A program made the translations under genes and the position numbers. The notes under the pieces were generated by a model, which saw only the letters and a program-made list of their open reading frames with translations, had not been told where the DNA came from and searched no databases. From contig JARGOG010000020.1 in NCBI GenBank assembly GCA_029212785.1, positions 1-64,000 of the forward strand: a stretch of DNA of 64,000 nucleotides. The letters are read 5' to 3'. This stretch comes from Thalassobaculaceae bacterium (GTDB lineage: Bacteria; Pseudomonadota; Alphaproteobacteria; Thalassobaculales; Thalassobaculaceae). This document shows positions 1-64,000 of this stretch, piece after piece. Numbering within the stretch: the first letter of the stretch is position 1; each line of letters opens with the position of its first letter.

Positions 1-1
1 C

Positions 2-361
2 CCCTACACTGTGCTGGCGGCCATCCTGCTGCTCTACCTCGTCCTCGGCTGCTTCATGGATTCGCTGTCGATGATCCTGTTGACCGTGCCGATCTTCTTC
101 CCGGTGGTCAGTGAGCTCGACTTCGCCATGGATCCGGAAGCCTTCGCGCTGTGGTTCGGGATCCTGGTGCTGATCGTGGTCGAGGTCGGGCTGATCACCC
201 CGCCGGTGGGGATGAACCTGTTCGTCATCAACTCGATGGCCGGCGACGTGCCGATGGCGCAGACCTATCGCGGCACCCTCCCCTTCCTGATCAGCGACCT
301 GGTGCGGGTGGTGATCCTGGTTCTGTTCCCGGCGATCACATTGTTCCTGGTGGGCTTTTAA
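2..361 (+). CDS. dctM: TRAP transporter large permease (DctM), C-terminal part
   Basis: The gene is cut by the left window edge; the frame is open from base 2 and about 119 residues remain. The fragment is strongly hydrophobic, with about three membrane segments. It carries the DctM-like stretch with GLITPPVGMNLFVI, a hallmark of the large membrane subunit of tripartite ATP-independent periplasmic transporters (DctM/SiaM family). These proteins drive Na+-coupled uptake of a carboxylate delivered by a periplasmic binding protein. The small permease and binding protein would lie to the left, outside the window. The substrate cannot be told from this fragment. Confidence 0.9.
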   Translation, partial: PYTVLAAILLLYLVLGCFMDSLSMILLTVPIFFPVVSELDFAMDPEAFALWFGILVLIVVEVGLITPPVGMNLFVINSMAGDVPMAQTYRGTLPFLISDLVRVVILVLFPAITLFLVGF

Positions 362-653
362 GGTCAGGAAGCCTTACGCCGGCTGTCGGCGGCCTCTTCC
401 GGCAATGTAGTGGACGATCATGGATGCGAGTCCCGACTGCAGGTCTGGTTGGCGCAAGCGGCCACGCCTCGTGGCATTGTGGATCACCCCATCAACGGCA
501 TCGGAAATCACCTGGGCGATCTTCTCGGCCGCACCGGGATAGCTGTCGCTCGTCAGACACGTTGCGGGAGATCGACCAGAGCAACGCCGGATCGCATAGG
601 CCCCGGAACAGGCCCGGGGAGTGGTCGAAGAGAAAGCCGCCCTTGCCCGTCCC
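362..653 (-). pseudogene. possible decayed coding remnant
   Basis: About 290 bases without a convincing intact gene. On the minus strand, one frame (roughly 630-545) reads as a plausible globular peptide including LFRGLCDPALLWSISRN. A neighbouring frame continues plausibly from about 545 down to a stop at 374, including AAEKIAQVISDAVDGVI. The split between frames suggests a frameshifted tail of a helical protein, with a TetR-type regulator C-terminus as one guess. No start or ribosome-binding site is visible. This is a weak call based on the look of the peptide only. Confidence 0.25.
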
Positions 654-1049
654 TTAAGACTTGCCCGGCTCGGTCGTGGTCGGCTCTTCCCGGTTCTCCC
701 AAGCGCGATCCAAAGCGTCGAGGGATTCCTGGAACTTCTGCTCGGCGGCGTCATAGCCGTCCGCGCTCGCCTCCTGGAGCTTCTGCCAGTCGCGCCGGAC
801 CGCGACCCAGGCGTCTTCCAGGGCGTCGCCGGTCTTGTCAGTCGCCTTGGCGGTCGCGGTGCCGGCGGCGTCGACCTGACGCGCCGTCCAGTTTCCCACC
901 TTGTCGGTCCAGCCCTTCATGGTGTTCGCCATGCTGTTGATATAGGCGCCCGCCGTCGATTGCGGTGCCTTGTCGTCGGCCCGCGCAACCGACCCAGCGC
1001 CACCCAGCACCATCGCCGCCAGGGCCATCGGAAGGATCAAAGACCGCAT
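654..1049 (-). CDS. small exported hypothetical protein
   Basis: 131 residues. The N-terminus is a clear Sec signal peptide: MRS, a hydrophobic stretch, then a cleavage-like site after SVARA near residue 23. The mature part is about 105 residues, rich in Ala, Asp and Lys and predicted helical, with several Trp residues (WTDKVGNW, DAWVAVRRDW). It looks like a small periplasmic helical protein. The start is supported by AGGAGAG seven bases upstream. No family is recognised. It ends close to the possible remnant on its left and is transcribed leftward. Confidence 0.7.
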   Translation of the reverse strand: MRSLILPMALAAMVLGGAGSVARADDKAPQSTAGAYINSMANTMKGWTDKVGNWTARQVDAAGTATAKATDKTGDALEDAWVAVRRDWQKLQEASADGYDAAEQKFQESLDALDRAWENREEPTTTEPGKS

Positions 1050-1262
1050 CGCACACTCTCCTGTCGCTTTACCGCAAAGGCCTCTGCCGTCGATCTGGGC
1101 GCGCGCGCGCCCGGTTCAAGGGGTCCGGTCATGGGGATCGAGACGTTCGTCACCCAAGACCGCGCCTGGATGACGATATTCCCTACCCGGCGAAAGCCGG
1201 CGATCTGCGGCGACGTGCCTCTTGAGGTCTGATAGCCTTTCGCGGACACGATCGGTGCAGCG

Positions 1263-1487
1263 ATGATAACCAGCCCCCCGCCCCTGCCGGACCAGGACGC
1301 ACGACCCACGGAACCGGCTGTGCCGCCGGTCGAGGAGCCGCTGCGCTGGGCGGGACACGGCCATGTCGGCGCCTTCCTGCTGCAGGCGGGCATCCTGATT
1401 TCCGTGAATCTGGCGCTGTGGGGCGTGGTGCTGCTGATGGCGATGAAGTTCGCCGGCGTACTCGGCGATCCGGTGTTGGGCCAGTAG
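1263..1487 (+). CDS. small single-span membrane protein
   Basis: 74 residues. A proline-rich, acidic N-terminal 30 residues is followed by one long hydrophobic segment (about residues 40-64, including LISVNLALWGVVLLMAM) and a short tail. Codon third positions are strongly G/C like the neighbours, which favours real coding. The ribosome-binding site is weak, so the start is uncertain. It ends two bases before the convergent hemerythrin gene. Function unknown; it resembles the small inner-membrane proteins that are often missed in annotation. Confidence 0.55.
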   Translation: MITSPPPLPDQDARPTEPAVPPVEEPLRWAGHGHVGAFLLQAGILISVNLALWGVVLLMAMKFAGVLGDPVLGQ

Positions 1488-1489
1488 CC

Positions 1490-2074
1490 TCAGCCGGCCG
1501 AGAGCTTCAGCAAGGCTGGAATGACGATCTCTTCCTCATCCACCAGATGACGGTCGAGCAAACCCTCAAACTCCCGCGCCGTCTCGGCGAACGGTTCCAC
1601 CTGCAACGGCAGCAACGCGCCAGACTGCGCCGCCTGCAGCACGCCGTTCACCTGGTCGGCGAAACCGTGCAGACGCGCGTCGAGATCCCGGTGGTCGGCC
1701 TCCAGCAGGTCGAACCCGTGGGCGACCGACGGTTCGAGCTGGCGGAGCTGTGGGAAGTAATGCGCGTCCTCAATGGAGTGGTGGCCATGCAGCTCGCCGA
1801 GCAGCGTACTGGCGGAGCGGTGGAGTCGGGGGACGAAGGCGTCCGCCGGCATCTCGCCCGCCACCGACGCCCCGGCATCGGCGACGATCACCGTCAGGAT
1901 CTCCCGGAACGCGGCGTGGCGTTCGAGCCAGAACTGGGTCAGCCCCCCGAAGCCCGGATGCGCGGCCCAGCCGTCCGCCGGCATCGCCGCCACCAGGGTG
2001 CGCAGGGTCTCGGGCAGCGCGTGGCGCATGTCCAGGCGCAGGGTCGCATCGTCGGGGAAGTCGGTCAGGTCCAT
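1490..2074 (-). CDS. hemerythrin HHE-domain protein
   Basis: 194 residues, helical, with the spaced His/Glu pattern of the hemerythrin/HHE cation-binding family: WLERH near residue 52, HGHHSIEDAHYFPQL near 95, LEADH near 122 and LDRHLVDEEEIVIP near the end. These residues would carry a non-heme di-iron centre. Such proteins bind O2 or NO or act as iron or redox sensors in the cytoplasm. There is no signal peptide or partner domain. It stands alone, convergent with the small membrane protein on its left, so its specific role cannot be inferred from context. Confidence 0.88.
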   Translation of the reverse strand: MDLTDFPDDATLRLDMRHALPETLRTLVAAMPADGWAAHPGFGGLTQFWLERHAAFREILTVIVADAGASVAGEMPADAFVPRLHRSASTLLGELHGHHSIEDAHYFPQLRQLEPSVAHGFDLLEADHRDLDARLHGFADQVNGVLQAAQSGALLPLQVEPFAETAREFEGLLDRHLVDEEEIVIPALLKLSAG

Positions 2075-2164
2075 GAGGGATCAAGGCACCGGTCGGATGG
2101 GGGTCGCTGATAGACTTAGATAGCACTCCGCCCCCGGAAGTCACCCGCTGGACCTCCACCGCCC

Positions 2165-4888
2165 CTATTCGCCCGCCGCCGCCGCTGTCTCGCCCCGCAG
2201 CGGCAGCCGCAGACGGAACCGCGCCCCGCCGCGCCCGGTGCCGCGCCCCGGCTCCGGCAGCAGCTCCAGATCGCCCCCGAGCATGCGGGCGATGCTGCGG
2301 CTGATGGAGAGGCCGAGGCCCGCCCCCGTGCGGTGACCAGGCGTCAACTCCCGGCCGCGGGCGAACTTGGCGAAGATCCGCTCGCGGTCCTCGGCCGGGA
2401 TCCCGGGGCCGTTATCGTCGACATAGGCATAGTAGGTGCCGCCGTCGATGCGGCTGCTGACCGTGACCTGCGGGGCCTCGCTGGTGTTGTACTTGATGGC
2501 GTTGGACAGGATGTTCATGAACACCTGCGCCAGCCGGTCGCCATCGGCGCGGATCGGTGCGACGGCGACGCAGGGACCGTACTCGATATCGACGCCGGCG
2601 CTCGCCGCCATGCCGCGGCTGGTCTCCACCGCATGCTCCAGGATCCGCGCGCCGTCCACATTCTCCAGACGCAGCGCGAACTGACCGCTGTCCAGATGCG
2701 AGACGTCGAGAATCTCGTCCAACAGACGCGACAGGCGCAGGGTCTCGTCCTGGATGATCTTCAGATATTTGCGTGCGCGCTCGGACTCGAGATCCGGATT
2801 ATCGAGCAGGATCTCCGAGAATGAGCGGATCGAGGCCATGGGCGTGCGCACCTCGTGGCTCACCTGGCTCAGGAAGTCGTCCTTCTGGGTGTCGAGCATG
2901 CGCAGTCGCTCGTTGGCGTCCTGCAGCGCCTTGGCGGTGTCCTGCAACTCCTGGGACTTCGCCTCCAGGCGCTGGGAATACTCGATGACCTGCTGGGTCT
3001 CGTCGACCAGGCGGATCAGCTCGTCCAGGCTGATGGTCTCGCCGGTGACCACCTGACTGATCATCACCCGCGCCGAGGCCGCGCCGATGCCGCCGGCCAG
3101 CAGCCGTTCGAGATGGGCGATGAACTCGGCATCGGGACGCGGCATGTCTCCGCCGGTTCCCTGGCGCCGGGCGAATTCGGCGAAGACCCGTTGCGCCTCC
3201 TCGGCGCCCAGAATCCGCTGGGTCATGATGTAGAGATCGTCGACCGTCGCCGAGCGGGTGATGAAGCGGCCCTCGCTCTCCGCCGGATTGCGGAACACGT
3301 CGACGAACAGCGTGCCCTGCAGCCGCTCCAGAGGGTTCTGCTCGCGGATCAGCGAGACGGCGACGAACAGGACCACGTTGAAGGTCATGCTCCAGAACAC
3401 CGAGTGCACCAGAGGGTCGTCGCCCGGAATGCCGAACAGCGCATGCGGCCGGAGCCACCCGATCCCCCAGGGCCCGTATTCCATCAGGCTCTGGGTGATG
3501 AACCACACGCCTTCGAAATTCGGCATGACCAGGGTGTACATCCACATGACGAAGCCGGCGAACATGCCGGCCGCCGCCCCGGCCTTGGAAGCCGAGCGCC
3601 AGTACAGGCCGCCGACCATGGCGGGCAGGATCTGCGCCGCACCGGCAAAGGCGATCAGCCCCATGGCGGCCAGCGCGTCGGACTGGGCGCTGGCGACGAA
3701 ATAGCCGAAGCCGAGCAGTAGCAGCAGCGCGATGCTGACCCGTCGGCTGAACAGCAGCAGGCGTTTCACGTCGCCGCTGATCGCCTCGCTCAGGACCGGC
3801 AGGCGCAGCACGACCGGAATGACGATGTGGTTGGAGACCATGATCGACAGGGCGATGCAGGCGACGATCACCATGGAGGTCGCCGAAGAGAAGCCGCCGA
3901 TGAACGCGAGCAGCGCCAGCGCGTCCTGGCCCTGGGCCATCGGCAGGGTGAGCACGAACATGTCCGGGTTCGACCCCGGCGGCAGCAGCGTCAGCCCGGC
4001 GATGGCGATCGGCAGGATCGAGCAGCACATCAGGAACAGGTACAGCGGAAACAGCCAGGAGGCCGTGCGCAGGTGCCCTTCGTCGGCATTCTCCACCACC
4101 GTCACCTGGAACTGACGCGGCAGGCAGAGAATGGCGGTGCCGGCCAGGAAGGTCATCGTCATCCAGCGCGGGCCGTACACGGTATCGGGGTCGATGACGA
4201 TGGTCGCCCCCGGCATGGCGAACACTTCGTCCAGGCCACCCGCCACGCCGAACACCACGAACCCGCCGACCGCCAGCAAGGCGACCAGCTTGACCAGAGC
4301 CTCGAGCGCGATGGCGGCGACCACGCCGTGATGGCGTTCGTTCGCATCGATGTTGCGGGTGCCGAACAGGATGGTGAAGGCCGCCATGCCGGCGGCCACC
4401 CAGAACGCGGTCGAGACGTCGATCACCGCCTCGTTGCCGGCGCTGCCGACCACCGAGAAGCTGATGGTCACCGCCTTGAGCTGCAGGGCGATATAGGGGG
4501 TGCTCGCGATCACCGCGATGATCGTGACCAGCACGGCGAGTGTCGTGCTCTTGCCGTAGCGCGAGGAGACCAGATCGGCGACCGAGGAGATGCGGTGCAC
4601 CCGGCCGATGCGCACCAGCTTGCGCAGGACGAACCACCAGCCGACGAAGACCAGGGTCGGCCCGAGATAGATGGTGACGAATTCCAGCCCGCTGCGTGCC
4701 GCCGATCCGACGGCGCCGTAGAACGTCCAGGACGTGCAGTAGACCGAGATTGAGAGCGTGTAGATCAGCGGAGAGTGGGCGAGGCCGACCTTGCCGCTGC
4801 GGGCTCGGCGATCGGACACGAAGGCGACCAGGAACAGCAGCGCCACATAGGCGAGTGCGGTGACGAGGACGACGTCGGCCGACAGCAT
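2165..4888 (-). CDS. SSS-type (symporter) sensor histidine kinase
   Basis: 907 residues from the ATG at 4888, which overlaps the upstream TGA (TGATG). An open frame continues upstream to 4990 but lies inside the previous gene. Residues 1-540 form a sodium:solute symporter-like domain with about 13 membrane spans. A coiled-coil linker (about 630-670) leads to a HisKA H-box, QVSHEVRTPMASIRSF, with the phospho-acceptor His near 678. The ATPase domain has an N-box (NILSNAIKYN), G1 (DDNGPGIP) and G2 (GAGLGLSISRS). There is no receiver domain, so a separate regulator is needed. The gene for one lies two genes upstream. Related CbrA-like proteins couple nutrient sensing or transport to gene control; the ligand is unknown. 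Confidence 0.93.
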   Translation of the reverse strand: MLSADVVLVTALAYVALLFLVAFVSDRRARSGKVGLAHSPLIYTLSISVYCTSWTFYGAVGSAARSGLEFVTIYLGPTLVFVGWWFVLRKLVRIGRVHRISSVADLVSSRYGKSTTLAVLVTIIAVIASTPYIALQLKAVTISFSVVGSAGNEAVIDVSTAFWVAAGMAAFTILFGTRNIDANERHHGVVAAIALEALVKLVALLAVGGFVVFGVAGGLDEVFAMPGATIVIDPDTVYGPRWMTMTFLAGTAILCLPRQFQVTVVENADEGHLRTASWLFPLYLFLMCCSILPIAIAGLTLLPPGSNPDMFVLTLPMAQGQDALALLAFIGGFSSATSMVIVACIALSIMVSNHIVIPVVLRLPVLSEAISGDVKRLLLFSRRVSIALLLLLGFGYFVASAQSDALAAMGLIAFAGAAQILPAMVGGLYWRSASKAGAAAGMFAGFVMWMYTLVMPNFEGVWFITQSLMEYGPWGIGWLRPHALFGIPGDDPLVHSVFWSMTFNVVLFVAVSLIREQNPLERLQGTLFVDVFRNPAESEGRFITRSATVDDLYIMTQRILGAEEAQRVFAEFARRQGTGGDMPRPDAEFIAHLERLLAGGIGAASARVMISQVVTGETISLDELIRLVDETQQVIEYSQRLEAKSQELQDTAKALQDANERLRMLDTQKDDFLSQVSHEVRTPMASIRSFSEILLDNPDLESERARKYLKIIQDETLRLSRLLDEILDVSHLDSGQFALRLENVDGARILEHAVETSRGMAASAGVDIEYGPCVAVAPIRADGDRLAQVFMNILSNAIKYNTSEAPQVTVSSRIDGGTYYAYVDDNGPGIPAEDRERIFAKFARGRELTPGHRTGAGLGLSISRSIARMLGGDLELLPEPGRGTGRGGARFRLRLPLRGETAAAAGE

Positions 4889-5145
4889 CAGCCGGCCTCC
4901 CGCTCCGGATAAGTCGGTTCCTCCACCCGCGTGCTCACCCGGCCGGCCCGGCGCGCCATGACCCGGGTGAAGACGATCAACCCGCCCCACACGGCAAAGA
5001 CGTAGACCACGATGCTCGGGATCCCCAGAACCGTCGTCGGCTGGTTCACCACACCGAGCATCGGCGGCATGACCAGCCAGGTTCCGAGCAACACCATCAG
5101 CGCCACGGCATCGCGGATCTTGGTGCGGGTCGGACGCGCGGCCAT
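4888..5145 (-). CDS. small two-span membrane protein accompanying the symporter kinase
   Basis: 85 residues from the ATG at 5145 (a TTG nine bases earlier is possible). A basic N-terminus is followed by two hydrophobic spans (about residues 15-35 and 42-62) and a charged tail. Small proteins of this shape (DUF3311/DUF4212-like) are commonly encoded directly before SSS-family transporters. Here the stop shares a base with the start of the symporter-kinase, so the two are probably translated together. It may be an accessory subunit of the symporter module. Family membership is inferred from shape and position, not from a diagnostic motif. Confidence 0.78.
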   Translation of the reverse strand: MAARPTRTKIRDAVALMVLLGTWLVMPPMLGVVNQPTTVLGIPSIVVYVFAVWGGLIVFTRVMARRAGRVSTRVEEPTYPEREAG

Positions 5146-5167
5146 GATCGTCAAACCGGATCCGGCC

Positions 5168-5536
5168 TCAGGCCGACGCCAGGGTCAGAACCCGTTCGAC
5201 GACCTCGCGGTTGGAGAACGGCTTGGTCACGAAAGCGTCGGCCCCGAGTTCTTCGGCCGTCTTGCGGTCCTTGTCCTGGCCCTTGGCGGTCAGGATCATT
5301 ACCGGCATGCCGTTCAGATCCGGGTTGCTCCTGATCCATTTCAGGACCTCGAACCCGTTCATTTTCGGCAGCATCACATCGAGAATGACAAGGTTCGGCC
5401 GGATCGTCGCGATCTTGTCGATCACCGCCCGGCCATCGAAGACGGCGGTCACCTCGCACCCCTCACGGCTCAAGATGAAGCTCAGGGATTCGACGATGTT
5501 CGGTTCGTCCTCGGCGATTAGCACATGAGCCGCCAC
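5168..5536 (-). CDS. stand-alone receiver (CheY-like response regulator)
   Basis: 122 residues forming a single receiver domain with no output domain. It has the acidic pocket EDE at 9-11, the phospho-acceptor Asp53 in VILDVMLP, the conserved Thr in ILTAKG and Lys in FVTKPF. It starts at GTG 5536, supported by GGAGGAA a few bases upstream. It is the first gene of a three-gene unit (receiver, small membrane protein, symporter-kinase; 22-base gap). This makes it the likely phosphorylation target of that kinase. With no DNA-binding domain, it must signal by protein contact or pass phosphate onward. Confidence 0.92.
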   Translation of the reverse strand: MAAHVLIAEDEPNIVESLSFILSREGCEVTAVFDGRAVIDKIATIRPNLVILDVMLPKMNGFEVLKWIRSNPDLNGMPVMILTAKGQDKDRKTAEELGADAFVTKPFSNREVVERVLTLASA

Positions 5537-5657
5537 GCTGTGGTTCCTCCCCCGGGGATCGCCGGTTGCTCCGACGTCGTTTCGATCAGTGTAGCGCCGT
5601 TCCCGCCGGCACGGAACGTTTCTGAACCCGTCGACGGATCGGCGCCTGTTTAGCCTC

Positions 5658-7244
5658 TCAGTGTGCCTCGCTGCGCACGATCGGCTCTTCCTCGCGATGC
5701 AGGCATTCGATCCGGGGGCAGAGCCGGCAACTCGCCCCGACGCGCGCCGCCATTTCCCGCGCGCTCAGGTCCAAACCGTCGGCGTAGACGGTCTCGTCAG
5801 CGTGGACGGCCTCGCAGGCCAGCATGACCGAATGCAGCACCGGCGGCTCGTGAAAGGTGGCCGGCTGCTTGGTCACGGTGCGTGCGACGAACAGGAAACG
5901 GCCGCGATCGGGGAACTCGGCGAGCTGGCGCACCACCCGGTCCGGCGTCTGGAACGACTGGTAGATCGCCCAGAGCGGGCAGGCATGGCCATAGCGCGGC
6001 AGCGGCAGGCCCGGCAACGGAAAGCGCTTGGTCGCATGTCCCGCCGGATTCGAGCGCAGGAACGCGAACGGAATCCCCTCCGCCCCGCGACGGCGGAGCG
6101 TGATCAGCCGGTGCGCCACCTGCTCGAAGCTGGCGGCATAGCGCTGGCGCAGTACCTCGATATCGTAGCGGCAGTCGACGGCATCCTCCAGAAAGCTGTC
6201 ATAGGGCAGCAGGGCGGCGCTGGCCGCATAAGAGGCGAGCGCGCGGAACGCCTGGGTCCGGGCCGCGTCCGTCGACAACCGCGGGTCGTCGATCTCCCGC
6301 GTGATGCTGTCCCCCAGCGTCAGTTCCGCCGCCACGCGCGCAAGCTGGAACCGCCGGGTCGAGATCGAGGCATTGTCGAGGAACACCAGGGTCCGGCTCT
6401 CCGGCTCGAACCGGCAGTGGTTGCGGAAGCGTTCGCCGGCAGACGGCCGGGTCGTATCGCGCCCACGGTTCACGACGGAGATCCCGTGACGGCGATCGAG
6501 ATAGTCGATCAGCGCGCTCATCATCGTCTCGCCCTGGCGCTCGACCTCGGTCCGCATGGCCGCCGCCGCCGCCTCGACCTCGGGAAAGTGATTGCGCCGT
6601 TCGATCAGGAAATCGTCGACCTCCTCCGCCGGCGTCACCGAGCGGGTATCCGCCTCCGGGACCTCGAAGAAGTCGGTCAGCGCCTGGGCCACGTCGCTCA
6701 GCTTGGCGCTTTCCTCCGTCATCATGCCCTGGAACCGCTTCTGCTGCGCCGCCCCCATGTCGTCGACATTCTCCAGGATCTCCGACACCGACCGGATCGT
6801 GGTGATATGGGTCAGCACCTGGTGGATCAGATCGCCGAGAAACGGGTCGCGGCCCAATCGGTCGGACAGAGCCGCCACCGTCTCCGCCTGGTCGAGATAG
6901 GCGCGGTACAGCGCGAGCATCGACTGCGCCCAGTCGAGGTGGCGGGCGACAAGATCCTGGGCCCCCTCCTCCGGCATCCGGGCCACGCGCAGGCGCGGAT
7001 CCGCCGCCATCTCGTCCAGGTCGTCGATGACCCGGCGTTCGGTGGTGCCGGCCAGGGTCTCGGCATCGAGATCCAGGGCGACGGCGATCCGGTTCAGCAG
7101 TCCTCCCGCGATGTTGCGCTTACTGGCCTCGATCAGATTGAGATAGGACGGCGAGATACCGACCGCCTTGGCGAGGCCGGCCTGGGTCAGGCCCATCTGC
7201 TTGCGCCGCTCGCGAATGCGAAAACCCGCCAGTTCCAGTGCCAT
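5658..7244 (-). CDS. ScfR-type XRE regulator (short-chain acyl-CoA responsive family)
   Basis: 528 residues from ATG 7244 (AGAGGG upstream). An N-terminal XRE helix-turn-helix (about 5-62, with GLTQAGLAKAVGISPSYLN) is followed by a helical region, an IrrE/M78-like region and a C-terminal cysteine cluster CRLCPRIEC typical of the RamB/PrpR/MccR (ScfR) architecture. The position where M78 proteases carry HExxH reads RVAAELTLGDS, so no protease motif is seen. Residues about 143-190 (HITTIRSVSEILEN...EESAKL) resemble a HisKA dimerisation helix pair. ScfR proteins usually control propionate, acetate or methylcitrate genes. This one faces a Liv-type importer across a 264-base regulatory region. Confidence 0.85.
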   Translation of the reverse strand: MALELAGFRIRERRKQMGLTQAGLAKAVGISPSYLNLIEASKRNIAGGLLNRIAVALDLDAETLAGTTERRVIDDLDEMAADPRLRVARMPEEGAQDLVARHLDWAQSMLALYRAYLDQAETVAALSDRLGRDPFLGDLIHQVLTHITTIRSVSEILENVDDMGAAQQKRFQGMMTEESAKLSDVAQALTDFFEVPEADTRSVTPAEEVDDFLIERRNHFPEVEAAAAAMRTEVERQGETMMSALIDYLDRRHGISVVNRGRDTTRPSAGERFRNHCRFEPESRTLVFLDNASISTRRFQLARVAAELTLGDSITREIDDPRLSTDAARTQAFRALASYAASAALLPYDSFLEDAVDCRYDIEVLRQRYAASFEQVAHRLITLRRRGAEGIPFAFLRSNPAGHATKRFPLPGLPLPRYGHACPLWAIYQSFQTPDRVVRQLAEFPDRGRFLFVARTVTKQPATFHEPPVLHSVMLACEAVHADETVYADGLDLSAREMAARVGASCRLCPRIECLHREEEPIVRSEAH

Positions 7245-7330
7245 TCCCGTCCCTCTCCGTACCCTCCGACAGGTTGGAAGACACACCCGTCTGTCACAAA
7301 TTTACACTTTTGCAGGTGCGTTGTGTATCA

Positions 7331-7350
7331 AATTGACAAAATAGTCAATT
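7331..7350. promoter_or_regulatory. perfect inverted repeat AATTGAC-N6-GTCAATT
   Basis: Two perfect 7-base arms separated by AAAATA, inside the AT-rich divergent region between the ScfR regulator and the Liv importer. This is the size and symmetry of a dimeric repressor site. It also contains TTGACA, a good -35 box for the plus strand, and TTGACT for the minus strand, so a bound protein could block either promoter. Which regulator binds is unknown. Confidence 0.5.
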
Positions 7351-7366
7351 CAAAACAATAACTTAG

Positions 7367-7395
7367 TTTGCAAATTTTCACATACCCTCTACAGT
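7367..7395 (+). promoter_or_regulatory. predicted promoter of the Liv operon with overlapping TTTGCAAA site
   Basis: TTTGCA (7367-7372), a 17-base spacer and TACAGT (7390-7395) form a plausible sigma-70 promoter about 110 bases before the binding-protein start. The -35 box lies inside the perfect palindrome TTTGCAAA (7367-7374). A half match, TTTTGCA, lies at 7307-7313. TTTGCAAA-type sequences are, from memory, the core of RamB/PrpR-family operators, so control by the neighbouring ScfR protein is a reasonable inference. Not tested. Confidence 0.45.
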
Positions 7396-7508
7396 CGTAG
7401 TGCCGCCGACCGGGTTCCGAGTGTCGCATGCGTCATCAGGGCCGTCATACAGATCGAACAGAGATCGAAAGAGACGCGGCAGGGACGAAGACCGAACGGG
7501 AGGAACCA

Positions 7509-8855
7509 ATGACCGTTTTCAATAAGGGCGTCTCACGCCGCTCGCTGATGAAGGGGGGCGTGGCACTGACAGCCGGCCTCGCCGCGCCGCACTTCTTTAC
7601 GAAAGGCGCGTATGCCTATCTGAACGAACCCAAGGGCGGCAGCGTCACCCTCGGCTTCAACGTGCCGCAGTCCGGCGCCTATGCCGACGAGGGTGCGGAC
7701 GAACTTCGCGCCTACCAGCTCGCCGTCAAGCACATCAACGGCGAGGGTGACGGCGGCATGCTGAACACCTTCACGTCCAAGGCGCTGAAGGGCAATGGCA
7801 TCCTCGGCAAGAAGGTCGAGTACGTCACGGGCGACACCCAGACCAAGTCCGACGCCGCCCGTGCCTCCGCCAAGCGGATGATCGAAAAGGACGGCGTCGT
7901 GATGGTGACCGGTGGTTCGTCCTCCGGCGTGGCCATCGCGGTGCAGTCGCTGTGCCAGGAAGCCGGCATCATCTTCATGGCCGGTCTGACGCACTCCAAC
8001 GACACCACCGGCAAGGACCGCCGTGCCAACGGCTTCCGTCACTTCTTCAACGCCTATCAGTCCGGTGCCGCCCTGGCTCCGGTGCTCGAGGCGAATTATG
8101 GCAAGGACCGCAAGGCCTACCACCTGACGGCCGACTACACCTGGGGCTGGACCCAGGAAGAGTCGATCGCCAATGCGACCGAGGCCCTTGGCTGGCAGAC
8201 CGTGAACAAGGTCCGCACGCCGCTCGGCGCCGGTGACTTCTCGCAGTACATCACGCCGGTGCTGAATTCCGGCGCCGACGTGCTGATCCTGAACCACTAC
8301 GGCAAGGACATGGTCAACTCGCTGACCCAGGCCGTGCAGTTCGGCCTGCGTGACAAGCAGGTCAACGGCAAGGACTTCGTCATCGTTGTGCCGCTCTACA
8401 GCCGTCTGATGGCTCAGGGTGCCGGCGAGAACGTGAAGGGGATCTTCGGGTCGACCAACTGGCACTGGTCGCTGAGCGACGAGGGCTCCCAGGCCTTCGT
8501 GAAGTCGTTCGGCGCCGAGTACGGCTTCCCGCCGTCCCAGGCCGCTCATACCTGCTATGTGCAGACCCTGCTCTATGCCGACGCGGCCGAGCGGGCGGGC
8601 ACCTTCGCTCCCTGCGATCTCGGCAAGGCCCTTGAGGGCTTCGAGTTCGATGGCATGGGCAACGGTCCGACCCTGTACCGCGCCGACGATCACCAGTGCT
8701 TCAAGAAGGTGCTGGTCGTGAAGGGTAAGGAGAACCCGTCCTCGCAGTTCGACCTTCTGGAAGTCGTCCAGGAAGTCCCGCGCGAGCAGGTCACCTACGA
8801 CGCGAACATCCCGCAGTTCGCCGGCAGCCTCGGCAGCTGCAACAACGGCGCCTGA
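7509..8855 (+). CDS. Liv-type ABC transporter substrate-binding protein
   Basis: 448 residues from ATG 7509, preceded by GGGAGGAA; the frame is open further upstream but lacks a ribosome-binding site there. The N-terminus has a twin-arginine signal (SRRSLMKGG) followed by a hydrophobic stretch ending near residue 36, so it is probably exported folded by Tat. The mature part is a type I periplasmic-binding fold like LivJ (TLGFNVPQSGAYADEGADEL near the start, then DTQTKSD and GGSSSGVAIA). It is first in an SBP-livHMGF operon. Branched-chain amino acids, amides or short organic acids are all possible ligands. The adjacent ScfR-type regulator hints at an organic-acid link. Confidence 0.9.
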   Translation: MTVFNKGVSRRSLMKGGVALTAGLAAPHFFTKGAYAYLNEPKGGSVTLGFNVPQSGAYADEGADELRAYQLAVKHINGEGDGGMLNTFTSKALKGNGILGKKVEYVTGDTQTKSDAARASAKRMIEKDGVVMVTGGSSSGVAIAVQSLCQEAGIIFMAGLTHSNDTTGKDRRANGFRHFFNAYQSGAALAPVLEANYGKDRKAYHLTADYTWGWTQEESIANATEALGWQTVNKVRTPLGAGDFSQYITPVLNSGADVLILNHYGKDMVNSLTQAVQFGLRDKQVNGKDFVIVVPLYSRLMAQGAGENVKGIFGSTNWHWSLSDEGSQAFVKSFGAEYGFPPSQAAHTCYVQTLLYADAAERAGTFAPCDLGKALEGFEFDGMGNGPTLYRADDHQCFKKVLVVKGKENPSSQFDLLEVVQEVPREQVTYDANIPQFAGSLGSCNNGA

Positions 8856-8903
8856 TCCGGCTCGGCGTCCGGAGCGAGACTGCGCCGAGATACGATGACA
8901 CAA

Positions 8904-8929
8904 CGGGGGCTCCCGCAAGGGGGCCCCCG
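8904..8929 (+). terminator. strong GCAA-tetraloop hairpin after the binding-protein gene
   Basis: CGGGGGCTCCC, loop GCAA, GGGGGCCCCCG: an 11-bp stem with one G-U pair and a GNRA loop, 48 bases after the stop codon. No T-run follows, so it is probably not a full terminator. In similar importer operons such hairpins protect the 3' end of the binding-protein message or cause partial termination, so that more binding protein than permease is made. Confidence 0.7.
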
Positions 8930-9024
8930 ACTTGCCCGTTCCGGCACCGTTCACCCCATGGTCGAACAGGGTCGGGACCCGCATACTTCTAGCAATCCTG
9001 CATACCCGGAGGGGGGACTGCGTC

Positions 9025-10041
9025 ATGGACGCGATCGTTCTGCAATTCCTGGACGGGCTCGCGAAGGGCGGCAACTACGCGTTGATCGCCCTTGGGCTGA
9101 CCCTGATCTTCGGCACACTCGGCGTCGTGAACTTCGCCCATGGGGCGCTGTTCATGCTCGGAGCCTTCTGTGCCGTGACTGTCCAGAAGCTGCTGACGCT
9201 GTCGGAAAGGGTGAAGGACGAGAGCATCACCTTCTTCGACGCCTACAAGGAGATTCCCTATCTGGAGACGTGGTTCGGTGACACCGGACACATGCTCATC
9301 GACTATTCGGTGCCGATATCGCTGCTCGCCGCCATACCGGTCATGCTTCTGATCGGACTGGCCATGGAGCGCGGCCTGATCCGGTTCTTCTACCACCGCT
9401 CCCACGCCGAACAGATCCTCGTGACCTTCGGCCTCGCGATCGTACTGCAGGAACTGGTTAAGGCGCAGTTCGGCGCCAACCCGATCCCCACACCGGCCCC
9501 CGAAGTCGTCGCCGGCAGCCTGGATATCGGCGTCTGGTTCAACGTCGAGGGAAGCATCGTCTACCCGTATTGGCGCCTGATCTATCTCGCCTTTTCGACC
9601 GTGGTCATTTCCGCGGTGTTCGCCTTCCTGCAGTTCACCACTTTCGGCATGGTCGTGCGCGCCGGTATGCAGGACCGGGAGACGGTCGGGCTGCTTGGGA
9701 TCAACGTCCAGCGACGCTTCACCATCGTCTTCGGGATCGCGGTGATCGTCGCCGGTCTGGCGGGCGTGATGTACACGCCGATCCAGTCGCCCGACTACCA
9801 CATGGGCATGGATTTCCTGGTGCTGTCCTTCGTGGTCGTCGTCGTCGGCGGCATGGGCTCGCTTCCGGGCGCCGTCCTCGCCGGCTTCCTGCTCGGCGTC
9901 TTGCAGTCCTTCGCCTCGATGAACGAGGTGAAGTCCATCATTCCCGGCATTGACCAGGTCATCATCTACCTCGTCGCCGTGATCGTTCTACAAGTCCGTC
10001 CTCGTGGCCTGCTGGGTCGCAAGGGCGTGATGGAGGGTTAA
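9025..10041 (+). CDS. livH: Liv-type ABC transporter permease LivH
   Basis: 338 residues from ATG 9025, preceded by GGAGGGGGG. It is a polytopic inner-membrane protein with the LivH pattern GGNYALIALGLTLIFG...VNFAHGALFMLGAF at the N-terminus and the conserved GGMGSLPGAVLAGFLLG near residue 275. Compared with typical LivH (about 300 residues) it carries an insert of about 35 residues (roughly 60-95, rich in charged and aromatic residues) between early membrane spans. It pairs with LivM to form the pore and is three bases from livM. Confidence 0.93.
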   Translation: MDAIVLQFLDGLAKGGNYALIALGLTLIFGTLGVVNFAHGALFMLGAFCAVTVQKLLTLSERVKDESITFFDAYKEIPYLETWFGDTGHMLIDYSVPISLLAAIPVMLLIGLAMERGLIRFFYHRSHAEQILVTFGLAIVLQELVKAQFGANPIPTPAPEVVAGSLDIGVWFNVEGSIVYPYWRLIYLAFSTVVISAVFAFLQFTTFGMVVRAGMQDRETVGLLGINVQRRFTIVFGIAVIVAGLAGVMYTPIQSPDYHMGMDFLVLSFVVVVVGGMGSLPGAVLAGFLLGVLQSFASMNEVKSIIPGIDQVIIYLVAVIVLQVRPRGLLGRKGVMEG

Positions 10042-10044
10042 CCG

Positions 10045-11202
10045 ATGGCCCCGACCGTGTCCGCAATCGGTGGCAGTGCCCGCACCGACTTCATCTTCAT
10101 GATGCTGTTCGCCGCCGCCGTCCTGACCGCCCCGTTCTGGGCGAGCTTCATCGGCGCCGGCTACCCCGATCTGCTGCAGAAATGGGCGATCTACGGCCTG
10201 TTCGCGATCGGCTTCAACATTCTGTTCGGCCTCACCGGCTATCTGTCCTTCGGCCATGCGGCGTTTCTCGGCATCGGCTCTTACGCCGCCGTGTGGTCGT
10301 TCAAGCTGCTGACCATGAATGTATTGCCGGCGATCGCCTTCGCGATCCTGTTTTCGGCTCTGTTCGCGCTGGCGATCGGCTATATCAGCCTGCGGCGAAC
10401 CGGCATCTACTTCTCGATCCTGACCCTGGCTTTCGCCCAGATGTCGTACAACCTCGCCTATTCGGTCCTCACGCCGATCACCAACGGCGAGACCGGTCTC
10501 AAGGTGATCCCGACCGACCCTCGGATCCTTGAGGAACTGGCCGGGGTACGGAACACGGCGGTGGCACCGACCACTTCGCTGTTCGGCGTCGAGATGACCG
10601 GGTATCCGGGCTTCTACTTCTGCGCGGTGATCCTGATCATCGGCTTCTTCATCGCCATGAAGATCGCGCGGTCGCCCTTCGGCACCATGCTCAAGGCGAT
10701 CAAGTCGAACCAGACGCGGATGAACTACACCGGGTTCAACACTCGCCCTTATACGCTGGCCGCCTTCGTGATCTCCGGCATGTATGCCGGTATGGCAGGC
10801 GCCCTGCTGGCATCGACCGACCCGCTCGCCGGGGCGGAGCGCATGCAGTGGACCGCGTCCGGCGAGGTGGTGCTGATGACCATTCTCGGCGGTGCGGGGA
10901 CGCTGCTCGGCCCGGTTCTCGGCGCCGCGGTGATCAAGTATTTCGAGAACATCTTCTCGGCCTTCAACGAGCAGGTGCTCAACGCCATGTTCTCCTTCCT
11001 GCCGGAGGTACTGAAGGAAGGCGCCGTGGCAGTCGCGGGTCTGTTCGTCGGCGAAGGCTGGCACCTGACCCTCGGCGTGGTCTTCATGCTGATCGTCATC
11101 TTCCTGCCCGGCGGGATCATGGAAGGCATCCGCCGGGTGCATAAGCTGTTCAAACGCTCCGACGGCTCGTCCCGTTCGGGCGCCGCCGCCGAATCTGCCT
11201 GA
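10045..11202 (+). CDS. livM: Liv-type ABC transporter permease LivM
   Basis: 385 residues, polytopic. It has the LivM signature region [21 protein letters not shown] near residue 65 and [17 protein letters not shown] near 280. It is the partner of the LivH protein encoded three bases upstream, forming the heterodimeric membrane channel. The length is slightly over the usual 320-360, with a C-terminal extension of positively charged residues. The start is supported by GGAGGG upstream of ATG 10045. The substrate is set by the binding protein, which is not identified. Confidence 0.93.
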
Positions 11203-11216
11203 GGGAGAGCGGGACC

Positions 11217-11972
11217 ATGTCGATCCTTACCGTCCAGGGCGTGAATAAATCCTTCGCCGGCCTGAAGGCGCTCAACCAAGTCAATCTCAAGGTCGAGCAG
11301 GGCCATGTCCACGCCATCATCGGCCCCAACGGCGCCGGCAAATCGACGCTGCTGAACTGCTTCGTCGGCCGACTGGAACCGGATACAGGCACCGTCATGT
11401 TCGACGGCAACTCGCTGCTGAACCGCCGGCCGCACGAGATCAACCAGCTCGGCGTCGCCCGGGTGTTCCAGACCCCGGAGATCTTCCCGGACCTCTCCCT
11501 GCTGGAGAACGTGATGATCCCGGCCTTCGCCCATCGTGACGGCGCGTTCAAGCTGAACTGGCTGCCGCGCATCGATGGCGAGGCGGAAATCCGCGACAAG
11601 GCCGAGCACATTCTCGAAGATGTCGGCCTCGCCGACAACCGATCCGACCATGCCGGAGCGCTGTCGCGCGGCGACAAGCGGCGCCTGGAGCTCGCCATGT
11701 GTTTGGTCCAGGAACCGCGCTTGCTGCTGCTCGACGAACCGACAGCCGGCATGTCGCGGGCCGATACCAACAGCACCATCGACCTGCTGAAGCGGATCGG
11801 CGAGCGCGGGATCACCAAGATCGTGATCGAGCACGACATGCATGTCGTGTTCTCGCTGGCCCACAGGGTCTCCGTCCTGGCCCAGGGCACCGTTATCGCC
11901 GAGGGCACACCGGAGGAGATCCGGGCCAACCCCAAGGTGCAGGAAGCCTATCTGGGCGGCGCCCACCTGTAG
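11217..11972 (+). CDS. livG: Liv-type ABC transporter ATP-binding protein LivG
   Basis: 251 residues. Walker A GPNGAGKST is near residue 38 and Walker B LLLLDEPTAG near 172. The signature region reads LSRGDKRRLELA rather than the usual LSxGQ(Q/R)R, a modest departure in the ABC signature. The length and the extended helical region after Walker A fit LivG. It energises the LivHM channel together with LivF. The ribosome-binding site GGGAGAG precedes ATG 11217, and livF follows 20 bases later. Confidence 0.93.
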   Translation: MSILTVQGVNKSFAGLKALNQVNLKVEQGHVHAIIGPNGAGKSTLLNCFVGRLEPDTGTVMFDGNSLLNRRPHEINQLGVARVFQTPEIFPDLSLLENVMIPAFAHRDGAFKLNWLPRIDGEAEIRDKAEHILEDVGLADNRSDHAGALSRGDKRRLELAMCLVQEPRLLLLDEPTAGMSRADTNSTIDLLKRIGERGITKIVIEHDMHVVFSLAHRVSVLAQGTVIAEGTPEEIRANPKVQEAYLGGAHL

Positions 11973-11992
11973 TCTCGAGAGAGGGCCAAGAG

Positions 11993-12742
11993 ATGAACGC
12001 CACAGCCACTGCCTATCAGGCGCCCGCCGCCGGCAGCGACGCCTTCTTCCGGGTGCAGGATATCCACGCCTATTACGGCGAGTCCTACATCGTTCAGGGC
12101 GTGTCCTTCGACGTGCAGGAACAGGACATCGTCGCCCTGCTGGGGCGCAACGGGGCCGGCAAGACCTCGACCCTGCGCACCATCGCCCGGACCGAGACGC
12201 CGGCCCTGCACCGCGGCGAAATGTGGCTGCACGGCGAGCCGCTGCATGCCATGAAATCCTTCGAGGCGGCCCGCTCCGGCATCCAGCTCGTGCCCGAGGA
12301 CCGGCGCATCATCCCCGGCCTGACGGTCGAGGAGAACCTGCTGCTGTCCCAGGTGGAGGAGCCGATCGGCTGGCCGCTCGAGCGGATCTACGGGCACTTC
12401 CCGCGTCTCGCCGAGCGCCGGCGTCAGGAAGCGATCACCATGTCCGGCGGCGAGCAGCAAATGCTGGCGGTCGCCCGTGCGCTGGCCCGGGACCTCAAGC
12501 TGCTGCTGCTCGACGAGCCGTATGAAGGGCTGGCGCCGACGATCGTCAAGGAGATCGAGAACATCCTGCAGAGCGTGAAGGAACTCGGCATCACGACAAT
12601 CATCGTCGAGCAGAACGCCATTGCCGCCCTCAATCTGGCGAACCGGGCGCTGATCCTCGACATGGGGCAGATCGTGTTCGACGGCTCCGCCCAGGAAGTG
12701 CTCGACAACGACGACCTGCGCCACGAGTACCTGGCGATCTGA
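11993..12742 (+). CDS. livF: Liv-type ABC transporter ATP-binding protein LivF
   Basis: 249 residues from ATG 11993. A much longer open frame starts inside livG but lacks a credible start. Walker A GRNGAGKTS, signature MSGGEQQML and Walker B LLLLDEPYEGL are intact. The N-terminus is about 15 residues longer than usual LivF. It is the last gene of the importer operon and forms the ATPase heterodimer with LivG. A weak GC-rich inverted repeat at about 12756-12779 follows, but without a clear T-run. Confidence 0.93.
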   Translation: MNATATAYQAPAAGSDAFFRVQDIHAYYGESYIVQGVSFDVQEQDIVALLGRNGAGKTSTLRTIARTETPALHRGEMWLHGEPLHAMKSFEAARSGIQLVPEDRRIIPGLTVEENLLLSQVEEPIGWPLERIYGHFPRLAERRRQEAITMSGGEQQMLAVARALARDLKLLLLDEPYEGLAPTIVKEIENILQSVKELGITTIIVEQNAIAALNLANRALILDMGQIVFDGSAQEVLDNDDLRHEYLAI

Positions 12743-12824
12743 GGCATCTCCCCTCCCCCGACAATCTCCGGTATCGGGGCCTTGGCGACGCCGCTCCGGG
12801 CCCCATATCTTGAGTTGCAGATGC

Positions 12825-12834
12825 TTGTATACAA
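12825..12834. promoter_or_regulatory. palindrome TTGTATACAA (GntR-like operator)
   Basis: A perfect 10-base palindrome 24 bases before the start of the MBL-fold gene, in an AT-rich patch (followed by AAAAAA). TTGTATACAA fits the core GTnnAC pattern known for FadR/UxuR-type GntR regulators. Its position just before the start codon suggests a repressor site. No GntR gene is in the window. Confidence 0.4.
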
Positions 12835-12857
12835 AAAAATCTATGGGGAGGTATGAC

Positions 12858-13835
12858 ATGCGAATTCACAGTCTCACGGCGGCCTGTGCCGCTATCGCTC
12901 TTACCGCGACCGTGACCGTCGCGGCCTCAGCCAGTGCCCAGACCGTGAAGATCACGCCGCTGGGCAGCCATGATGGCGAGTTCTGCCCGTTCGACCGGGC
13001 GATGATCTTCGAGGACCCGGATGGCACCCGCATCCTGTACGACGCCGGACGCACCGTCGCCGGCGCCGAGGATGCCCGGCTCGGCAAGATCGACGCCGTC
13101 CTGGTCAGCCATATGCACGGCGATCATGTGGGCGACCGGCACGTGTCGGCGGTCAATGCCGGCGAATGCGGCAAACCGGACGTCACCGTCGTCGATGCCC
13201 CCAACACCAATTCGGTGAACATCGCGCTGGCCAAGGGGGCGGTCATCGTCACCGGCAGCGAGATGCCCAGCTTCTTCGCCGGCAAGCTCAAGGCGCTCGG
13301 CGGCGATCCGGGCAAATCCCAACTCGTGCGCTTCGGGGCCTCGCGCTCGGTCGGCGGGGTGGCGATCACCACCGTACCCGCTGTCCATTCCAACGGCATC
13401 AGCGGCGCCTTCATTGACGGCGATCTCGGCCACATGCTGTCGGCCGCCGGCCTGACCGCCTATGCCGGACCGCCGACCGGCTACGTGCTGACCTTCTCCA
13501 ACGGGCTCGTCGCCTATCTCTCGGGCGACACCGGCGTGACGGCGGAGCAGGAGACCGTGGTCGGCCGCCAGTACAAGGCGAAGCTCGTCGTCATGAACAT
13601 TGGCGATACCTACACCACCGGCCCGACCGAGGCGGCCTATGTGATCAACGAGCTGATCAAGCCGGCCTCGGTGATCCCGTCACACGCCAACGAAGTGGGG
13701 ACCAAGGACGGCAAGGTGATCGCCGGCACCAAGACCGAAACTTTCATCAACGCGGTCTCCGTGCCGGCACATCTGGCCCTGAGCGGCCGGACCATGGAGT
13801 TCGACGGCGCCGGAGCCTGCACATCCGGCTGCTGA
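12858..13835 (+). CDS. exported MBL-fold metallo-hydrolase
   Basis: 325 residues from ATG 12858, preceded by GGGGAGG; earlier in-frame ATGs are less well placed. A Sec signal peptide ends near ASAQ at residue 28. The mature protein is a metallo-beta-lactamase fold with the metal motif SHMHGDHVGD, a later His in VPAVHSNG, Asp in LSGDTGVT and His in IPSHANE. This resembles UlaG/UPF0173-like hydrolases, but it is periplasmic. The substrate is unknown. It follows the Liv operon after 115 bases with its own likely operator, and a terminator hairpin closes the unit. Confidence 0.85.
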   Translation: MRIHSLTAACAAIALTATVTVAASASAQTVKITPLGSHDGEFCPFDRAMIFEDPDGTRILYDAGRTVAGAEDARLGKIDAVLVSHMHGDHVGDRHVSAVNAGECGKPDVTVVDAPNTNSVNIALAKGAVIVTGSEMPSFFAGKLKALGGDPGKSQLVRFGASRSVGGVAITTVPAVHSNGISGAFIDGDLGHMLSAAGLTAYAGPPTGYVLTFSNGLVAYLSGDTGVTAEQETVVGRQYKAKLVVMNIGDTYTTGPTEAAYVINELIKPASVIPSHANEVGTKDGKVIAGTKTETFINAVSVPAHLALSGRTMEFDGAGACTSGC

Positions 13836-13863
13836 TCTCCTGGACGTCGCCTGACCCACACCG

Positions 13864-13897
13864 CGGGCGGTGCGTCGATCGCGCGCCGCCCGTTTCC
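13864..13897 (+). terminator. hairpin terminator after the MBL-fold gene
   Basis: CGGGCGGTGCG (13864-13874), a 7-base loop and CGCGCCGCCCG (13882-13892) form an 11-bp stem with one G-U pair, followed by TTTCC. It lies 28 bases after the stop of the MBL-fold gene. The T-run is short, so efficiency may be partial. Confidence 0.6.
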
Positions 13898-13980
13898 GTC
13901 TCCGCACCCTTGCCATCCCCACGGCGCACCGAATCAGCCATGCTGGGGCGTCACCTACCCCATGTTGGTTGCGCCTCCGC

Positions 13981-14790
13981 ATGCAATGGTTCCTCGACTT
14001 CCTGGCCGGTCCCGTCGGAGCACTGATCGCCTTCATCGACGGCGACAGCGCCCGACAACCGCATAATCACGCCCTTCTCATTCTGGCGATGTTCGCCGGT
14101 TCGGTATTGTTCTGGCATCTGATCCTGTGGCGGGCGATGCACGGCAACCGACGGTTCTGGCGAGCGATCGATTACGTCTGGTATGTCGGCGCGTTTCTGT
14201 CGCTCATCCTCGGCGCCTATCAGACCGAGCGGGACACGGCGGTGACCCGCCTGCAGGCCATGGGGCGGTTGACGGAAATCGAACTCGGCCGCCAGGATTC
14301 GGTCATGGTGTCGCTGGTCATGGAATGCGACCGGCTGATTTCGGCCAGCGATCAGGGGCACGCGGCCACGTCCCGGCTGTTCGACCTCACACTCTGCCGG
14401 GCGGCGGAGCCGATCCTTCCCCAGGCGGAGCGCTATGTCTTCGACCATATCAACGGCGTCGGGTCGCTGTTCTTCGCCGAGACCAAGATGGCCCGGCTCG
14501 GCGCGATCTGCCGCGAGGTGCAGACCGGGTACGAAGCGGCGCGTGTCGACCAGGAGGCCGATGCACGCCTCGCCGAGGAGGAACTGCACACCCTGCTGTA
14601 TTGCGACGACGAAGGGGCCATGCGCGTGCGGTTCGACGAGTTCAAGCGGGTGACGACGGCACAGCAGAGCACCGGTCAGTCACCGTTCGGCGCCGTCGCC
14701 CATCTTTGGCCGCTGCTGCTGTCCTTGGTCGTCGGTCTGCGCATCACCAAGACGACCGCCGAGATCCGTCAGCCCAACCGTCGAGCCTAG
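13981..14790 (+). CDS. hypothetical membrane protein
   Basis: 269 residues from ATG 13981; the frame is open earlier but that stretch is arginine-rich and unlike a protein. Two N-terminal hydrophobic spans (about 25-45 and 60-78) and one near the C-terminus (about 240-255) bracket a soluble domain of about 150 residues with four Cys (MECDR, LCRAAE, AICREV, LLYCDD). The domain could sit in the periplasm. No family is recognised. It has no close operon partner, and the neighbouring PAS gene is convergent. Confidence 0.72.
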   Translation: MQWFLDFLAGPVGALIAFIDGDSARQPHNHALLILAMFAGSVLFWHLILWRAMHGNRRFWRAIDYVWYVGAFLSLILGAYQTERDTAVTRLQAMGRLTEIELGRQDSVMVSLVMECDRLISASDQGHAATSRLFDLTLCRAAEPILPQAERYVFDHINGVGSLFFAETKMARLGAICREVQTGYEAARVDQEADARLAEEELHTLLYCDDEGAMRVRFDEFKRVTTAQQSTGQSPFGAVAHLWPLLLSLVVGLRITKTTAEIRQPNRRA

Positions 14791-14815
14791 GCCTGGCTCG
14801 CCCGGACGTCCGCCC

Positions 14816-15343
14816 CTAGAGGCGACGGGGATCGTCGATGGTCTCGGTGAAGACGATGAAGTGTGTGCAGCCCTGCTCCGGCGTGCCCAAGGGTGCCACG
14901 GCGCGCACCCATTCGCGGTTCGGGATGTCGATACCGACATAGACCAGACGGCCGACGAACAGGCGCGGGCTGGCGGCAAGTGTGCGGTAGTGATCGAGGA
15001 AGACGGATCGGGTCGGTTCAATCAGGTCGGAGACCCATTGCCCGTCGAGCCCCATATTCGCCTTCTTGGCGATGCTGCGGCCATAGATCAGATAGCGGAA
15101 GTCATCCCGCTCCCGATCGACGACCAGCTTGTGCACGAGTCCGATCAGGGGGCCCAGCGCGTCGACCGGCGTAGTCGGTGGAACCATCCCGTCGATAGCA
15201 TGCGTCTGATGCCAGGCCGCCAGCAGCCTCTGCCCCGCCGACCATTCGGAGCAATCGTCCATTGCCAGGATCGACCCGTCTTCCGCACCGGCAGAGTGCG
15301 GCTGCTTTTCCCTGTCATAGGGGTCGAGATAGGTATTGGACAC
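14816..15343 (-). CDS. PAS-fold protein (PAS_5-like)
   Basis: 175 residues from a GTG at 15343, with GAGG eight bases upstream. The sequence fits the stand-alone PAS_5-like proteins frequent in Rhodospirillales: W-x-L-like start (LLAAWHQTH), a central DDFRYLIYGRSIAKKANMGL and a C-terminal strand region RLFVGRLVYVGIDIP. There is no output domain. Such proteins are thought to act as small-ligand or redox sensing modules, but no function is established. Recognition rests on overall pattern, so the family is likely but not certain. Confidence 0.7.
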   Translation of the reverse strand: MSNTYLDPYDREKQPHSAGAEDGSILAMDDCSEWSAGQRLLAAWHQTHAIDGMVPPTTPVDALGPLIGLVHKLVVDRERDDFRYLIYGRSIAKKANMGLDGQWVSDLIEPTRSVFLDHYRTLAASPRLFVGRLVYVGIDIPNREWVRAVAPLGTPEQGCTHFIVFTETIDDPRRL

Positions 15344-15459
15344 AGCCCAGCCTCCGGATAGCCGTTGGACCGCGACGGCTGGATCAATCTACCGGGAAAT
15401 GACCCTTCGGCCGCGGGTTTCCACCTGGACTAAGCAAAATGCGTGCCGACCGGCAAAGG

Positions 15460-17832
15460 TTACGCGTATCGCAGGCCGATATTGCGGCCGGACTTGCCGA
15501 CGATGACGACCGCCCGACGGCCAAGGCTCGGAGACGAGATCTCGGCCTTGCCATCGCCGGAGATCATGTCGGCGCCCTCGGCCAATTCGATGCCGACTCC
15601 CCCCTCGGACATATTGGTCAGAGTGACCTCGTACCGGTCCGAGCCGACGGTCAGGGTCGCCGCCTCCTGGATGTCCGAGCGCGGCAGCTCGCGGCGGTTG
15701 ACTTCCGGTGCCGCGGTACGGACCACCCGGACCACCACCCGCTTGAGGTTCTCGATGGAGTCCTTGACGTGCTCCGCCGCCGCCCGCACGGAGCTCGCCA
15801 CCTCCTTGTTGGATCGGGCCTCCGCCGAGACCAGCTCGATGTTCGACGCCACTTCGCGTGCCGCCGACGCGGTCTCGGTCACATTGCGGGCAATCTCCCG
15901 GGTCGCTGCCTGCTGCTCTTCGACCGCCGTGGCCACCGTGGTCGAGATTTCGTCGATCGCCTGGATCCGCTCGACCATCGAACGCACCGCATCGACCGAA
16001 CGCTGGGTGATCGACTGGATCTCCTGGATCTGCGTTGAGATTTCGCCGGTGGCATTGGCGGTCTGCGCCGCCAGGCTCTTCACCTCGGAGGCGACGACGG
16101 CGAAGCCCTTGCCCGCCTCGCCGGCCCGCGCCGCCTCGATCGTGGCGTTCAACGCCAGCAGACCGGTCTGCTGGGCGATGTCGTCGATCAGTACGGCGAC
16201 GGTGCCGATCTGCTTTGCGGCGTCGGACAGGGTCTGGATCGTCGCCTGGCTCTCCTGGCCGACCTCCATTGCCTCCCGGGCGGTCGTGGCTCCGTCGACC
16301 ACGCGGGACGAGATCTCCTCGATCGACGCGGCCAGTTCTTCAGTGGCGGCGGATACCGACTCCGCGTTGGCCAACGCTTCCTGGGCGGCGGCGGCGACGG
16401 CCTGGCTGTTCTGCTCCACCTGCTCGGCGGAGCGGGCCATCTCCTGCGCCTGGGACGCCATCTGATTGGTTTCGTCGGAGACCTGCTCGACCGCCACGCC
16501 TGACTCGGCCTCGACGGTGCGGGCCATGCTGCGCAGGGCCTCGATCCGCTCCGCCTCGTTGCGTTCGCGCATCTCCTCCTGCTCGCGACGCAGCCGCTCG
16601 GCCTCCTGGCCATTGCCCCGAAAGACCTCAAGGGCGCGGGCGATGTCGCCGACCTCATCCTTGCGGCCGGTCTCGGGAACGTTCACGTCAAAGTGTCCGG
16701 TGGAGACCGTCGACATGACGCCGATGATCCGGCTCAGCGGCGTGGTGATGGTGCGCGAGAACAGGACACCGGCCAGCAGCGCGAACAGCACGACGGCGCC
16801 GCCGATCAGCACCTCGAAGAGCACCATCTCCTTGCTTGCGGCGAACGCCTCCTCGGCGGAGGTCGATGCCATCACGCCCCAGACCGCCCCCTCGAAGTCC
16901 ACCGGCGCGTAGCCGATCATCGAGTTGACGCCATTCACGTCACCTTCCAGGACACCGGCTTTGTGGTCGAGCACCGACGCGGTCCCGGGCCAGTCGATCG
17001 TCTCCTTGAGCAGGGCGCTTTCCGTGGCGAACCGTGAGTCGCTGCGGCGCAGGCCGTCCTGGCCGACAATCACCGTGTCGCCGGTCTCGCCGAGACCGGA
17101 CGGGTCCTGCATGACGGCGTTCAGCCGGTCGATCGGCATCTGGAAGGCCAGCACTCCGACGGTGTCGCCATGCTCGTCCTTGACGGCAGTGGCGATGAAG
17201 CTCGCGGGCGCCCCGAAGCTCGGCGCATAGGCCTCGAAATCGTCGAAGATCACCTTGCCCGGGCTGGCCATCGCCTTCTGGTAGACACGGCCGAGGCCGG
17301 TGGCGGCGTATTCGCCGTTCACCAGGTTGGTGGCGTAGTCGAGTTCCTTGAACACCGTGTAGACGAGGTTGCCGTTCGTATCGAACAGGAAGATGTCGTA
17401 GAAGCCCTTCCCGCGCAGGAAGGCACGGTACCAGGGATGAAAATGGGCGTGGGTCGCGTGATAGCCTTCCGGGCCGTCGGCGCGGTCGAGTTCGTCCTTC
17501 GAGCCGGTCGGGTTCGGATTGTCGGTGATGTAGGCCGTTTGCAGCGCCTGGGTCGGCCCTTTGGCGAAAAACTCCGTCCAGCCGGCCTTGAACTGCGCGA
17601 TCGCCTCATAGGCGGTCGGGCTGGTCGATAGGGTTACGAGGTCGATCCTGATGGAGTCCAGATAGTGCTTTAGGGCGACCGCGCGATCATTCGCGACCGT
17701 CTCGAGTTGCAGTTCGACCGCTTCCCGCTGAGCGTTCGATGACAAGTAGATACCGGTCAGACTGTTGCCCAATCCGGCCACCAGGGCCGCCAGGAACACG
17801 AGTGCGGGAATCTTGAAGGCCAGCTTGGACAT
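15460..17832 (-). CDS. methyl-accepting chemotaxis protein with C-terminal PilZ domain
   Basis: 790 residues from ATG 17832, with GGTGAG seven bases upstream. Order: first membrane span 6-28, a large periplasmic double-Cache-type sensor (about 40-315), second span 335-360, HAMP 365-420, methyl-accepting signalling domain (about 480-690; hairpin tip includes [21 protein letters not shown]) and PilZ (about 705-790). The PilZ domain has both c-di-GMP motifs, RRELPR (RxxxR) and NMSEGG (NxSxxG). C-di-GMP could therefore tune chemotactic signalling, as reported for Azospirillum Tlp1. The gene stands alone, with a flagellar-type promoter candidate upstream. Confidence 0.93.
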
Positions 17833-17917
17833 GGGAACACTCACCGAAGTTCTGAAGTACAATAACATCGAGCGGAGCGGGAACTAACGCCCATCCGACC
17901 ATGACGCCCCTAATCTT

Positions 17918-17944
17918 CGATCGGCGAAGTAACGAGGGCGTTAA
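17918..17944 (-). promoter_or_regulatory. sigma-28 (FliA)-like promoter for the chemoreceptor
   Basis: Read on the minus strand: TTAA, a spacer of exactly 15 bases, then GCCGATCG. The flagellar/chemotaxis consensus is TAAA-N15-GCCGATAA, so 9 of 12 positions match with correct spacing. It lies about 86 bases upstream of the chemoreceptor start, a sensible distance. Prediction only. Confidence 0.5.
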
Positions 17945-18152
17945 CAAAGCACAGACCCGCGACTGTATCGTCAAACACTGTCAGGCCTAACGTAAAAGTC
18001 ACATGCCTATTGGAAGCTCGGGAGTTCGACGGTGGCAGCGCGGCATAACCGAGCCCGTCGGCCGCGTCGGGTAATGACGCCCACACCGATCCGACGGGGC
18101 CGGCGCCAGTCACCTTCGCCCAATGGTGGCCCGACCCTCTCGGACGGGAGAC

Positions 18153-18181
18153 CCGGTGCGGTCAGGCTATGCCCGCACCGG
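18153..18181 (-). terminator. 9-bp inverted repeat downstream of the SDR gene
   Basis: CCGGTGCGG, an 11-base loop and CCGCACCGG, about 32 bases beyond the SDR stop codon in its direction of transcription. No T-run follows, so it may stabilise the 3' end rather than terminate. Confidence 0.4.
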
Positions 18182-18212
18182 ATCCAGGCCGATGGGCTGG
18201 AGCCACGACGGT

Positions 18213-19016
18213 CTATTGAGCGGTCACGCCACCATCGACGACGAGGCTCGACCCGGTCATGAATCCGGCATCGTCAGACGCGAGGAAGACGATCCCGGCG
18301 GCGATATCGTCGGCCGTCCCGTGGCGGCCGATCGGGTGCATGCTGAGCGAGGCCTGCTTGGCGGCATCCACGTCGTTGGAGCCGAGGGCCCGCGCCCGCG
18401 CGCCGTAGGTCTGCTCGCCCATATCGGTCTCGATCACCCCCGGATGGACCTGATTGACCCGGATCCGATCGCCGCGTCGCCCGAAATAGAGCGCGACCGA
18501 CTTGGTGAACGTAGTCACCCCGCCCTTGGTCATCGAATACAGCGGGTCGACCATCGAGCCGACCAGGCCGGCGATGGAGGACAGATTGACGATCGCACTG
18601 CCATGCGGCGTGTCCTTGGCGGCCTCACGCAGGGCGGGAGCGGCAATGCGGGTGCCAAGGAAGGTGCCGGTCAGGTTCACGTCGACCAGCTTTCGCCACT
18701 CGTCGAACGAGATCTCCTCCAGCGACCGGCCGATAAACACACCGGCATTGTTGACCAGGATGTCGAGACGGCCATAGGCCTCAAGCGTCTGATCCACCGC
18801 CGCCTGCCAGTTCTCGGGATCGGTGACGTCCAGGGTGACGAAGCGACAGACATCCTTGCCGCCGGCAATTTCCTCCGCCGCCTTGCGGCCGACATCCTCG
18901 CGCACGTCGCCGATCACGACTTTCGCTCCCTCGGCGACCATCCGCCGTGCGGTCTGCGCGCCGATACCGCGCGCGGCCCCCGAGATCAGGGCGACACGCC
19001 CCTCCAGCTTACCCAT
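18213..19016 (-). CDS. SDR-family NAD(P)-dependent oxidoreductase
   Basis: 267 residues from ATG 19016, preceded by GGAGGAGACG. A longer frame to 19313 runs into the divergent gene's promoter and is unlikely. Classical short-chain dehydrogenase: nucleotide-binding SGAARGIGAQ near residue 12, NNAG near 88, catalytic Ser in LSSIAG and Tyr-Lys in YSMTKGG. An Asp in the second strand (GDVRED) suggests NAD+ preference. It probably oxidises a hydroxyl group of a small metabolite. It is divergent from an MmgE/PrpD gene, and the two may serve one catabolic route. Confidence 0.9.
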   Translation of the reverse strand: MGKLEGRVALISGAARGIGAQTARRMVAEGAKVVIGDVREDVGRKAAEEIAGGKDVCRFVTLDVTDPENWQAAVDQTLEAYGRLDILVNNAGVFIGRSLEEISFDEWRKLVDVNLTGTFLGTRIAAPALREAAKDTPHGSAIVNLSSIAGLVGSMVDPLYSMTKGGVTTFTKSVALYFGRRGDRIRVNQVHPGVIETDMGEQTYGARARALGSNDVDAAKQASLSMHPIGRHGTADDIAAGIVFLASDDAGFMTGSSLVVDGGVTAQ

Positions 19017-19201
19017 TCCTACGTCTCCTCCGACGATGTCAGTGCCAGCGTTTGTGATTGGTTCAGAGATATCTACCGGCTCCGGCCAGTACAGCAAAAG
19101 CGCGGCGGATAGACTATCCCGCATCCTGGAAATAGACTTGGCCAACGCAGAAAGAGCCGTGCCGCCGACCGCCGGCAGGCACCGCCGATGGGAGAGCAGC
19201 C

Positions 19202-20587
19202 ATGGCCACCACGCACGCAGAGGATACCAGTCCCCCGAGCGCCGTCGCGCCGACCCGCGCGTTGGCCGAGTGGGTGGCGACGACCCCAGCCGCCGCCGTA
19301 GACGCCCGCGCACTGCGCTGGGCCCGGCACTGCCTGATGGACTGGATCGGTGTGACGGTCTCCGGCGCGCATGACCCTTTGGTCGCCATTCTGCTGGACG
19401 AGGCGCTGGCCGATGGCGGGGCCGGCGACATTCCGGTGGTGGGGCTCAACCGGAGCCTGCGGCCGTCCGACGCGATCCTGATCAACGGGGCGGCCGGTCA
19501 TGCCCTGGATTTCGACGACGTGAACCGCACCATGCACGGCCACCCGACCGTCGCGGTGCTGCCCGCCGTCCTGACCGCGGCGATGCTCGAGGGTCGGACG
19601 CTGGAGGAGGCGCTGCGCTCCTTCGTCATCGGCTACGAGATCGCCTGCCGGGTCGGCGAGATGACCGGCGACGCCCATTACGATACCGGCTGGCACGCCA
19701 CGGCGACGATCGGCACCTTCGGCGCGGCCGCGGGCGTGTGCCACCTGCTCGGCCTCGATGCGGAGCGTACCGCCCATGCGCTCGGCATCGCCACGACGCT
19801 GGCATCCGGGCTGAAATCCCAGTTCGGCACCATGTGCAAGCCGCTGCATGCCGGTCGGGCGGCCCAGAACGGCACCCGCGCGGCACGTTGGGCGGCGCGC
19901 GGCTTCGTCTCCCGCCCCGACGGCCTCGAATGCGTCCAGGGCTTCTGGGAGACCCAGGGGCCGGACGCCGCGCCCTATGACATGCGCTGGGCGCCGGGCG
20001 ACCGCTTCCTGATCGAGAACAATCTCTTCAAGTTCCACGCCGCCTGCTACATGACCCATTCGTCGATCGAGGCGAGCCGCACGCTGCGCGTCCGTCACGA
20101 CATCGACCCGGTGCAGGTCAAGAAGGTCCGCCTCAAGGTCAGCGAAGGCAGCCTGCGGATGTGCAACATCCCCGAGCCCGAGACCGGACTGCAGGTGAAG
20201 TTCAGCCTGCGCCACACCGCCGCCCTGGCGCTGGCCGGGCGCAATACCGGTGCGGTCGACACCTTCAGCGACGACATCGCCAACGATCCCGGCCTGATCG
20301 ACCTGCGCCGCCGCGTCGAGGTCGAACCGGTCAAGATCGACCGCTCCGAAGCGAGCAAGGCAGAGGTCGTGATCGAACTCGATGACGGCCGGGTTCTGCA
20401 CGAGATCCACGATGTGGGTGTGCCGGCGACCGACCTGGAAGACCAGGAGGCCAAGCTGTCGGACAAGTTCAGGACACTGGTGGCCCCACTGCTCGGCGCC
20501 GACCGCGCGGCGGCGCTGCGCACCGCCGCCCTGACCGGCGGCGACACTGCCCCGCGCGATCTGCTGACGGCCACGCAGCCGGGGTGA
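19202..20587 (+). CDS. MmgE/PrpD-family protein
   Basis: 461 residues from ATG 19202 (GGGAG upstream). It fits the MmgE/PrpD fold (2-methylcitrate dehydratase, cis-aconitate decarboxylase and iminodisuccinate epimerase relatives): DWIGVTVSGA near 45, NGAAGHALDFDDVN near 98 and GWHATATIGTFGAAAG near 168. Members act on small di- or tricarboxylic acids. No prpB/prpC partners are present, so a methylcitrate role is not supported. The neighbouring SDR and cupin genes suggest a small catabolic set of unknown substrate. Confidence 0.9.
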   Translation: MATTHAEDTSPPSAVAPTRALAEWVATTPAAAVDARALRWARHCLMDWIGVTVSGAHDPLVAILLDEALADGGAGDIPVVGLNRSLRPSDAILINGAAGHALDFDDVNRTMHGHPTVAVLPAVLTAAMLEGRTLEEALRSFVIGYEIACRVGEMTGDAHYDTGWHATATIGTFGAAAGVCHLLGLDAERTAHALGIATTLASGLKSQFGTMCKPLHAGRAAQNGTRAARWAARGFVSRPDGLECVQGFWETQGPDAAPYDMRWAPGDRFLIENNLFKFHAACYMTHSSIEASRTLRVRHDIDPVQVKKVRLKVSEGSLRMCNIPEPETGLQVKFSLRHTAALALAGRNTGAVDTFSDDIANDPGLIDLRRRVEVEPVKIDRSEASKAEVVIELDDGRVLHEIHDVGVPATDLEDQEAKLSDKFRTLVAPLLGADRAAALRTAALTGGDTAPRDLLTATQPG

Positions 20588-20614
20588 CCGCCCGGAGGCG
20601 CGGCTGCGCGCCGG

Positions 20615-21025
20615 TTACTCGGCCGCGTCCGCCGGGGCGTCGACGATCCGGGTCTCGAAGCTCGCCGGCGAGACGATTTCCAGAAGTTCCATATCGGGGG
20701 AGCATTCGATCTCGCGGTGCGGAATCAGCGGGCGCTGGTTGATGCAGTCGCCCTCGCGGAGGGTGTGCACGCCCTCGCCTGCATATTCGAACTTCGCCCA
20801 CCCCTTGAGCACATAGACCATCTGGAAGTCGCAGTCATGGACATGCCAGTGCTGCACCTCGTCGGTGGATTTTTTGCCATTGGCCTTGACGATATGCGCC
20901 ACGTAGTCGCCATTGGTAGCGTCCTTCACCCCGAGGTCGCGGTACTCGAAGATCTTGCGCATACCCGCGGTGAAGACGGACTCGGCCGCCTCGTTGTGGC
21001 TGAACTTCCAGGTTTCCTTGGTCAT
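20615..21025 (-). CDS. cupin-domain protein
   Basis: 136 residues from ATG 21025 (AGAGAGG upstream). A single cupin beta-barrel with a metal-site-like motif VQHWHVHDCDFQMVYVLKG and a second segment RPLIPHREIECSPDMELLEI. It could be a small dioxygenase, isomerase or sensor of a carboxylate. It is convergent with the MmgE/PrpD gene, with only 27 bases between. A small GC inverted repeat at 20597-20612 could end both transcripts. Confidence 0.85.
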   Translation of the reverse strand: MTKETWKFSHNEAAESVFTAGMRKIFEYRDLGVKDATNGDYVAHIVKANGKKSTDEVQHWHVHDCDFQMVYVLKGWAKFEYAGEGVHTLREGDCINQRPLIPHREIECSPDMELLEIVSPASFETRIVDAPADAAE

Positions 21026-21081
21026 CGCGTCCTCTCTAAGTCGATTGTTCTGATTATTGGGGAAACGATACCGCGCACGCG

Positions 21082-21101
21082 CCGACCCGCCAACGGGTCG
21101 G
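21082..21101 (-). terminator. 8-bp hairpin after the response-regulator gene
   Basis: CCGACCCG, loop CCAA, CGGGTCGG: a perfect 8-bp stem 36 bases downstream of the response-regulator stop in its direction of transcription. There is no T-run, so a role in RNA stability or weak termination is possible. Confidence 0.4.
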
Positions 21102-21137
21102 ATTGCGCCGGAGACCGGGGAGCGGTGCCTATGCGTT

Positions 21138-21545
21138 CTAGGGAAACAGAACGGCGTCGAGGCGCGTCTTGAGCTGCTTCGGCGAAACCGGCTTCACCAG
21201 ATAGCCGTCGACCCGCAGATCCTTGGCGGAGACGACCGTGTCGCGCTCGGAATCGGCGGTCAGGAAAATCACCGGAATCCGCGTTATCTCGGGCTTTCCG
21301 AGGCTGCGCAGCTTGCGCAGGAAGGTGAGTCCGTCGATCGGTTCCATATGGATGTCGCAGAGGATGACATGCGGATTGACCCGCAGCAGCTCCTTGAACC
21401 CGTCCGCGCCATTGGCGACGTCGTGGATCAGCCGGAATCCGATCTGACGCAGCAGCCGACAGATGATCTGGCGGATGTGGGTCTCGTCCTCGAGCACGAG
21501 CACCCGGACATTTTCATACGGGTTTGCCTGATTGAACTCGACCAT
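21138..21545 (-). CDS. receiver-domain response regulator
   Basis: 135 residues from ATG 21545 (GGAG upstream). The open frame continues 24 codons further and would overlap the region just after the kinase gene. Single receiver domain: acidic pocket EDE 19-21, phospho-acceptor Asp64 in ILCDIHMEPIDG, Thr in FLTADS and Lys in YLVKPVS. No output domain. It lies 75 bases downstream of the hybrid kinase gene on the same strand and is a likely phosphotransfer target of its HPt domain. Confidence 0.9.
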   Translation of the reverse strand: MVEFNQANPYENVRVLVLEDETHIRQIICRLLRQIGFRLIHDVANGADGFKELLRVNPHVILCDIHMEPIDGLTFLRKLRSLGKPEITRIPVIFLTADSERDTVVSAKDLRVDGYLVKPVSPKQLKTRLDAVLFP

Positions 21546-21620
21546 CGAACCAACTCCACGTTTAGCGGCCTGTTGGCCTGACGAATAGGTCGAAAAATTT
21601 TCGCCCGAATACCGCATGCG

Positions 21621-24600
21621 TTACAACCGCATAATTTTAGGCAAAGTCTCTTGGAATTCTTCCAATGTCGGTTCCAGGATCTCCGCCATGATCGCCGCCA
21701 TCTCAACATCGCCATTGTCGATGCAGTCCTGGAGATCGGTTGCAATGCGGCCGAGCCGGTTGGCGCCGACGGACAGGGTCGCTCCCTTCAGGGCATGGGC
21801 CAGATCCCGCGCGGTCTTCATATCCTCCGCCGCCAAGGCGACGCCGATATCCGCCACGCGCGTGGTCCAGGACGCCGCCGCACTGCTGATCAATTCCTTC
21901 GCCTCGTCGTCCAGCCCGCCGAACGTCCCGCCCAACGTGTCCGGATCGAAAATCTCCAGGTCCCAGTCGATCGTCGGCTTTCCGGCCGCCACCGGCGCGT
22001 CGTCCGCCGCCTCGCGGCGCAATGCCAATGCGTGGGGCAGATATCTGGCGAGCATGGCGCCGAGCTTGCGGCTGTCGATCGGCTTGGTCAGGTACCCGTC
22101 CATGCCCGCCTCCATGCAGGCGTCCTCGGTGCCCGCCAGCGCATCCGCCGTCAGCGCGACAATCGGCAGGCGCAAGCCCGTCTCCTGTTCGTTCTGGCGC
22201 AATGTGCGCGCGAGCTCGAATCCGTCCATCACCGGCATGTTGAAATCGGTCAGCAGCAGCCCGTAGCCGGGCGTTGCCAGCATGTCCAAGGCGATCTGGC
22301 CGTTCTCGGCGATCTCGCAGGCGAAGCCCATGCGCCCCAGCATCTGGCGCACGACCACCTGGTTGGTCTCGTTGTCCTCGGCGACCAGGATAAGGGCATC
22401 GGCGGCCCGTGCGGCTTCGAGGTCCGGCGGCACAAAGGCCATGTCCTCGCGAACATCGATTTCGATCTCCTCGGCCGGGCGCAGGCCGAGCCCGATCGCC
22501 ACCGCCCGCCACAGGGTATCGGGAGAAATCGGCACGGTCAGCAACGCCGACGCCCGCGTCTTCAGTTCGGGCGCGAGTTCCGACATCTGGGCGCGGTAGC
22601 CGAGCAGGACGACATGGCCCTCCAACGCCGCCAGTCCGGCCATCGAGCGGTCACCAGACCGGCAGCGCACGATCCAGAGCGACCGCGTTCCGGACGCATC
22701 CTCAAGCGTCGGGAACCGCTCGACATCCTCGACCCCCGTCGCGCGCAGATAGAGCTCGGCGACCTCTGCAACAGCGTCGGACAGGCCGACCAGTCCAACA
22801 GACGCGGCGGACAGGTCCTCGGCGTAGCGCGGCGGAGCGTCGCCGACCGCTGCCAGCGGCAGTTCAAACCAGAAGGTCGAACCCTCGCCCGCAACGCTGT
22901 CAGCGCCAATCGTCCCCCCCATCAGTTCCGTCAGCTTCTGGCAGATGGAGAGCCCGAGACCGGTGCCGCCGTACTTCCGGGATGTCGAACTGTCGGCTTG
23001 GACAAATGCCTGGAACAACTTCGCCCGCTGCTCTTCGGTCAGGCCGATGCCGGTATCGCTGACCTCGAACCGTAAACACTCCGCCGGCATCGACACCCCA
23101 TCGCTTTCCGTGCCCGGCAGCTCTGAGCGTTCCACCCGACGCACCCGGATGCCGATGCCGCCGCTCTCGGTGAACTTCACGGCATTGCCGCCAAGGTTCA
23201 GCAGGATCTGACGCAGCCGCGTCGGGTCGCCGATACGCCGATCGATCAAACTGGGATCGTTCCGCACGATCAGGTCGAGATCCTTGGCTTCGGCCCGGGG
23301 CGCCAGCAACTCCGCCGAGCCCCCGACCACGTCCATCAGCGAGAACTCGACGGCCTCGATCTCAAGTTTGCCGGCCTCGATCTTCGAGAAATCCAGGATG
23401 TCGTTGATGATGGTGAGCAGTGATGTCGCGGAATCGATGATGATCTTCGCCATGCGCCGCTGCTCGCCATCGAGCCTGGTGAGACCGAGCAGCTCCGCCA
23501 TCGACATCACGCCATTCATCGGCGTGCGGATCTCATGGCTCATGGTGGCCAGGAAGGTGGACTTCGCCTGGGTCGCCGCCTCGGCGACATCGCGCGCCTC
23601 GATCAGCTCGGCCTCGGCCTGCTGGCGACGGCTCACCTCGACCCGCAGTTTAACGGCATAGGATGCGACCACACCGAACACCACGACCGCCAGAAATGCC
23701 ATCAGCACATTGCGATAGACCACCAATCGCGCATCGGTCAGCAGGTGCTCGAGATCGCGCGCCAGATAGATCTCCATCGGCATGGCCCGTTCCGGATCGA
23801 GCTCGGTCCTGGTGGTCAAAAAACTCATGCCGCTGGCCGAAACGGTCTGAACATCCGGACCTTGCTTGAGCTGTAGAGGTGCGATGCTTTCGAACGAGGT
23901 CGGGTCCCGGTAGCGTTCCAGGAACTCCTGGGTACTGACCTGGAAGTCGCTTTGATCACTGACCAGTCCCGGATGGCCGAGGATCTTGCCGGCGAAGTCC
24001 GTGGCGAACACGATGTCGGCCGCCCCGGCCAGCGCCGACGAGGTTGTGAGCAGCGTCTGCGACAGAGACCCCAGCGACAGGTCGACGCCGACGATCGCCC
24101 AGATCGTGCCGTCCGCATTGAGGATCGGCTTGGCATAGGTCACGCCGACGCGCCCGCTGGTCGCGAAGACATAGGCTTCCGTCCAATGGGCCTCGCGATC
24201 CGCCACGACCTGCTGGTACCAGCCACGGGTGCGCGGATCGTATGGTTTGGTGGTCCGCCGCGACAGGGTCGAAAGTCCCGTCTCGGGAGCGAAGACCCGC
24301 CATCGGCCGCTGTTGTCATTCTCCGGATCGTCGATGATACGCTGGTAGATGCCCCGGCTCGTGGCCCCGCCCTTCGGCGAGCGTTTGGGCCCGGATATCT
24401 CAAGGTCCTGGACGTGTAGGAAGCGGCCATCGGGGAAGGCCAGAAAGGCGCCGTTGATCTGCTCGAACTGCCGCACCGGACCGGTCGCCACCGCGAAGAA
24501 CAGCGTCGGCCAGGCCTGCGCATCGGCATGGCGGATACCGGAATCCGCCACCGTGCCGCTGAGAGTGAGCGCCGGCTCGAAGATCCCGGTCAGCGCCTGA

Positions 24601-24752
24601 CCGAACGCGACGGTCGCATCCTTGAGATCATGGCTCGCGTCGGCGACCAACTCATCGCGCTGGGCATGATAGACCCAATACGAAAAGGCCCCGCTTCCGC
24701 AAAGAACGGAAACCGCGACGACACAGAAAACCACCCAACGGCGCGGCAACAA
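21621..24752 (-). CDS. hybrid sensor histidine kinase with receiver and HPt domains
   Basis: About 1,043 residues. The first codon is TTG and no clear ribosome-binding site is seen, so the true start may be a few codons inside. Order: membrane span 8-28, periplasmic Cache-type sensor (about 35-335), second span near 345, HisKA with MSHEIRTPMNGVM (His near 404), ATPase domain 500-640 (NGAVKFTE-like N-box, GTGLGLSI), a degenerate receiver-like segment 660-775 without the acceptor Asp, a true receiver 787-905 (TDFNMPVMDG) and an HPt domain with AHALKGAT (His near 985). It can run a full phosphorelay and pass phosphate to the receiver encoded next to it. Confidence 0.92.
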   Translation of the reverse strand: MLPRRWVVFCVVAVSVLCGSGAFSYWVYHAQRDELVADASHDLKDATVAFGQALTGIFEPALTLSGTVADSGIRHADAQAWPTLFFAVATGPVRQFEQINGAFLAFPDGRFLHVQDLEISGPKRSPKGGATSRGIYQRIIDDPENDNSGRWRVFAPETGLSTLSRRTTKPYDPRTRGWYQQVVADREAHWTEAYVFATSGRVGVTYAKPILNADGTIWAIVGVDLSLGSLSQTLLTTSSALAGAADIVFATDFAGKILGHPGLVSDQSDFQVSTQEFLERYRDPTSFESIAPLQLKQGPDVQTVSASGMSFLTTRTELDPERAMPMEIYLARDLEHLLTDARLVVYRNVLMAFLAVVVFGVVASYAVKLRVEVSRRQQAEAELIEARDVAEAATQAKSTFLATMSHEIRTPMNGVMSMAELLGLTRLDGEQRRMAKIIIDSATSLLTIINDILDFSKIEAGKLEIEAVEFSLMDVVGGSAELLAPRAEAKDLDLIVRNDPSLIDRRIGDPTRLRQILLNLGGNAVKFTESGGIGIRVRRVERSELPGTESDGVSMPAECLRFEVSDTGIGLTEEQRAKLFQAFVQADSSTSRKYGGTGLGLSICQKLTELMGGTIGADSVAGEGSTFWFELPLAAVGDAPPRYAEDLSAASVGLVGLSDAVAEVAELYLRATGVEDVERFPTLEDASGTRSLWIVRCRSGDRSMAGLAALEGHVVLLGYRAQMSELAPELKTRASALLTVPISPDTLWRAVAIGLGLRPAEEIEIDVREDMAFVPPDLEAARAADALILVAEDNETNQVVVRQMLGRMGFACEIAENGQIALDMLATPGYGLLLTDFNMPVMDGFELARTLRQNEQETGLRLPIVALTADALAGTEDACMEAGMDGYLTKPIDSRKLGAMLARYLPHALALRREAADDAPVAAGKPTIDWDLEIFDPDTLGGTFGGLDDEAKELISSAAASWTTRVADIGVALAAEDMKTARDLAHALKGATLSVGANRLGRIATDLQDCIDNGDVEMAAIMAEILEPTLEEFQETLPKIMRL

Positions 24753-24853
24753 GCTTCGGCCCCCCGAAACCAGGAAACGGCGGAGACTGTACCGCCGAAC
24801 TCCCGGCCCGGAAACCTAGATCAAATTTTATTTTTCTCCCCCGCTCCGCGCAA

Positions 24854-26230
24854 TCAGAGGTCGGCGGCGACTTTCGTCAGCGCGGCTTCGGTCGCGGCGA
24901 CAATCTTATCGGCCTCCTCGCGCGTCAGGCAGAGCGGCGGCGCCAGGCCGAGAATGTCACCCTGCGGCATCGCCCGGCCGATCACCCCCTGCTCCAGCAG
25001 GGCCGCGGCAATGCGCGCGCCGACCTTCAGCGCCGGATCGAAATAGGTCCGATCCGCCTTGTCGGCCACGAACTCGATCGCGCAGAGCAGACCCTCGCCG
25101 CGAACCTCGCCGACATTGCGATGGTCACCGACCGCGTCCGTGAGCGCCTGCTTGAGATAGGCGCCAACGGTGCCCGCGTTCTCCACCAGGCCCAGGGAGT
25201 CGATCAGCTTCAGGTTGGCGACACCCGCCGCCGCTCCGATCGGATGGGCCGAATAGGTCCAGCCATGGCCGATCGGCCCAAGTTCGTCCGTGCCCTGCTC
25301 CAGTACCTTCCACACCCGGTCGGAGACGATCGAGCCGGAGAGCGGCGCATAGGCCGAGGTCAGGCCCTTGGCGATGGTCGCGAAGTCAGGACGGATGCCG
25401 TAATGGGTCGAGCCGAACATCGAGCCGAGGCGACCGAACCCGGTGACCACCTCGTCGGCGATCATCAGAATGTCGTGCCTGTCCAGCACCGCCTGGATCG
25501 CCGGCCAGTACCCGGCGGGCGGCGGCACGAGACCACCGGTGCCGAGCGCCGGCTCGCCGATGAAGGCGGCGATGGTGTCCGCCCCTTCCCGCTCGATCAT
25601 CGCTTCGAGATCCGCCACGCATTCGGCCACGAACTCGGCCTCGCTGCTGGCGAGGTTCGGGCGGCGATAGTAGACCGGCGCGGTGGTGTGCAGGATGCGG
25701 TCGAGCGGCAGGTCGAATTTCTTGTGGAACAGCTCCAGCCCGGTGAGCGAGCCGGTGACAAGGCCGGAGCCGTGATAGCCGCGCCAGCGCGAGATGATCT
25801 TCTTCTTTTCCGGACGGCCGAGGATGTTGTTGTAGTACCAGACCAGCTTGACGTTGGTTTCGTTGGCGTCCGAGCCGCCGAGGCCGAAATACACCTTCGA
25901 CATGCCGGCCGGCGCGCGGTCCATGACCATCTGCGCCAGCGTGATGGAAGCCTCGGTGCCGTGGCCGACATAGGCGTGATAATAGGCCAGTTCCTTGGCC
26001 TGCGCAGCGATCGCCTCAGCGATCTCCGGGCGGCCATAGCCGACATTGACGCAGTACAGACCGGCGAAGCCGTCGAGCAACCGGTTGCCGTCGCGATCCT
26101 CGATATAGACGCCGGACCCGCCGGTGATGATCCGGTTCGGGCTCTCGCCGCGGGCATGCTGAGCCAGGTGAGTGGAGGGATGGAAGAAGGACTCCCGGTC
26201 CCACTTGTCGAGCTGGTCGTTGGTCAGCAT
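24854..26230 (-). CDS. class III aminotransferase
   Basis: 458 residues from ATG 26230 (GAGGA upstream). Class III PLP aminotransferase: GLYCVNVGYGRPEIAEA near 60, YHGSG near 155, IADEVVTGFGRLG near 258 and the PLP lysine in ATIAKGLTSAYAPLSG near 288. Relatives act on omega-amino groups (taurine, putrescine, diaminobutyrate, beta-alanine). It is the last gene of a seven-gene run with EutB/EutC-like enzymes and a peptide-type importer. A DoeD-like role on a diamino acid is possible, but the ectoine hydrolase genes are absent. Confidence 0.9.
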   Translation of the reverse strand: MLTNDQLDKWDRESFFHPSTHLAQHARGESPNRIITGGSGVYIEDRDGNRLLDGFAGLYCVNVGYGRPEIAEAIAAQAKELAYYHAYVGHGTEASITLAQMVMDRAPAGMSKVYFGLGGSDANETNVKLVWYYNNILGRPEKKKIISRWRGYHGSGLVTGSLTGLELFHKKFDLPLDRILHTTAPVYYRRPNLASSEAEFVAECVADLEAMIEREGADTIAAFIGEPALGTGGLVPPPAGYWPAIQAVLDRHDILMIADEVVTGFGRLGSMFGSTHYGIRPDFATIAKGLTSAYAPLSGSIVSDRVWKVLEQGTDELGPIGHGWTYSAHPIGAAAGVANLKLIDSLGLVENAGTVGAYLKQALTDAVGDHRNVGEVRGEGLLCAIEFVADKADRTYFDPALKVGARIAAALLEQGVIGRAMPQGDILGLAPPLCLTREEADKIVAATEAALTKVAADL

Positions 26231-26322
26231 GGCCGCGTCCTCAGAAAATTCGAAATGCCGGTTGTGACCCGGACATCGCGCAAATTACCGCCGACCGCAA
26301 CCCTAGTGGCCGGAATCCGGGT

Positions 26323-27315
26323 TCAGGCGCGGATCATCGTCCCAGCGGCACATTGCTTGGCACGGGCGACGGCGAAGCTGGCGATGGCGGTGTCCTGGGC
26401 GCCTGTACCGGTCAGGTCGACCAAGGTGATATCGTCCAGGGATCTGCGCCCCAACGCCGGTTCGATCACCACCGCCCCGAGCTCCGCATAGGTGCGACCC
26501 TCCGGTACCGCCCCGGCCGACAGGGCGGCGCGCAGTTCTCCCTGGGTCCGGCACTGACTCTCGCGATCCGGCACATACACCGAAAGCTGCTCGAAGACGG
26601 CGGGATCGATCTCGTTCTTGCCGGGCTGATCGGAGCCCATGGCGGTGATGTGCAGGCCGGGATGCAGCCACTCCGCCCGCAGCACCGGATCGCGCGCCGG
26701 TGTCGTGGTGACGACGAGTTGGCTTTCACCGACAACCCGCGCCGGGTCGGTCTCGACCGCGACCCGGATACCACCGAGACGCTCGGCGATATCCTGAGCG
26801 CAGATCTCGGCCTTCACCGGATCGCGTCCCCACACCAGAACGCGCTCGAACGGCCGGACCAGCCGCGCCGCCTCGATCTGCAAGCGGGCCTGCACGCCGG
26901 TGCCGAGCACCCCGGCGGTCTGCACCTCCGGAGCGAGATGACGGGCGGCGACCGCACCGGCGGCGGCGGTGCGCAGATCGGTCAGGTAGCCGTTGTCGAG
27001 AAGCAGCGCCTCGACCAGACCGGTCTTGGCGGAGAACAGGATCATCAGCCCGTTCAGGCTCGGCAGGCCGAGTTTCGGATTGTCGAAGAAGCCCGGGCTG
27101 ACCTTGATGGCGAAGCCGTCGAAGCCCGGGAGATACGCGGTCTTCACGTCGACCTCGCCATTGGCGGCCGGCAGATCCATCGATAGGATCGGCGGCATCA
27201 CCACTCCTTCCCCGGCGAGGGCCGCGAAGGCACGCTCGACCACGTCAACCGCCGCGTCGTCGAGCGGCACCAGGTCGCGCAGGTCGGCTTCGGTCAGGAC
27301 GGAAATGTCACGCAT
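26323..27315 (-). CDS. ornithine cyclodeaminase/mu-crystallin family imine reductase (EutC/BhcD-like)
   Basis: 330 residues; ATG 27315 lies 8 bases inside the end of the upstream gene. It belongs to the ornithine cyclodeaminase/mu-crystallin family: substrate-side MPPILSMDLP and DVKTAYLPGF, then the NAD(P) Rossmann motif VLGTGVQARLQIEAA near 136 and TTTPARDPVL near 200. Members deaminate or reduce cyclic or linear imines. EutC (hydroxyectoine use) and BhcD (iminosuccinate reductase of the beta-hydroxyaspartate cycle) pair with a threonine-dehydratase-like enzyme, as here. Reduction of iminosuccinate to aspartate is therefore a good hypothesis. Confidence 0.88.
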   Translation of the reverse strand: MRDISVLTEADLRDLVPLDDAAVDVVERAFAALAGEGVVMPPILSMDLPAANGEVDVKTAYLPGFDGFAIKVSPGFFDNPKLGLPSLNGLMILFSAKTGLVEALLLDNGYLTDLRTAAAGAVAARHLAPEVQTAGVLGTGVQARLQIEAARLVRPFERVLVWGRDPVKAEICAQDIAERLGGIRVAVETDPARVVGESQLVVTTTPARDPVLRAEWLHPGLHITAMGSDQPGKNEIDPAVFEQLSVYVPDRESQCRTQGELRAALSAGAVPEGRTYAELGAVVIEPALGRRSLDDITLVDLTGTGAQDTAIASFAVARAKQCAAGTMIRA

Positions 27316-28318
27316 GGTAGGCTTGTCCGCTAATCGTGAGGTCGCCGAGCTTCACGTCGCGACCCTGCATGATGTCCGCATGAATGGCCATGTCGAGATT
27401 GCGCCCGGTGATGATGGTTGCGACCGGGCCCGGCGATGGTGCCAGTTTGCCGGCCTGCAACGCCGCCACACCGACGACGCAGGCGCCCTCGCAGACCAAG
27501 CGGTCCTCGTAGTAGACGGTCTGTAGCGCCCGGTAGATCTCGTCCTCGGTCACCAGCACGACGTCGTCGAGCAAGGTGCGGCAGAGGTCGAAGGAGAGCC
27601 TGTTGTCGAGGCCGATACCGCCGCCGAGGGAGTCAGCGAGGCTGGCCACCTCCTCCACCTCCACCGGATGGCCGGCGGCGATCGAGGCGTGCATCGCGGC
27701 CCCGCGGTCCATGGAGACGCCGATCACCCGGGTCGACGGGCTGACCGCCTTCACCGCGGCTGCAACCCCACCGGCGAGCCCGCCGCCCGAGAGCGGCACC
27801 AGCAGCGTGGCGAGATCGGGGCATTGCTCGATCAGTTCCAGACCGATGGTACCCTGCCCGGCGATCACATGGGCATCGTCAAAGGGCGATATCTCGACAA
27901 CTCCTTCATGCTCGACCAGCCGCAGGCTCTCCGCCATCGCGTCGTCCTGGGAGCGTCCGACGATCTTCACCTCGGCGCCCAGCGCCCGAATTCCGTCGAT
28001 CTTTGTCTGCGGCACCAGGGACGACATGCAGATCACCGCCCGAAGCCCCCGCCGACGGGCGGCATAGGCCACGCCCCTTCCGTGGTTGCCGGTGGAGCAA
28101 CAGGTTACGCCGGCCGTGCCCTGGGGCAGGTTCAGAACGGCATTGGCGGCACCGCGCAGCTTGAAGGCGCCGATCGGCTGGATCATCTCCAACTTGAGCA
28201 GGAAGTCCTGACCGGCCAACGCGGTCAGGTATGGCGACGGCATCAGCGGTGTTTCGAGCGCCACATCGGCGATCGTGCGCCGTGCCGACTCAATCTGGTC
28301 CAGGGTGATGGACGCCAT
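27308..28318 (-). CDS. PLP-dependent threonine/serine dehydratase-like enzyme (EutB/BhcB-like)
   Basis: 336 residues from ATG 28318 (GAGG upstream; a GTG six bases earlier is also possible). Fold-type II PLP enzyme: Lys53 in PIGAFKLRGAANA, STGNHGRGVAYAAR near 80 and the glycine loop SGGGLAGG near 178. It lacks the C-terminal ACT regulatory domain of biosynthetic threonine dehydratase, so a catabolic role is likely. It overlaps the EutC-like gene by 8 bases. Together they match the EutB-EutC and BhcB-BhcD pairs that turn a beta-hydroxy amino acid such as 3-hydroxyaspartate into an imine and then an amino acid. Confidence 0.88.
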   Translation of the reverse strand: MASITLDQIESARRTIADVALETPLMPSPYLTALAGQDFLLKLEMIQPIGAFKLRGAANAVLNLPQGTAGVTCCSTGNHGRGVAYAARRRGLRAVICMSSLVPQTKIDGIRALGAEVKIVGRSQDDAMAESLRLVEHEGVVEISPFDDAHVIAGQGTIGLELIEQCPDLATLLVPLSGGGLAGGVAAAVKAVSPSTRVIGVSMDRGAAMHASIAAGHPVEVEEVASLADSLGGGIGLDNRLSFDLCRTLLDDVVLVTEDEIYRALQTVYYEDRLVCEGACVVGVAALQAGKLAPSPGPVATIITGRNLDMAIHADIMQGRDVKLGDLTISGQAYHA

Positions 28319-28349
28319 CGCCACCTCGCGCCGGCGTATGGAAAGAAAT

Positions 28350-28379
28350 CGGGAAGGCGCACGGATGCACGCCTTCCCG
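28350..28379 (-). terminator. 10-bp hairpin with T-rich tail inside the importer/catabolic operon
   Basis: Read on the minus strand: CGGGAAGGCG, a 10-base loop, CGCCTTCCCG, then ATTTCTTTCC. It lies 18 bases after the ATPase stop and about 30 bases before the dehydratase start. It has the form of an intrinsic terminator but sits mid-operon, so it probably lowers expression of the enzyme genes relative to the importer, or responds to regulation. Confidence 0.6.
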
Positions 28380-28396
28380 CATTCGACGTCTGCAGA

Positions 28397-30049
28397 TCAG
28401 ACGGTTGCCGCCTCGCCGATATTGTCGACGCCGCGCTCTTCCAGCACGGTGGTCAACCAGTTCGGATCCATCTCCGGCACCGACGACAGCAGCAGGTCGG
28501 TATAGGGATGGTGGGGCGGGGTGAACATCTCGTTCTTCGGGCCGGCTTCCACCACTTCGCCCTGTTTCATCACCACCACCTCGTCGGCGATCGAGCGCAC
28601 GGTGGCGAGATCGTGGGTGATGAACATGTAGGCGAGGTTCAGTTCCTTCTGCAGCCGGTCGAGCAGCTTCAGGATACCCTCGGCGACAAGCTGATCGAGC
28701 GCGCTCGTGACCTCGTCGCAGATGATGAAGGTCGGGTCCGCCGCCAGCGCCCGGGCGATGCCAATGCGCTGCTTCTGGCCACCGGACAGTTCCGGCGGAT
28801 AGCGGTTGTAGTATTTCGACGGTTCCAACTCGATCAGGTCGAGCAGTTCGTCGACTCGGCTCTTCAGGGCCGCCCCCCGCAGTCCCATATAGAACTGCGC
28901 CGGCCGGCCGATGATGTCGCAGATCCGCACCTTCGGGTTCAGCGCGGTGTCGGCCATCTGATAGATCATCTGGGCCTTGCGCAGTTCTTCCTTGGTCCGG
29001 TCCTTGTAGCTCGGCGGCATATCAACGCCGTTCATCAGGATCTTGCCGCTGGTCGGCGGCAGCAGCCCAGTGATGCAACGTGCCGTGGTCGACTTGCCCG
29101 ATCCGGACTCGCCCACGACCGCCACCGTCATGCCGGCATAGACGTCGAAGGACACATTGCTCAGAACCTTGGTGTCGCCATAGGCGGCATCCACGTTCTC
29201 CACCGACACCACCGGCACGGCATCGCCGCCTGGCCGCGACTTCTGCGGCCGCTTGAAGCTGCGCACCGCCCAGAGCGACTTGGTGTAGTCCTCCTTCGGG
29301 CTCTTCAGCATGGTCTCGGTATCCGCTTCCTCGACCTCGTTGCCCTTCAGCAGCACCTTGATGGTATCGGCCATCTGCGCCACCACGGCGAGGTCGTGGG
29401 TGATGTAGATCGCCGCGGTGTTGAACTGCTCGACGATGTCGCGGATCGCCGCCAGCACCTCGATCTGGGTGGTCACGTCGAGGGCCGTGGTCGGCTCGTC
29501 GAAGATGATCAGATCCGGACGGCAGGCCATGGCCATGGCCGTCATCGCGCGCTGGAGCTGTCCACCGGAGACCTGGTGGGGATAGCGGAATCCGATCTCC
29601 TGCGGATTCGGCAGACGCAGGCGCTCATAGAGCTCCATGGCGTCTTCCTGTGCCTCCAGCCGCTTGCGAATGCGGTAGTGGATTGGGGCTTCAGTGTGCT
29701 GGTCGATGATCTTATGCGCCGGATTGAACGACGCCGCCGCTGACTGCGCCACATAGGCGATCCGCGAGCCGCGCAGGGCCCGGCGGTCGGATTCCGATGT
29801 GGTCGTCAGTTCCATGCCGTCGAACTCGATCGATCCGCCGGAGATCCGGCAGCCGTCACGCGCGAAACCCATGGCGGCAAGACCGATGGTCGACTTGCCG
29901 GCCCCGGACTCGCCGATCAGCCCCATGACCTCACCCTTGTGCAGGGTGAGGTCGACGCCGTGGACGATTTCCAGCCATTTCTCGTCAGAGTAGCCCTCGA
30001 TCCGGAGATCCCGGATCTTGAGCAGCAGATCTTTTTTCTCGTCAGCCAT
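28397..30049 (-). CDS. peptide-type ABC transporter, fused double ATPase (DppD-DppF)
   Basis: 550 residues from ATG 30049 (AAGGA upstream). Two complete ABC ATPase domains in one chain. The first has Walker [10 protein letters not shown] near 45, signature [10 protein letters not shown] and Walker [13 protein letters not shown]. The second has GESGSGKST near 315, [12 protein letters not shown] and [12 protein letters not shown]. It combines the DppD and DppF roles of oligopeptide/nickel-type importers. It follows the two permease genes with a 4-base gap and is the last importer gene before the dehydratase. Confidence 0.93.
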
Positions 30050-30053
30050 TTCC

Positions 30054-31115
30054 TTACCCCTTCAGTCCGGAGGACCGGAAAAGCATCCAGTCGACGACAA
30101 AATTCACCGCAACGGTCAGCAGGGCGATGGCGCCTGCCGGGAACAGCGGCGTGATCTCACCGAACGAGATCAAGGTGGCGTTCTCACGCACCATGGAGCC
30201 CCAATCCGCCGTCGGCGGCTGAATGCCAAGGCCGAGGAACGACAGCCCCGCCACCAGAAGGAAGACGAAGCAGAACTCGAGGCCGAATTCCGCGATCAGC
30301 GGTGCGGTCGAGTTCGGCAGGATCTCCCGCCGGATCAGGTACCAAAGCCCCTCACCGCGCAGACGGGCCGCCTCGATGTAGTCCATCACCACCACGTTGC
30401 CGGCGACCGCTCGTGTAAGTCGGAAGACGCGCGGCGAATAGATGACCGCGATGATCACGATCAGGACGAACGCGTTGGTGCCCAGAATGGACAGCAGCAA
30501 CAGGGCGAAGATCAGCGACGGCACCGACATGATGACGTCGACCACCCGGCTCATCAGCTGGTCGAACCAGCCCCCGAGCGTCGCGGCGATCAGGCCTGCA
30601 AGCGCCCCCAGAACGAACGCGAACGTCGTCGCCAGGAGCGCGATACCGACCGTGTTCCGCGCGCCGAAGACAAGGCGGCTGAACAGGTCGCGGCCGAGCT
30701 GATCGGCACCGAGCAGCATGTGTTCGTCCGCCGGCGCGAAGGCCCCGGCTATCACCTCGGCCTCGCCGTAAGGGGCGATGATCGGGGCGAAGATGCCGGC
30801 GATGGCGTAGGTCATGATAACGAACAGACCGAACGTCGCGGTCAGCGGCGCGGTCTTGATCGCCTTCGAGGCCTCTGTCGGCAGAACGATCGCCAGGAAT
30901 TCCCTGAACGCAAAGGCCGTTCCGCCGAACAGTGCCAGCAGGCCGGCACATATCGTGATGGTCCACAGCGAGGACTCGCCGCCGACGATGCCGACGATGA
31001 ACGAGACCAACGTCAGCGAGAACAGCAGCAGGAACACCGTGCGGGCCGAGTAGTAGGCCGCGAGGCATGAAGCGCCGATGAGAAGCGCGTAGTATCCGAT
31101 GACAAAGTAATTCAT
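30054..31115 (-). CDS. peptide-type ABC permease (DppC-like) with N-terminal membrane extension
   Basis: 353 residues from ATG 31115 (GAGGGAAG upstream), longer than typical DppC (about 280-300). The first about 80 residues hold three extra hydrophobic spans. The normal DppC start follows, with a span near 95-115, IIAPYGEAEV and HMLLGADQLGRDLFSRLVFGARNT. The permease core includes the EAARLRGEG coupling loop. It forms the channel with the permease encoded just upstream. The N-terminal extension is unusual; its function is unknown. Confidence 0.9.
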   Translation of the reverse strand: MNYFVIGYYALLIGASCLAAYYSARTVFLLLFSLTLVSFIVGIVGGESSLWTITICAGLLALFGGTAFAFREFLAIVLPTEASKAIKTAPLTATFGLFVIMTYAIAGIFAPIIAPYGEAEVIAGAFAPADEHMLLGADQLGRDLFSRLVFGARNTVGIALLATTFAFVLGALAGLIAATLGGWFDQLMSRVVDVIMSVPSLIFALLLLSILGTNAFVLIVIIAVIYSPRVFRLTRAVAGNVVVMDYIEAARLRGEGLWYLIRREILPNSTAPLIAEFGLEFCFVFLLVAGLSFLGLGIQPPTADWGSMVRENATLISFGEITPLFPAGAIALLTVAVNFVVDWMLFRSSGLKG

Positions 31116-31125
31116 GACGCTTCCC

Positions 31126-32085
31126 TCACTTCGGATGACGCAGGCGCGGGTTCGTAAGGATCGCCCCGACATCTGCCGCGAGGTTCAACAGGATGAACGT
31201 CGCCGCGAAGATCAGGCAGCACGCCTGAACCACAGGGAAGTCACGCTTCGTCACGCTGTCGACCAGCAACTGGCCGATGCCCGGATAGACGAACACCACC
31301 TCGACCAGCACCACGCCGGTGATGAGATAGGCCAGGTTCAGCGCCACCACGTTGATGATCGGCGCCCAGGCGTTGGGCAACGCGTGCTTGACGATCACCT
31401 TCCACGCCGGCGTTCCCTTCAGGCGCGCCATCTCGATATACGGCGATGCCAGCAGGTTGATGATCGAGGCCCGGGTCATCCGCATCATGTGCGCGACCAC
31501 CACGAGCACCATCGTCAGCGCCGGCAGAAACGTCTTGTAGTAGAGTTCGAAGGTGCCGACGTCCTGGAAGTTCACGTTGGCCAGGGCCGGGAACAGCGGG
31601 TTCTTGACCGCCAGGTAGAGCACCAGCACGTAGCCGAGAAAGAACTCCGGCGAGGAGATCGAGGTCAGCGTCAGCACGTTGGCGACACGGTCGAAGACGC
31701 TGTCGCGCAGCAGGGCCACGATGATGCCGAGGGTGATCGCCACCGGAACGGCGATCACCGCGGCGTAGCACGCCAGGAACAGGGTGGCCGCGAAGCGCGG
31801 GCCGATGGTGTCGGCCACGGAGCGCTGGGATATCAGCGAGACACCGAAATCACCCCGGACGGCCCCCCAAAGCCATTCCAGGTAGCGGACGATCGCGGGC
31901 TCGTTCAGGCCCATCTGCTCGCGCATCGCTTTCAGGTTCTCTGCGGTGGCACCCTGGCCCAGAACCGCCTCGGCGATGTCGCCCGGCAGCAGTTCAACCG
32001 CGAAAAAAATCAAAATGGAGATCACCAGCAATGTGATCAATCCAAGTCCGAGCCGTTTGAGCACGATGCCCAATACGTCGCCCAT
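31126..32085 (-). CDS. peptide-type ABC permease (DppB-like)
   Basis: 319 residues from ATG 32085, directly after an AGGAGG; a start six codons earlier would swallow this site. Typical DppB: an N-terminal span, then a periplasmic loop and five spans. It has LARRSVADTIGPR-like and RMTRASIINLLASPYIEMARLKG (EAA-type coupling loop) near 210, and VFVYPGIGQLLVDSV near 265. It pairs with the DppC-like permease 10 bases downstream. The gene follows the binding-protein gene after a hairpin-containing gap of about 200 bases. Confidence 0.92.
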   Translation of the reverse strand: MGDVLGIVLKRLGLGLITLLVISILIFFAVELLPGDIAEAVLGQGATAENLKAMREQMGLNEPAIVRYLEWLWGAVRGDFGVSLISQRSVADTIGPRFAATLFLACYAAVIAVPVAITLGIIVALLRDSVFDRVANVLTLTSISSPEFFLGYVLVLYLAVKNPLFPALANVNFQDVGTFELYYKTFLPALTMVLVVVAHMMRMTRASIINLLASPYIEMARLKGTPAWKVIVKHALPNAWAPIINVVALNLAYLITGVVLVEVVFVYPGIGQLLVDSVTKRDFPVVQACCLIFAATFILLNLAADVGAILTNPRLRHPK

Positions 32086-32253
32086 CCTCCGCCTCCTCTG
32101 CAATCGCTTCTACTTGGCTTGCTGCCAATGGCGCCTGCGCCGATTATCCTCGGCCTGCGGCGCGGACTAGCGACAGCCCCCCGGCCAATCGGTATTCCCA
32201 AATTCTAACCAGCAGACCTCCCGGCGCAGGCCGGAAGGTCCACCAGTATCGTC

Positions 32254-32282
32254 GGATTCCCGGCGGAAACCGCCGGGAATCC
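32254..32282 (-). terminator. 13-bp perfect hairpin after the peptide-binding-protein gene
   Basis: GGATTCCCGGCGG, loop AAA, CCGCCGGGAATCC: a perfect 13-bp stem only 8 bases after the binding-protein stop codon. No T-run follows on the minus strand. Its position between the binding-protein and permease genes suggests a 3'-end stabiliser or partial terminator setting binding-protein excess, as after the Liv binding protein at 8904. Confidence 0.72.
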
Positions 32283-32290
32283 CTGTCAGA

Positions 32291-33901
32291 TCAGGAGTCG
32301 AACCACCAGCGGCTGCAGGCGCGCGCGCCATCCATCTGCCAGCTCGCGGCCAGATCCTCGCCATGCGCGACCTTCTTGTTCCGGGCGTACACGAAGTTGG
32401 TGAACATCGGGATGATGGTCCCACCGTCGTCCCGCGCCAGCTGTGCCATCTCCCGGTACTGGGTGGCCCGCTTCTCCTGGTCGAGTTCCGCCTTGGCGGC
32501 CAGCAGCAGCTCGTTGAACCGCTCGTTCTGCCAGTGGCTCTCGTTCCAGGCGGCGTCATCCTTGTACGCCAAGCTCAGCATCACGTCCGGCGTCGGGCGC
32601 GCGCCCCATTGCACCATGCAGAACGGCTTCTTCAACCAGACGTCGGAGTAGTAGCCATCGTTCGGCGCACGGTTGACACTGACATTGATGCCAGCGGCCT
32701 TGGCATGCTCGGCGTAGAGCACGCACATGTCGACCGCACCGGAGTAGACGCTGTCGGCGGTGAACAGTTCGACCGACAGGTTCTCCTGGCCGGCTTTCTT
32801 CAGGTGGAACTTCGCCTTGTCCGGATCGTAGGTCCGCTGCGGCAGGTCCGGCCAGTACGGCATGCTCGGCGAGATGTGGAAGTCGTTGCCGGGGATCGCC
32901 GTGTCGAACGTGATCTTCTTGATGATGTCCTCGCGGTCCATCGCCAGCTTCAGGGCGAGCCGGACATCGGCATTGTCGAACGGCGCGACGTCGCAGAACA
33001 TGGGCATGGTGATCGCCGCACCGGACGGCACGTTGTCGACCACGATGTTCGGATTGCGCTTCAGCAGCGACAGGGTCTTCAGGTCGAGCTGCGTGATGCC
33101 GTCGACCTCGCCGGTGACGAGCGCCGTCTGGCGCGCGTTCGGATCGTTCAGAACGGTCATCTCGACGGCATCGAAATAGGCGCCTTCGCCGTGCCATCCA
33201 TCGTGACGCTCGAGCTTGCTGCCGACGCCGAACTCATTATGGACGATCTTGTACGGGCCGGTGCCGTCGCCCGACTGCCAGTCGATGGTGCCGTCGCTGT
33301 TCGCCGCGCACATCGCCAGGTGATAATCGGTCATCAGCCACGGCAGGTCGGCATTGCCGCTGACCAGCTTGATGGTGATGGTGTGGTCGTCGACCTTGAC
33401 GATGTCGGTGACGTCCTTGAGCAGCGCCTTGGCAGCCGACGTGCTCTTTTCGCCGCGGTGGTGGTTCAGCGACGCGATGGCGTCGTCGGCCGTGAACGGC
33501 TTGCCGCTGTGGAAGGACGCGCTCTTCTGCAGCTTGAAGGTCCATTCGGCGGCATCTTCCGTGGCGCTCCACGATTCCGCCGCATCCGGGCCAAGCTCAT
33601 TGGTCGGGGTGATCTGCGTCAGATAGCTGCGATAGGTGTGCGCCAGCTGGATGATGGAGAAACTGAGATAGGTGCCCGGATCATGCGTATCCGAGGTATT
33701 CCCGTCATGGGTGCCAAGACGGAACGTACCGCCCCGCTTCGGCGCGGCCAGTGCCGCCTTCGATGTCCACAGGCCAGAGGCCGCCGATGCAGTAACGCCG
33801 GCCGCGATCGCGTAGTGCATGAAGTCTCGCCGAGACAGTCGGCCTCGCTTCGCCTCGCTGGCCATGCGATCGATCAAGTCGTCGCGAATTTTGTCAGACA
33901 T
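32291..33901 (-). CDS. peptide-type ABC transporter substrate-binding protein
   Basis: 536 residues from ATG 33901 (GGGAG upstream). The frame is open to 33994, but that stretch lacks a ribosome-binding site. An N-terminal cytoplasmic lead of about 20 residues precedes a twin-arginine signal, LSRRDFMHYA, and a hydrophobic segment ending in ALAAP near 54. The mature part is a cluster C (SBP_bac_5) protein with GTFRLGTHDGN, the DAAESWSATEDAAEWTFKL segment and KPFTADDAIASL. It would deliver a small peptide, opine or amino-acid derivative to the permeases. The downstream EutB/EutC/aminotransferase genes suggest a modified amino acid. It is first in the operon. Confidence 0.92.
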   Translation of the reverse strand: MSDKIRDDLIDRMASEAKRGRLSRRDFMHYAIAAGVTASAASGLWTSKAALAAPKRGGTFRLGTHDGNTSDTHDPGTYLSFSIIQLAHTYRSYLTQITPTNELGPDAAESWSATEDAAEWTFKLQKSASFHSGKPFTADDAIASLNHHRGEKSTSAAKALLKDVTDIVKVDDHTITIKLVSGNADLPWLMTDYHLAMCAANSDGTIDWQSGDGTGPYKIVHNEFGVGSKLERHDGWHGEGAYFDAVEMTVLNDPNARQTALVTGEVDGITQLDLKTLSLLKRNPNIVVDNVPSGAAITMPMFCDVAPFDNADVRLALKLAMDREDIIKKITFDTAIPGNDFHISPSMPYWPDLPQRTYDPDKAKFHLKKAGQENLSVELFTADSVYSGAVDMCVLYAEHAKAAGINVSVNRAPNDGYYSDVWLKKPFCMVQWGARPTPDVMLSLAYKDDAAWNESHWQNERFNELLLAAKAELDQEKRATQYREMAQLARDDGGTIIPMFTNFVYARNKKVAHGEDLAASWQMDGARACSRWWFDS

Positions 33902-34275
33902 ACTAGCTCCCTTCCGATTGGTACTCTGCGAGCGATTTTCGAGGGTCTCTGCGTGTTTGGTATTTGGATGTTTATTGGACCCTATCGTTCCCATCCGAGA
34001 TCGCTACCGTAACACTGTCGGAACTGACTGTCGTCCCCGGCGGCCCATTTTCTTGCATTTTCACCTTATGCGCCGGTGGTCGACATAGCCGCCGAAAACC
34101 GGTCGCCTCGGGGTTGATCCGCCCGAAAAAACTATTCCAAAAGCGACACATGGCCACACCCGTTTGGAGGGGCCGAATGCAGGTTTACGTGCCGCTTGGA
34201 ATTTCCCCCGCCTCGTCGCATCCTAGACAACAAGTACGAACGTCCGAGAACGGGCGCGGTTCCGGGAGGACCGAC
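33902..34275. other. 374-base divergent regulatory region (importer operon / paa operon)
   Basis: No gene is supported here. It must hold promoters for both the leftward importer operon and the rightward paa operon. A weak plus-strand promoter candidate is TTGGAA (34178-34183) with CATCCT 17 bases on. No PaaR- or PaaX-like palindrome was recognised. Short frames in this stretch have poor coding character. Confidence 0.5.
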
Positions 34276-35283
34276 ATGTATGCGCAGCAGATCAAGACCG
34301 GCGCGCGCCGATTGAAGTCTCTGGCCGAGATGGAACCGCAGGAACGTGCGTTTCAGGAGCACGTCGATGCCGGCTCCAAGATCGAGCCCAAGGACTGGAT
34401 GCCGGACGGCTACCGCAAGACGCTGATCCGCCAGATTTCGCAGCACGCCCATTCCGAAATCGTCGGCCAGCTACCGGAGGCCAACTGGATCTCCCGGGCG
34501 CCGACGCTGGAGCGCAAGGCGATCCTGCTGGCCAAGGTCCAGGACGAAGCCGGGCACGGGCTGTATCTTTACTGCGCCGCCGAGACCCTGGGCATCAGCC
34601 GCGACCAGATGCTGGAGCAATTGCACAACGGCCAGGCCAAGTATTCGTCCATCTTCAACTACCCGACCCTGACCTGGGCCGATGTCGGCATGATCGGCTG
34701 GCTGGTCGACGGGGCGGCGATCATGAACCAGGTGCCGCTGCAGCGCTGCTCCTACGGTCCGTACAGCCGGGCGATGGTCCGGGTCTGCAAGGAGGAGAGC
34801 TTCCACCAGCGCCAGGGCTACGACAGCCTGATCAAGCTCTGCCGCCATGGCACGGCCGCGCAGAAGGAGATGGCCCAGGACGCGCTGAACCGGTGGTGGT
34901 GGCCGGCCCTGATGATGTTCGGCCCGCCGGACGGGGAATCCGTGCACTCCGCCCAGTCGATGGCGTGGAAGATCAAGCAGAACACCAATGACGAGCTGCG
35001 TCAGAAATTCGTCGATCAGACCGTTCCCCAGGCCGACTATCTGGGCCTTGAGGTTCCCGACCCCGACCTCCGATGGAACGACGCCAGGGGCAGCTACGAT
35101 TTCGGCGAGATCGACTGGGAGGAGTTCCACCGAGTGCTCGGGGGTGACGGCCCCTGCAACCGCCAGCGCCTGGAGGACCGGGTGCGGGCCTGGGAGGATG
35201 GCGCGTGGTTCCGAGACGGCTTGATGGCCCATGCCAACAAGAAGGCCGACCAGAAATCACTGGGGCGTGCCGACGCCGCCTGA
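34276..35283 (+). CDS. paaA: phenylacetyl-CoA 1,2-epoxidase, catalytic subunit PaaA
   Basis: 335 residues from ATG 34276 (GGGAGGA upstream). A ferritin-like di-iron oxygenase subunit with the metal motifs [17 protein letters not shown] and [11 protein letters not shown] (two ExxH pairs). It is the catalytic part of the PaaABCE complex that converts phenylacetyl-CoA to its ring 1,2-epoxide, the first committed step of the aerobic hybrid phenylacetate route. The order paaABCDE follows, with overlapping starts. Confidence 0.97.
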
Positions 35284-35294
35284 CGGGAGAGCGC

Positions 35295-35579
35295 ATGATG
35301 AGTGAATGGCCGCTCTGGGAGATCTTCATCCGGGGCCAGCACGGCGGCTCGCACCGTCATGTCGGCAGCCTTCACGCTCCCGATGCCGAGAAGGCGATCC
35401 TGAATGCCCGCGACGTCTACACCCGACGCAACGAAGGGGTGAGCATCTGGGCGGTGCGCGCCGGCGACATCACCGCCAGCGCTCCAGGCGACAAGGGGCC
35501 GCTGTTCGAACCGTCGAACAGCAAGGTTTACCGTCACCCCACCTTCTTCGACATTCCCGACGACGTAGGCGCCATGTGA
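35295..35579 (+). CDS. paaB: phenylacetyl-CoA epoxidase subunit PaaB
   Basis: 94 residues from ATG 35295 (or 35298), with GGGAG a few bases upstream. Small PaaB family: WPLWEIFIRGQHGGSHRHVGSLHAPDAEKA at the start and RRNEGVSIWAVRAGDI in the middle. PaaB bridges and stabilises the PaaAC core. The stop overlaps the paaC start (TGATG), which favours coupled translation. Confidence 0.96.
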   Translation: MMSEWPLWEIFIRGQHGGSHRHVGSLHAPDAEKAILNARDVYTRRNEGVSIWAVRAGDITASAPGDKGPLFEPSNSKVYRHPTFFDIPDDVGAM

Positions 35580-36364
35580 TGGACGCCCCTCCCCACGCCA
35601 ACCGGACCCACTCCAATGACGCGCTGTTCGCCTACACGCTTCGGCTCGGCGACAACTGCCTGGTCCTCGCCCAGCGTCTGAGTGCGTGGGTCGGCCACGC
35701 GCCGGCGCTGGAGGAGGACATCGCCGTCGCCAATGTCGCGCTGGATATGGTTGGCCAAGCCCAGCTCTGGCTGGCGCTCGCCGCCGACCTCGAAGGCCAG
35801 GGGCGCAATGCCGACGATCTCGCCTACGGCCGCGACGCCGGCGCCTTCCGCAATCTTCTGCTGGTCGAGCAGCCGAACGGTGACTACGCCAAGACCCTGA
35901 TGCGCCAGTTCCTGTTCGATGCCTGGCATCACCCGATGCTGGTGGCCCTCGCCGCGAGCAGCGAGACGCGCATAGCCGAGATCGCCGCCAAGGCGGCCAA
36001 GGAGGCGGCCTATCACCTGACGCGCAGCCGCGACCTGGTCGTCAGTCTCGGCGACGGCACCGGCGAAAGTCACGACCGCATGCAAGCCGCCCTGGCCACG
36101 CTCTGGCCCTATACCGGCGAAATGGTGCTGGCCGATCCGGTCGACGAGGCGCTGGCCGTCACCGGCGCCGCCCCCGATCTGGCCACCCTCGCAGCAATCT
36201 GGTCGGACGCCGTCGGCGCGACGCTGACCGAGGCGACGCTGGTGCGTCCGGCCGACGGATATGCCCAACGGGGCGGCAAGCAGGGTGTCCACAGCGAGCA
36301 TCTCGGCTACATGCTCGCCGAAATGCAGTTCGTGCAGCGCGCCTATCCAGGCGGCACGTGGTGA
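35579..36364 (+). CDS. paaC: phenylacetyl-CoA epoxidase structural subunit PaaC
   Basis: 261 residues from ATG 35579, sharing a base with the paaB stop. A ferritin-like helical protein related to PaaA (LDMVGQAQLWLALAADLEG, KEAAYHLTRSRDLVVSLGDGT) that serves as the structural partner in the PaaAC heterodimer. It is tightly coupled to the following paaD, which begins inside its last codons. Confidence 0.96.
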   Translation: MDAPPHANRTHSNDALFAYTLRLGDNCLVLAQRLSAWVGHAPALEEDIAVANVALDMVGQAQLWLALAADLEGQGRNADDLAYGRDAGAFRNLLLVEQPNGDYAKTLMRQFLFDAWHHPMLVALAASSETRIAEIAAKAAKEAAYHLTRSRDLVVSLGDGTGESHDRMQAALATLWPYTGEMVLADPVDEALAVTGAAPDLATLAAIWSDAVGATLTEATLVRPADGYAQRGGKQGVHSEHLGYMLAEMQFVQRAYPGGTW

Positions 36365-36834
36365 AGCCGGCGATGGTGGTGACCGGCGCCCTCCCTTCGA
36401 CCGAAACCGTCTGGACCTGGCTCGCCGACGTGCCGGATCCGGAGATCCCCGTCCTCAGCCTCGTCGATCTCGGCGTGATCCGCGACGTCGTCTGGCACGG
36501 CGACACGCTGGCGGTGACGCTGACGCCGACCTATTCGGGCTGTCCGGCAACCGGCGTGATCCAGTTCGAGGTGGAGCAGGCCCTGCGCCGGCATGGGATC
36601 GACCGTCTGGAGCTGAAGCGCCAGCTCTCGCCGCCCTGGACCACCGACTGGATCACGCCGCGCGGCCGGGCGGCGCTGAAAGCCTACGGCATCGCGCCGC
36701 CGGGCAGCACGGCGTGCCCGCGCTGCGGCTCGAAGACCATCACCGAGATCAGCCGCTTCGGTTCCACACCGTGCAAGGCGCAGTACCGCTGCGGCGACTG
36801 CCTGGAGCCGTTCGATCTGTTCAAGTGCCACTGA
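36358..36834 (+). CDS. paaD: PaaD, maturation factor for the phenylacetyl-CoA epoxidase
   Basis: Up to 158 residues. The start is uncertain between GTG 36358, GTG 36361 and ATG 36373, all overlapping or close to the end of paaC. The N-terminal part is a MIP18/DUF59 domain (DPEIPVLSLVDLGVIRDV, TYSGCPATGVI with the conserved Cys). The C-terminal zinc-ribbon-like region has CPRCGS and CGDCLEPFDLFKC. PaaD is needed for assembly of the iron-containing oxygenase. Confidence 0.95.
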   Translation: MVKPAMVVTGALPSTETVWTWLADVPDPEIPVLSLVDLGVIRDVVWHGDTLAVTLTPTYSGCPATGVIQFEVEQALRRHGIDRLELKRQLSPPWTTDWITPRGRAALKAYGIAPPGSTACPRCGSKTITEISRFGSTPCKAQYRCGDCLEPFDLFKCH

Positions 36835-37913
36835 TGGCGCGCTTCTATCCCCTGACGGTGACCGACATTCGGCGCGAGACCCGCGACGCCGTCGTCCTGA
36901 CCCTGGCGCCGCGGCCCGAACACCGGGACGCCTTCGCCTTCACCCAAGGCCAGTACCTGACCTTCCGCCGCAGCTTCGAGGGAGAGGAGATCCGTCGGTC
37001 CTATTCCATCTGCGTCGCACGCGGAGCGGATGCCCTTCAGGTCGGCATCAAGAAGGTCGATGGCGGGTGGTTCTCGACCTGGGCCAATGACGAACTCACG
37101 GTCGGCGCCGAGCTCGAGGCGATGGCACCGATGGGCACCTTCCACGGCCCGATCGAACCGGATCGGGCGAAACGCTACCTCTGCTTCGCCGGCGGCAGCG
37201 GCATCACCCCGGTTCTCGGCATTCTCCGCACGGTCCTGGCGGAGGAACCGCAGTCGAGCGTCACGCTCGTCTATGGCAACCGATCCTCCAACACGATCAT
37301 GTTCCGCGAGGGTCTGGAGGATCTGAAGAACCGGCATCTCGATCGGCTAAGCATCGTCCATGTGCTGGAAAGCGACGCCCAGGAGATCGATCTATTCGCC
37401 GGCCGCATCGACGGTGCGAAATGCGCCGCGCTGTTCAAGCACTGGATCGATGTGGGCCGGGCGGATCAGGCCTTCATCTGCGGGCCGGAGCCGATGATGC
37501 TGGCGGTCGCCGCCGCCCTCAAGTCCCACGGCATGGCCGGGGATCGCATCAAGTTCGAGCTGTTCGCCAGCGCCAGGCCGGGCCGTGCCCGCCGCCGGGA
37601 GGCCACGGCCCGCAACGCCGACAAGCAGGAAGCGATCTGCCGCGCGACGATCCTGCTGGACGGCCAGAAACGGGTCATCGAGATGCCGAAGCACGGCATG
37701 TCGGTGCTGGATGCCGGCCTTGGTGCGGATCTTGACATCCCCTATGCCTGCAAGGCCGGGGTGTGCTCGACCTGCCGGGCGATGATCGTCGAGGGCGAGG
37801 CGGAGATGGAGGCGAATTTCGCGCTTGAGGATTATGAGGTTCGGCGCGGCTATGTGCTGACCTGCCAGTGCTACCCACTGACCGATACGATCACAGTGGA
37901 TTACGGCCAGTGA
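36834..37913 (+). CDS. paaE: phenylacetyl-CoA epoxidase reductase PaaE
   Basis: 359 residues from ATG 36834, sharing a base with the paaD stop. Order: FAD-binding ferredoxin-reductase domain (RRSYSICV near 60), NADPH-binding domain (FAGGSGITPVLGIL near 118, CGPEPMM near 218) and a C-terminal plant-type 2Fe-2S ferredoxin with CKAGVCSTC and a final Cys in LTCQCYP. It passes electrons from NADPH to the di-iron site of PaaA. The stop overlaps the GTG start of the next gene. Confidence 0.97.
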   Translation: MARFYPLTVTDIRRETRDAVVLTLAPRPEHRDAFAFTQGQYLTFRRSFEGEEIRRSYSICVARGADALQVGIKKVDGGWFSTWANDELTVGAELEAMAPMGTFHGPIEPDRAKRYLCFAGGSGITPVLGILRTVLAEEPQSSVTLVYGNRSSNTIMFREGLEDLKNRHLDRLSIVHVLESDAQEIDLFAGRIDGAKCAALFKHWIDVGRADQAFICGPEPMMLAVAAALKSHGMAGDRIKFELFASARPGRARRREATARNADKQEAICRATILLDGQKRVIEMPKHGMSVLDAGLGADLDIPYACKAGVCSTCRAMIVEGEAEMEANFALEDYEVRRGYVLTCQCYPLTDTITVDYGQ

Positions 37914-38668
37914 GCGACGCCGCCGCCCTCGACGACTATCTCGCCCAGGGCGGCAAGCTCACCGCACCGGAAAACGCCGCCCCGCGCTACCGTGGCGAGC
38001 TGATGCGGCTGATGGCGGCCTTCGTCGATTCCGAAATGGCGGGTGCCGCCGGTTTCGCCGACGGCATCAACGCCGCCCCCGGTCTCGGCGGGCGGGTCGC
38101 CGCCGCGCGGATCGTGCAGGAGAAGTTCGAACATGCCGCTCGGGTATTGAAGATCATGGGCGAGTTCGGCGCCGACACCGCCCGCTACGCCACACACCAG
38201 CCCTGGGCGGCGCGGCTGGGCCGGGATGCGGATATCGGCACGGTGCGGCGCCCGGGCGACATGCGGCTCAACGTCTTCCACTACCCGCTGGAAGGTTGGG
38301 TCGACGCGGTGATGATGAATGTGCTGATGGGACGGGCGACGGTGATCCAGCTTCAGGAGTTTACCGCACTGTCCTACCAACCGCTCGCCGACGCCTTCCG
38401 CGCAATCCTGCCGCGGGAGGCCCGGCATGCCCAGCTTGGCGAGGTCGGGCTGGGTTCAATATGCGCCGAACCCGGCGGCCGCGGCCAAGCCCAGGCCGCG
38501 GCCGGATACTGGATGCCTCGGGTCGCCGCCAGCTTCGGCACGCCGCACTCGGCCCGGTTCGACACACTCAACCGCTTCGGACTGCGCCACGAAACCAACG
38601 AAACCCTTCTGACGCGCTGGCGCACGGCCGTCTCAGCCATTCTGGCCGCCAACGGCCTCACCGCCTGA
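37910..38668 (+). CDS. PaaA/PaaC-family ferritin-like protein of the paa operon
   Basis: 252 residues from GTG 37910 (GTGA overlap with the paaE stop). It belongs to the phenylacetic-acid catabolic (PF05138-like) helical family. An ExxH motif is seen in PREARHAQLGEVG, while the first metal helix reads QEKFEHAARVL, not a clean ExxH. It shares the tight coupling of the epoxidase genes but has no counterpart in the E. coli paaABCDE set. It could be an accessory oxygenase for a related CoA thioester or a non-catalytic partner. The family is clear but the role is not. Confidence 0.8.
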   Translation: MSDAAALDDYLAQGGKLTAPENAAPRYRGELMRLMAAFVDSEMAGAAGFADGINAAPGLGGRVAAARIVQEKFEHAARVLKIMGEFGADTARYATHQPWAARLGRDADIGTVRRPGDMRLNVFHYPLEGWVDAVMMNVLMGRATVIQLQEFTALSYQPLADAFRAILPREARHAQLGEVGLGSICAEPGGRGQAQAAAGYWMPRVAASFGTPHSARFDTLNRFGLRHETNETLLTRWRTAVSAILAANGLTA

Positions 38669-38687
38669 CCCTCGCACGGAGCGTTCC

Positions 38688-39311
38688 ATGGCCCAGGTCT
38701 ACTCCTTCGACGGCGTCGTGCCGGTGATCGATCCCAGCGCCTTCGTCCATCCGACGGCGGTCCTGATCGGCGATGTCATCGTCGGCGCAGGCTGCTACGT
38801 CGGCCCCGGCGCCGTGCTGCGCGGGGATTTCGGGCGCATCGTCATGGAAGACGACAGCAACCTGCAGGAGACCTGCGTCGTCCACAGCTTCCCCGATGCC
38901 GAAGTGGTGATCGAAAGCTACGGCCATATCGGCCACGGCGCGATCCTGCATGGCTGCCGGATCGGCCGGAATGTGCTGGTCGGCATGAACGCGGTGGTGA
39001 TGGACGGGGCGGAGATCGGCGAGAACTCAATCGTCGCCGCCCTTGCCTTCGTGAAGGCGAACGACCGGATCCCGGCGAACAGCCTCGCGGTCGGATCGCC
39101 GGCGCGGGTCGTGCGCGAACTGGACGAGAAGCAGATCGCCTGGAAGCGCGCCGGCACCGACGTCTACCGCCAGCTTGCCGCCGAGGCGCATGAGAAGCTG
39201 GTCGCCTGCGATCCCCTGGATGCGGTCGAGGCTGACCGGCGCCGGGTCCGCGCGCCGAAACACGATCCGCTCTATCTGGAACGCATGAAACTGGCGACGA
39301 AGGCAGGATGA
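38688..39311 (+). CDS. paaY: PaaY, gamma-carbonic-anhydrase-like thioesterase
   Basis: 207 residues from ATG 38688 (GGAG upstream). A left-handed beta-helix with hexapeptide repeats (VLIGDVIVGAGCYVGPGAVLRGD, then GHIGHGAILHGCRIGRNVLVGMN) and the zinc-site histidines of the gamma-CA/PaaY group (VVHSF, GHIGHGA). PaaY is reported to hydrolyse dead-end CoA thioesters formed in phenylacetate breakdown. It is the last gene of the operon here. paaG, paaZ, paaH, paaJ and paaK are not in the window. Confidence 0.93.
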   Translation: MAQVYSFDGVVPVIDPSAFVHPTAVLIGDVIVGAGCYVGPGAVLRGDFGRIVMEDDSNLQETCVVHSFPDAEVVIESYGHIGHGAILHGCRIGRNVLVGMNAVVMDGAEIGENSIVAALAFVKANDRIPANSLAVGSPARVVRELDEKQIAWKRAGTDVYRQLAAEAHEKLVACDPLDAVEADRRRVRAPKHDPLYLERMKLATKAG

Positions 39312-39332
39312 CACCGGCGGAACCGACGGGCG

Positions 39333-40490
39333 TTACTGGGTCTTGGTCAGCTCGACCAGGTCGCTCCACAGATCGACAAGGGTCTCCGGGACGAACTGTC
39401 CCCGCTCCATGAACTTCTGATACTGCTCGATACAGCTGTCCAGGATCGAGATCGTGCCGCCCAGGAACCAGAACAGATCCTCGGCGATGGCGAAAAACTG
39501 CCGGAATTCGGTCGGATTCTCACCTTTCACGAAGAAATCGTCATAGACCTTGTGGTAGCGGCCCATGACCGAGTTCAGGTCACTGCGATGCTCCTTGATC
39601 CGGGTCAGCGGCACCTGCCAGTCGGTCGACACACTGCCGTTGTAGATCTTCATCGTCCGGTCCTTATGCAGGCGGACCAGGAACTCCATCATCTTCGTCA
39701 ATTCGGTCTGCATGTTGGAGATCTTGTAGTCGTAATAGACGATCCCCTTCCAAGAGTAGTACAGCGCGCCGGCATCCGTGGTCTCGATGCGCATCGCCAT
39801 GGTCAGCGGCTTCAGCAGCTCGACATCCACCGCCTCCCACATCTTCTCCACCAGACGCAGCGTGTGCACCTCCAGGTCCTCGTCCTTGGCGGCGCCGGAG
39901 AACGCGATGCGGGCCAGCGGTCGGAACTTGGAAATGATGCTGTTCTTGATGTCCTGCCATTCCTCGAGCGGGATCTGCAGATAGACCTCGTCGATCTCCA
40001 ACTCGTTGATCTCGAACTTGTCGCGAATCAGGAACGGATCGAGAGAGGGCAGCGTATCGAACATCCGCAGGATCTCGATGTCGTGCTCGCGCACCTCTTC
40101 CGGCTGAGAGCCGAGGAAATGGTCGTCGAGCTTACGCTCGAAATTCGCCTCGCCGACATAGACCGACTTGCCGCCCACCCGACCCATGACCTGGGGAACA
40201 TATTCGTCGGAATACGGAAAATGGACCTTGGTCGCCAACTGATGGGGGCGCATCAGCGCCTTCATATGCGACGGCACCACCTCCTTGGAGACGATGCAGG
40301 TATTCATGGCGTCGGTGTAGAACAGCGGACGGAAGATCCGGCCTTCCTGGTTCGCGATCTTCGTCAAACGAAAACAGTTGAACACGCGGGTGTTGATGCG
40401 CGGCTGGCGGCCGGCGCCCGATTTCTGCACACGCAATGTGCGGCCTCGGGCCACCATCCGGTCCAGCAGTTCCTTGTTTCGATCGTTCAT
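39333..40490 (-). CDS. unrecognised conserved-looking soluble protein
   Basis: 385 residues from ATG 40490. The protein is rich in charged and aromatic residues and has no membrane span or signal peptide. Notable segments are FYTDAMNTCIVSKEVVP near 75, FPYSDEYVPQVMGRVGGKSVYVGEANFERKLDDHF near 110 and a helical C-terminal third. No family motif is recognised. A consensus -10 box, TATAAT, lies at 40535-40540 on the minus strand, about 45 bases upstream, but without a good -35. It is convergent with paaY (21-base gap) and stands alone. The balanced composition and strong codon bias make it a real gene. Confidence 0.8.
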   Translation of the reverse strand: MNDRNKELLDRMVARGRTLRVQKSGAGRQPRINTRVFNCFRLTKIANQEGRIFRPLFYTDAMNTCIVSKEVVPSHMKALMRPHQLATKVHFPYSDEYVPQVMGRVGGKSVYVGEANFERKLDDHFLGSQPEEVREHDIEILRMFDTLPSLDPFLIRDKFEINELEIDEVYLQIPLEEWQDIKNSIISKFRPLARIAFSGAAKDEDLEVHTLRLVEKMWEAVDVELLKPLTMAMRIETTDAGALYYSWKGIVYYDYKISNMQTELTKMMEFLVRLHKDRTMKIYNGSVSTDWQVPLTRIKEHRSDLNSVMGRYHKVYDDFFVKGENPTEFRQFFAIAEDLFWFLGGTISILDSCIEQYQKFMERGQFVPETLVDLWSDLVELTKTQ

Positions 40491-40692
40491 CAGCGGGCAT
40501 TGCCTGTAACTTCGGCCGATGGCCACACGCTGGAATTATAGATCGATCCCACCATTACCCCCACGACGTTTGAGCGTACACTTTAGTCGCTCTAAAGGGA
40601 TTTCGTAAACATTTCGAAAATGCGTCTCGAATTGAAAAAATCTCGATACCGAAACCAACGTGACGCTCCAATTTGCGGCGCACTCACGCGGA

Positions 40693-41601
40693 TCACGATG
40701 CGGCGCTGCATTCCAACCACGCCTCGAGTGCCGCCGCGAACGGCGCCAGGCTCTTATATCCGCGCATTTCATCCGGCATTGTCCGCAGCGAACCCAGCAT
40801 CGCGGCGGCCAGGTCGGGCCGATCCGCGATAACCGCGATCGGATCGACCACGGTCTTGATTCCGAAGACCAGCACGCCGGTCTTCGGCAACCGCCGGAAG
40901 GTTTGACGCTCGATTCGGATATGGACGCGCTTGGCGATCAGCTCCGGGGTGATCGAGGGGTCGACCGTCTTTCGACCGTGACCGGCCGGCTGGAACAGCG
41001 CCGGATCATCCAGAATCGACCAATTCAACCGCATATAGAGCTGCCCCTCCTCGATCCCGGCGAAAAACCGCTCCACAGGTCTGTTCAGGCGCGCATTGAA
41101 GCCGGGAACCGGGTCGTGGATCGCGGCCATCGGTCGACCGATCTTGTCCGCCAGCCGCCAGCGCGCCGGAAAACAGAGCGACGCCGCGATCAGCCGATGC
41201 CCGTCCTCGCCCGGCTGCATCAGGCAGAGATCCTCCTGCACCAGGCGGCCGGCCAGATCCAGCGGTGCTTCGGAGAAAGCGGCCCGGTCCAGCCGCTCCC
41301 CGTTCCACAGCGTTCGGACGGCCTCTCCATCCACAACCGCGATATCCGGGTGCCGCCGCACGACATGCGCCAGCACGACGTCGAGACATTCCTGCTGAGC
41401 CGGGCGACTCTCCGGCAGGGCGGCGAACACCTCTCCATGGCGCCCGGCGAGCAACCGTGCCTTCTCTGCCATATGGGCGGCGAAGTGCCGATCGACATCG
41501 ATCCAGTCCGCCATCGCGATCTGCCGAATGCCGAGCGTCAGTTGGAACCGCCCTTTCTCATAGGGCGCGAAACGCGGCGATGTCGTCGTTGACGTGGTCA
41601 C
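40693..41601 (-). CDS. DUF3445 protein (heme-dependent oxidative N-demethylase family)
   Basis: 302 residues from GTG 41601, which overlaps the upstream stop (GTGA). It fits the DUF3445/HODM pattern: YEKGRFQLTLGIRQIAMADWIDVDRHF at the start, PVPGFNARLNRPVERFFAGI in the middle and LYMRLNWSILDDPALF next. Family members bind heme and can demethylate secondary amines using O2. It is translationally coupled to the end of the glycan-donor operon, which is unexpected. It might act on a methylamino group of the glycan or simply share the transcript. Confidence 0.82.
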   Translation of the reverse strand: MTTSTTTSPRFAPYEKGRFQLTLGIRQIAMADWIDVDRHFAAHMAEKARLLAGRHGEVFAALPESRPAQQECLDVVLAHVVRRHPDIAVVDGEAVRTLWNGERLDRAAFSEAPLDLAGRLVQEDLCLMQPGEDGHRLIAASLCFPARWRLADKIGRPMAAIHDPVPGFNARLNRPVERFFAGIEEGQLYMRLNWSILDDPALFQPAGHGRKTVDPSITPELIAKRVHIRIERQTFRRLPKTGVLVFGIKTVVDPIAVIADRPDLAAAMLGSLRTMPDEMRGYKSLAPFAAALEAWLECSAAS

Positions 41602-43724
41602 GGCAGCCAGTGCGGCGTCCCGAACGCGACGTCGTTGAAGCCGTGGCGCTGGACGGTGCGGATGACAAGGCGCATGCCCGGAGATACGGCCGCCGGTCGT
41701 AGAACCGCCCAGGACCAGGTTGGCGCCACCGGGCGCTTCAACTCGATCTCATCCAGGGTTCCGCCGTCGGCATCCAGCAACTTGAGCGTCGTGCCGAATG
41801 GCCAGCGCTCGGTATGGATCGGCACGAGGATTCCCCGTGCGGATCCGGGATCACCCAGCGCCACCGAGGCGGCGAAGCGGCGGTCTGCTAGGCCGAAAGA
41901 CCCGAAAACCGGCGCCGCTCCGACCGGCACGTCCGCAGCCCCGACACCGCCGCTCAACGCGTGACCTTCGAAGCTCCAGGCACCCGAGTTCGCCGGCCGC
42001 GATGCTGCGGGAAGGTCCTTCAGATACCGGTCGGGTCCGGCCGCAACGGTGCCCGGCAGACGGCAACGGCTGCCATCGGCGAACACGCCCTCAACGGTGA
42101 CGACATCCACCGGCGGTTCGGGTGCCTCGCCGAACGCCTGGAAGCCACGCGACAGAAACCCCGGATCCGGAACCGGGACGCGGTCCATCCTCGGCTCCAG
42201 ACCGGCCCCCCAGGCGACCACCCTGCCCTCTAGAGAGCGGGCAACGACCCAGAGCGGGCTGACCCCGCTATCGGCCTTGATCAGCCATGCCGCGAAGGTG
42301 ACGCCGGTCACCGGGTCGATCTGCAGCCGGTCGGCGCTGCCGTCACAGAGCGGCGCCACGACGGCTGGGCCTTCCGCCAGCGCCGCTTCGGGCGGCTGGA
42401 AGCGCTCAAGCTCGGAGAACGGGCCGAGCCCCGCGGCCTGCATTGCGTCCAGGACGCTCTGCGGGCGCGGCGGCCAGTGCGGATAAATATGGCGCAACAT
42501 ATCCGGCCGGTAGCCGCCGGCCAGGTGACTGACGATGGTCAGGTTGGACAGGTCCCGCGCCGCCAGCCGGTCACGCAGCCCCCGCACTCCGTGAACATCC
42601 CCCGGGACGAGCAGCAGAAGGGTCGAGACGGCCAGCGCCAACGATACGACGCGCTGGCGCTGGAGCCGTAACAGAACGTCGAAGCCAAGCAGCCCCGCCG
42701 TCACCAGGAAAACGATTGACGGCGTGGTGTAGCGCGACGAGTTCGCGGCCCCGAGGCCGAGATGCAGTCGCCCCAGCGCCGTCGCCAGCGCCGCCGCCAG
42801 GACAAAGGCGCAGACCGCGAACAACGCCATTCGGGTCGCCGACGTCCGTGCTGGCCGCAGCAGCCCGTAGACGCCCCCGGCGACGATGCAAGCGATGGCG
42901 GTGAGACCGACAAGTTCCTGCCCCAACGTGCCGATTTCGCCGATCGACGATGTCAGATAGCGCGCCACGAATCGCAGGATCGTTCCGACACCGGCTTCGG
43001 CGGTCAATCCACCGCCTCCGCCCGGCCGATGCATGAACGCCGTGACTTCGATCGCCATGACCGCACATCCGACCGCCGCCACGACCAGCGACCAGGCGAT
43101 CGGCAGCCGACGCCAGAACGCGAAAACGATGAGCAGCGGCCAGACGGCCAGGCCGTTGAACATGCTGTATGTCGAGCCAAGCGCCGCGATCAATGCGCCG
43201 ACAACCGACATTCCGAGCAGGACCGGCCGCTCGTCACGCGCCGGCGCCCAGGCGACCAGGGCGAAGGCGAGCGTGGCGAACAGCCAGACCTGAATGAACT
43301 GTACCTGGAAGCCCTGGAGGAGGTTCTCGTACTGTACCGGCGAGGCCATGGCGGCGGCGGCGATCAAGAACGCCACGGCGACCGCCCGCCGCGGGTGTCC
43401 GAGTCCCCGGAACAGTGCCGCCAGCAATGCCGCGTGCACCAGGCCCGATACGAAGATCACGGTCAGCAAAACCGTCTGTCGGGCGTCCACCAAAGCGACA
43501 TCGGCCAGGAACCAGAGCTTCGGCACCACCAGGCGATGCTCGTTGTGCCATTGGTAAAGCTGGGAAAATCCGTAACCGGTGAAGCCGCCCGCTTCGAGAA
43601 ACTGATGATAGAAGTCGATGATGTCTCCGGTCGGAGTCGAGGTCGACAGGAACACCGGGTAGGCGGCACCAAAGGCGATCGTCGCCACGGCCAGGACGAG
43701 CGACCCCGCCACCACCGCCTTCAC
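41598..43724 (-). CDS. polytopic membrane protein, candidate GT-C-type glycosyltransferase
   Basis: 708 residues from GTG 43724 (GTGA overlap with the GtrA stop). Residues 1-375 hold about ten membrane spans. The first periplasmic loop has acidic residues Asp34 and Asp37 (TPTGDIIDFYHQ) and a Glu in QWHNEHR, as in GT-C enzymes that use a lipid-linked sugar. Residues 375-708 form a soluble periplasmic region whose last 150 residues look like a beta-sandwich (FAASVALGDPG...LVIRTVQRHGFNDVAFG), possibly carbohydrate-binding. No exact family is recognised. The neighbours suggest it is the transferase using a polyprenyl-phospho-pentose. Confidence 0.65.
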   Translation of the reverse strand: MKAVVAGSLVLAVATIAFGAAYPVFLSTSTPTGDIIDFYHQFLEAGGFTGYGFSQLYQWHNEHRLVVPKLWFLADVALVDARQTVLLTVIFVSGLVHAALLAALFRGLGHPRRAVAVAFLIAAAAMASPVQYENLLQGFQVQFIQVWLFATLAFALVAWAPARDERPVLLGMSVVGALIAALGSTYSMFNGLAVWPLLIVFAFWRRLPIAWSLVVAAVGCAVMAIEVTAFMHRPGGGGGLTAEAGVGTILRFVARYLTSSIGEIGTLGQELVGLTAIACIVAGGVYGLLRPARTSATRMALFAVCAFVLAAALATALGRLHLGLGAANSSRYTTPSIVFLVTAGLLGFDVLLRLQRQRVVSLALAVSTLLLLVPGDVHGVRGLRDRLAARDLSNLTIVSHLAGGYRPDMLRHIYPHWPPRPQSVLDAMQAAGLGPFSELERFQPPEAALAEGPAVVAPLCDGSADRLQIDPVTGVTFAAWLIKADSGVSPLWVVARSLEGRVVAWGAGLEPRMDRVPVPDPGFLSRGFQAFGEAPEPPVDVVTVEGVFADGSRCRLPGTVAAGPDRYLKDLPAASRPANSGAWSFEGHALSGGVGAADVPVGAAPVFGSFGLADRRFAASVALGDPGSARGILVPIHTERWPFGTTLKLLDADGGTLDEIELKRPVAPTWSWAVLRPAAVSPGMRLVIRTVQRHGFNDVAFGTPHWLP

Positions 43725-44182
43725 CGGCCGTCTCCCTCGACACCGCGCTCCGCCGCGTGCGGCAAGGCCGTCGGTGTCCGCGCGGCGAAGGAGAAGTGCC
43801 GGTGGCCGAGATAACTCGTCACCGCCGGAATCACGACGCCGATCATGTGGGCGACGTCGTCGGCGTGCCAGGTGAAGTCGACCGCCGGGAACAGGTAGCG
43901 GGCCAGCCCCACGCTGACCAGCCAGACCTGGACCAGCGCCACCGCGTTGACGATGGCGAAGCGGAAGAACTCGTCCCGCGCGCTGCGCCCCGATGCCTCG
44001 AACACGAACAGCTTGGCGAGCACGTAGGCCGTCGTCATGCCGACCAGATACGCGACCACCACCGCCGCCTCGAACGGCATGACGACATTAAACAGCCAGC
44101 GCGACAGCACATTGGCACCGGCGGCAATGCCGCCGGTCACCAGGAACCGGCCGAATTCCCCAAGAACGATGGACCTCGCCAC
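43721..44182 (-). CDS. GtrA-family membrane protein
   Basis: 153 residues from GTG 44182. Four membrane spans in the GtrA layout, with the first-span signature FGRFLVTGGIAAGANVLSRWLF and a conserved LAKLFVFE between spans 2 and 3. GtrA proteins are linked to moving polyprenyl-phosphate-linked sugars across the inner membrane, or to recruiting transferases. In mycobacteria a GtrA protein (Rv3789) is encoded next to DprE1/DprE2. Here it is in the same operon as DprE1/E2-like genes, which supports a role in flipping the lipid-linked sugar. Confidence 0.9.
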   Translation of the reverse strand: MARSIVLGEFGRFLVTGGIAAGANVLSRWLFNVVMPFEAAVVVAYLVGMTTAYVLAKLFVFEASGRSARDEFFRFAIVNAVALVQVWLVSVGLARYLFPAVDFTWHADDVAHMIGVVIPAVTSYLGHRHFSFAARTPTALPHAAERGVEGDGR

Positions 44183-44193
44183 GCCCGCTCCTC

Positions 44194-45489
44194 CTAACCC
44201 GCGACCGATGCCGGGATCGCCGCCACCATCTCCTCGGCGACGCGAGCACTCTCGCTGATCCCGCGATCCTCCGGGTAATAGAAGCAGGTATCGGCGATCT
44301 GCAGCCCACGGATCGGCGTCTGGATCGGCGGGATCTTGGCGAGGAAACCGGGTTCGCAGACCGGCTGGGCATAGCGCAGCCGCCCGACGGTCCAGGCCTT
44401 CAGGTCGTCGTCGGTAACCTGCGGGTTCAGATGCTTCAGACAGGCCATCGACTCCTCGATGAACGCCGCGTCGTCGCGCCCGAACTTCGGATGGGTTGTC
44501 GGCATGTAGAACGGCACATACACGACCGTGTCCTCGACGGGGCGCAGGTTAGAGAACTGGATGATCCCCGGAATCTCGACATCCTTGTCATTGATATTGA
44601 CCCAGAAATGCTCGGTCACCGACGTCTTGAGACGCAGCAGAACACAGACTACCCCAATATTCACGATCGCGTCGTACCGGGCTTTCCAGTCATCGGGCAG
44701 CGCCGGGACCAGGGACGAGACGAACGGGGTCGGCATGGTCGAGATCACCGCGTCGGCCGGCACTAGGCCCGCATCCGTGCGCACACCGACCACCTTGCCA
44801 TCGGCGGCAACGATCTCGCGCGCCGGCGTGGACAGACGGATTACCCCGCCACGCGCCTCGATCGCCTCGACCAGGGCGGTGACGAGAGTCTCGGTCCCGC
44901 CCTCGATATAGCCGAGTTCCTCCTGCATCAGTGACCGCCGCGAGGTGCCGACACGCTTGATCCGGGTCCAGATCCAGGCGGCGGAGACGTTATCGGCGTA
45001 TTCGAAGAACTTCAGCTCGAACAGCCGGCGCCAAAGCACGTCATAGGCCCGCTTGCCGGCCCCCTTCTCGATCCAGTCCTTGGCCGAGACGGCCTCCAGG
45101 TCCGACCAACCGCGGCGCTTGGTCGACAGGAACATCTGCAGGCCGTAGCGGAACTTCGAGATCCAGTCGATCTTCGGGAAGGTCAGCAGCGCGATCGGGT
45201 CGCCCCAGCGGTACATCCTGCCATCGACGAAATAACCCATGGACGTTGCGGTCCAGCGCATCTTGTCGCCGATACCGAGCCGGTCCATCAGCCGGAAGGT
45301 CGGCTGGTCCGCCTTGCAGACGAAGTGATAGAAACGTTCGATCGACAACCCGTCCAGATCCAGATGGGCCGCCATGCCGCCGGGCACGGAATCCGCCTCG
45401 TAGACAGTGACCTGATGCCCAGCCTCCAGGGCATGATAAGCAGCGGCAAGCCCCATGGCGCCGGCGCCGATGATCGCGACATTGGCCAT
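44194..45489 (-). CDS. FAD-dependent oxidoreductase (amine-oxidase/protoporphyrinogen-oxidase fold)
   Basis: 431 residues from ATG 45489. The N-terminal dinucleotide-binding motif IIGAGAMGLAAAY is followed by YEADSVPGGMAAH. The C-terminal FAD motif region reads RGLQIADTCFYYPEDRGISESARVAEEM. The overall pattern matches the flavin amine oxidase / UDP-galactopyranose-mutase-like group often found in polysaccharide loci. It could modify a sugar nucleotide or lipid-linked sugar. It lies between the epimerase and GtrA genes (10-11 base gaps). Substrate unknown. Confidence 0.85.
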   Translation of the reverse strand: MANVAIIGAGAMGLAAAYHALEAGHQVTVYEADSVPGGMAAHLDLDGLSIERFYHFVCKADQPTFRLMDRLGIGDKMRWTATSMGYFVDGRMYRWGDPIALLTFPKIDWISKFRYGLQMFLSTKRRGWSDLEAVSAKDWIEKGAGKRAYDVLWRRLFELKFFEYADNVSAAWIWTRIKRVGTSRRSLMQEELGYIEGGTETLVTALVEAIEARGGVIRLSTPAREIVAADGKVVGVRTDAGLVPADAVISTMPTPFVSSLVPALPDDWKARYDAIVNIGVVCVLLRLKTSVTEHFWVNINDKDVEIPGIIQFSNLRPVEDTVVYVPFYMPTTHPKFGRDDAAFIEESMACLKHLNPQVTDDDLKAWTVGRLRYAQPVCEPGFLAKIPPIQTPIRGLQIADTCFYYPEDRGISESARVAEEMVAAIPASVAG

Positions 45490-45499
45490 CGCCGCCTCC

Positions 45500-46429
45500 T
45501 CAGAAGTCCAGGATCACGCCCGAGTATTTCGGGTCGCGGAAGGTGGCGGTCAGCGCTTCGTCCAACGGCGTCGAACGCACGTCGAAGAGCCCCGGCCAGT
45601 CGATCACCTCGAAGCTGTCCGGCGTTACCAGGGCTTCGAGTTGCGTGGTGGTGAACGGCGGATCCCGATCGAACACCGCATAGACCCTGAGCAGCAGCCA
45701 GAACAAACTGTAGGGGATGTGGACGATGGGCGTCTTCGCCCCGCTCGCCTTGCGGACCGCCTTGATCAGGTCGACATAGTCGATCTTCTCCTGCCCGGAA
45801 ATGTTCCACGCACCTTCGCGCCGGCCATCGAGACAGGCGAGCACGATGTCGGAGAAGTCGCCGCCATAGAGCGGCTGACGCATGTATCGACCACTGCCCG
45901 GGATCGGGAAGACCGGCGCTTTCCGCATGAACCGGGCGAGCCAGCCAAGGTGTTTGCGGTCGAACCAGCCGTACATCAGCGTGGGGCGCAGGATCGAATG
46001 GGCGATCCCGCTCGCCGCCACCAGTGCTTCCTGCGTTTTCTTGCTCTCGGTGTAGAAGTCGACCGCCTTGGAGTTCACCACAGAGGAGGAGACGTGCACC
46101 AGATACGGCACGCTCTCGGCCTTCATGGCGTCCAGAACCAGCCGCGTGGCCCGCACGTTGTTGGCCTCGAAGGTGTCCGGGTCGAGGCCGCCGATCTGGG
46201 CATGCAACTGGATCACCGCGTCCGCGCCCTTGAACGCCCGCGTCCAGTCACCCGGTTGGGCCAGATCCGCTTCCATCACCTCGATACCCGGATGCAATCC
46301 GGCCAGCACCGACGTGTTCTTCGGATGCTTGTCGATGGCGACGATCTGCAGGTCGGCACGGTCGGCGATGCGCGCGATCAGGTTCTGGCCGACGAGTCCG
46401 GCCGCCCCGGTGATGACGATACGCGCCAT
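45500..46429 (-). CDS. NAD-dependent epimerase/dehydratase (extended SDR)
   Basis: 309 residues from ATG 46429. NAD-binding ITGAAGLVGQNL at the N-terminus, Ser in HVSSSVVNS and the catalytic Tyr-x3-Lys in YTESKK near 128. The C-terminal part (RYMRQPLYGGDFSDIVLACL) fits extended SDRs acting on nucleotide sugars. It probably supplies or modifies a sugar for the same glycan. Gaps of 4 and 10 bases to its neighbours place it in the operon. Confidence 0.88.
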   Translation of the reverse strand: MARIVITGAAGLVGQNLIARIADRADLQIVAIDKHPKNTSVLAGLHPGIEVMEADLAQPGDWTRAFKGADAVIQLHAQIGGLDPDTFEANNVRATRLVLDAMKAESVPYLVHVSSSVVNSKAVDFYTESKKTQEALVAASGIAHSILRPTLMYGWFDRKHLGWLARFMRKAPVFPIPGSGRYMRQPLYGGDFSDIVLACLDGRREGAWNISGQEKIDYVDLIKAVRKASGAKTPIVHIPYSLFWLLLRVYAVFDRDPPFTTTQLEALVTPDSFEVIDWPGLFDVRSTPLDEALTATFRDPKYSGVILDF

Positions 46430-46433
46430 GGGA

Positions 46434-47183
46434 TCAGATCTTCATCTTATTGAAGATGGGTCGCGGCAGATGACGGATGACCAGCATCACGAAACGCCAG
46501 AACCAGCGGGTGTAGATTTCCGGCCTGCGCTTCCGGACGGCCTTCTCGATATCCTCGGCGACCTGATCCGGCGTCGCCCAGAGCGGACCGTCCCGCCCGT
46601 CGATATGGGCCGTCATCGGTGTGGCGACAAAACCTGGCTTGACGCAGATCACGGTGATCTCGGTGCCGGCGAAACGATGGGCCATGCCCTCCAGATAAGT
46701 CGACAACCCGGCCTTGGCGGCGCCGTAGGCGTAGTTGGTTCGCCGCCCCCGGTCGCCCGCCACCGAGGAGATGGCGACCAGTGTCCCGGCACCCGCCAAC
46801 TCGAACGCGCGGGCGGCCAGTTCGCACCAGACCACGGCACTGGTGAAATTGGCCTGCAGCCCTCGGGCGAGCGCGGCGGTATCGCTCTGCGCTTCCTGCT
46901 GGTCGCCGAGAATGCCGTAGGCGAGGAACACCGTGTCGATCCCGCCAAGCGTTCCGGTCCAGCGCGAGAACCGGGTGTCGGCGTCCGCGGTATCGGCAAG
47001 GTCTTCGGTGGAGGTTCCCACCGTCGCCCCGCGCGCCGTCAGGTCGGCGGCGATCGCGGCGAGCTTGTCGCCGTCGCGTGCCACCAGCAGGAACGAGTCC
47101 CCCGCGGCGGCTCTCAGACGGCACCAGCGTTCGGCAATCGCCGAGGTGGCGCCCAGAACCAGAATTCGGTTTATCGCGGCCAT
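46434..47183 (-). CDS. dprE2: DprE2-like SDR ketoreductase
   Basis: 249 residues from ATG 47183. SDR with a cofactor motif LGATSAIAERWC (rather than TGxxxGIG) and catalytic Ser-Tyr-Lys in ISSVAGDRGRRTNYAYGAAKAG. The pattern SSVAG-x-R-x-R-(S/T)-N-x-x-YG-x-x-K and the C-terminal KPGFVATPMTAH are typical of decaprenylphospho-2-keto-ribose reductase (DprE2). Encoded directly downstream of a DprE1-like gene (6-base gap), it would complete the 2'-epimerisation of polyprenyl-phospho-ribose to arabinose. The symbol rests on motif memory and pairing. Confidence 0.82.
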   Translation of the reverse strand: MAAINRILVLGATSAIAERWCRLRAAAGDSFLLVARDGDKLAAIAADLTARGATVGTSTEDLADTADADTRFSRWTGTLGGIDTVFLAYGILGDQQEAQSDTAALARGLQANFTSAVVWCELAARAFELAGAGTLVAISSVAGDRGRRTNYAYGAAKAGLSTYLEGMAHRFAGTEITVICVKPGFVATPMTAHIDGRDGPLWATPDQVAEDIEKAVRKRRPEIYTRWFWRFVMLVIRHLPRPIFNKMKI

Positions 47184-47189
47184 TTCGAC

Positions 47190-48518
47190 TTAGGCCTCCT
47201 CGGTCATGCGGCGCCAGAAACTCGACATCAGGATCGGATCGCGCGCCGCTTCCAGCTCCGTCCAGCGCGGAAAACCGGCCCGGAACATCGCCTGCGGCAG
47301 GCGTCCGTCCTTGGCGGGGTATAGACGCCCGCCGGCCTCCGCCACAACCCGGTCGAGCCGGGACAGCAGCGACAGGGTGTCCGCCCCCCGGTTCGCGAAG
47401 TCGAGCGCCAGGGTCGCGCCGGACATCGGGAAGGACAGCACGCCCGGCGACGGCGCGTCGCCGAATGTCTTGAGCACGGCGAGAAACGAGGCATCCCCGC
47501 TGGCCGCGACCGTGTCCAGCAGAACGCGCACTGCCTCCCGCATATGCGCGGTCGGGATGGCGCATTGCCACTGGTAGAAGCCGCGCGATCCGTACATCCG
47601 GTTCCAGTCGCGCAGCCGGTCGAGCGGGTAGAAGAATGGGTCGTAGTGCTGCCGGCCATGGAATCGGGCGCCCGGTCGCGCCCGGTACAAGCGGTTGAAG
47701 GCGCCGACGGTCAGACTGTTCAGCAACCCACCGGGCGCGTCCAGAGGCAGACGCGGCCCACCGCTGCGATGCGGATTCAGGCCACCGTTCCCAGCCCATC
47801 TCCCGCGCGAGAAAATACCGCGCCCGAGGCGCTCGCCACGCGCCAAGGTATCGACCCAGGCGACCGTGAACGGCCAGGAGTCCGAGCGCTCCGACAGCGA
47901 GAAGAAAGCGTCGAGGTCATCGACCGGAATGTTCTCCACCTCCAGCATCGCCGAGGCGATCCGTTCAAGCCGGACCTCGACCCAGGTGATCACCCCGGTG
48001 AGTCCGAAACCGCCGATGGTGAGCGCGAACAGATCCGCGTTCTCGTCCGGCGCGCATTCGATCTCGCCACGATCGCTCCGCCACAGACCGAAACGGGTGA
48101 CATGGCTGCCGAAGGTTCCGGCGAGATGATGGTTCTTGCCGTGAACGTCGTTGGCGACGGCGCCGCCCAGGGTGACGAACTTGGTCCCCGGGGTAACCGG
48201 GACGAACCATCCGGCCGGCACCGTGACCCGCAGCAGGGCATCCAGCGACAGGCCGGCATCGGCCCGCACGATCCCGGCCGCGCGGTCGAACGCGATCAGC
48301 CGATCGAGCCCGGTCGTCCGCACCAGCCCGCCGCCGAGATTGAGACCGCTGTCGCCATAGGAGCGCCCCAGACCATGGGCGAGCGTCGAGGCGCCTGCCT
48401 CCGCCGTCTCACGGATCGCCGCGCCGACTCCATTGCGGGTCGCCGGGTCGCTGACAAAATGCCGCCCCCGATGCACCCGCCCCCAGGCGAGAACGTTGAG
48501 GTCCTCGCGCGCCGTCAT
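47190..48518 (-). CDS. dprE1: DprE1-like FAD-dependent polyprenyl-phospho-ribose 2-oxidase
   Basis: 442 residues from ATG 48518, overlapping the previous stop (ATGA). A VAO-type FAD domain with LGRSYGDSGLN near 50 and PGTKFVTLGGAVANDVHGKNHH near 115. The C-terminal cap ends with GGRLYPAKDGRLPQAMF, which matches the YTAKDSR segment of mycobacterial DprE1; Lys403 would be the catalytic lysine. At the place of the drug-targeted Cys387 of M. tuberculosis this protein has Ala371 (in TLALDF), by memory alignment. DprE1 with DprE2 converts decaprenyl-phospho-ribose to the arabinose form. Confidence 0.87.
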   Translation of the reverse strand: MTAREDLNVLAWGRVHRGRHFVSDPATRNGVGAAIRETAEAGASTLAHGLGRSYGDSGLNLGGGLVRTTGLDRLIAFDRAAGIVRADAGLSLDALLRVTVPAGWFVPVTPGTKFVTLGGAVANDVHGKNHHLAGTFGSHVTRFGLWRSDRGEIECAPDENADLFALTIGGFGLTGVITWVEVRLERIASAMLEVENIPVDDLDAFFSLSERSDSWPFTVAWVDTLARGERLGRGIFSRGRWAGNGGLNPHRSGGPRLPLDAPGGLLNSLTVGAFNRLYRARPGARFHGRQHYDPFFYPLDRLRDWNRMYGSRGFYQWQCAIPTAHMREAVRVLLDTVAASGDASFLAVLKTFGDAPSPGVLSFPMSGATLALDFANRGADTLSLLSRLDRVVAEAGGRLYPAKDGRLPQAMFRAGFPRWTELEAARDPILMSSFWRRMTEEA

Positions 48519-49939
48519 GCAGCCACCAGGATGGCAAGGAAGGCGATCGCGCCGAGCATCAGGCTTGGCGGGTCCTTGAGCGCGAACACGACCGGGTCGT
48601 CATGCACGTCGCCGCGGCGCGCCAACAGCCAGACCCGGGGCAGCCAGAATCCGAGCGTCGCCGGGACAACCCAGAGCCATTCCGGATCCGCCAGCCGCCT
48701 GGCGTGGGCCGGTTCGATGGCGAGATAGATCATGAAGATCACCACCGAGGCCATGCTGGTGGTGATGCCGAAGGCCTCCACGAACCCGCTGTCTCCGGCC
48801 CGGTAGCCGCGGCCCGGAATGCTGTCCAGTCCGCGCGCCTCCAGCCCCCTCACCTCGACCAGCCGCTTCACCAGCGCCAGGCTGGTGAACAGGAACACGG
48901 AAAACCCGAGGAGCCAGACCGGCGTGCCGCCATCGACCAGTGTGTGGCCGGCGAACAGACGCAGCGTGAACAGCGCACCGAGGACGACGACGTCGACCAC
49001 GGCCATCGACTTCACGCCGAAGGAATACGACAGCGTCAGCACCAGATAGACCAGCAGACAGCCGAACACGCCCCACCCGGCCATCTCCGCCAGGAGCAGA
49101 CCGATCACCACCAGGGCGGGCGACGCGACCAGCCCGACGGCCACCGGAAGGCGCCCCGAGGCCAGCGCCCGGAGGCTCTTGGTCGGATGCCCGCGATCGG
49201 CGGCAAGGTCGAGCAGGTCGTTCAGCAGGTAGGTTCCGCTTGCCGCCAAAGAGAATCCGAGGAAGGCGGCGATCGCCGCGGCCACGATGTCCGGATCGGT
49301 ATAGGTGCTGGTCAGCAGCAACGGCAGGAAGATCAGCCCGTTCTTCGCCCATTGGTGCAGGCGCATACCCGACCGCAAGCCCTGGAAAGTGTTGAGCGGT
49401 ATCCCGAACGCCGCTTCGACCGGCGCCAGGCGCTCGATCGTCGCGCGACGCGGCAGGGCCGCGTTCACCGGTACCGCGCCGGTGGCCGCTTTCCAGACGG
49501 CGTCGTCGACGGTGCTGTCGCCGGCATAGACGAACCCGTCCGGATGGCGCGTGACGAGGGCCGCGGCCTTGGCATCGCCCTTCAGGTTGGTGATGCCGTC
49601 GCTGCCCTCGACATGGTCGAACAAGTCGCCAAATCGGGCGGCGACCTTGGCGGCCAGCGCCTGGTCGGAGGCCGAGACCAGTTCGATGCGCCGCCCGTTG
49701 GATTTCTCCGCCCGCAGATAGTCGACCAGATCCGCCGTCACCGGCAGGCTGTCGACCTCAAGCTCATTCTCGGCCACCGCCGCCAACCGCCGTTTCAGCG
49801 CGGAGCGACCGGCAGCCACCCAGAACGGCAGCAGAAAGATGATCCAGGGGCGACGGCGCAGGGCGACAAGCAACGACTCGAACAACAAGTCCGTTCGCAA
49901 CAACGTGCCATCAAGATCGACGCAGAGCGGCGGCTTCAT
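48515..49939 (-). CDS. HAD phosphatase-UbiA prenyltransferase fusion (polyprenyl-phospho-ribose synthase-like)
   Basis: 474 residues from ATG 49939 (a TTG six codons earlier is less likely). Residues 1-190 are a HAD-type hydrolase: DLDGTLLRTD near 8, LVSASD near 95 and YAGDSTVDDAVW near 145. Residues 195-474 are a UbiA-fold membrane domain with about eight spans and the motif NDLLDLAADRGHPTKSLRALASGRLP. This matches NDxxDxxxDRxHPxKxxRPIAxG of phosphoribosyl-polyprenyl-phosphate synthase (Rv3806c type, NoeC). The fusion could make polyprenyl-phospho-5-phosphoribose and remove the 5-phosphate. It is first in the eight-gene operon. Confidence 0.87.
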   Translation of the reverse strand: MKPPLCVDLDGTLLRTDLLFESLLVALRRRPWIIFLLPFWVAAGRSALKRRLAAVAENELEVDSLPVTADLVDYLRAEKSNGRRIELVSASDQALAAKVAARFGDLFDHVEGSDGITNLKGDAKAAALVTRHPDGFVYAGDSTVDDAVWKAATGAVPVNAALPRRATIERLAPVEAAFGIPLNTFQGLRSGMRLHQWAKNGLIFLPLLLTSTYTDPDIVAAAIAAFLGFSLAASGTYLLNDLLDLAADRGHPTKSLRALASGRLPVAVGLVASPALVVIGLLLAEMAGWGVFGCLLVYLVLTLSYSFGVKSMAVVDVVVLGALFTLRLFAGHTLVDGGTPVWLLGFSVFLFTSLALVKRLVEVRGLEARGLDSIPGRGYRAGDSGFVEAFGITTSMASVVIFMIYLAIEPAHARRLADPEWLWVVPATLGFWLPRVWLLARRGDVHDDPVVFALKDPPSLMLGAIAFLAILVAA

Positions 49940-50015
49940 GCACTTCACGGCCCGCAAATGCCGGTCCGCCTCCTAGTGTCAGCGCGGTATTCGAGGAGCT
50001 TTCTAGAGCACCGAG

Positions 50016-50040
50016 GGATCAAAATGAAATCATTTGATCC
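50016..50040. repeat. AT-rich imperfect palindrome before the glycan-donor operon
   Basis: GGATCAAAATGA and TCATTTGATCC are separated by AA: an 11-bp stem with one bulged A. It lies 76 bases upstream of the HAD-UbiA start and 42 bases past the Sel1 gene stop, on the same strand. It could be an operator, a terminator for the Sel1 unit or a dispersed repeat. No second copy was noticed. Confidence 0.5.
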
Positions 50041-50081
50041 GTTAATCGCGAAGCGAATCCGAGCCTTAGCAGCTCTGCGTT

Positions 50082-50804
50082 TCAGTTCGCGGAAACGGGC
50101 TCCGGAATGCGGCCGCCATAGGTCGTCATCCAACGGTCGGCCCGCGACTCGGCATCCGCGATCTCGGTCGGGCTCAGGAGCTGCCGAACCGCAGCCGCCA
50201 TGGCCTGGCCCTGGGCCAGCCCGGTCCGGTCGGCGAGCAGCAGCCATTTCAGGGCTTCGACCAGATCCTGCTCGACCAGTTCTCCCTGGGCCAGCAGCCC
50301 GGCGAGGTTCAGGAACGCCTCGGGGATCCCCCCCTCGGCGGCGGAATGGTAGAGCGCCAGCGCGCGGTCTCCATCGGCCTCGCCGCCGTCGCCGGTTTCC
50401 AGCATAACCGCGAGATTATACTGGGCATCGGCGAGGTTCTGCGTCGCCGCCTTCTCGTACCAACTCCGCGCCGCGGTCGAATCCTGGGTCATCAGTTGGC
50501 CGAACTGATAAAGCTGGCCGAGTTTGAACTGGGCGAGCGGGAAGCCCTTGTCCGCCGACTTCTGATACCAGGCGACGGCGTCCTTCGGATCACCGCCGGC
50601 ACGCAGTCCCTGCTCCAGGGTCAGGCCGAGATAGAACATCGCTTTCGGGTCACCGGCATCCGCGGCTTCGCGGTACCACTTCATGGCTTCGCCATAGGTG
50701 CGGGGCACCGGGACGTCGGCGTCCTGCGCCACTGCCGTCTGCACCGCAAGGGGGGAGGCGCAGAGGCTGAACACCATGAGCAGGACGGGAAGGCGCGTGA
50801 TCAC
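50082..50804 (-). CDS. exported Sel1-repeat protein
   Basis: 240 residues from GTG 50804. A signal peptide ends near VAQ at residue 27. About five Sel1-like (TPR-type) repeats of about 36 residues follow (EAMKWYREAADAGDPKAMFYLG, DAVAWYQKSADKGFPLAQFKLG, AARSWYEKAATQNLADAQYNLA and so on). Such periplasmic solenoids mediate protein-protein contacts, often in envelope or signalling complexes. It lies 40 bases downstream of a small lipoprotein gene and may be co-transcribed with it. Confidence 0.9.
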   Translation of the reverse strand: MITRLPVLLMVFSLCASPLAVQTAVAQDADVPVPRTYGEAMKWYREAADAGDPKAMFYLGLTLEQGLRAGGDPKDAVAWYQKSADKGFPLAQFKLGQLYQFGQLMTQDSTAARSWYEKAATQNLADAQYNLAVMLETGDGGEADGDRALALYHSAAEGGIPEAFLNLAGLLAQGELVEQDLVEALKWLLLADRTGLAQGQAMAAAVRQLLSPTEIADAESRADRWMTTYGGRIPEPVSAN

Positions 50805-50844
50805 CGGAGAATCCGGCTCGAAGGCGTCGGGCGCATGAACGCGG

Positions 50845-51144
50845 TCACGGACTGAGTGGCCCTGTGCCGCTGCTCGCCCGCGGCGCCGGCCCCTGATAGC
50901 CGACCAGCCGGTTCGCCTCGCTCGCCGGCAGGGGCTGCGTGTAGCAATTCACCTTGCCGAGCGTCCGGTAGCAGTATCGCGGTTCCACTTCGGGCCGCGG
51001 CTCCTCTTTCGGAGGATCGAAGGCGGTCTTGACGTCGTCCACGGCCGATCGCACGGAAGCCCCCACATCCGCACAGCCGGCGAGCAGCCCGACGCAAGCG
51101 ACCACCAGAACGGCCCGAGACGGACCCTGTCCCAGTGTCACCAT
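50845..51144 (-). CDS. small lipoprotein, hypothetical
   Basis: 99 residues from ATG 51144 (GGAG upstream); the open frame extends upstream but without a ribosome-binding site. The N-terminus has a lipoprotein signal ending in LLAGC at Cys23 or so. The mature part has a coiled acidic/lysine segment (SAVDDVKTAFDPPKEEP) and a conserved-looking RYCYRTLGKVNCYTQPLP with two Cys, then a proline-rich tail. No function recognised. The RYCYRTLGxVxCY pattern is seen in other alphaproteobacterial small lipoproteins, by memory. Confidence 0.8.
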   Translation of the reverse strand: MVTLGQGPSRAVLVVACVGLLAGCADVGASVRSAVDDVKTAFDPPKEEPRPEVEPRYCYRTLGKVNCYTQPLPASEANRLVGYQGPAPRASSGTGPLSP

Positions 51145-51262
51145 CGCTCTCCACCCCCATTCCAGCAGAAGCGGCCCGCCGCTCCAATCCCGAGAGTGTA
51201 GAATAAACACCCAAGGTATTGAAGAGCGTAGCGAAACGCGCCCGGTGCACCGTTCAAGACGG

Positions 51263-52594
51263 TCAGTGCAGAGTGCGCAGCACGTCGCCGATCGTGTCGG
51301 CGATGAAGTCGATTTGCGCGCGCTCGACGATCAGCGGCGGCGACAGCGCGACGATGTCGCCGGTGGTGCGGACCAACAGCCCCTTCTCGTAGCACTGGCG
51401 GAAAGCCTCCATGGCGCGCGCGGTCGGCTTGCCCGGAATGCCCTGAAGCTCCACCGCGCCGACCATGCCGAGATTGCGGATGTCGATGACATGGTTGGTG
51501 CCCTTGAGCGAGTGCATCGCATCCTGCCAGTACGGCGCCAATTCGGCCGACCGCTCGAACAGGCCCTCGTCGCGATACAGGTCGATGGTCGCGAGACCGG
51601 CGGCGCAGGCCAGCGGATGGCCGGAATAGGTGTAGCCGTGGAACAGCTCGATCGAGCCTTCCGGCGCATCCATGAACGCGTCGTAGATGCCGTCGCGGCA
51701 GAACACCGCCCCCATCGGGACCGTGGCATTGGTGATGCCCTTGGCCGTGGTGAAGATGTCCGGCTTCACGCCGAAATAGTCGCTGGCGAATGGCGTCCCA
51801 AGACGGCCGAATCCGGTGATGACCTCGTCGAAGATCAGCAGGATGCCGTGCTTGTCGCAGATGCTTCGCAGGCGCTGCAGGTAGCCTTTCGGCGGGATCA
51901 GAACGCCGGTGGACCCGGCCACCGGCTCGACGATCACCGCGGCGATGGTCGACGCGTCATGCAGCGCCACCAGCCGCTCCAGGTCGTCGGCCAGATGCGC
52001 GCCCCATTCCGGCTCGCCCTTGGTGTAGGCGTTATGGTCCATGTCATGGGTGTGGCGGATGTGGTCGACGCCGTTCAGCAGCGTGCCGAACTGCTTGCGG
52101 TTGCCGACGATGCCGCCGACCGAGATGCCGCCGAAGCCGACGCCGTGATAGCCGCGCTCGCGGCCGATCAGTCGGGTCCGCGTCCCCTGGCCCCGAGCGC
52201 GCTGGTAGGCGAGCGCGATCTTCAGGGCGGTGTCCACCGACTCCGAACCGGAATTGGTGAAGAACACGTGGCTGAAGCCCTCGATCATCTGGGTCAGCCG
52301 CGAGGCGAACTCGAAGGACAGCGGGTGACCCATCTGGAACGCCGGCGCGAAGTCGAGCACCTCGGCCTGCTTCTTGATCGCATCGACGATCGGCTTACGC
52401 CGGTGACCGGCGTTCGAGCACCACAGCCCCGACGTCCCGTCGAGCACGCGACGCCCGTCGGCGGTGATGTAATGCATGCCCTCCGCCTCGACGAACATCC
52501 GCGGGTTCTGCTTGAAATCGCGGTTGGACGTGAACGGCATCCAGAACGAGTCGAGATCGTTCGGCTTGGTCGAGTCATTGGCCGCGAGGGACAT
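51263..52594 (-). CDS. class III aminotransferase (omega-amino acid:pyruvate type)
   Basis: 443 residues from ATG 52594 (GGAG seven bases upstream); the frame stays open far upstream into other genes, without credible starts. Class III PLP enzyme of the omega-amino acid-pyruvate group: DSFWMPFTSNRDFKQNPRM at the start, SGLWCSNAGHRRKPI near 60, FDEVITGFGRLG near 257 and the PLP lysine in FTTAKGITNATVPMGAV near 287. Such enzymes move the amino group of beta-alanine or similar amines to pyruvate. It is a single gene with no pathway partners next to it. Confidence 0.9.
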   Translation of the reverse strand: MSLAANDSTKPNDLDSFWMPFTSNRDFKQNPRMFVEAEGMHYITADGRRVLDGTSGLWCSNAGHRRKPIVDAIKKQAEVLDFAPAFQMGHPLSFEFASRLTQMIEGFSHVFFTNSGSESVDTALKIALAYQRARGQGTRTRLIGRERGYHGVGFGGISVGGIVGNRKQFGTLLNGVDHIRHTHDMDHNAYTKGEPEWGAHLADDLERLVALHDASTIAAVIVEPVAGSTGVLIPPKGYLQRLRSICDKHGILLIFDEVITGFGRLGTPFASDYFGVKPDIFTTAKGITNATVPMGAVFCRDGIYDAFMDAPEGSIELFHGYTYSGHPLACAAGLATIDLYRDEGLFERSAELAPYWQDAMHSLKGTNHVIDIRNLGMVGAVELQGIPGKPTARAMEAFRQCYEKGLLVRTTGDIVALSPPLIVERAQIDFIADTIGDVLRTLH

Positions 52595-52644
52595 GGCGCA
52601 CTCCATGGAAGAGGTTTGCGCCGATACTAGGAGCGAATTCGCGC

Positions 52645-53166
52645 TCACTCCACCTCGTACTTCAGCGCGACCGCGCCGGTCTCGTAGGCATCCACCGACA
52701 CCAGATGCAGGCCCAGCGCGTCGGCCTCGCCGGCGAACAGCGGGATGCCGGACCCCAGCAGCACCGGCATGACGAACAGCTCCACCGTGTCCAAGGCACC
52801 CATGGCCCGGCAGCCCTCCACCGCGGCCGGCCCGCCGACGATCCAGACCTGGGCCCCGTCCTCGCGCAGTTCGGCGATCAGCCCGGCAAGGTCGGACGTT
52901 CCCTCCACCCCTTCCGGCGCACCGGCGATCGGCCGAGAGGTCAGCACGAAACAGCGCTTGCCGGAATAGGGCCAGGCTCCGAATTCCATCACCTGATCGA
53001 AAGTCGCGCGGCCCATGATCAGGGTGTCGATTTCGGCCATGAAGGCGGCGGTGCCGTAGTCGACCCCGGTCTCGTAGTCGTTCAGCCAGTCGACCCCGCC
53101 CTCGGCGTCGGCGACATAGCCGTCCAGACTGGTCGCCATGTAGAGACGGAAGGTGGCGTCGGCCAT
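52645..53166 (-). CDS. dihydrofolate-reductase-like (RibD C-terminal) protein
   Basis: 173 residues from ATG 53166 (AAAGGG upstream). It fits the RibD_C/DHFR-like family: LYMATSLDGYVADAEGGVDWL at the start, IMGRATFDQVMEFGAWPYSG near 55, IWIVGGPAAVEGC-like VWIVGG near 108 and the C-terminal ELFVMPVLLGSGIPLF. These are NADPH-binding reductases, often of unknown substrate. It stands alone, with the class III aminotransferase following 50 bases later on the same strand. Confidence 0.88.
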   Translation of the reverse strand: MADATFRLYMATSLDGYVADAEGGVDWLNDYETGVDYGTAAFMAEIDTLIMGRATFDQVMEFGAWPYSGKRCFVLTSRPIAGAPEGVEGTSDLAGLIAELREDGAQVWIVGGPAAVEGCRAMGALDTVELFVMPVLLGSGIPLFAGEADALGLHLVSVDAYETGAVALKYEVE

Positions 53167-53284
53167 GGATTTGCCCTTTCAGCCGCCTCGCCCGACGGCC
53201 CTGACAGATTGGCGCGCTGACGGCGCGCGGAGTCTGGTGTAGGCAGGAGCCCTGGTTCAACGCAAGGCTCACAGGGAGATCCCC

Positions 53285-54268
53285 GTGTCGAAGACGCTGG
53301 TCATCCAGCCCCTGCCGGGTATCGGCGACATGGTCTGGCACCTGCCGCACCTGAAGGCGATCGCCGAGGCGGCGCCGGACGGCAAGGTCACGGTGCTGAC
53401 CAAGCGGCGCTCGGCGGCCGATCAGATGCTGGCGGGAGTGCCGTGGGTGTCCGACGTCCATTGGCTGGAGCGGGCCCAAGGCGACGAGCCGGCCGGGCGC
53501 CACGACGGCGCGCTCGGCGTATTCCGGCTCGCCACTGACCTGAAGCGTTTGAACGTCGACACTGTGTGGATCCTGCATCGGTCCTGGCGCTACGCGGCGG
53601 CGGCCCGGCTAGCCGGTATCCCGACGCGGATCGGATACCGGGTTCTGCCGGATGGCGGCCGCGACCTGCATCAGGCGGAGAAGGCCACCACCCTGCTCCG
53701 CGCCCATGGCATCCAGGTCGACCCGACCCCGCGCCTGACCCCGCCTGCGACGGCGAAGAAAGAGGTCACCCGGCTCTATGGCGACCTGCCCCGGCCCTGG
53801 CTGGTGCTGGGCATCGGCGCATCGGAGCCGTTCAAACGGTGGCCCGAGGCGAATTTCTCAGCCCTGGCCCGCGCGTTCACCGATCGCACCGGCGGCAGCG
53901 TCATCCTGATCGGCGGCACGGCCGAGAAGGAGAGCGCCGAGCGCATCCTGCAGAACGCCCGGGGCAACGTGGTGTTGGCGATCAACCGGCCGATCGGACT
54001 GGCGGCGGCGCTGGCGGCGGCGGCGGAGGCCTTTCTCGGCAATGACAGCGGCATGCTGAACCTGGCGGCGGCCACGGAGGCCAGGGTGATCGGCCTGTTC
54101 GGCGGCTCTCCGCCGCTCACCCTTTATCCGAACCTTGAAGCCCTGGAGCCACCGGGCGGTGCGGAATACCGGGTGGATCGCATGGCCGAGGTCGAGGTCG
54201 AGGTCGCCATGAACGCGCTGAGCCGAGCCCTCGACAGCACCCCGCCGAAGCCGTTTCCCAAACGCTGA
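53285..54268 (+). CDS. glycosyltransferase family 9 (heptosyltransferase-like)
   Basis: 327 residues from GTG 53285 (GGGAG upstream). GT9 pattern: LVIQPLPGIGDMVWHLPHLKAI at the N-terminus, GIGASEPFKRWPEANFSALAR near 180, then NDSGMLNLAAATEARVIGLFGGSPP near 257, the nucleotide-sugar-binding part. Family members add heptose or other sugars to lipopolysaccharide core from the cytoplasmic face. A second GT9 gene lies about 0.6 kb to the right on the opposite strand, so this is probably a small LPS-core locus. Confidence 0.9.
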   Translation: MSKTLVIQPLPGIGDMVWHLPHLKAIAEAAPDGKVTVLTKRRSAADQMLAGVPWVSDVHWLERAQGDEPAGRHDGALGVFRLATDLKRLNVDTVWILHRSWRYAAAARLAGIPTRIGYRVLPDGGRDLHQAEKATTLLRAHGIQVDPTPRLTPPATAKKEVTRLYGDLPRPWLVLGIGASEPFKRWPEANFSALARAFTDRTGGSVILIGGTAEKESAERILQNARGNVVLAINRPIGLAAALAAAAEAFLGNDSGMLNLAAATEARVIGLFGGSPPLTLYPNLEALEPPGGAEYRVDRMAEVEVEVAMNALSRALDSTPPKPFPKR

Positions 54269-54293
54269 ACGAAGCCCGTCGCCGTCCTCTTCT

Positions 54294-54404
54294 GTCTTCC
54301 CGGCACCACGCCGGGATCCAGAACCAGCGCAGCCGGGGCGTCGGAAGGCATGTCCCACCGTTCCGGCGACCCCGCTCTGGATCGCGGGTCAGGCCCGGGA
54401 AGAC
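54294..54404. repeat. large palindromic intergenic element
   Basis: GTCTTCCCGG (54294-54303) pairs with CCGGGAAGAC (54395-54404). Inside it, GATCCAGA (54315-54322) pairs with TCTGGATC (54376-54383). The short inner hairpin CCCGGcaccacgCCGGG also forms in the left arm. This double-arm layout with CCGGGATCCAG matches the dispersed palindromic elements common between genes in alphaproteobacteria (by memory). It sits between two convergent genes and may act as a two-way transcription stop. Only one copy was noticed in the window. Confidence 0.72.
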
Positions 54405-54440
54405 GCCGGGAGGAGAGGGTTCGACAAACCCCTCTCTCCC

Positions 54441-54827
54441 TCACACAGTCCGCGCGACGACCCGAATCTCGATGATCGTATCGGCGCTGGCGAAGCCCGA
54501 GACTTCGATGGCGGTCCAGGCCGGATAGGGTTCGCCGACAAACTCGGACCGCACGGCGCGAAACAGATCCAGGTGGACGCGCAGCCCGATGTGATAGGTG
54601 GTCATTTCCACCACCGCGAAGAAGTCGAGCCCGGCTTCCCGGAGCACCATCTCGACCTGGCCAAAAGCGGTGCGGAACTGGGTCTCGGGATCGGCGGAGC
54701 AGCGACCGTCGGCACCCGTTCCGGTAAAGCCGGTCAGGAACACGTGGTCCCCCGAAATCAGGCCGGGCGACATCTTCCAGTCGTAATAGCTCTTCAGCGC
54801 CGCCGGGATGACCGCCTTATGATCCAT
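54441..54827 (-). CDS. RidA/YjgF-family protein
   Basis: 128 residues from ATG 54827 (GAGGG upstream). RidA fold: SPGLISGDHVFLTGFTGTGADG near 20, PETQFRTAFGQVEMVLREAGLDF near 50 and a C-terminal AWTAIEVSGFASADTIIEIRVVA. The usual catalytic Arg of RidA near the end is present (IEIRVVA). Family members hydrolyse reactive enamines/imines or related compounds. It follows the GT9 gene by 8 bases, so it may be co-transcribed without a functional link. Confidence 0.88.
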   Translation of the reverse strand: MDHKAVIPAALKSYYDWKMSPGLISGDHVFLTGFTGTGADGRCSADPETQFRTAFGQVEMVLREAGLDFFAVVEMTTYHIGLRVHLDLFRAVRSEFVGEPYPAWTAIEVSGFASADTIIEIRVVARTV

Positions 54828-54835
54828 GACACCCT

Positions 54836-55789
54836 CTATCCCTTGTCCGCCAACAGTCGCCGCGCCGCCGCCCCGACATCGGCGACCGACAAGCCGCACA
54901 TTAACGCGCCAGGCTCTCGCCCAACTTCCGCAGAGCGTGCCAGCAGCGCCTCGGCACTTTCCGTCGTCCGCACCCACGCGGTGACCGCCCCGGCCGGGGC
55001 GTAGTGGGCGTCCTTGCTCGGCCCGAACAGGCCGAGGGTCGGCGCACCGGACGCCGCCGAGAGGTGCATCAGGCCGCTGTCATTGGCGACCACCAGCCGG
55101 CACCGCGCGAAGACCGCCGCCAGAGCCATCAGCGGCGCGCGGTCGACCAGATCGATCAGCCGATCGGCCGGGACCGCCGCCAGGACCGGGGCGGCCAGTT
55201 CCCGCTCGCCCGGCCCGCCGGCAACCAGCACCCGCGCGTCCGGCAGCGGGCCGTCCTGCGCCGTCAGGCGGGCGACCAACTCGGCGAACCGCTCCGCCGG
55301 CCAGGCCTTGGGCGGCCAGTTCGCCGTCGGCGCCACTGCCAGCAGCGGCCGCGGATCGTCGCCGAGGATGTCTTGCGCGCGCCGCCGGTCCGCCTCGCCG
55401 ATCCACAGCCGCGGCATCAACGGCAGGTCCAGACCGAGGCTCGCCGCCATCTGCTCCAGCCGGTGCCCGTCGCCGCGCGCGGTGCGGTAGATCCGGCGCT
55501 CGCCCGCCAGCAGCGTCCAGGCCAGCGCCGACCCGCGCATGTCGACCACCCGGTCCCAGCGGGTGCCGGCCACCTCGCTCCAAAGGCGCAGCCAGTGGCG
55601 CCCCGCCTTCTCCTTGCGCCAGGGAATGACCCGCTCGACCTGGGGCGCGCCCGCGAACAGGGCGGCCGCTACCGGCCCGCAGGCGACGGTCACCTGGGCC
55701 TGCGGATGTTCGTCGAGCATCCGCGCCAGCACCGCCGTCGACAGAACGGCATCGCCCAGGCGATTGGAGGTGATGAAAAGTGCGCGCAT
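54836..55789 (-). CDS. glycosyltransferase family 9 (heptosyltransferase-like)
   Basis: 317 residues from ATG 55789. GT9 pattern: LFITSNRLGDAVLSTAVLARM at the start, LAVAPTANWPPKAWPAERFAELVARL near 168 and VANDSGLMHLSAASGAPTLGLFGPSKDAHYAPAG near 245. Acts on LPS core or another surface sugar. It is upstream of the RidA gene. It differs from the other GT9 in its C-terminal sequence, so the two likely add different sugars. Confidence 0.9.
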   Translation of the reverse strand: MRALFITSNRLGDAVLSTAVLARMLDEHPQAQVTVACGPVAAALFAGAPQVERVIPWRKEKAGRHWLRLWSEVAGTRWDRVVDMRGSALAWTLLAGERRIYRTARGDGHRLEQMAASLGLDLPLMPRLWIGEADRRRAQDILGDDPRPLLAVAPTANWPPKAWPAERFAELVARLTAQDGPLPDARVLVAGGPGERELAAPVLAAVPADRLIDLVDRAPLMALAAVFARCRLVVANDSGLMHLSAASGAPTLGLFGPSKDAHYAPAGAVTAWVRTTESAEALLARSAEVGREPGALMCGLSVADVGAAARRLLADKG

Positions 55790-55853
55790 GTCTTCGGATA
55801 ACGCGGCCGGCGCCGGCGCGCGAGCCTATTCCGCCCCATCCATGCCGGCCGGA

Positions 55854-56588
55854 CTATTCGGCCGCGGATTGCAGCGTGCGGACCGGGTGCAGGCCGAGCC
55901 GGTCGAACAGGGCGAGCGTCCAACTGCGGACACCCTCGTTGAACAGTTCCCAGCCCTTCACCTGCGCCCGCTTGGGCTGACCGCCCGGCGCTTCGAGCCG
56001 GTGGCCACCGCCCATGTTCCAGCGATGGATCATGTCGATGGTGATCTCGGGGTGGAACTGCAGACCATATGCCTTGTCGCCATAGCGGAAGGCCTGGTTC
56101 GGGAAGGAGTTGGTCCCCTCGGCCAGGAGCACGGCATCGGCTGGAACATCGAAGCCCTCGCGGTGCCACTGGTAAAAGTGGGTCGCATGCTCGAACAGGC
56201 CCTCTCGCCGGGCGATCTCGGTTGGAACGACCTTGGTGTAGCCGATCTCCACATGCTTGTCGGGATGCGGGGACACCGCCCCACCGATGGCCCGGGCCAG
56301 GATCTGGCCCCCGAGACAGAGCCCGAGATACGGCACATCGGCATCCAGCGCGCGTTTGGTGAAGTCGATCTCGAAGCGGATGCCGTCCAGCCGCTGGCAG
56401 TCATTGGCGCTCATCGGCCCGCCAAATACGGCGATGCCGGCATAATCCTTCAGGTTCTCCGGCAAGTCGTCGCCGATGCAGGGGCAGCGCCGGTCGAGAC
56501 GGTATCCCCTCTCCTCCAGCAGTTGGCCGACGCGGCCGGGTGTGGAGGTCTTCTGATGAACGACGATGAGAAACCGGTCCGAGATCAT
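55854..56588 (-). CDS. class I glutamine amidotransferase-like protein
   Basis: 244 residues; ATG 56588 overlaps the stop of the nicotinate phosphoribosyltransferase gene (ATGA). Class I GATase with the nucleophile Cys in YLGLCLGGQILARA near 98 and the His/Glu pair in YGLQFHPEITID near 180. It resembles the YfeJ/GMP-synthase-like amidotransferases that act alone on unknown substrates. Tight coupling to NAD salvage raises the idea of an amide-transfer or hydrolysis step there, but this is inference only. Confidence 0.9.
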   Translation of the reverse strand: MISDRFLIVVHQKTSTPGRVGQLLEERGYRLDRRCPCIGDDLPENLKDYAGIAVFGGPMSANDCQRLDGIRFEIDFTKRALDADVPYLGLCLGGQILARAIGGAVSPHPDKHVEIGYTKVVPTEIARREGLFEHATHFYQWHREGFDVPADAVLLAEGTNSFPNQAFRYGDKAYGLQFHPEITIDMIHRWNMGGGHRLEAPGGQPKRAQVKGWELFNEGVRSWTLALFDRLGLHPVRTLQSAAE

Positions 56589-57781
56589 GTGTCTCCTTTG
56601 CGCAGCAGGAATTCGCGGCCGACCTTCACCCGCGCCTCGCCATCGTAGTCGATGATGTCGGCAGTGGCATAGGTCTCACTCCACTTGTCGGGGAGATAGG
56701 AGCCGGTGCCGATCACGTCCACCGGAGCCCTGGCCAGCGCCATCACCCGACACTTCTCCGGCCCGAAGCCCGACGAGGCGACGATCCGCGCCTTGGGGAA
56801 GCCGGCCTCGTCCAGGCATTCGCGCATCCGCCAGATCGCCGCCGCCGACACGCCGGTGCCGATCAGGGCGCGCAGTTCCGCCTCGGTGCGGTAGCCGCGG
56901 ATCGCCTCCGGCGCGTTACGGTCGAGCACCGCATAGGCTTCCGCCGTGTCCAGCCCTTCGATATAGCGCCCGCCGTGGGTGTCGAGCCGCACCGCGAGCT
57001 TGCCCTCGTCCGCCAACTCCGGAAAGCGGCGGGCGACGGCAAGCGCGTCGGTGATCTCCTGGCCGAAATAATCGACCAGCACGGTCAGGTTTTCGCTCGG
57101 GTGGGTCTCGTGGAACATCTCGGCGGCGCGGATGGTGGACCCGGCATAACCGATCAGAGCATGCGGCATGGTGCCGAAGCCGCGGTTCTGACCGAAGTAC
57201 AGGGCCGTGGCATCGGTGGCATTGCCGATGAACCCGACGGCACCGACCTTGTTCTTCGCCTTGGCCGAGCCGACGCTGGCGCCGTAGGCCATGATCTCGG
57301 CCATCTCGGTCCCGGCGCAGTGCCGCGCGTCCATGGCGAGGAAGGCCGTCTTCGGCAGTTCCACGCACATGGTGTAGGCGTTGTAGGCGGCGACGCAGGC
57401 GGCCCCCAGCTTTTGCAGATACTGGGTTTCCAGGTCGACCAGATGGTAGAACGACCCGGTGATGTAGAGGATCGGTTCGCCGGCCCCGACCCAGGCGCCC
57501 TCCTTGTGCAGGACCTGGATGTCGACCTCGGCGCCGCGCTCGGCCATCACCCATTTCAGCCAGTCGACGGCAAGCCGCGTGGCACTGGTGACCGGGCGAC
57601 GCATGAAGACGGCATAGGTCACCCGTTTGTCGCCGAACGCGGCAACGCAGTCCTTGGTCCGGGTGAAATACTTGTCGACATAGCCCGAGATGGTGTCGGG
57701 CGTTGGGTGACGAAGGGTCGTCGGCCAGCCGTTACCGGCCGGGTTCAACCGGTTGTCGTCATCCCGTTCAATGGCGCTCAT
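56585..57781 (-). CDS. pncB: nicotinate phosphoribosyltransferase
   Basis: 398 residues from ATG 57781. Matches the nicotinate/nicotinamide phosphoribosyltransferase fold: PDTISGYVDKYFTRTKDCV at the start, FLAMDARHCAGTEMAEIMAYGAS near 140, VRLDTHGGRYIEGLD near 260 and SSGFGPEKCRVMALARAPVDVIGTGSYL near 335. It makes nicotinate mononucleotide from nicotinate and PRPP in NAD salvage. It is the first gene of a two-gene unit with a glutamine amidotransferase. A terminator separates it from the upstream DAHP synthase gene. Confidence 0.93.
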   Translation of the reverse strand: MSAIERDDDNRLNPAGNGWPTTLRHPTPDTISGYVDKYFTRTKDCVAAFGDKRVTYAVFMRRPVTSATRLAVDWLKWVMAERGAEVDIQVLHKEGAWVGAGEPILYITGSFYHLVDLETQYLQKLGAACVAAYNAYTMCVELPKTAFLAMDARHCAGTEMAEIMAYGASVGSAKAKNKVGAVGFIGNATDATALYFGQNRGFGTMPHALIGYAGSTIRAAEMFHETHPSENLTVLVDYFGQEITDALAVARRFPELADEGKLAVRLDTHGGRYIEGLDTAEAYAVLDRNAPEAIRGYRTEAELRALIGTGVSAAAIWRMRECLDEAGFPKARIVASSGFGPEKCRVMALARAPVDVIGTGSYLPDKWSETYATADIIDYDGEARVKVGREFLLRKGDT

Positions 57782-57836
57782 GGGACGTTCCGCTGGTCTC
57801 AGAACCTGAAAGACTAGCGCCTACGGCCCGTAACCG

Positions 57837-57860
57837 AAAAGGGGGGAACGCTGTCCCCCC
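57837..57860 (-). terminator. intrinsic terminator after DAHP synthase
   Basis: Read on the minus strand: GGGGGGA, loop CAGCGT, TCCCCCC, then TTTT. A GC-rich stem with a T-run, 42 bases after the stop of the DAHP synthase gene. The other strand also has a short T-run after the stem (CTTTT), so it may work in both directions. Confidence 0.8.
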
Positions 57861-57902
57861 GCTTTTCACCGGTTCCCAAGGTGGCCTTTCGCGGCGATCG
57901 CG

Positions 57903-59294
57903 TCAGCTCGCCGCCTGAAGCGGCAGCGCGCCGACACCGCCACGTCGACGCTGCAGCATCTCGGCCACCAGGAAGGCCAGTTCCAGGGACTGGGCGGCGT
58001 TGAGGCGCGGATCGCAGTGGGTGTGGTAGCGGTCGCGCAGCGCCTCCTCGGTCACGCCGGTCGCCCCGCCGATGCACTCGGTGACGTCGCGGCCGGTCAT
58101 CTCGAAATGCACGCCGCCGGCATAGGTCCCCTCCTCCTCATGCACCTCGAAGAACGAGCGCACCTCGGAGAGAATCCGGTCGAACGGACGGGTCTTGTAA
58201 CCGGTCGACGACTTGACCGTGTTGCCGTGCATCGGGTCGCAGGACCAGACCACGTGTCTGCCTTCGCGCTCCACCGCGCGGACCAGCGGCGGCAGGCCAT
58301 CGCGCACCTTGTCGGAGCCGAAACGGGCAATCAGCGTCAGTCGGCCCGGGTCGTTGTTCGGGTTCAGGGCGTCGATCAGCTTGAGCAGTTCGTCCGGATC
58401 CAGGCTCGGACCGCATTTCAGGCCGATCGGGTTATGGATGCCGCGGAAATACTCGACATGCGCCCCGTCCAGATTGCGGGTGCGGTCGCCGATCCAGACC
58501 ATATGGGCGGCGGTGTTGAACCAACCGCGGTCATCGGTGATCGTGTCGCGCCGGGTCAGCGTCTCCTCATAGTCGAGCAGCAGCGCCTCGTGGCTGGTAT
58601 AGACGTCGGTCTCGCGCAGCTGCTGCACACTCTCCGGCGTCACGCCGCAGGCGCGCATGAAGGCGAGACACTCTTCGATGCGCTCGGCGATCTGCTCGAA
58701 CTTCTCGCCCTCGGGGCTTTTCTCCACGAAGCTCAGCGTCCAACGGTGAACGTCCTCGAGATTGGCGAGGCCGCCGGTCACGAAGGCGCGGACCAGGTTC
58801 AGGGTGGCCGCCGACTGATTGTAGACCCGCAACAGGCGCTCCGGGTCCGGCACGCGCGAGGTCTCCTCGAATTCCATACCGTTGATGATGTCGCCGCGAT
58901 AGCTCGGCAGTTCGACGCCGTCGATCACCTCGGTCGGGGCGGAGCGCGGCTTGGCGAACTGGCCGGCCAGGCGGCCGATCTTCACGACCGGAAGAGCGGC
59001 GCCGAAGGTCAGCACCACCGCCATCTGCAGCATCACCTTCACGGTGTCGCGGATGTTGTCGGCGGAGAATTCGGCAAAGCTTTCGGCACAGTCGCCCCCC
59101 TGCAGCAGGAAGGCCTTGCCGGCGGCGACGTCGGCAAGCTGGGCGCGCAGGCGCTGGGTCTCGCCCGCAAAGACCAGTGGCGGAAAAGTGCGCAGAGTCG
59201 ACAGCACGCCGTCCAGTTTCTCCCGGTCGGGATAGTCGGGCACCTGCCGGATCGGTCGGTCGCGCCAGGTCGTCGGTGTCCACTCGGTCGTCAT
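57903..59294 (-). CDS. class II 3-deoxy-7-phosphoheptulonate (DAHP) synthase
   Basis: 463 residues from ATG 59294. The plant/mycobacterial type II DAHP synthase pattern is clear: [14 protein letters not shown] near 80, [17 protein letters not shown] near 117, [15 protein letters not shown] near 288, [10 protein letters not shown] near 348 and the final [30 protein letters not shown]. It condenses phosphoenolpyruvate with erythrose-4-phosphate, the first step of aromatic amino-acid synthesis. It is a single-gene unit ended by a clear terminator. Confidence 0.96.
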
Positions 59295-59476
59295 CGCGCC
59301 CTCCCTCGGAGGATTGAGGTCTCGAAAGCTTGTGATTGTTTTCGGGGTTTCTATCAGCGTGGTGCCGGTACTGGAAGCCGATTCGCGCGGAAATCCGCCA
59401 TCGCCCGGTCCGCCGTGCGTTGCGCGGCGTCATGGGAGCGGGCATCGTTCCCCCAATCCAACACAGCGAGGGTTCT

Positions 59477-59767
59477 ATGACCGATACTTATCCGCCCGCG
59501 GCCTCCACCATGCATATCGATGACAAGAGCGTCCGGGTCACCGAATGGCGCCTGCCGCCGGGCTCGGCGACCGGATGGCACAAGCACGAGATGGCCTATG
59601 TGATCGTGCCAACCAGCGGCGGGCCGCTGCGCATCGCCACCCCGGACGGCGACGTCGCCGCCGAAATGGTGGTCGGCAAGCCCTATATCCGCCCCGCCGG
59701 CGTGGAGCACGACGTCATCAATGACGGGCCGGGCGAAGTCGTGTTCATGGAAGTCGAGCTGAAGTAA
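59477..59767 (+). CDS. small cupin protein
   Basis: 96 residues from ATG 59477 (GAGGG upstream); the longer open frame to the left lacks a ribosome-binding site. Single cupin barrel: VTEWRLPPGSATGWHKHEMAYVIVPTSGG and PYIRPAGVEHDVINDGPGEVVFMEVELK, with two His and a Glu-type metal site. Such small cupins bind metal ions or sugar acids. It is followed 13 bases later by the TPR-glycosyltransferase genes and may be co-transcribed with them. Confidence 0.85.
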   Translation: MTDTYPPAASTMHIDDKSVRVTEWRLPPGSATGWHKHEMAYVIVPTSGGPLRIATPDGDVAAEMVVGKPYIRPAGVEHDVINDGPGEVVFMEVELK

Positions 59768-59780
59768 GCGCCCCGGAATC

Positions 59781-61082
59781 ATGAATGAGCAGCTCACTCC
59801 GGAGAAGATCCGGCGCCTCGTCGTCACCCGCGCCAACGATGCCAGGGTCATGCACGCCTGGGCCGGGACGCGGATGGCGGAGGCGCCGCTGGAGGCGCTG
59901 GCCTGGTCGCGACGCGCACGGACGATCGATCCGTTCGCGCCGCCGCCACGGCATCGTGAAGCCCTTGCGCTCTGGTGTCTCGGTCGGACCAACGAGGCGG
60001 ACCGGGCGGGATTGCCCGGCGTTCTGCTCGACCCGAGCGACTGGCATGCCTGGATCAATGTCGGCAACGTGAAAAAGCGGCTCGGCGACACGATGCTTGC
60101 CCTGCGCATCTGCGACTGGGCGCGCGCGACCGGCGCGCCGTTCCACATGTCCGGCATGAACGCCGGCGTCCTGCGCCTGAGGCGCGGCGACTATGCGGCC
60201 GGCTGGCCGCTGTACCGCGCGCGCCATCGAACCCTCGGCGTCGATCCGACGACGATCTGGCCCGAGCTGCCGGAATGGGGCGGCAAGCCGATCCGAGGCG
60301 GGCTGCGCCTCGTCACCGAGCAGGGCATCGGCGACGCGATCATGTTCATGACCCTGATCGAGGCGGTCCGCGACCGGGTTGGCCCGATCACCCTGCTGGT
60401 GACCCATCGCTTGCGGGGCCTGGTGCAGCGCAGCTTTCCCGACATCCAGGTCATTGCGCCCGACGTTAGCGGCGCCCTCGCAGAACTCCCCCAGGCCGAG
60501 GCTTGGATCTGCGCCGGCGACGTGCCGGCGGCCATCGGCCTTTTCACCACCGGGTCCGCCCGCCCACGGCCTTATCTCAAGGCCGATCCCAGGCGACGAC
60601 AGCGGATCCGCGATCGGTTGCAGCGCCGGTATCCGGGCAAGCGGCTGGTCGGCATCACTTGGACCAGCCTGGCCGACGACGGCTGGCGGCGGACCGTCGC
60701 GCCAAGCCTCTGGCATCCGATCTCCGACATCGAAGACATCGTCCTGGTGTCGCTGCAGTACAAAGCGGGCAAAGGTGATCTTGCCGCCTTCGGAGACCGG
60801 CTCGCCATCGACCATGGGATCGAACCGTTTCAAGATCTTGACGGCCTCGCCGCTCTGGTCGCGGCGATGGACGTGGTCGTGTCGCCGCCCAACAACACCA
60901 TCCATTTCGCGGGCGCGCTTGGCGTACCCTGCCATGTCATGCTGCCGGTCGACCCGGATTGGCGCTGGGGGGAGGACGGGTGCGGCTGCCAGTGGTATGA
61001 AAACGTCAGACTTCACCGCCAACAACGCATCGGAGACTGGGCGCCAGTCGTCGACAGCGTCGTTCAGGACCTGCGTCGATAG
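59781..61082 (+). CDS. TPR-like protein with glycosyltransferase domain (1)
   Basis: 433 residues from ATG 59781. Residues 1-150 are helical with TPR-like spacing (WINVGNVKKRLGDTMLALRICDWA). Residues 175-433 form a GT9/GT41-like glycosyltransferase-type domain: RLVTEQGIGDAIMFMTLIEAV near 177, KRLVGITWTSLADDGW near 290, DLDGLAALVAAMDVVVSPPNNTIHFAGALGVP near 352. The same layout, with clear similarity, is encoded by the next gene. Proteins of this type glycosylate proteins such as flagellin in some alphaproteobacteria, but the acceptor here is unknown. Confidence 0.82.
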   Translation: MNEQLTPEKIRRLVVTRANDARVMHAWAGTRMAEAPLEALAWSRRARTIDPFAPPPRHREALALWCLGRTNEADRAGLPGVLLDPSDWHAWINVGNVKKRLGDTMLALRICDWARATGAPFHMSGMNAGVLRLRRGDYAAGWPLYRARHRTLGVDPTTIWPELPEWGGKPIRGGLRLVTEQGIGDAIMFMTLIEAVRDRVGPITLLVTHRLRGLVQRSFPDIQVIAPDVSGALAELPQAEAWICAGDVPAAIGLFTTGSARPRPYLKADPRRRQRIRDRLQRRYPGKRLVGITWTSLADDGWRRTVAPSLWHPISDIEDIVLVSLQYKAGKGDLAAFGDRLAIDHGIEPFQDLDGLAALVAAMDVVVSPPNNTIHFAGALGVPCHVMLPVDPDWRWGEDGCGCQWYENVRLHRQQRIGDWAPVVDSVVQDLRR

Positions 61083-61097
61083 AGGCGGCCCGTATCC

Positions 61098-63173
61098 GTG
61101 AGCCAACACTCCCTCAATCTCCTCAACGAAGGCATCCGTCACCAGAAGGCGGGATTCCGCAGCAGGGCGGCGAAGCTCTATGGCAAGGTCCCCCAAGGCG
61201 ACCAGTATCACGCCGACGCGCTCAACCTGCTCGGAACGATCCAGTTCGAGGAAGGCCGGCCCATCGATGCCGCCCGGCTGATCGAACAGGCGATCAGGAT
61301 CAACCCGGGCAACGCCGCCGCCTGGGGCAATCTCGGCGGTGTGGCCAAGCACATGACGCGCCCGGACGTCGCCATCCCATGCTATCGGCGGGCCATCATG
61401 CTGGGCCCGGACCGCCCCGACAGCCTGATCGGACTGTCGATGACGGAGAGCGGGCGCAACCGGGCCATCGCCCTGCGCCGCCGCCTCACCCTCGCGCCGC
61501 TTGATATCGACGGCCATATCGAGATCGGCAACGACCTGTCCGAGGCCGAGGCGAAGGCCGAGGCCGCCGCCTGCTTCCGCCGGGTGCAGGTGCTCTTTCC
61601 CGCCTCGCCGGCCGGCGCCTTCAACCTCGGCAATGCCCTCCGGGACAGGGGCGATTCAGTCGGCGCGCAGCACTGCTACCACCGGGCCATGGCGATCAAC
61701 CCGGCCAATCCGAACATCCAGAATAATCGCGGATTGCTGTCTTTCACCCGCGGCGAGTGGGCGGATGCGGAGCGGTATTTCAGGCGGGCCCTCAATCTGG
61801 CGGCCAACCATTCTCCCGCCAATTGGAATCTGGCCCGCACCCTGCAGAAACTTGCCCGACCGGACGAGGCGATCCGACCCTTCATGCGCGGTCTGGTCGC
61901 CGATCCGTCCAGCATCTCGGCCTATTGCGAGATCGCCGGACTGCTGGAGCAGGAACGTTGGGCCGAGCGGGCCCTGGCGTTGAACCCCTATGCCTCGGAA
62001 CCCTACAACCGGCTGGCGCTGCTTTCGACCAAGGATCCGTCCCGCGCAAGGGTCCTGTACCGTTTGCGCCAGGGTGCCTGCGTGCGGCCGAACGATCCCG
62101 ATGCCTGGTACAATATCGGCGTCGAGCTGGGGCGTGTCGGCGATGCGGCGTCGGCGTCGAAATTTGGCCGATACGCCACCCATATCCGCGACAATCATGC
62201 CCTCGCCCACCTCAACACCGCCCTCGCCTTGCTGGTACAGGAGCGGTTCGAGGAAGGTTGGGAGGAGCATTGCCGACGGCTGGACTCACCGGACGCCGCT
62301 CCCTTCCTGCGATACTTCCAGATTCCGGAATGGACCGGCCAGGACATCGACGGAAAGAAACTGCTGGTCTGGGGAGAACAGGGGATCGGCGACGAAGTGC
62401 AGTTCCTCACTTTGGCGCCGTATCTGATCCGCCAGGGCGCCCGGCTCACGGTGCTGACCGAACCGCGGATCCGGCCGATCCTGCGCCGCAGTCTGCCGGG
62501 GGTAGCGGTCCCCGACGTCTCAAACCCGTCGGCGGCGATCGAGGACTCCCACGGTTGTGACCTGCAGATCGCACTTGGCGACCTGCCGCACCGCCTCAAG
62601 CTGTTCTGTGGTGGCGAGGCGATGCCCGAACCGTGGATCGTGCCAGACGCGGACAGGGTTGCGACACTCAGGGCCGATCTGCAGAAACGCCACCCCGGCG
62701 AGAAACTTGTCGGCATCACCTGGCGTTCGGTCGCACCGAAGACCGGCGGCCGGCGGTCAATTCCTATCGGCCTGTGGCGGGAGATCGCCGCCACCCCCGG
62801 CGTCGCCCTCGTCTCCCTGCAATACGGATTGAAGCAGGACGATCTCGACGCCTTCGCCGCGGAAATCGACCGCCCGATCGACCACAGCCACGACATAGAA
62901 CCGATCCTCGACCTGGATGGTCTCGCCGCCTTGGTCGCCGCGGTCGATCTGGTCCTGTGTCCGGCCAACAACACCGTGCATTTCGCCGGTGCCCTGGAGA
63001 AGGAATGCTGGACCCTGCTGCCGACCAGGCCGGACTGGCGTTGGGGGCTGACCCGGACCGACTCACTCTGGTATCCGAACACCCGGGTGTTCCGTCAGGC
63101 GGATGACGACGACTGGGCCTCGGTCATGAGCCATGTCGCCGCCGAATTGGGAGCTTGGGCGACGCGCGGCTAG
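61098..63173 (+). CDS. TPR-repeat protein with glycosyltransferase domain (2)
   Basis: 691 residues from GTG 61098. About ten TPR-type repeats (residues 1-380; for example DALNLLGTIQFEEGRPIDAARLIEQAIRINPGNAAAWGNLG) lead to a GT9/GT41-like domain (about 410-690): LLVWGEQGIGDEVQFLTLAPYL near 425, LVGITWRSVAPKTGGRRSI near 537, DLDGLAALVAAVDLVLCPANNTVHFAGALEKE near 605. Its second half is clearly homologous to the second half of the previous protein. It resembles protein O-glycosyltransferases with TPR acceptors; no acceptor gene is seen nearby. Confidence 0.85.
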   Translation: MSQHSLNLLNEGIRHQKAGFRSRAAKLYGKVPQGDQYHADALNLLGTIQFEEGRPIDAARLIEQAIRINPGNAAAWGNLGGVAKHMTRPDVAIPCYRRAIMLGPDRPDSLIGLSMTESGRNRAIALRRRLTLAPLDIDGHIEIGNDLSEAEAKAEAAACFRRVQVLFPASPAGAFNLGNALRDRGDSVGAQHCYHRAMAINPANPNIQNNRGLLSFTRGEWADAERYFRRALNLAANHSPANWNLARTLQKLARPDEAIRPFMRGLVADPSSISAYCEIAGLLEQERWAERALALNPYASEPYNRLALLSTKDPSRARVLYRLRQGACVRPNDPDAWYNIGVELGRVGDAASASKFGRYATHIRDNHALAHLNTALALLVQERFEEGWEEHCRRLDSPDAAPFLRYFQIPEWTGQDIDGKKLLVWGEQGIGDEVQFLTLAPYLIRQGARLTVLTEPRIRPILRRSLPGVAVPDVSNPSAAIEDSHGCDLQIALGDLPHRLKLFCGGEAMPEPWIVPDADRVATLRADLQKRHPGEKLVGITWRSVAPKTGGRRSIPIGLWREIAATPGVALVSLQYGLKQDDLDAFAAEIDRPIDHSHDIEPILDLDGLAALVAAVDLVLCPANNTVHFAGALEKECWTLLPTRPDWRWGLTRTDSLWYPNTRVFRQADDDDWASVMSHVAAELGAWATRG

Positions 63174-63277
63174 GCCGTCCCCATCCTCCTGCCCCTCCGC
63201 TGCGAAGCGACTGGAATGGGAAACGGGAGCCGCGCCCGACAGCGGTCCCGAGCCAAACCCGGGATGCGCCGGCCGAA

Positions 63278-64000
63278 CTATTCCGCCGCCTGCCGCTCCT
63301 CCGGGTCCGGACGCTTCTCGCGCATGGTGACGAATTCCTCGGCCGCCGTCGGGTGGATGCCGATGGTGCGGTCGAAATCCTTCTTCGTCGCCCCCATCTT
63401 CACCGCGATCGCCACGCCCTGGATGATCTCGGGGCTGTCGAGCCCGACCATATGGGCGCCGACCACCTTCTGACTCGCCCGGTCGACCACCAGCTTCATC
63501 AGCCCGCGCTCGGTATTCTCGGTCAGCGTGTACTTCATCGGCCGGAAACCGGAGACATAGACGTCCAGCGCCCCGTATGTCTCCCGCGCCTCGGCCTCAC
63601 TCAGCCCGACAGTGCCGATCGGCGGCTGGCTGAACACGGCACTCGCCACGTTCTCGTGGTCCGGCGACATCGGGTTGTCGTTGAACTCGGTCTCCGCGAA
63701 GCAGCTTCCTTCCGCGAGCGCCACCGGGGTCAGGTTGATCCGGTCGGTCACATCGCCAATGGCCCAGATCGAGGGGATATTGCTGCGCGAGTATGCGTCG
63801 ACCTTCACCGCCCCGTTCCTGTCCATCGCCACACCGACCTCTTCCAGACCGATGCCCTTGGTGTTGGGATGGCGGCCGGTGGCGTACATCACCGCGTCGA
63901 CCTCCAGGGTCTTGCCGTTGGTCAGGTGGACCGTGTAGCCGGCCCCGGTCTTCTCGATCCGCTCCGGCAGGGTCTCGGCATGCAGGTTGATGCCCTTCTT
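63278..64000 (-). CDS. gor: glutathione reductase, C-terminal part
   Basis: 241 residues seen; the gene continues past the right window edge. Class I flavoprotein disulfide reductase: YATGRHPNTKGIGLEEVGV near the middle, IWAIGDVTDRINLTPVALAEG (FAD-binding) and the C-terminal interface with the active-site His in IGIHPTAAEEFVTM. The redox-active Cys pair would be in the missing N-terminal half. The pattern matches Gor (reduces oxidised glutathione with NADPH), although a related trypanothione- or mycothione-type enzyme cannot be fully excluded from this half. Confidence 0.92.
   Translation of the reverse strand, partial: KKGINLHAETLPERIEKTGAGYTVHLTNGKTLEVDAVMYATGRHPNTKGIGLEEVGVAMDRNGAVKVDAYSRSNIPSIWAIGDVTDRINLTPVALAEGSCFAETEFNDNPMSPDHENVASAVFSQPPIGTVGLSEAEARETYGALDVYVSGFRPMKYTLTENTERGLMKLVVDRASQKVVGAHMVGLDSPEIIQGVAIAVKMGATKKDFDRTIGIHPTAAEEFVTMREKRPDPEERQAAE

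Follow-up and report, generated by a model that had tools for sequence, protein, structure and literature searches.

A histidine-kinase DHp hairpin within an alphaproteobacterial ScfR regulator suggests a direct connection to a neighboring two-component system

An ScfR-family regulator encoded in a 64,000-nucleotide stretch of a Thalassobaculaceae genome (contig JARGOG010000020.1; the whole stretch analyzed is hereafter called the window) carries, between its helix-turn-helix (HTH) domain and its putative acyl-CoA sensor, a segment (residues about 133–195) that profile comparisons across its relatives identify as a genuine histidine-kinase DHp (HisKA) hairpin. As judged from its domain content, the protein is of a known kind (ScfR) and is not a kinase; the new part is the HisKA homology, which is established via the relatives. 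The presence of a copied piece of a kinase, including the phosphate-accepting residue, suggests that this regulator takes orders directly from a two-component system. A preliminary description of this DNA had called a DHp module in a DNA-binding protein unusual, and we concur. Our literature search yielded no account of a DHp/HisKA segment in any ScfR. The features discussed below are collected in Table 1.

Table 1. Features of the regulator locus and its surroundings (window coordinates)
Feature	Position	Strand	Basis
ScfR-family regulator with putatively captured DHp domain, 528 aa	5658..7244	-	ORF, Pfam
HTH_3 DNA-binding domain, residues 10-62	7059..7217	-	Pfam
DHp (HisKA-like) insert, residues about 133-195	6660..6848	-	Profiles, alignment, helix prediction
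His141, aligned with phosphoacceptor His	6822..6824	-	Alignment
M78/IrrE-like region without HExxH, residues 264-380	6105..6455	-	Pfam (Peptidase_M78)
ScfRs C-terminal domain, residues 382-524, including four Cys	5673..6101	-	Pfam
122-aa stand-alone receiver (REC) lacking an output domain; D10, D53, T83, K105 present	5168..5536	-	
88-aa small protein with no family match, in many loci encoded between REC and kinase	4888..5154	-	
Histidine kinase, 907 aa: transporter-like N-terminus, HisKA 668-735 with His678, HATPase_c	2165..4888	-	
Divergent ABC-transporter substrate-binding protein (Peripla_BP_6)	7509..8855	+	
Permeases and ATPase of this Urt/Liv-like ABC transporter	9022..11972	+	
TTTGCAAA, candidate operator in the divergent promoter region	7367..7374	.	

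Assignment of the window protein to the ScfR family (PF09856) follows from its C-terminal ScfRs domain (154 bits in Pfam vs. a curated cut-off of 24), an N-terminal XRE-type HTH (HTH_3, E 3e-12), and four cysteines (C422, C506, C509, and C514) that match the [4Fe4S] ligands (C-X2-C-X4-C plus an upstream Cys) and are kept in 57–58 of 59 aligned relatives. Its best solved relative in a PDB search is Mycobacterium tuberculosis PrpR, with the match starting at window residue 193. PrpR and RamB (ScfR proteins of the "IsaR" type) share with the regulator the HTH, an IrrE-like domain devoid of HExxH, a GAF-like domain, and the four [4Fe4S] cysteines, but do not have the DHp insert. By analogy with MtPrpR and with RamB of P. 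denitrificans, we infer that the window regulator binds acyl-CoA. According to PMC10370305, Pden_1785 clusters with a two-component system. The HExxH motif of M78 metallopeptidases is absent from the window regulator, as had been pointed out in the preliminary description, and a protease reading was rejected on this ground, the situation being the same in MtPrpR, in which conservation does not extend to the IrrE metal-site residues (PMC6765138, section 15). Because MtPrpR is likewise without those residues and HExxH was seen in just one of the 59 relatives (L049), its absence is ordinary for an ScfR and carries no weight. In a few DHp-containing ScfRs (L047–L050 and L071), the M78/IrrE-like region is undetected or falls under the Pfam cut-off, with no loss of the His141 counterpart or of the four Fe-S cysteines.

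The insert is predicted to form two helices (residues 134–158 and 165–194). A HisKA-like two-helix segment between the HTH and the IrrE-like region had been proposed earlier at residues 143–190, and it proved real, with somewhat wider boundaries, by the HisKA matches of relatives and by profile; the HITTIRSVSEIL and EESAKL stretches on which the proposal drew are located at residues 146–157 and 177–182, respectively. The corresponding HisKA profile search gave a divided outcome. Neither the full-length window protein (at E ≤ 10) nor its excised segment matched PF00512 in Pfam; kinase models and chains did align on the window segment in the correct register with weak E-values (CreC, 0.014; DivL, 0.025; HK853, 0.48). 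We have assembled a sample of 59 segment-bearing proteins (comprising the window protein, seven from named or MAG records, and the rest from class and phylum genome samples), and a profile of the first 42 segments retrieved HK853 (E 3e-6) and DivL (0.0011) from the PDB. Taken singly, 22 of these 42 excised segments matched HisKA at E ≤ 0.01 (best 3.8e-11), and among 20 full-length proteins scanned, HisKA appeared in 13 at the E-value limits used, with L064, L065, L067, and L069 exceeding the Pfam cut-off. Thus, by sequence comparison, the window copy is one that has diverged beyond the reach of the Pfam model, the same insert passing the cut-off in relatives. Matches of the 42-segment profile to Protein A in the PDB, which involve repeated domains at about 10 bits each, were treated as chance.

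Comparison with other ScfRs, another check envisaged in the preliminary description, supports an insertion. HisKA was matched by none of nine classical ScfRs at E ≤ 1 (Pfam), and a classical ScfR paralogue from the same genome matches the protein before and after the segment but leaves residues 134–182 and 191–202 unpaired; compared with classical ScfRs, therefore, the DHp is cleanly inserted. A chance resemblance to DHp domains was rejected on the combined evidence of the 42-segment profile, the 22 single-segment HisKA matches, the shuffled-sequence comparison given below, and the absence of HisKA from the nine classical proteins. Structural comparison, for which a lack of any match to HisKA was named beforehand as telling against the proposal, placed HK853 chains among the top Foldseek matches of the hairpin (ranks 3, 4, 9, and 14) at an E-value of about 1. 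The VIA-align Z of about 7 is a score common to many unrelated hairpins, so that the fold comparison was given no evidential weight, and the full-length AF2 model of the regulator (pLDDT 56) is of too low a quality to be used. Since a helical hairpin makes fold searches indecisive, sequence profiles decide instead. The Pfam matches of the regulator do not include HATPase_c, and this, together with the decay of the H-box described below, means that the protein cannot be a kinase.

The phosphoacceptor is aligned not with His146, as first proposed, but with His141, which lies within FLGDLIHQVLT just upstream of HITTIRSVSEIL. This position is occupied by His in 54 of the 59 collected proteins (94% after down-weighting of close relatives), by Phe in three, and by Gln in two, and it ranks fifth in conservation among 62 positions, vs. 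42nd for H+1 and 60th for H+5. In the window H-box, Q142 and H146 replace the acid and the Pro of H-E-x-x-T-P; across 58 aligned rows (the fragment L026, incomplete at its start, was left out of these counts and of the DHp tree), the H+1 acid is D or E in 18, and the H-box Pro is found in register in none. Residue H+4 is T, S, or N in 59/59, and I156, F171, and L182 of the hairpin are invariant (59/59). The five substitutions at the His position (Gln in L058/L059, Phe in L068/L070/L072) fall into two lineages, in which the hairpin is retained and the kinase is present in the genomes. His is kept in all 46 loci with a kinase in the fetched stretch vs. eight of the 13 without; the notion that its loss marks a missing kinase was not upheld, as all five His-less genomes hold the kinase. 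A dimer switch operating without phosphorylation, the function originally suggested, appears doubtful with the His so widely kept and with a kinase and a receiver encoded in the same operon; it is possible in the Phe and Gln lineages, where the hairpin may function through docking only.

The regulator is accompanied by the stand-alone receiver, the small protein (provisionally labeled DUF4212), and the kinase, a gene order (ScfR, stand-alone REC, small protein, kinase) that recurs across loci. The N-terminus of the kinase matches the monocarboxylate permease MctP (6e-10) and the solved histidine kinase 10ed (1e-71), and the Pfam SSF model gave no match on the window kinase; from these two matches and by analogy with CrbS and CbrA, we presume it to be of the SLC5 type. 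The H-box acid and Pro are conserved in 54/54 of the SLC5-type kinases. In the receivers, Asp53 is kept in 55/55 and no C-terminal extension exceeds 27 aa, so that no output domain is present. Among the 59 fetched loci, 46 include the kinase and 47 the receiver, on the same strand and downstream in 44 and 45 cases, respectively. Of the 13 loci with no kinase in the fetched stretch, 12 belong to genomes that hold it elsewhere or nearby, the only exception being G064. The same locus (DHp-containing ScfR, receiver, kinase, and divergent ABC transporter) is found on a plasmid of Neorhizobium sp. SOG26 (L135:6480-11511).

Within 289 genomes of the class, a DHp-containing ScfR was detected in at least 35 and a full-length kinase of the SLC5 type in 39. 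Among the matches listed, at least 34 genomes have both, one has the regulator only (G064), five have the kinase only, and 249 have neither; these genomes are related, and no P-value is attached to the counts. Among 398 genomes of the phylum, eight non-alphaproteobacterial genomes gave a match, and all of the matches listed for them begin at residue 193 or later, which indicates, at the level of sequence, that they are classical ScfRs. Some of the genomes with the kinase and no DHp-containing ScfR show other arrangements. In G056, the kinase has as its neighbor a response regulator whose output domain is of the LuxR type (GerE; L137:4535-5200, - strand), in addition to a stand-alone receiver. 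Three more genomes encode, near the receiver and kinase, a protein combining PAS, a degenerate DHp-like segment, and a DnaQ-type exonuclease domain (PF00929), at L138:2581-5283 (+), L140:2759-5341 (+), and L139:8433-10511 (-); HisKA was matched by L139 (5e-4) and L140 (0.011) and not by L138, and the true starts in L138 and L140 are probably downstream of the ORF start. With it, operons of this kind provide a second example of a DHp-like module.

Several comparisons connect the insert with the neighboring kinase. The window DHp scores 87 against the DHp of that kinase, vs. a mean of 24.0 and a maximum of 46 in 2000 shuffles, and it reaches no more than 61 against any of the 28 other kinase DHps encoded in the genome. 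In all 46 loci with a full kinase match, the SLC5-type kinase of the same locus ranks first against those 28 other DHps. When the DHp of L064 was used as a query, the SLC5-type kinase was the best non-ScfR match in 6/6 genomes having that kinase (in G079, 3.6e-17 vs. 4.6e-6 for the next kinase), the seventh genome searched being G064, which is 68% complete and yielded no such kinase at E ≤ 1e-30. A tree of 140 DHps places the 58 ScfR DHps in one group (support 100/100) adjoining the SLC5-type kinases; whether they nest inside the kinase DHps was not decided by the AU test (p 0.307). The simplest reading is that the DHp was captured once, from the SLC5-type partner kinase, because the insert is missing from classical ScfRs.

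The positions associated with partner specificity follow the same trend. Counts at these positions (including L026, which is out of register) are 50/59 in ScfRs, 53/54 in SLC5-type kinases, and 0/28 in other kinases for Arg at H+10; 53/59, 43/54, and 1/28 for Ser at H+11; and 59/59, 50/54, and 4/28 for Ile at H+15. By this measure, the specificity positions of the regulator DHp resemble those of the SLC5-type kinase and not those of other kinases of the genome. In HK853, the set of rewired residues (title of 4jau) includes H+8, H+11, and H+15.

Taken as a whole, these observations are best explained, and rather probably so, by a single pathway that comprises the captured DHp, the kinase, the receiver, and the regulator. 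The SLC5-type kinase would phosphorylate the stand-alone receiver, and we infer that the latter, having no output domain, then engages the captured hairpin situated between HTH and acyl-CoA sensor. Its mode of action would be docking, probably joined in most lineages by phosphate transfer to or from His141. Dimer geometry, and hence DNA binding, would change as a result, such that an extracellular or transport signal could be added to the intracellular acyl-CoA signal (and to Fe-S sensing). We propose the route from kinase via receiver to captured DHp because receivers naturally bind a DHp surface and because DivL offers a precedent. ChpT and Spo0B, DHp-fold histidine phosphotransfer proteins, use the hairpin for phosphotransfer without kinase activity, and to our knowledge neither is fused to a DNA-binding regulator. 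In DivL of Caulobacter, which is among the PDB chains matched, the DHp receives a stand-alone receiver, docking DivK~P without catalysis; unlike our regulator, DivL has a CA domain, is a kinase relative rather than a transcription factor, and has Tyr in place of His (PMC4211667). CrbS/CrbR and other SLC5 (SLC5/STAC) systems share with this locus a kinase whose transporter-like sensor is tied to short carboxylate metabolism; CrbR, however, itself activates acs transcription, whereas here the receiver is without an output domain and the ScfR would be the DNA-binding partner. A stricter version, in which a phosphorelay starts at the SLC5 kinase, passes via the receiver, and ends in phosphorylation of the regulator at His141, the regulator integrating phosphorelay, acyl-CoA, and Fe-S inputs and its specificity having come with the captured DHp, is offered tentatively, as a possibility that falls somewhat short of an even chance.

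The decay of the H-box acid and Pro and the replacement of His by Phe or Gln in five of the 59 proteins are compatible with the captured DHp being a dimerization module only, which strengthens or tunes DNA-binding dimers with no receiver contact and no phosphate; so are the invariant I156, F171, and L182, which are probably core positions. A pure dimerization module, however, needs no phosphoacceptor, and the retention of His141 as one of the most conserved positions while H+1 and H+5 vary tells against a phosphorylation-free role, as do the kinase-like residues retained at the partner-specificity positions and the near-obligate co-occurrence with one type of kinase, and we regard this explanation as unlikely.

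Phosphate chemistry may also run in the opposite direction, with the DHp binding or dephosphorylating the receiver, so that an acyl-CoA-reporting regulator would limit signaling to another, unlinked receiver output. The H+4 residue, invariably T, S, or N, occupies the position used by phosphatase-competent HisKA domains, but the acidic residue of their E/D-x-x-T/N motif is present in only 18/58, and no other output for the receiver was identified in these loci. DivL does show (PMC4211667) that DHp domains can receive information; overall, such a backward action seems improbable. Even less credit is due to direct phosphorylation of His141 by the catalytic domain of the kinase with the receiver bypassed: the best-matching DHp is indeed that kinase's own, but the H-box acid and Pro, universal in the kinases, have decayed in the regulators, and the output-less receiver of the operon would be left without a role, which makes this route very improbable. 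The pathway from kinase via receiver to captured DHp remains our preferred explanation.

The probable target of the regulator is the divergent uptake-transporter operon. A Peripla_BP_6 binding protein was found in 46 of the 59 loci (the window protein being 63–97% identical to those of the 45 others), and the Urt/Liv-like transporter scores far under urea-transporter cut-offs; in L064, the divergent gene encodes a sodium/monocarboxylate-type symporter instead. The boxes TTTGTAAA or TTTACAAA occur upstream of the regulator in 33/59 loci, vs. five occurrences of the commonest 8-mer in one shuffled set, and the intergenic region of the window (7245–7500) contains the closely similar TTTGCAAA as a candidate operator.

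Overall, output-less stand-alone receivers are common, and their route to transcription is often obscure; here, this route appears readable from sequence, with the regulator carrying what would be a copy of the kinase surface already recognized by the receiver. Through such a capture, evolution would have had a simple means of linking a metabolite-sensing regulator to two-component signaling, and the idea is testable in cultured alphaproteobacteria, e.g., Thalassobaculum litoreum (L034). The analysis also refines the annotation of a branch that has been labeled only as short-chain fatty acyl-CoA regulators.

What the first reader, a model, noticed from the sequence alone, without database searches (positions are those of the whole stretch)
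41598..43724. Unassigned large membrane protein as candidate arabinosyltransferase-like GT-C enzyme
About ten spans, with Asp34/Asp37 and an NEHR segment in the first periplasmic loop, then a periplasmic region of about 330 residues ending in a beta-sandwich-like part. Mycobacterial Emb and Aft arabinosyltransferases also combine a GT-C core with periplasmic carbohydrate-binding parts. Translational coupling to GtrA puts it at the transfer step. I recognise no exact family.
Basis: inference. Interest (0 to 1): 0.62.

Follow-up and report, generated by a model that had tools for sequence, protein, structure and literature searches.

The report
Undescribed GT-C enzyme transferring D-arabinofuranose (predicted)
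This alphaproteobacterium carries a membrane enzyme of a family that no library searched here describes; it is predicted to attach the rare sugar D-arabinofuranose (known mainly from the tuberculosis cell wall) to a surface glycan, using a lipid-bound donor made by the genes next to it.

Summary
The 708-aa gene (41598-43724, minus strand) overlaps the GtrA gene by 4 nt and follows an operon HAD-UbiA / DprE1 / DprE2 / epimerase / FAD oxidoreductase / GtrA. The AlphaFold2 model (pLDDT 77.6) has 11 TM helices, juxtamembrane helices between TM1 and TM2 with Asp34 at the tip of the first, and two periplasmic beta domains. Every solved structure in the structural top 50 that matches the membrane part is a GT-C protein (ALG3, EmbB/EmbC, AglB, PIGU, AftA, AftD); the last domain is a CBM-like jelly roll like that of EmbC. 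In 28 diverse homologues His63, Arg319, Asp34, Arg331 and Tyr332 are invariant or nearly so, all in predicted periplasmic loops; Asp37 is not conserved. Within the bacterial family, gene and DprE1 coincide perfectly (9 have both, 26 neither), and homologues adjoin DprE1 genes in seven further genera and a Rhodobacterales plasmid. No Pfam or NCBIfam model covers the protein. Best reading: a new sequence family of GT-C pentofuranosyltransferase in a three-component system of the kind described in 2024 (GT136). D-Araf is the likeliest sugar, but the cassette holds two further conserved enzymes that could alter it. The acceptor is unknown. Nothing was tested biochemically.

The parts
41598..43724 (-). 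GT-C glycosyltransferase candidate, 708 aa (subject of the finding)
   Evidence: ORF; homologues; AlphaFold2 model m61dc151f5044 and structural matches
43476..43646 (-). residues 27-83: periplasmic loop 1 with juxtamembrane helices, Asp34 at the tip of helix 33-44, and H60-N-E-H-R64
   Evidence: model secondary structure; conservation; topology
42720..42782 (-). residues 315-335: G318-R319 ... R331-Y332 motif before TM10, predicted to face the periplasm
   Evidence: invariant or nearly so in 28 members; topology
42045..42353 (-). residues 458-560: first periplasmic beta domain with conserved C460/C554
41601..42008 (-). residues 573-708: CBM-like jelly-roll domain
   Evidence: matches CBMs and EmbC/EmbA C-terminal domains, Z 8-10
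43721..44182 (-). GtrA-family protein, candidate flippase of the lipid-linked sugar
   Evidence: PF04138, 56.1 bits, cut-off 26.1; 4-nt overlap with the GT-C gene
44194..45489 (-). FAD-dependent oxidoreductase (PRK07233), role unknown
   Evidence: NF005560 515 bits, cut-off 252; retained in the cassette
45500..46429 (-). NAD-dependent extended SDR epimerase with TGxxGxxG and YxxxK
   Evidence: PF01370; motifs; retained in the cassette
46434..47183 (-). DprE2-like SDR (2'-keto reductase)
   Evidence: NF053786 173.7 bits, below its curated cut-off of 250
47190..48518 (-). DprE1-like FAD oxidase
   Evidence: NF053785 359.7 bits, below its curated cut-off of 500
48515..49957 (-). HAD phosphatase - UbiA fusion: polyprenyl-phosphate phosphoribosyltransferase plus 5'-phosphatase
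   Evidence: NF006088 539 bits, cut-off 351; decaprenyl-phosphate phosphoribosyltransferase models also match

Best explanation
It is the transfer enzyme of a periplasmic pentofuranosylation system. [quoted passage not shown] DprE1/DprE2 oxidise and re-reduce C2, giving a polyprenyl-phosphate-linked D-arabinofuranose (possibly altered further by the epimerase and the flavoprotein). GtrA brings the lipid-linked sugar to the periplasmic leaflet. The 708-aa protein, a GT-CA-fold enzyme, then binds the donor with conserved residues of its periplasmic face (His63, Arg319, Arg331, Tyr332), uses Asp34 as catalytic base (if inverting) or nucleophile (if retaining), and transfers the pentofuranose to an acceptor glycan held by its C-terminal beta domains. 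Shown here: operon, predicted fold, conservation, topology, co-occurrence. Inferred by homology to characterised systems: each chemical step. Unknown: exact sugar, linkage and acceptor (an O-antigen or other exported polysaccharide is likeliest).
For: Operon order. Model with 11 TM and juxtamembrane helices, Asp34 at the tip; in the top-50 structural list the rows matching the membrane part are all GT-C proteins: ALG3 Z 13.8, EmbB 12.9 (413 residues), AglB 12.7, EmbC 11.6 (449 residues), PIGU 11.4, AftA 10.1, AftD 9.7. C-terminal domain matches CBMs and EmbC (Z 8.3-8.5, 16-17% id). In 28 diverse members His63 28/28, Arg319 28/28, Asp34 27/28 (E in one), Arg331 27/28, Tyr332 27/28, all in predicted periplasmic loops. 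In the bacterial family 9 of 9 gene-positive genomes have DprE1 and 26 of 26 gene-negative ones lack it. Homologues lie beside DprE1 genes in seven other genera and follow GtrA in the same order on a Rhodobacteraceae plasmid. Precedent: PMC11127046 showed this pathway type biochemically, with a GT-C enzyme needing D31, E34, H106 and R349; PMC12041299 places the essential Asp of GT-CA enzymes at the tip of JM helix 1.
Against: No sequence match to any characterised GT-C family. The Z values are in the range that the tool's notes call ambiguous for helical proteins. DprE1 and DprE2 score below the curated equivalog cut-offs. Homologues in G122, G423, G902, G999, G822 and G236 lack both DprE1 and HAD-UbiA, and G093 lacks DprE1, so the wider superfamily is not tied to this sugar. 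Other DprE1 cassettes carry different, non-homologous membrane proteins in the same slot.
Confidence: 0.78

Rival explanations
1. Same enzyme type, but the sugar is not plain D-Araf: the conserved epimerase and FAD oxidoreductase convert the lipid-linked pentofuranose further (for example C3 inversion to a lyxo form, or another modification) before GtrA flips it.
For: Epimerase, FAD oxidoreductase and GtrA occur together or not at all beside HAD-UbiA/DprE1/DprE2 in 8 sampled loci outside the family, and all 7 plasmid records with this epimerase also have the FAD oxidoreductase and HAD-UbiA. The epimerase has the TGxxGxxG and YxxxK motifs that PMC11127046 reports for ORF13, which turns the ribo donor into xylo.
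Against: No direct evidence of product. PMC11127046 notes that lyxofuranose is in no solved polysaccharide. The two enzymes could act on the acceptor or the lipid instead.
Confidence: 0.22
2. It is a divergent member of CAZy family GT136 rather than a separate family (compatible with the main mechanism; it concerns classification).
For: Same layout as the GT136 founder ORF12 (11 TM, helical domain after TM1, C-terminal CBM), similar order of key residues (D31/E34/Y35, H106, H174, R349/Y350 against D34/D37/F38, H63, Q140, R331/Y332), same HAD-UbiA type of donor enzyme (PMC11127046).
Confidence: 0.2
3. It is a GT-C enzyme for another polyprenyl-linked sugar (hexose) and its place beside the DprE operon is incidental.
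For: Several distant homologues occur in genomes without DprE1 or HAD-UbiA.
Against: Perfect coincidence with DprE1 within the family, conserved order, and repeated linkage in other orders. No GT2-type donor synthase lies in the operon.
Confidence: 0.07
4. It is an O-antigen polymerase/ligase (Wzy/WaaL type) or a transporter rather than a glycosyltransferase acting on single sugars.
For: Multi-TM protein in a glycan operon.
Against: The structural matches to the membrane part are GT-C proteins, with the JM helices and Asp after TM1; the operon already has a flippase candidate and no polymer assembly genes.
Confidence: 0.03

Closest known systems
GT136 founder ORF12 of Citrobacter youngae O1 and the three-component pentofuranose pathway (Kelly et al. 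2024, PMC11127046)
   Same: HAD-UbiA-type donor synthase, dedicated GT-C enzyme with 11 TM helices, Asp after TM1, C-terminal CBM; DprE1/DprE2 predicted there for Araf systems
   Different: Flippase here is GtrA rather than MATE; two extra enzymes in the cassette; shorter loop 1; two beta domains; sequence relation untested here
Mycobacterial arabinosyltransferases EmbA/B/C
   Same: GT-C core plus C-terminal CBM aligned over 413-449 residues of the model; lipid-linked D-Araf donor
   Different: No detectable sequence relation; about 1,030-1,090 residues in the solved chains against 708
AftA, AftB and AftD
   Same: GT-CA fold, Asp at tip of JM helix 1 (PMC12041299), and, from my own knowledge, an aftA locus beside Rv3789 (GtrA-like), dprE1 and dprE2
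   Different: Separate sequence families; AftB is retaining; the mechanism here is unknown
TfpW of Pseudomonas (pilin arabinosylation)
   Same: Gram-negative use of a lipid-linked D-Araf donor by a membrane transferase (own knowledge; TfpW is named in PMC11841053, not compared here)
   Different: Acceptor there is the pilin; no sequence comparison made

Membership tests
GT-CA fold glycosyltransferase | juxtamembrane helices between TM1 and TM2 | tested here: met
   helices 33-44, 53-62 and 66-79 between TM1 (2-26) and TM2 (84-106) in the model
GT-CA fold glycosyltransferase | conserved acidic residue at the tip of JM helix 1 | tested here: met
   Asp34 at the start of helix 33-44; D in 27, E in 1 of 28 members
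GT-CA fold glycosyltransferase | structural match of the membrane core to solved GT-C enzymes | tested here: met
   membrane-part rows in the top 50 are all GT-C, Z 8.8-13.8; moderate Z for a helical protein
GT-CA fold glycosyltransferase | glycosyl transfer from a polyprenyl-phosphate donor | not testable with these tools
   needs a biochemical assay
CAZy GT136 | sequence homology to ORF12 | not tested
   ORF12 sequence was not found in the collections searched; supplements could not be read
CAZy GT136 | 11 TM helices, helical domain after TM1, C-terminal CBM | tested here: met
   against the description in PMC11127046
CAZy GT136 | catalytic set D31, E34, Y35, H106, R349, Y350 | tested here: inconclusive
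   D34, H63, R331, Y332 fit by order and side of the membrane; D37/F38 not conserved; no alignment possible
Emb and Aft arabinosyltransferases (sequence families) | match to their Pfam models or PDB sequences | tested here: not met
   no Pfam or NCBIfam match, no PDB sequence match up to E 10
Three-component pentofuranose system | polyprenyl phosphoribose synthase with phosphoribose phosphatase | tested here: met
   HAD-UbiA fusion, NF006088 539 bits over cut-off 351
Three-component pentofuranose system | dedicated flippase | tested here: met
   GtrA family by PF04138; the prototype uses a MATE protein instead; flipping itself not testable
Three-component pentofuranose system | DprE1/DprE2 where the sugar is Araf | tested here: inconclusive
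   NF053785 and NF053786 match with 360 and 174 bits (E 3e-107, 5e-51) but below the curated cut-offs of 500 and 250

The most novel reading that the evidence does not exclude
The seven-gene cassette makes and transfers a pentofuranose that is not plain D-Araf: DprE1/DprE2 act together with a cassette-specific epimerase and flavoprotein to give a doubly altered lipid-linked sugar (such as D-lyxofuranose or an oxidised or deoxy pentofuranose), which this new GT-C family installs on a surface glycan.
Probability: 0.2. Interest if true: 0.75.

Novelty: new variant of a known kind. Interest (0 to 1): 0.52.

Why it matters
D-arabinofuranose is best known from the mycobacterial cell wall, where its transferases are drug targets. 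A GT-C family missing from Pfam and NCBIfam yet linked to the DprE pathway in several proteobacterial lineages gives new enzymes for comparing how such transferases recognise donor and acceptor, and gives a likely function to proteins now annotated as hypothetical. The cassette's two unexplained enzymes also make a specific prediction about an as yet unseen sugar testable.

Tried and rejected
Pfam, NCBIfam, PHROGs and PDB sequence searches with single proteins and profiles gave nothing for the GT-C protein. tblastn of the protein in plasmids gave no match; the plasmid homologue appeared only through the epimerase search and the profile. A viral-contig scan found no relative, so phage-borne seroconversion by this family is not seen. 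I scanned HAD-UbiA neighbourhoods for a GT136 residue fingerprint and found no usable GT136 sequence; a HAD-UbiA search in phages gave one weak hit. Foldseek alone is uninformative for the full model (best rows are chance-like, with AftA at rank 8); the VIA-align second look was used instead. Asp37 as a catalytic residue was rejected (15 of 28, mostly close relatives). Polymerase/ligase and transporter readings were rejected on fold. An exclusive link of the whole superfamily to D-Araf was rejected.

Full report
The thing itself. The gene lies at 41598-43724 on the minus strand, starts with GTG and encodes 708 residues. Its start overlaps the stop of the GtrA gene (GTGA), and the next gene downstream (HODM-like, 40693-41601) overlaps its stop. 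Reading along the minus strand the operon is HAD-UbiA, DprE1, DprE2, epimerase, FAD oxidoreductase, GtrA, this gene. Identities come from Pfam and NCBIfam: HAD-UbiA is over its curated cut-off (539 bits, cut-off 351); DprE1 and DprE2 match the specific models with 360 and 174 bits, below the equivalog cut-offs of 500 and 250, so they are relatives of the mycobacterial enzymes rather than certified equivalogs. The subject itself matches no Pfam, NCBIfam or PDB sequence.

Fold. An AlphaFold2 model from eight aligned sequences has mean pLDDT 77.6 and pTM 0.69. It shows TM1 (2-26), juxtamembrane helices 33-44 and 53-79, ten further TM helices up to residue 381, then two beta domains. A structural second look lists, for the membrane part, only GT-C proteins among its 50 best entries: ALG3 (Z 13.8, 305 residues, 5.4 A), EmbB (12.9, 413), AglB (12.7, 329), EmbC (11.6, 449), PIGU (11.4), AftA (10.1, 324) and AftD (9.7, 304). 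These Z values are moderate for a helical protein, but no unrelated helical bundle is in the list, and Emb matches extend into the C-terminal domain. Folded alone (pLDDT 85.5) the C-terminal part again gives a CBM-type jelly roll at 573-708, with EmbC and EmbA domains among the matches at Z 8.3-8.9 and 13-17% identity. The first beta domain (458-560) has two cysteines conserved in most members, which fits a periplasmic disulfide; its fold was barely tested.

Catalytic residues. In 28 members spanning several orders His63 and Arg319 are invariant; Asp34, Arg331, Tyr332, Pro31 and Gly191 are kept in 27, Glu62 and Arg64 in 26, Asn61 in 25. Asp37 is kept in only 15, mostly close relatives. With the positive-inside rule all these positions fall on or next to the outer side: loop 1 (Asp34, HNEHR), the loop before TM4 (Asn134, Gln140, Gln142), before TM6 (Gly191) and before TM10 (Arg319 to Tyr332). 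Asp34 starts the first juxtamembrane helix, where GT-CA enzymes have their essential Asp (PMC12041299). The GT136 founder needs D31, E34, H106 and R349, and Y350 for most of its activity (PMC11127046); D34, H63, R331 and Y332 fit that order, though no alignment could be made.

Distribution and link to D-arabinofuranose. In 35 genomes of the same bacterial family the gene and a DprE1 gene are both present in 9 and both absent in 26; by simple counting the chance of this by shuffling is 1 in about 70 million, ignoring shared ancestry. The operon order is the same in the loci read in full, one of them with a tandem duplicate of the GT-C gene. Donor genes there are 57-92% identical to the window's, the GT-C gene only 34-67%, which suggests diversification on the acceptor side. 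Farther homologues sit beside HAD-UbiA/DprE1/DprE2 in G617 and G525, G420, G980, G748 and G1086, the last with tandem copies, and within 7 kb in G816; and in the order of the window on plasmid pSC52_3 of a Rhodobacteraceae bacterium, annotated hypothetical (profile E 4e-101). In wider samples 11 of 18 homologue-bearing genomes have DprE1, against 59 of 398 in a phylum sample (Fisher p about 1e-5, approximate because the samples differ and overlap). Six homologue-bearing genomes lack both DprE1 and HAD-UbiA, so distant members may use other donors.

Cassette. The epimerase, FAD oxidoreductase and GtrA appear together or not at all near DprE1 in the sampled loci, and all seven plasmid records with the epimerase also carry the FAD oxidoreductase and HAD-UbiA. 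Other cassettes have different membrane proteins, not detected by the family profile, in or near the transferase slot (L098, L101, L105, L189). This looks like a conserved donor module with exchangeable transferases, as in O-antigen glucosylation systems, but only the family studied here was tested as GT-C.

Mechanism. Donor synthesis, flipping and transfer are inferred from characterised systems (PMC11127046 and the mycobacterial pathway). What is shown here is gene content, order, predicted fold, conserved residues, topology and co-occurrence. Whether the transfer inverts or retains, which linkage is made and to what acceptor is open. The two extra enzymes leave open that the final sugar is not plain D-Araf.

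Verdict. It is a new sequence family of a known kind of enzyme in a recently recognised kind of pathway. The literature library held only open-licence papers, so an earlier description elsewhere cannot be excluded.

Noticed in passing
window 40693-41601 (-): A gene with the haem-dependent oxidative N-demethylase alpha-subunit-like domain (PF11927) overlaps the end of the GT-C gene and stays next to it in the family members with enough sequence; its link to glycan synthesis is unexplained.
   Followed up: partly
window 44194-46429 (-): Epimerase and FAD oxidoreductase (PRK07233) form an all-or-none module with GtrA beside HAD-UbiA/DprE1/DprE2 in alpha- and betaproteobacteria; no role is assigned in the papers read.
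   Followed up: partly
L098:4517-6895, L105:1429-3867, L189:320-2755, L101:6781-9498: In other DprE cassettes large membrane proteins of other families (one type with a DPSW...FT(F/L/Y)GP motif) sit in or near the slot of the GT-C gene; candidates for further undescribed pentofuranosyltransferases.
   Followed up: no
L017:8001-12247 and L171:7630-12004: Tandem copies of the GT-C gene: two in Thalassobaculum fulvum, about three in G1086 beside a full donor cassette; possibly linkage-specific paralogues.
   Followed up: no
L031:34-2405 (G122): Broken pieces of a family member, with stops in frame, lie next to a gene that looks like a Wzm-type polysaccharide ABC transporter permease, hinting at a polysaccharide acceptor.
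   Followed up: no
L124-L130 (rhizobial and other plasmids): HAD-UbiA genes on symbiotic and other plasmids (e.g. pNGR234a) lie with SMR/GtrA-type proteins and varied uncharacterised membrane proteins, so pentofuranose systems look common on plasmids.
   Followed up: partly
window 53285-55789 and 59781-63173: Several genes that by eye look like GT9/heptosyltransferase-type glycosyltransferases, some with TPR repeats; not searched.
   Followed up: no
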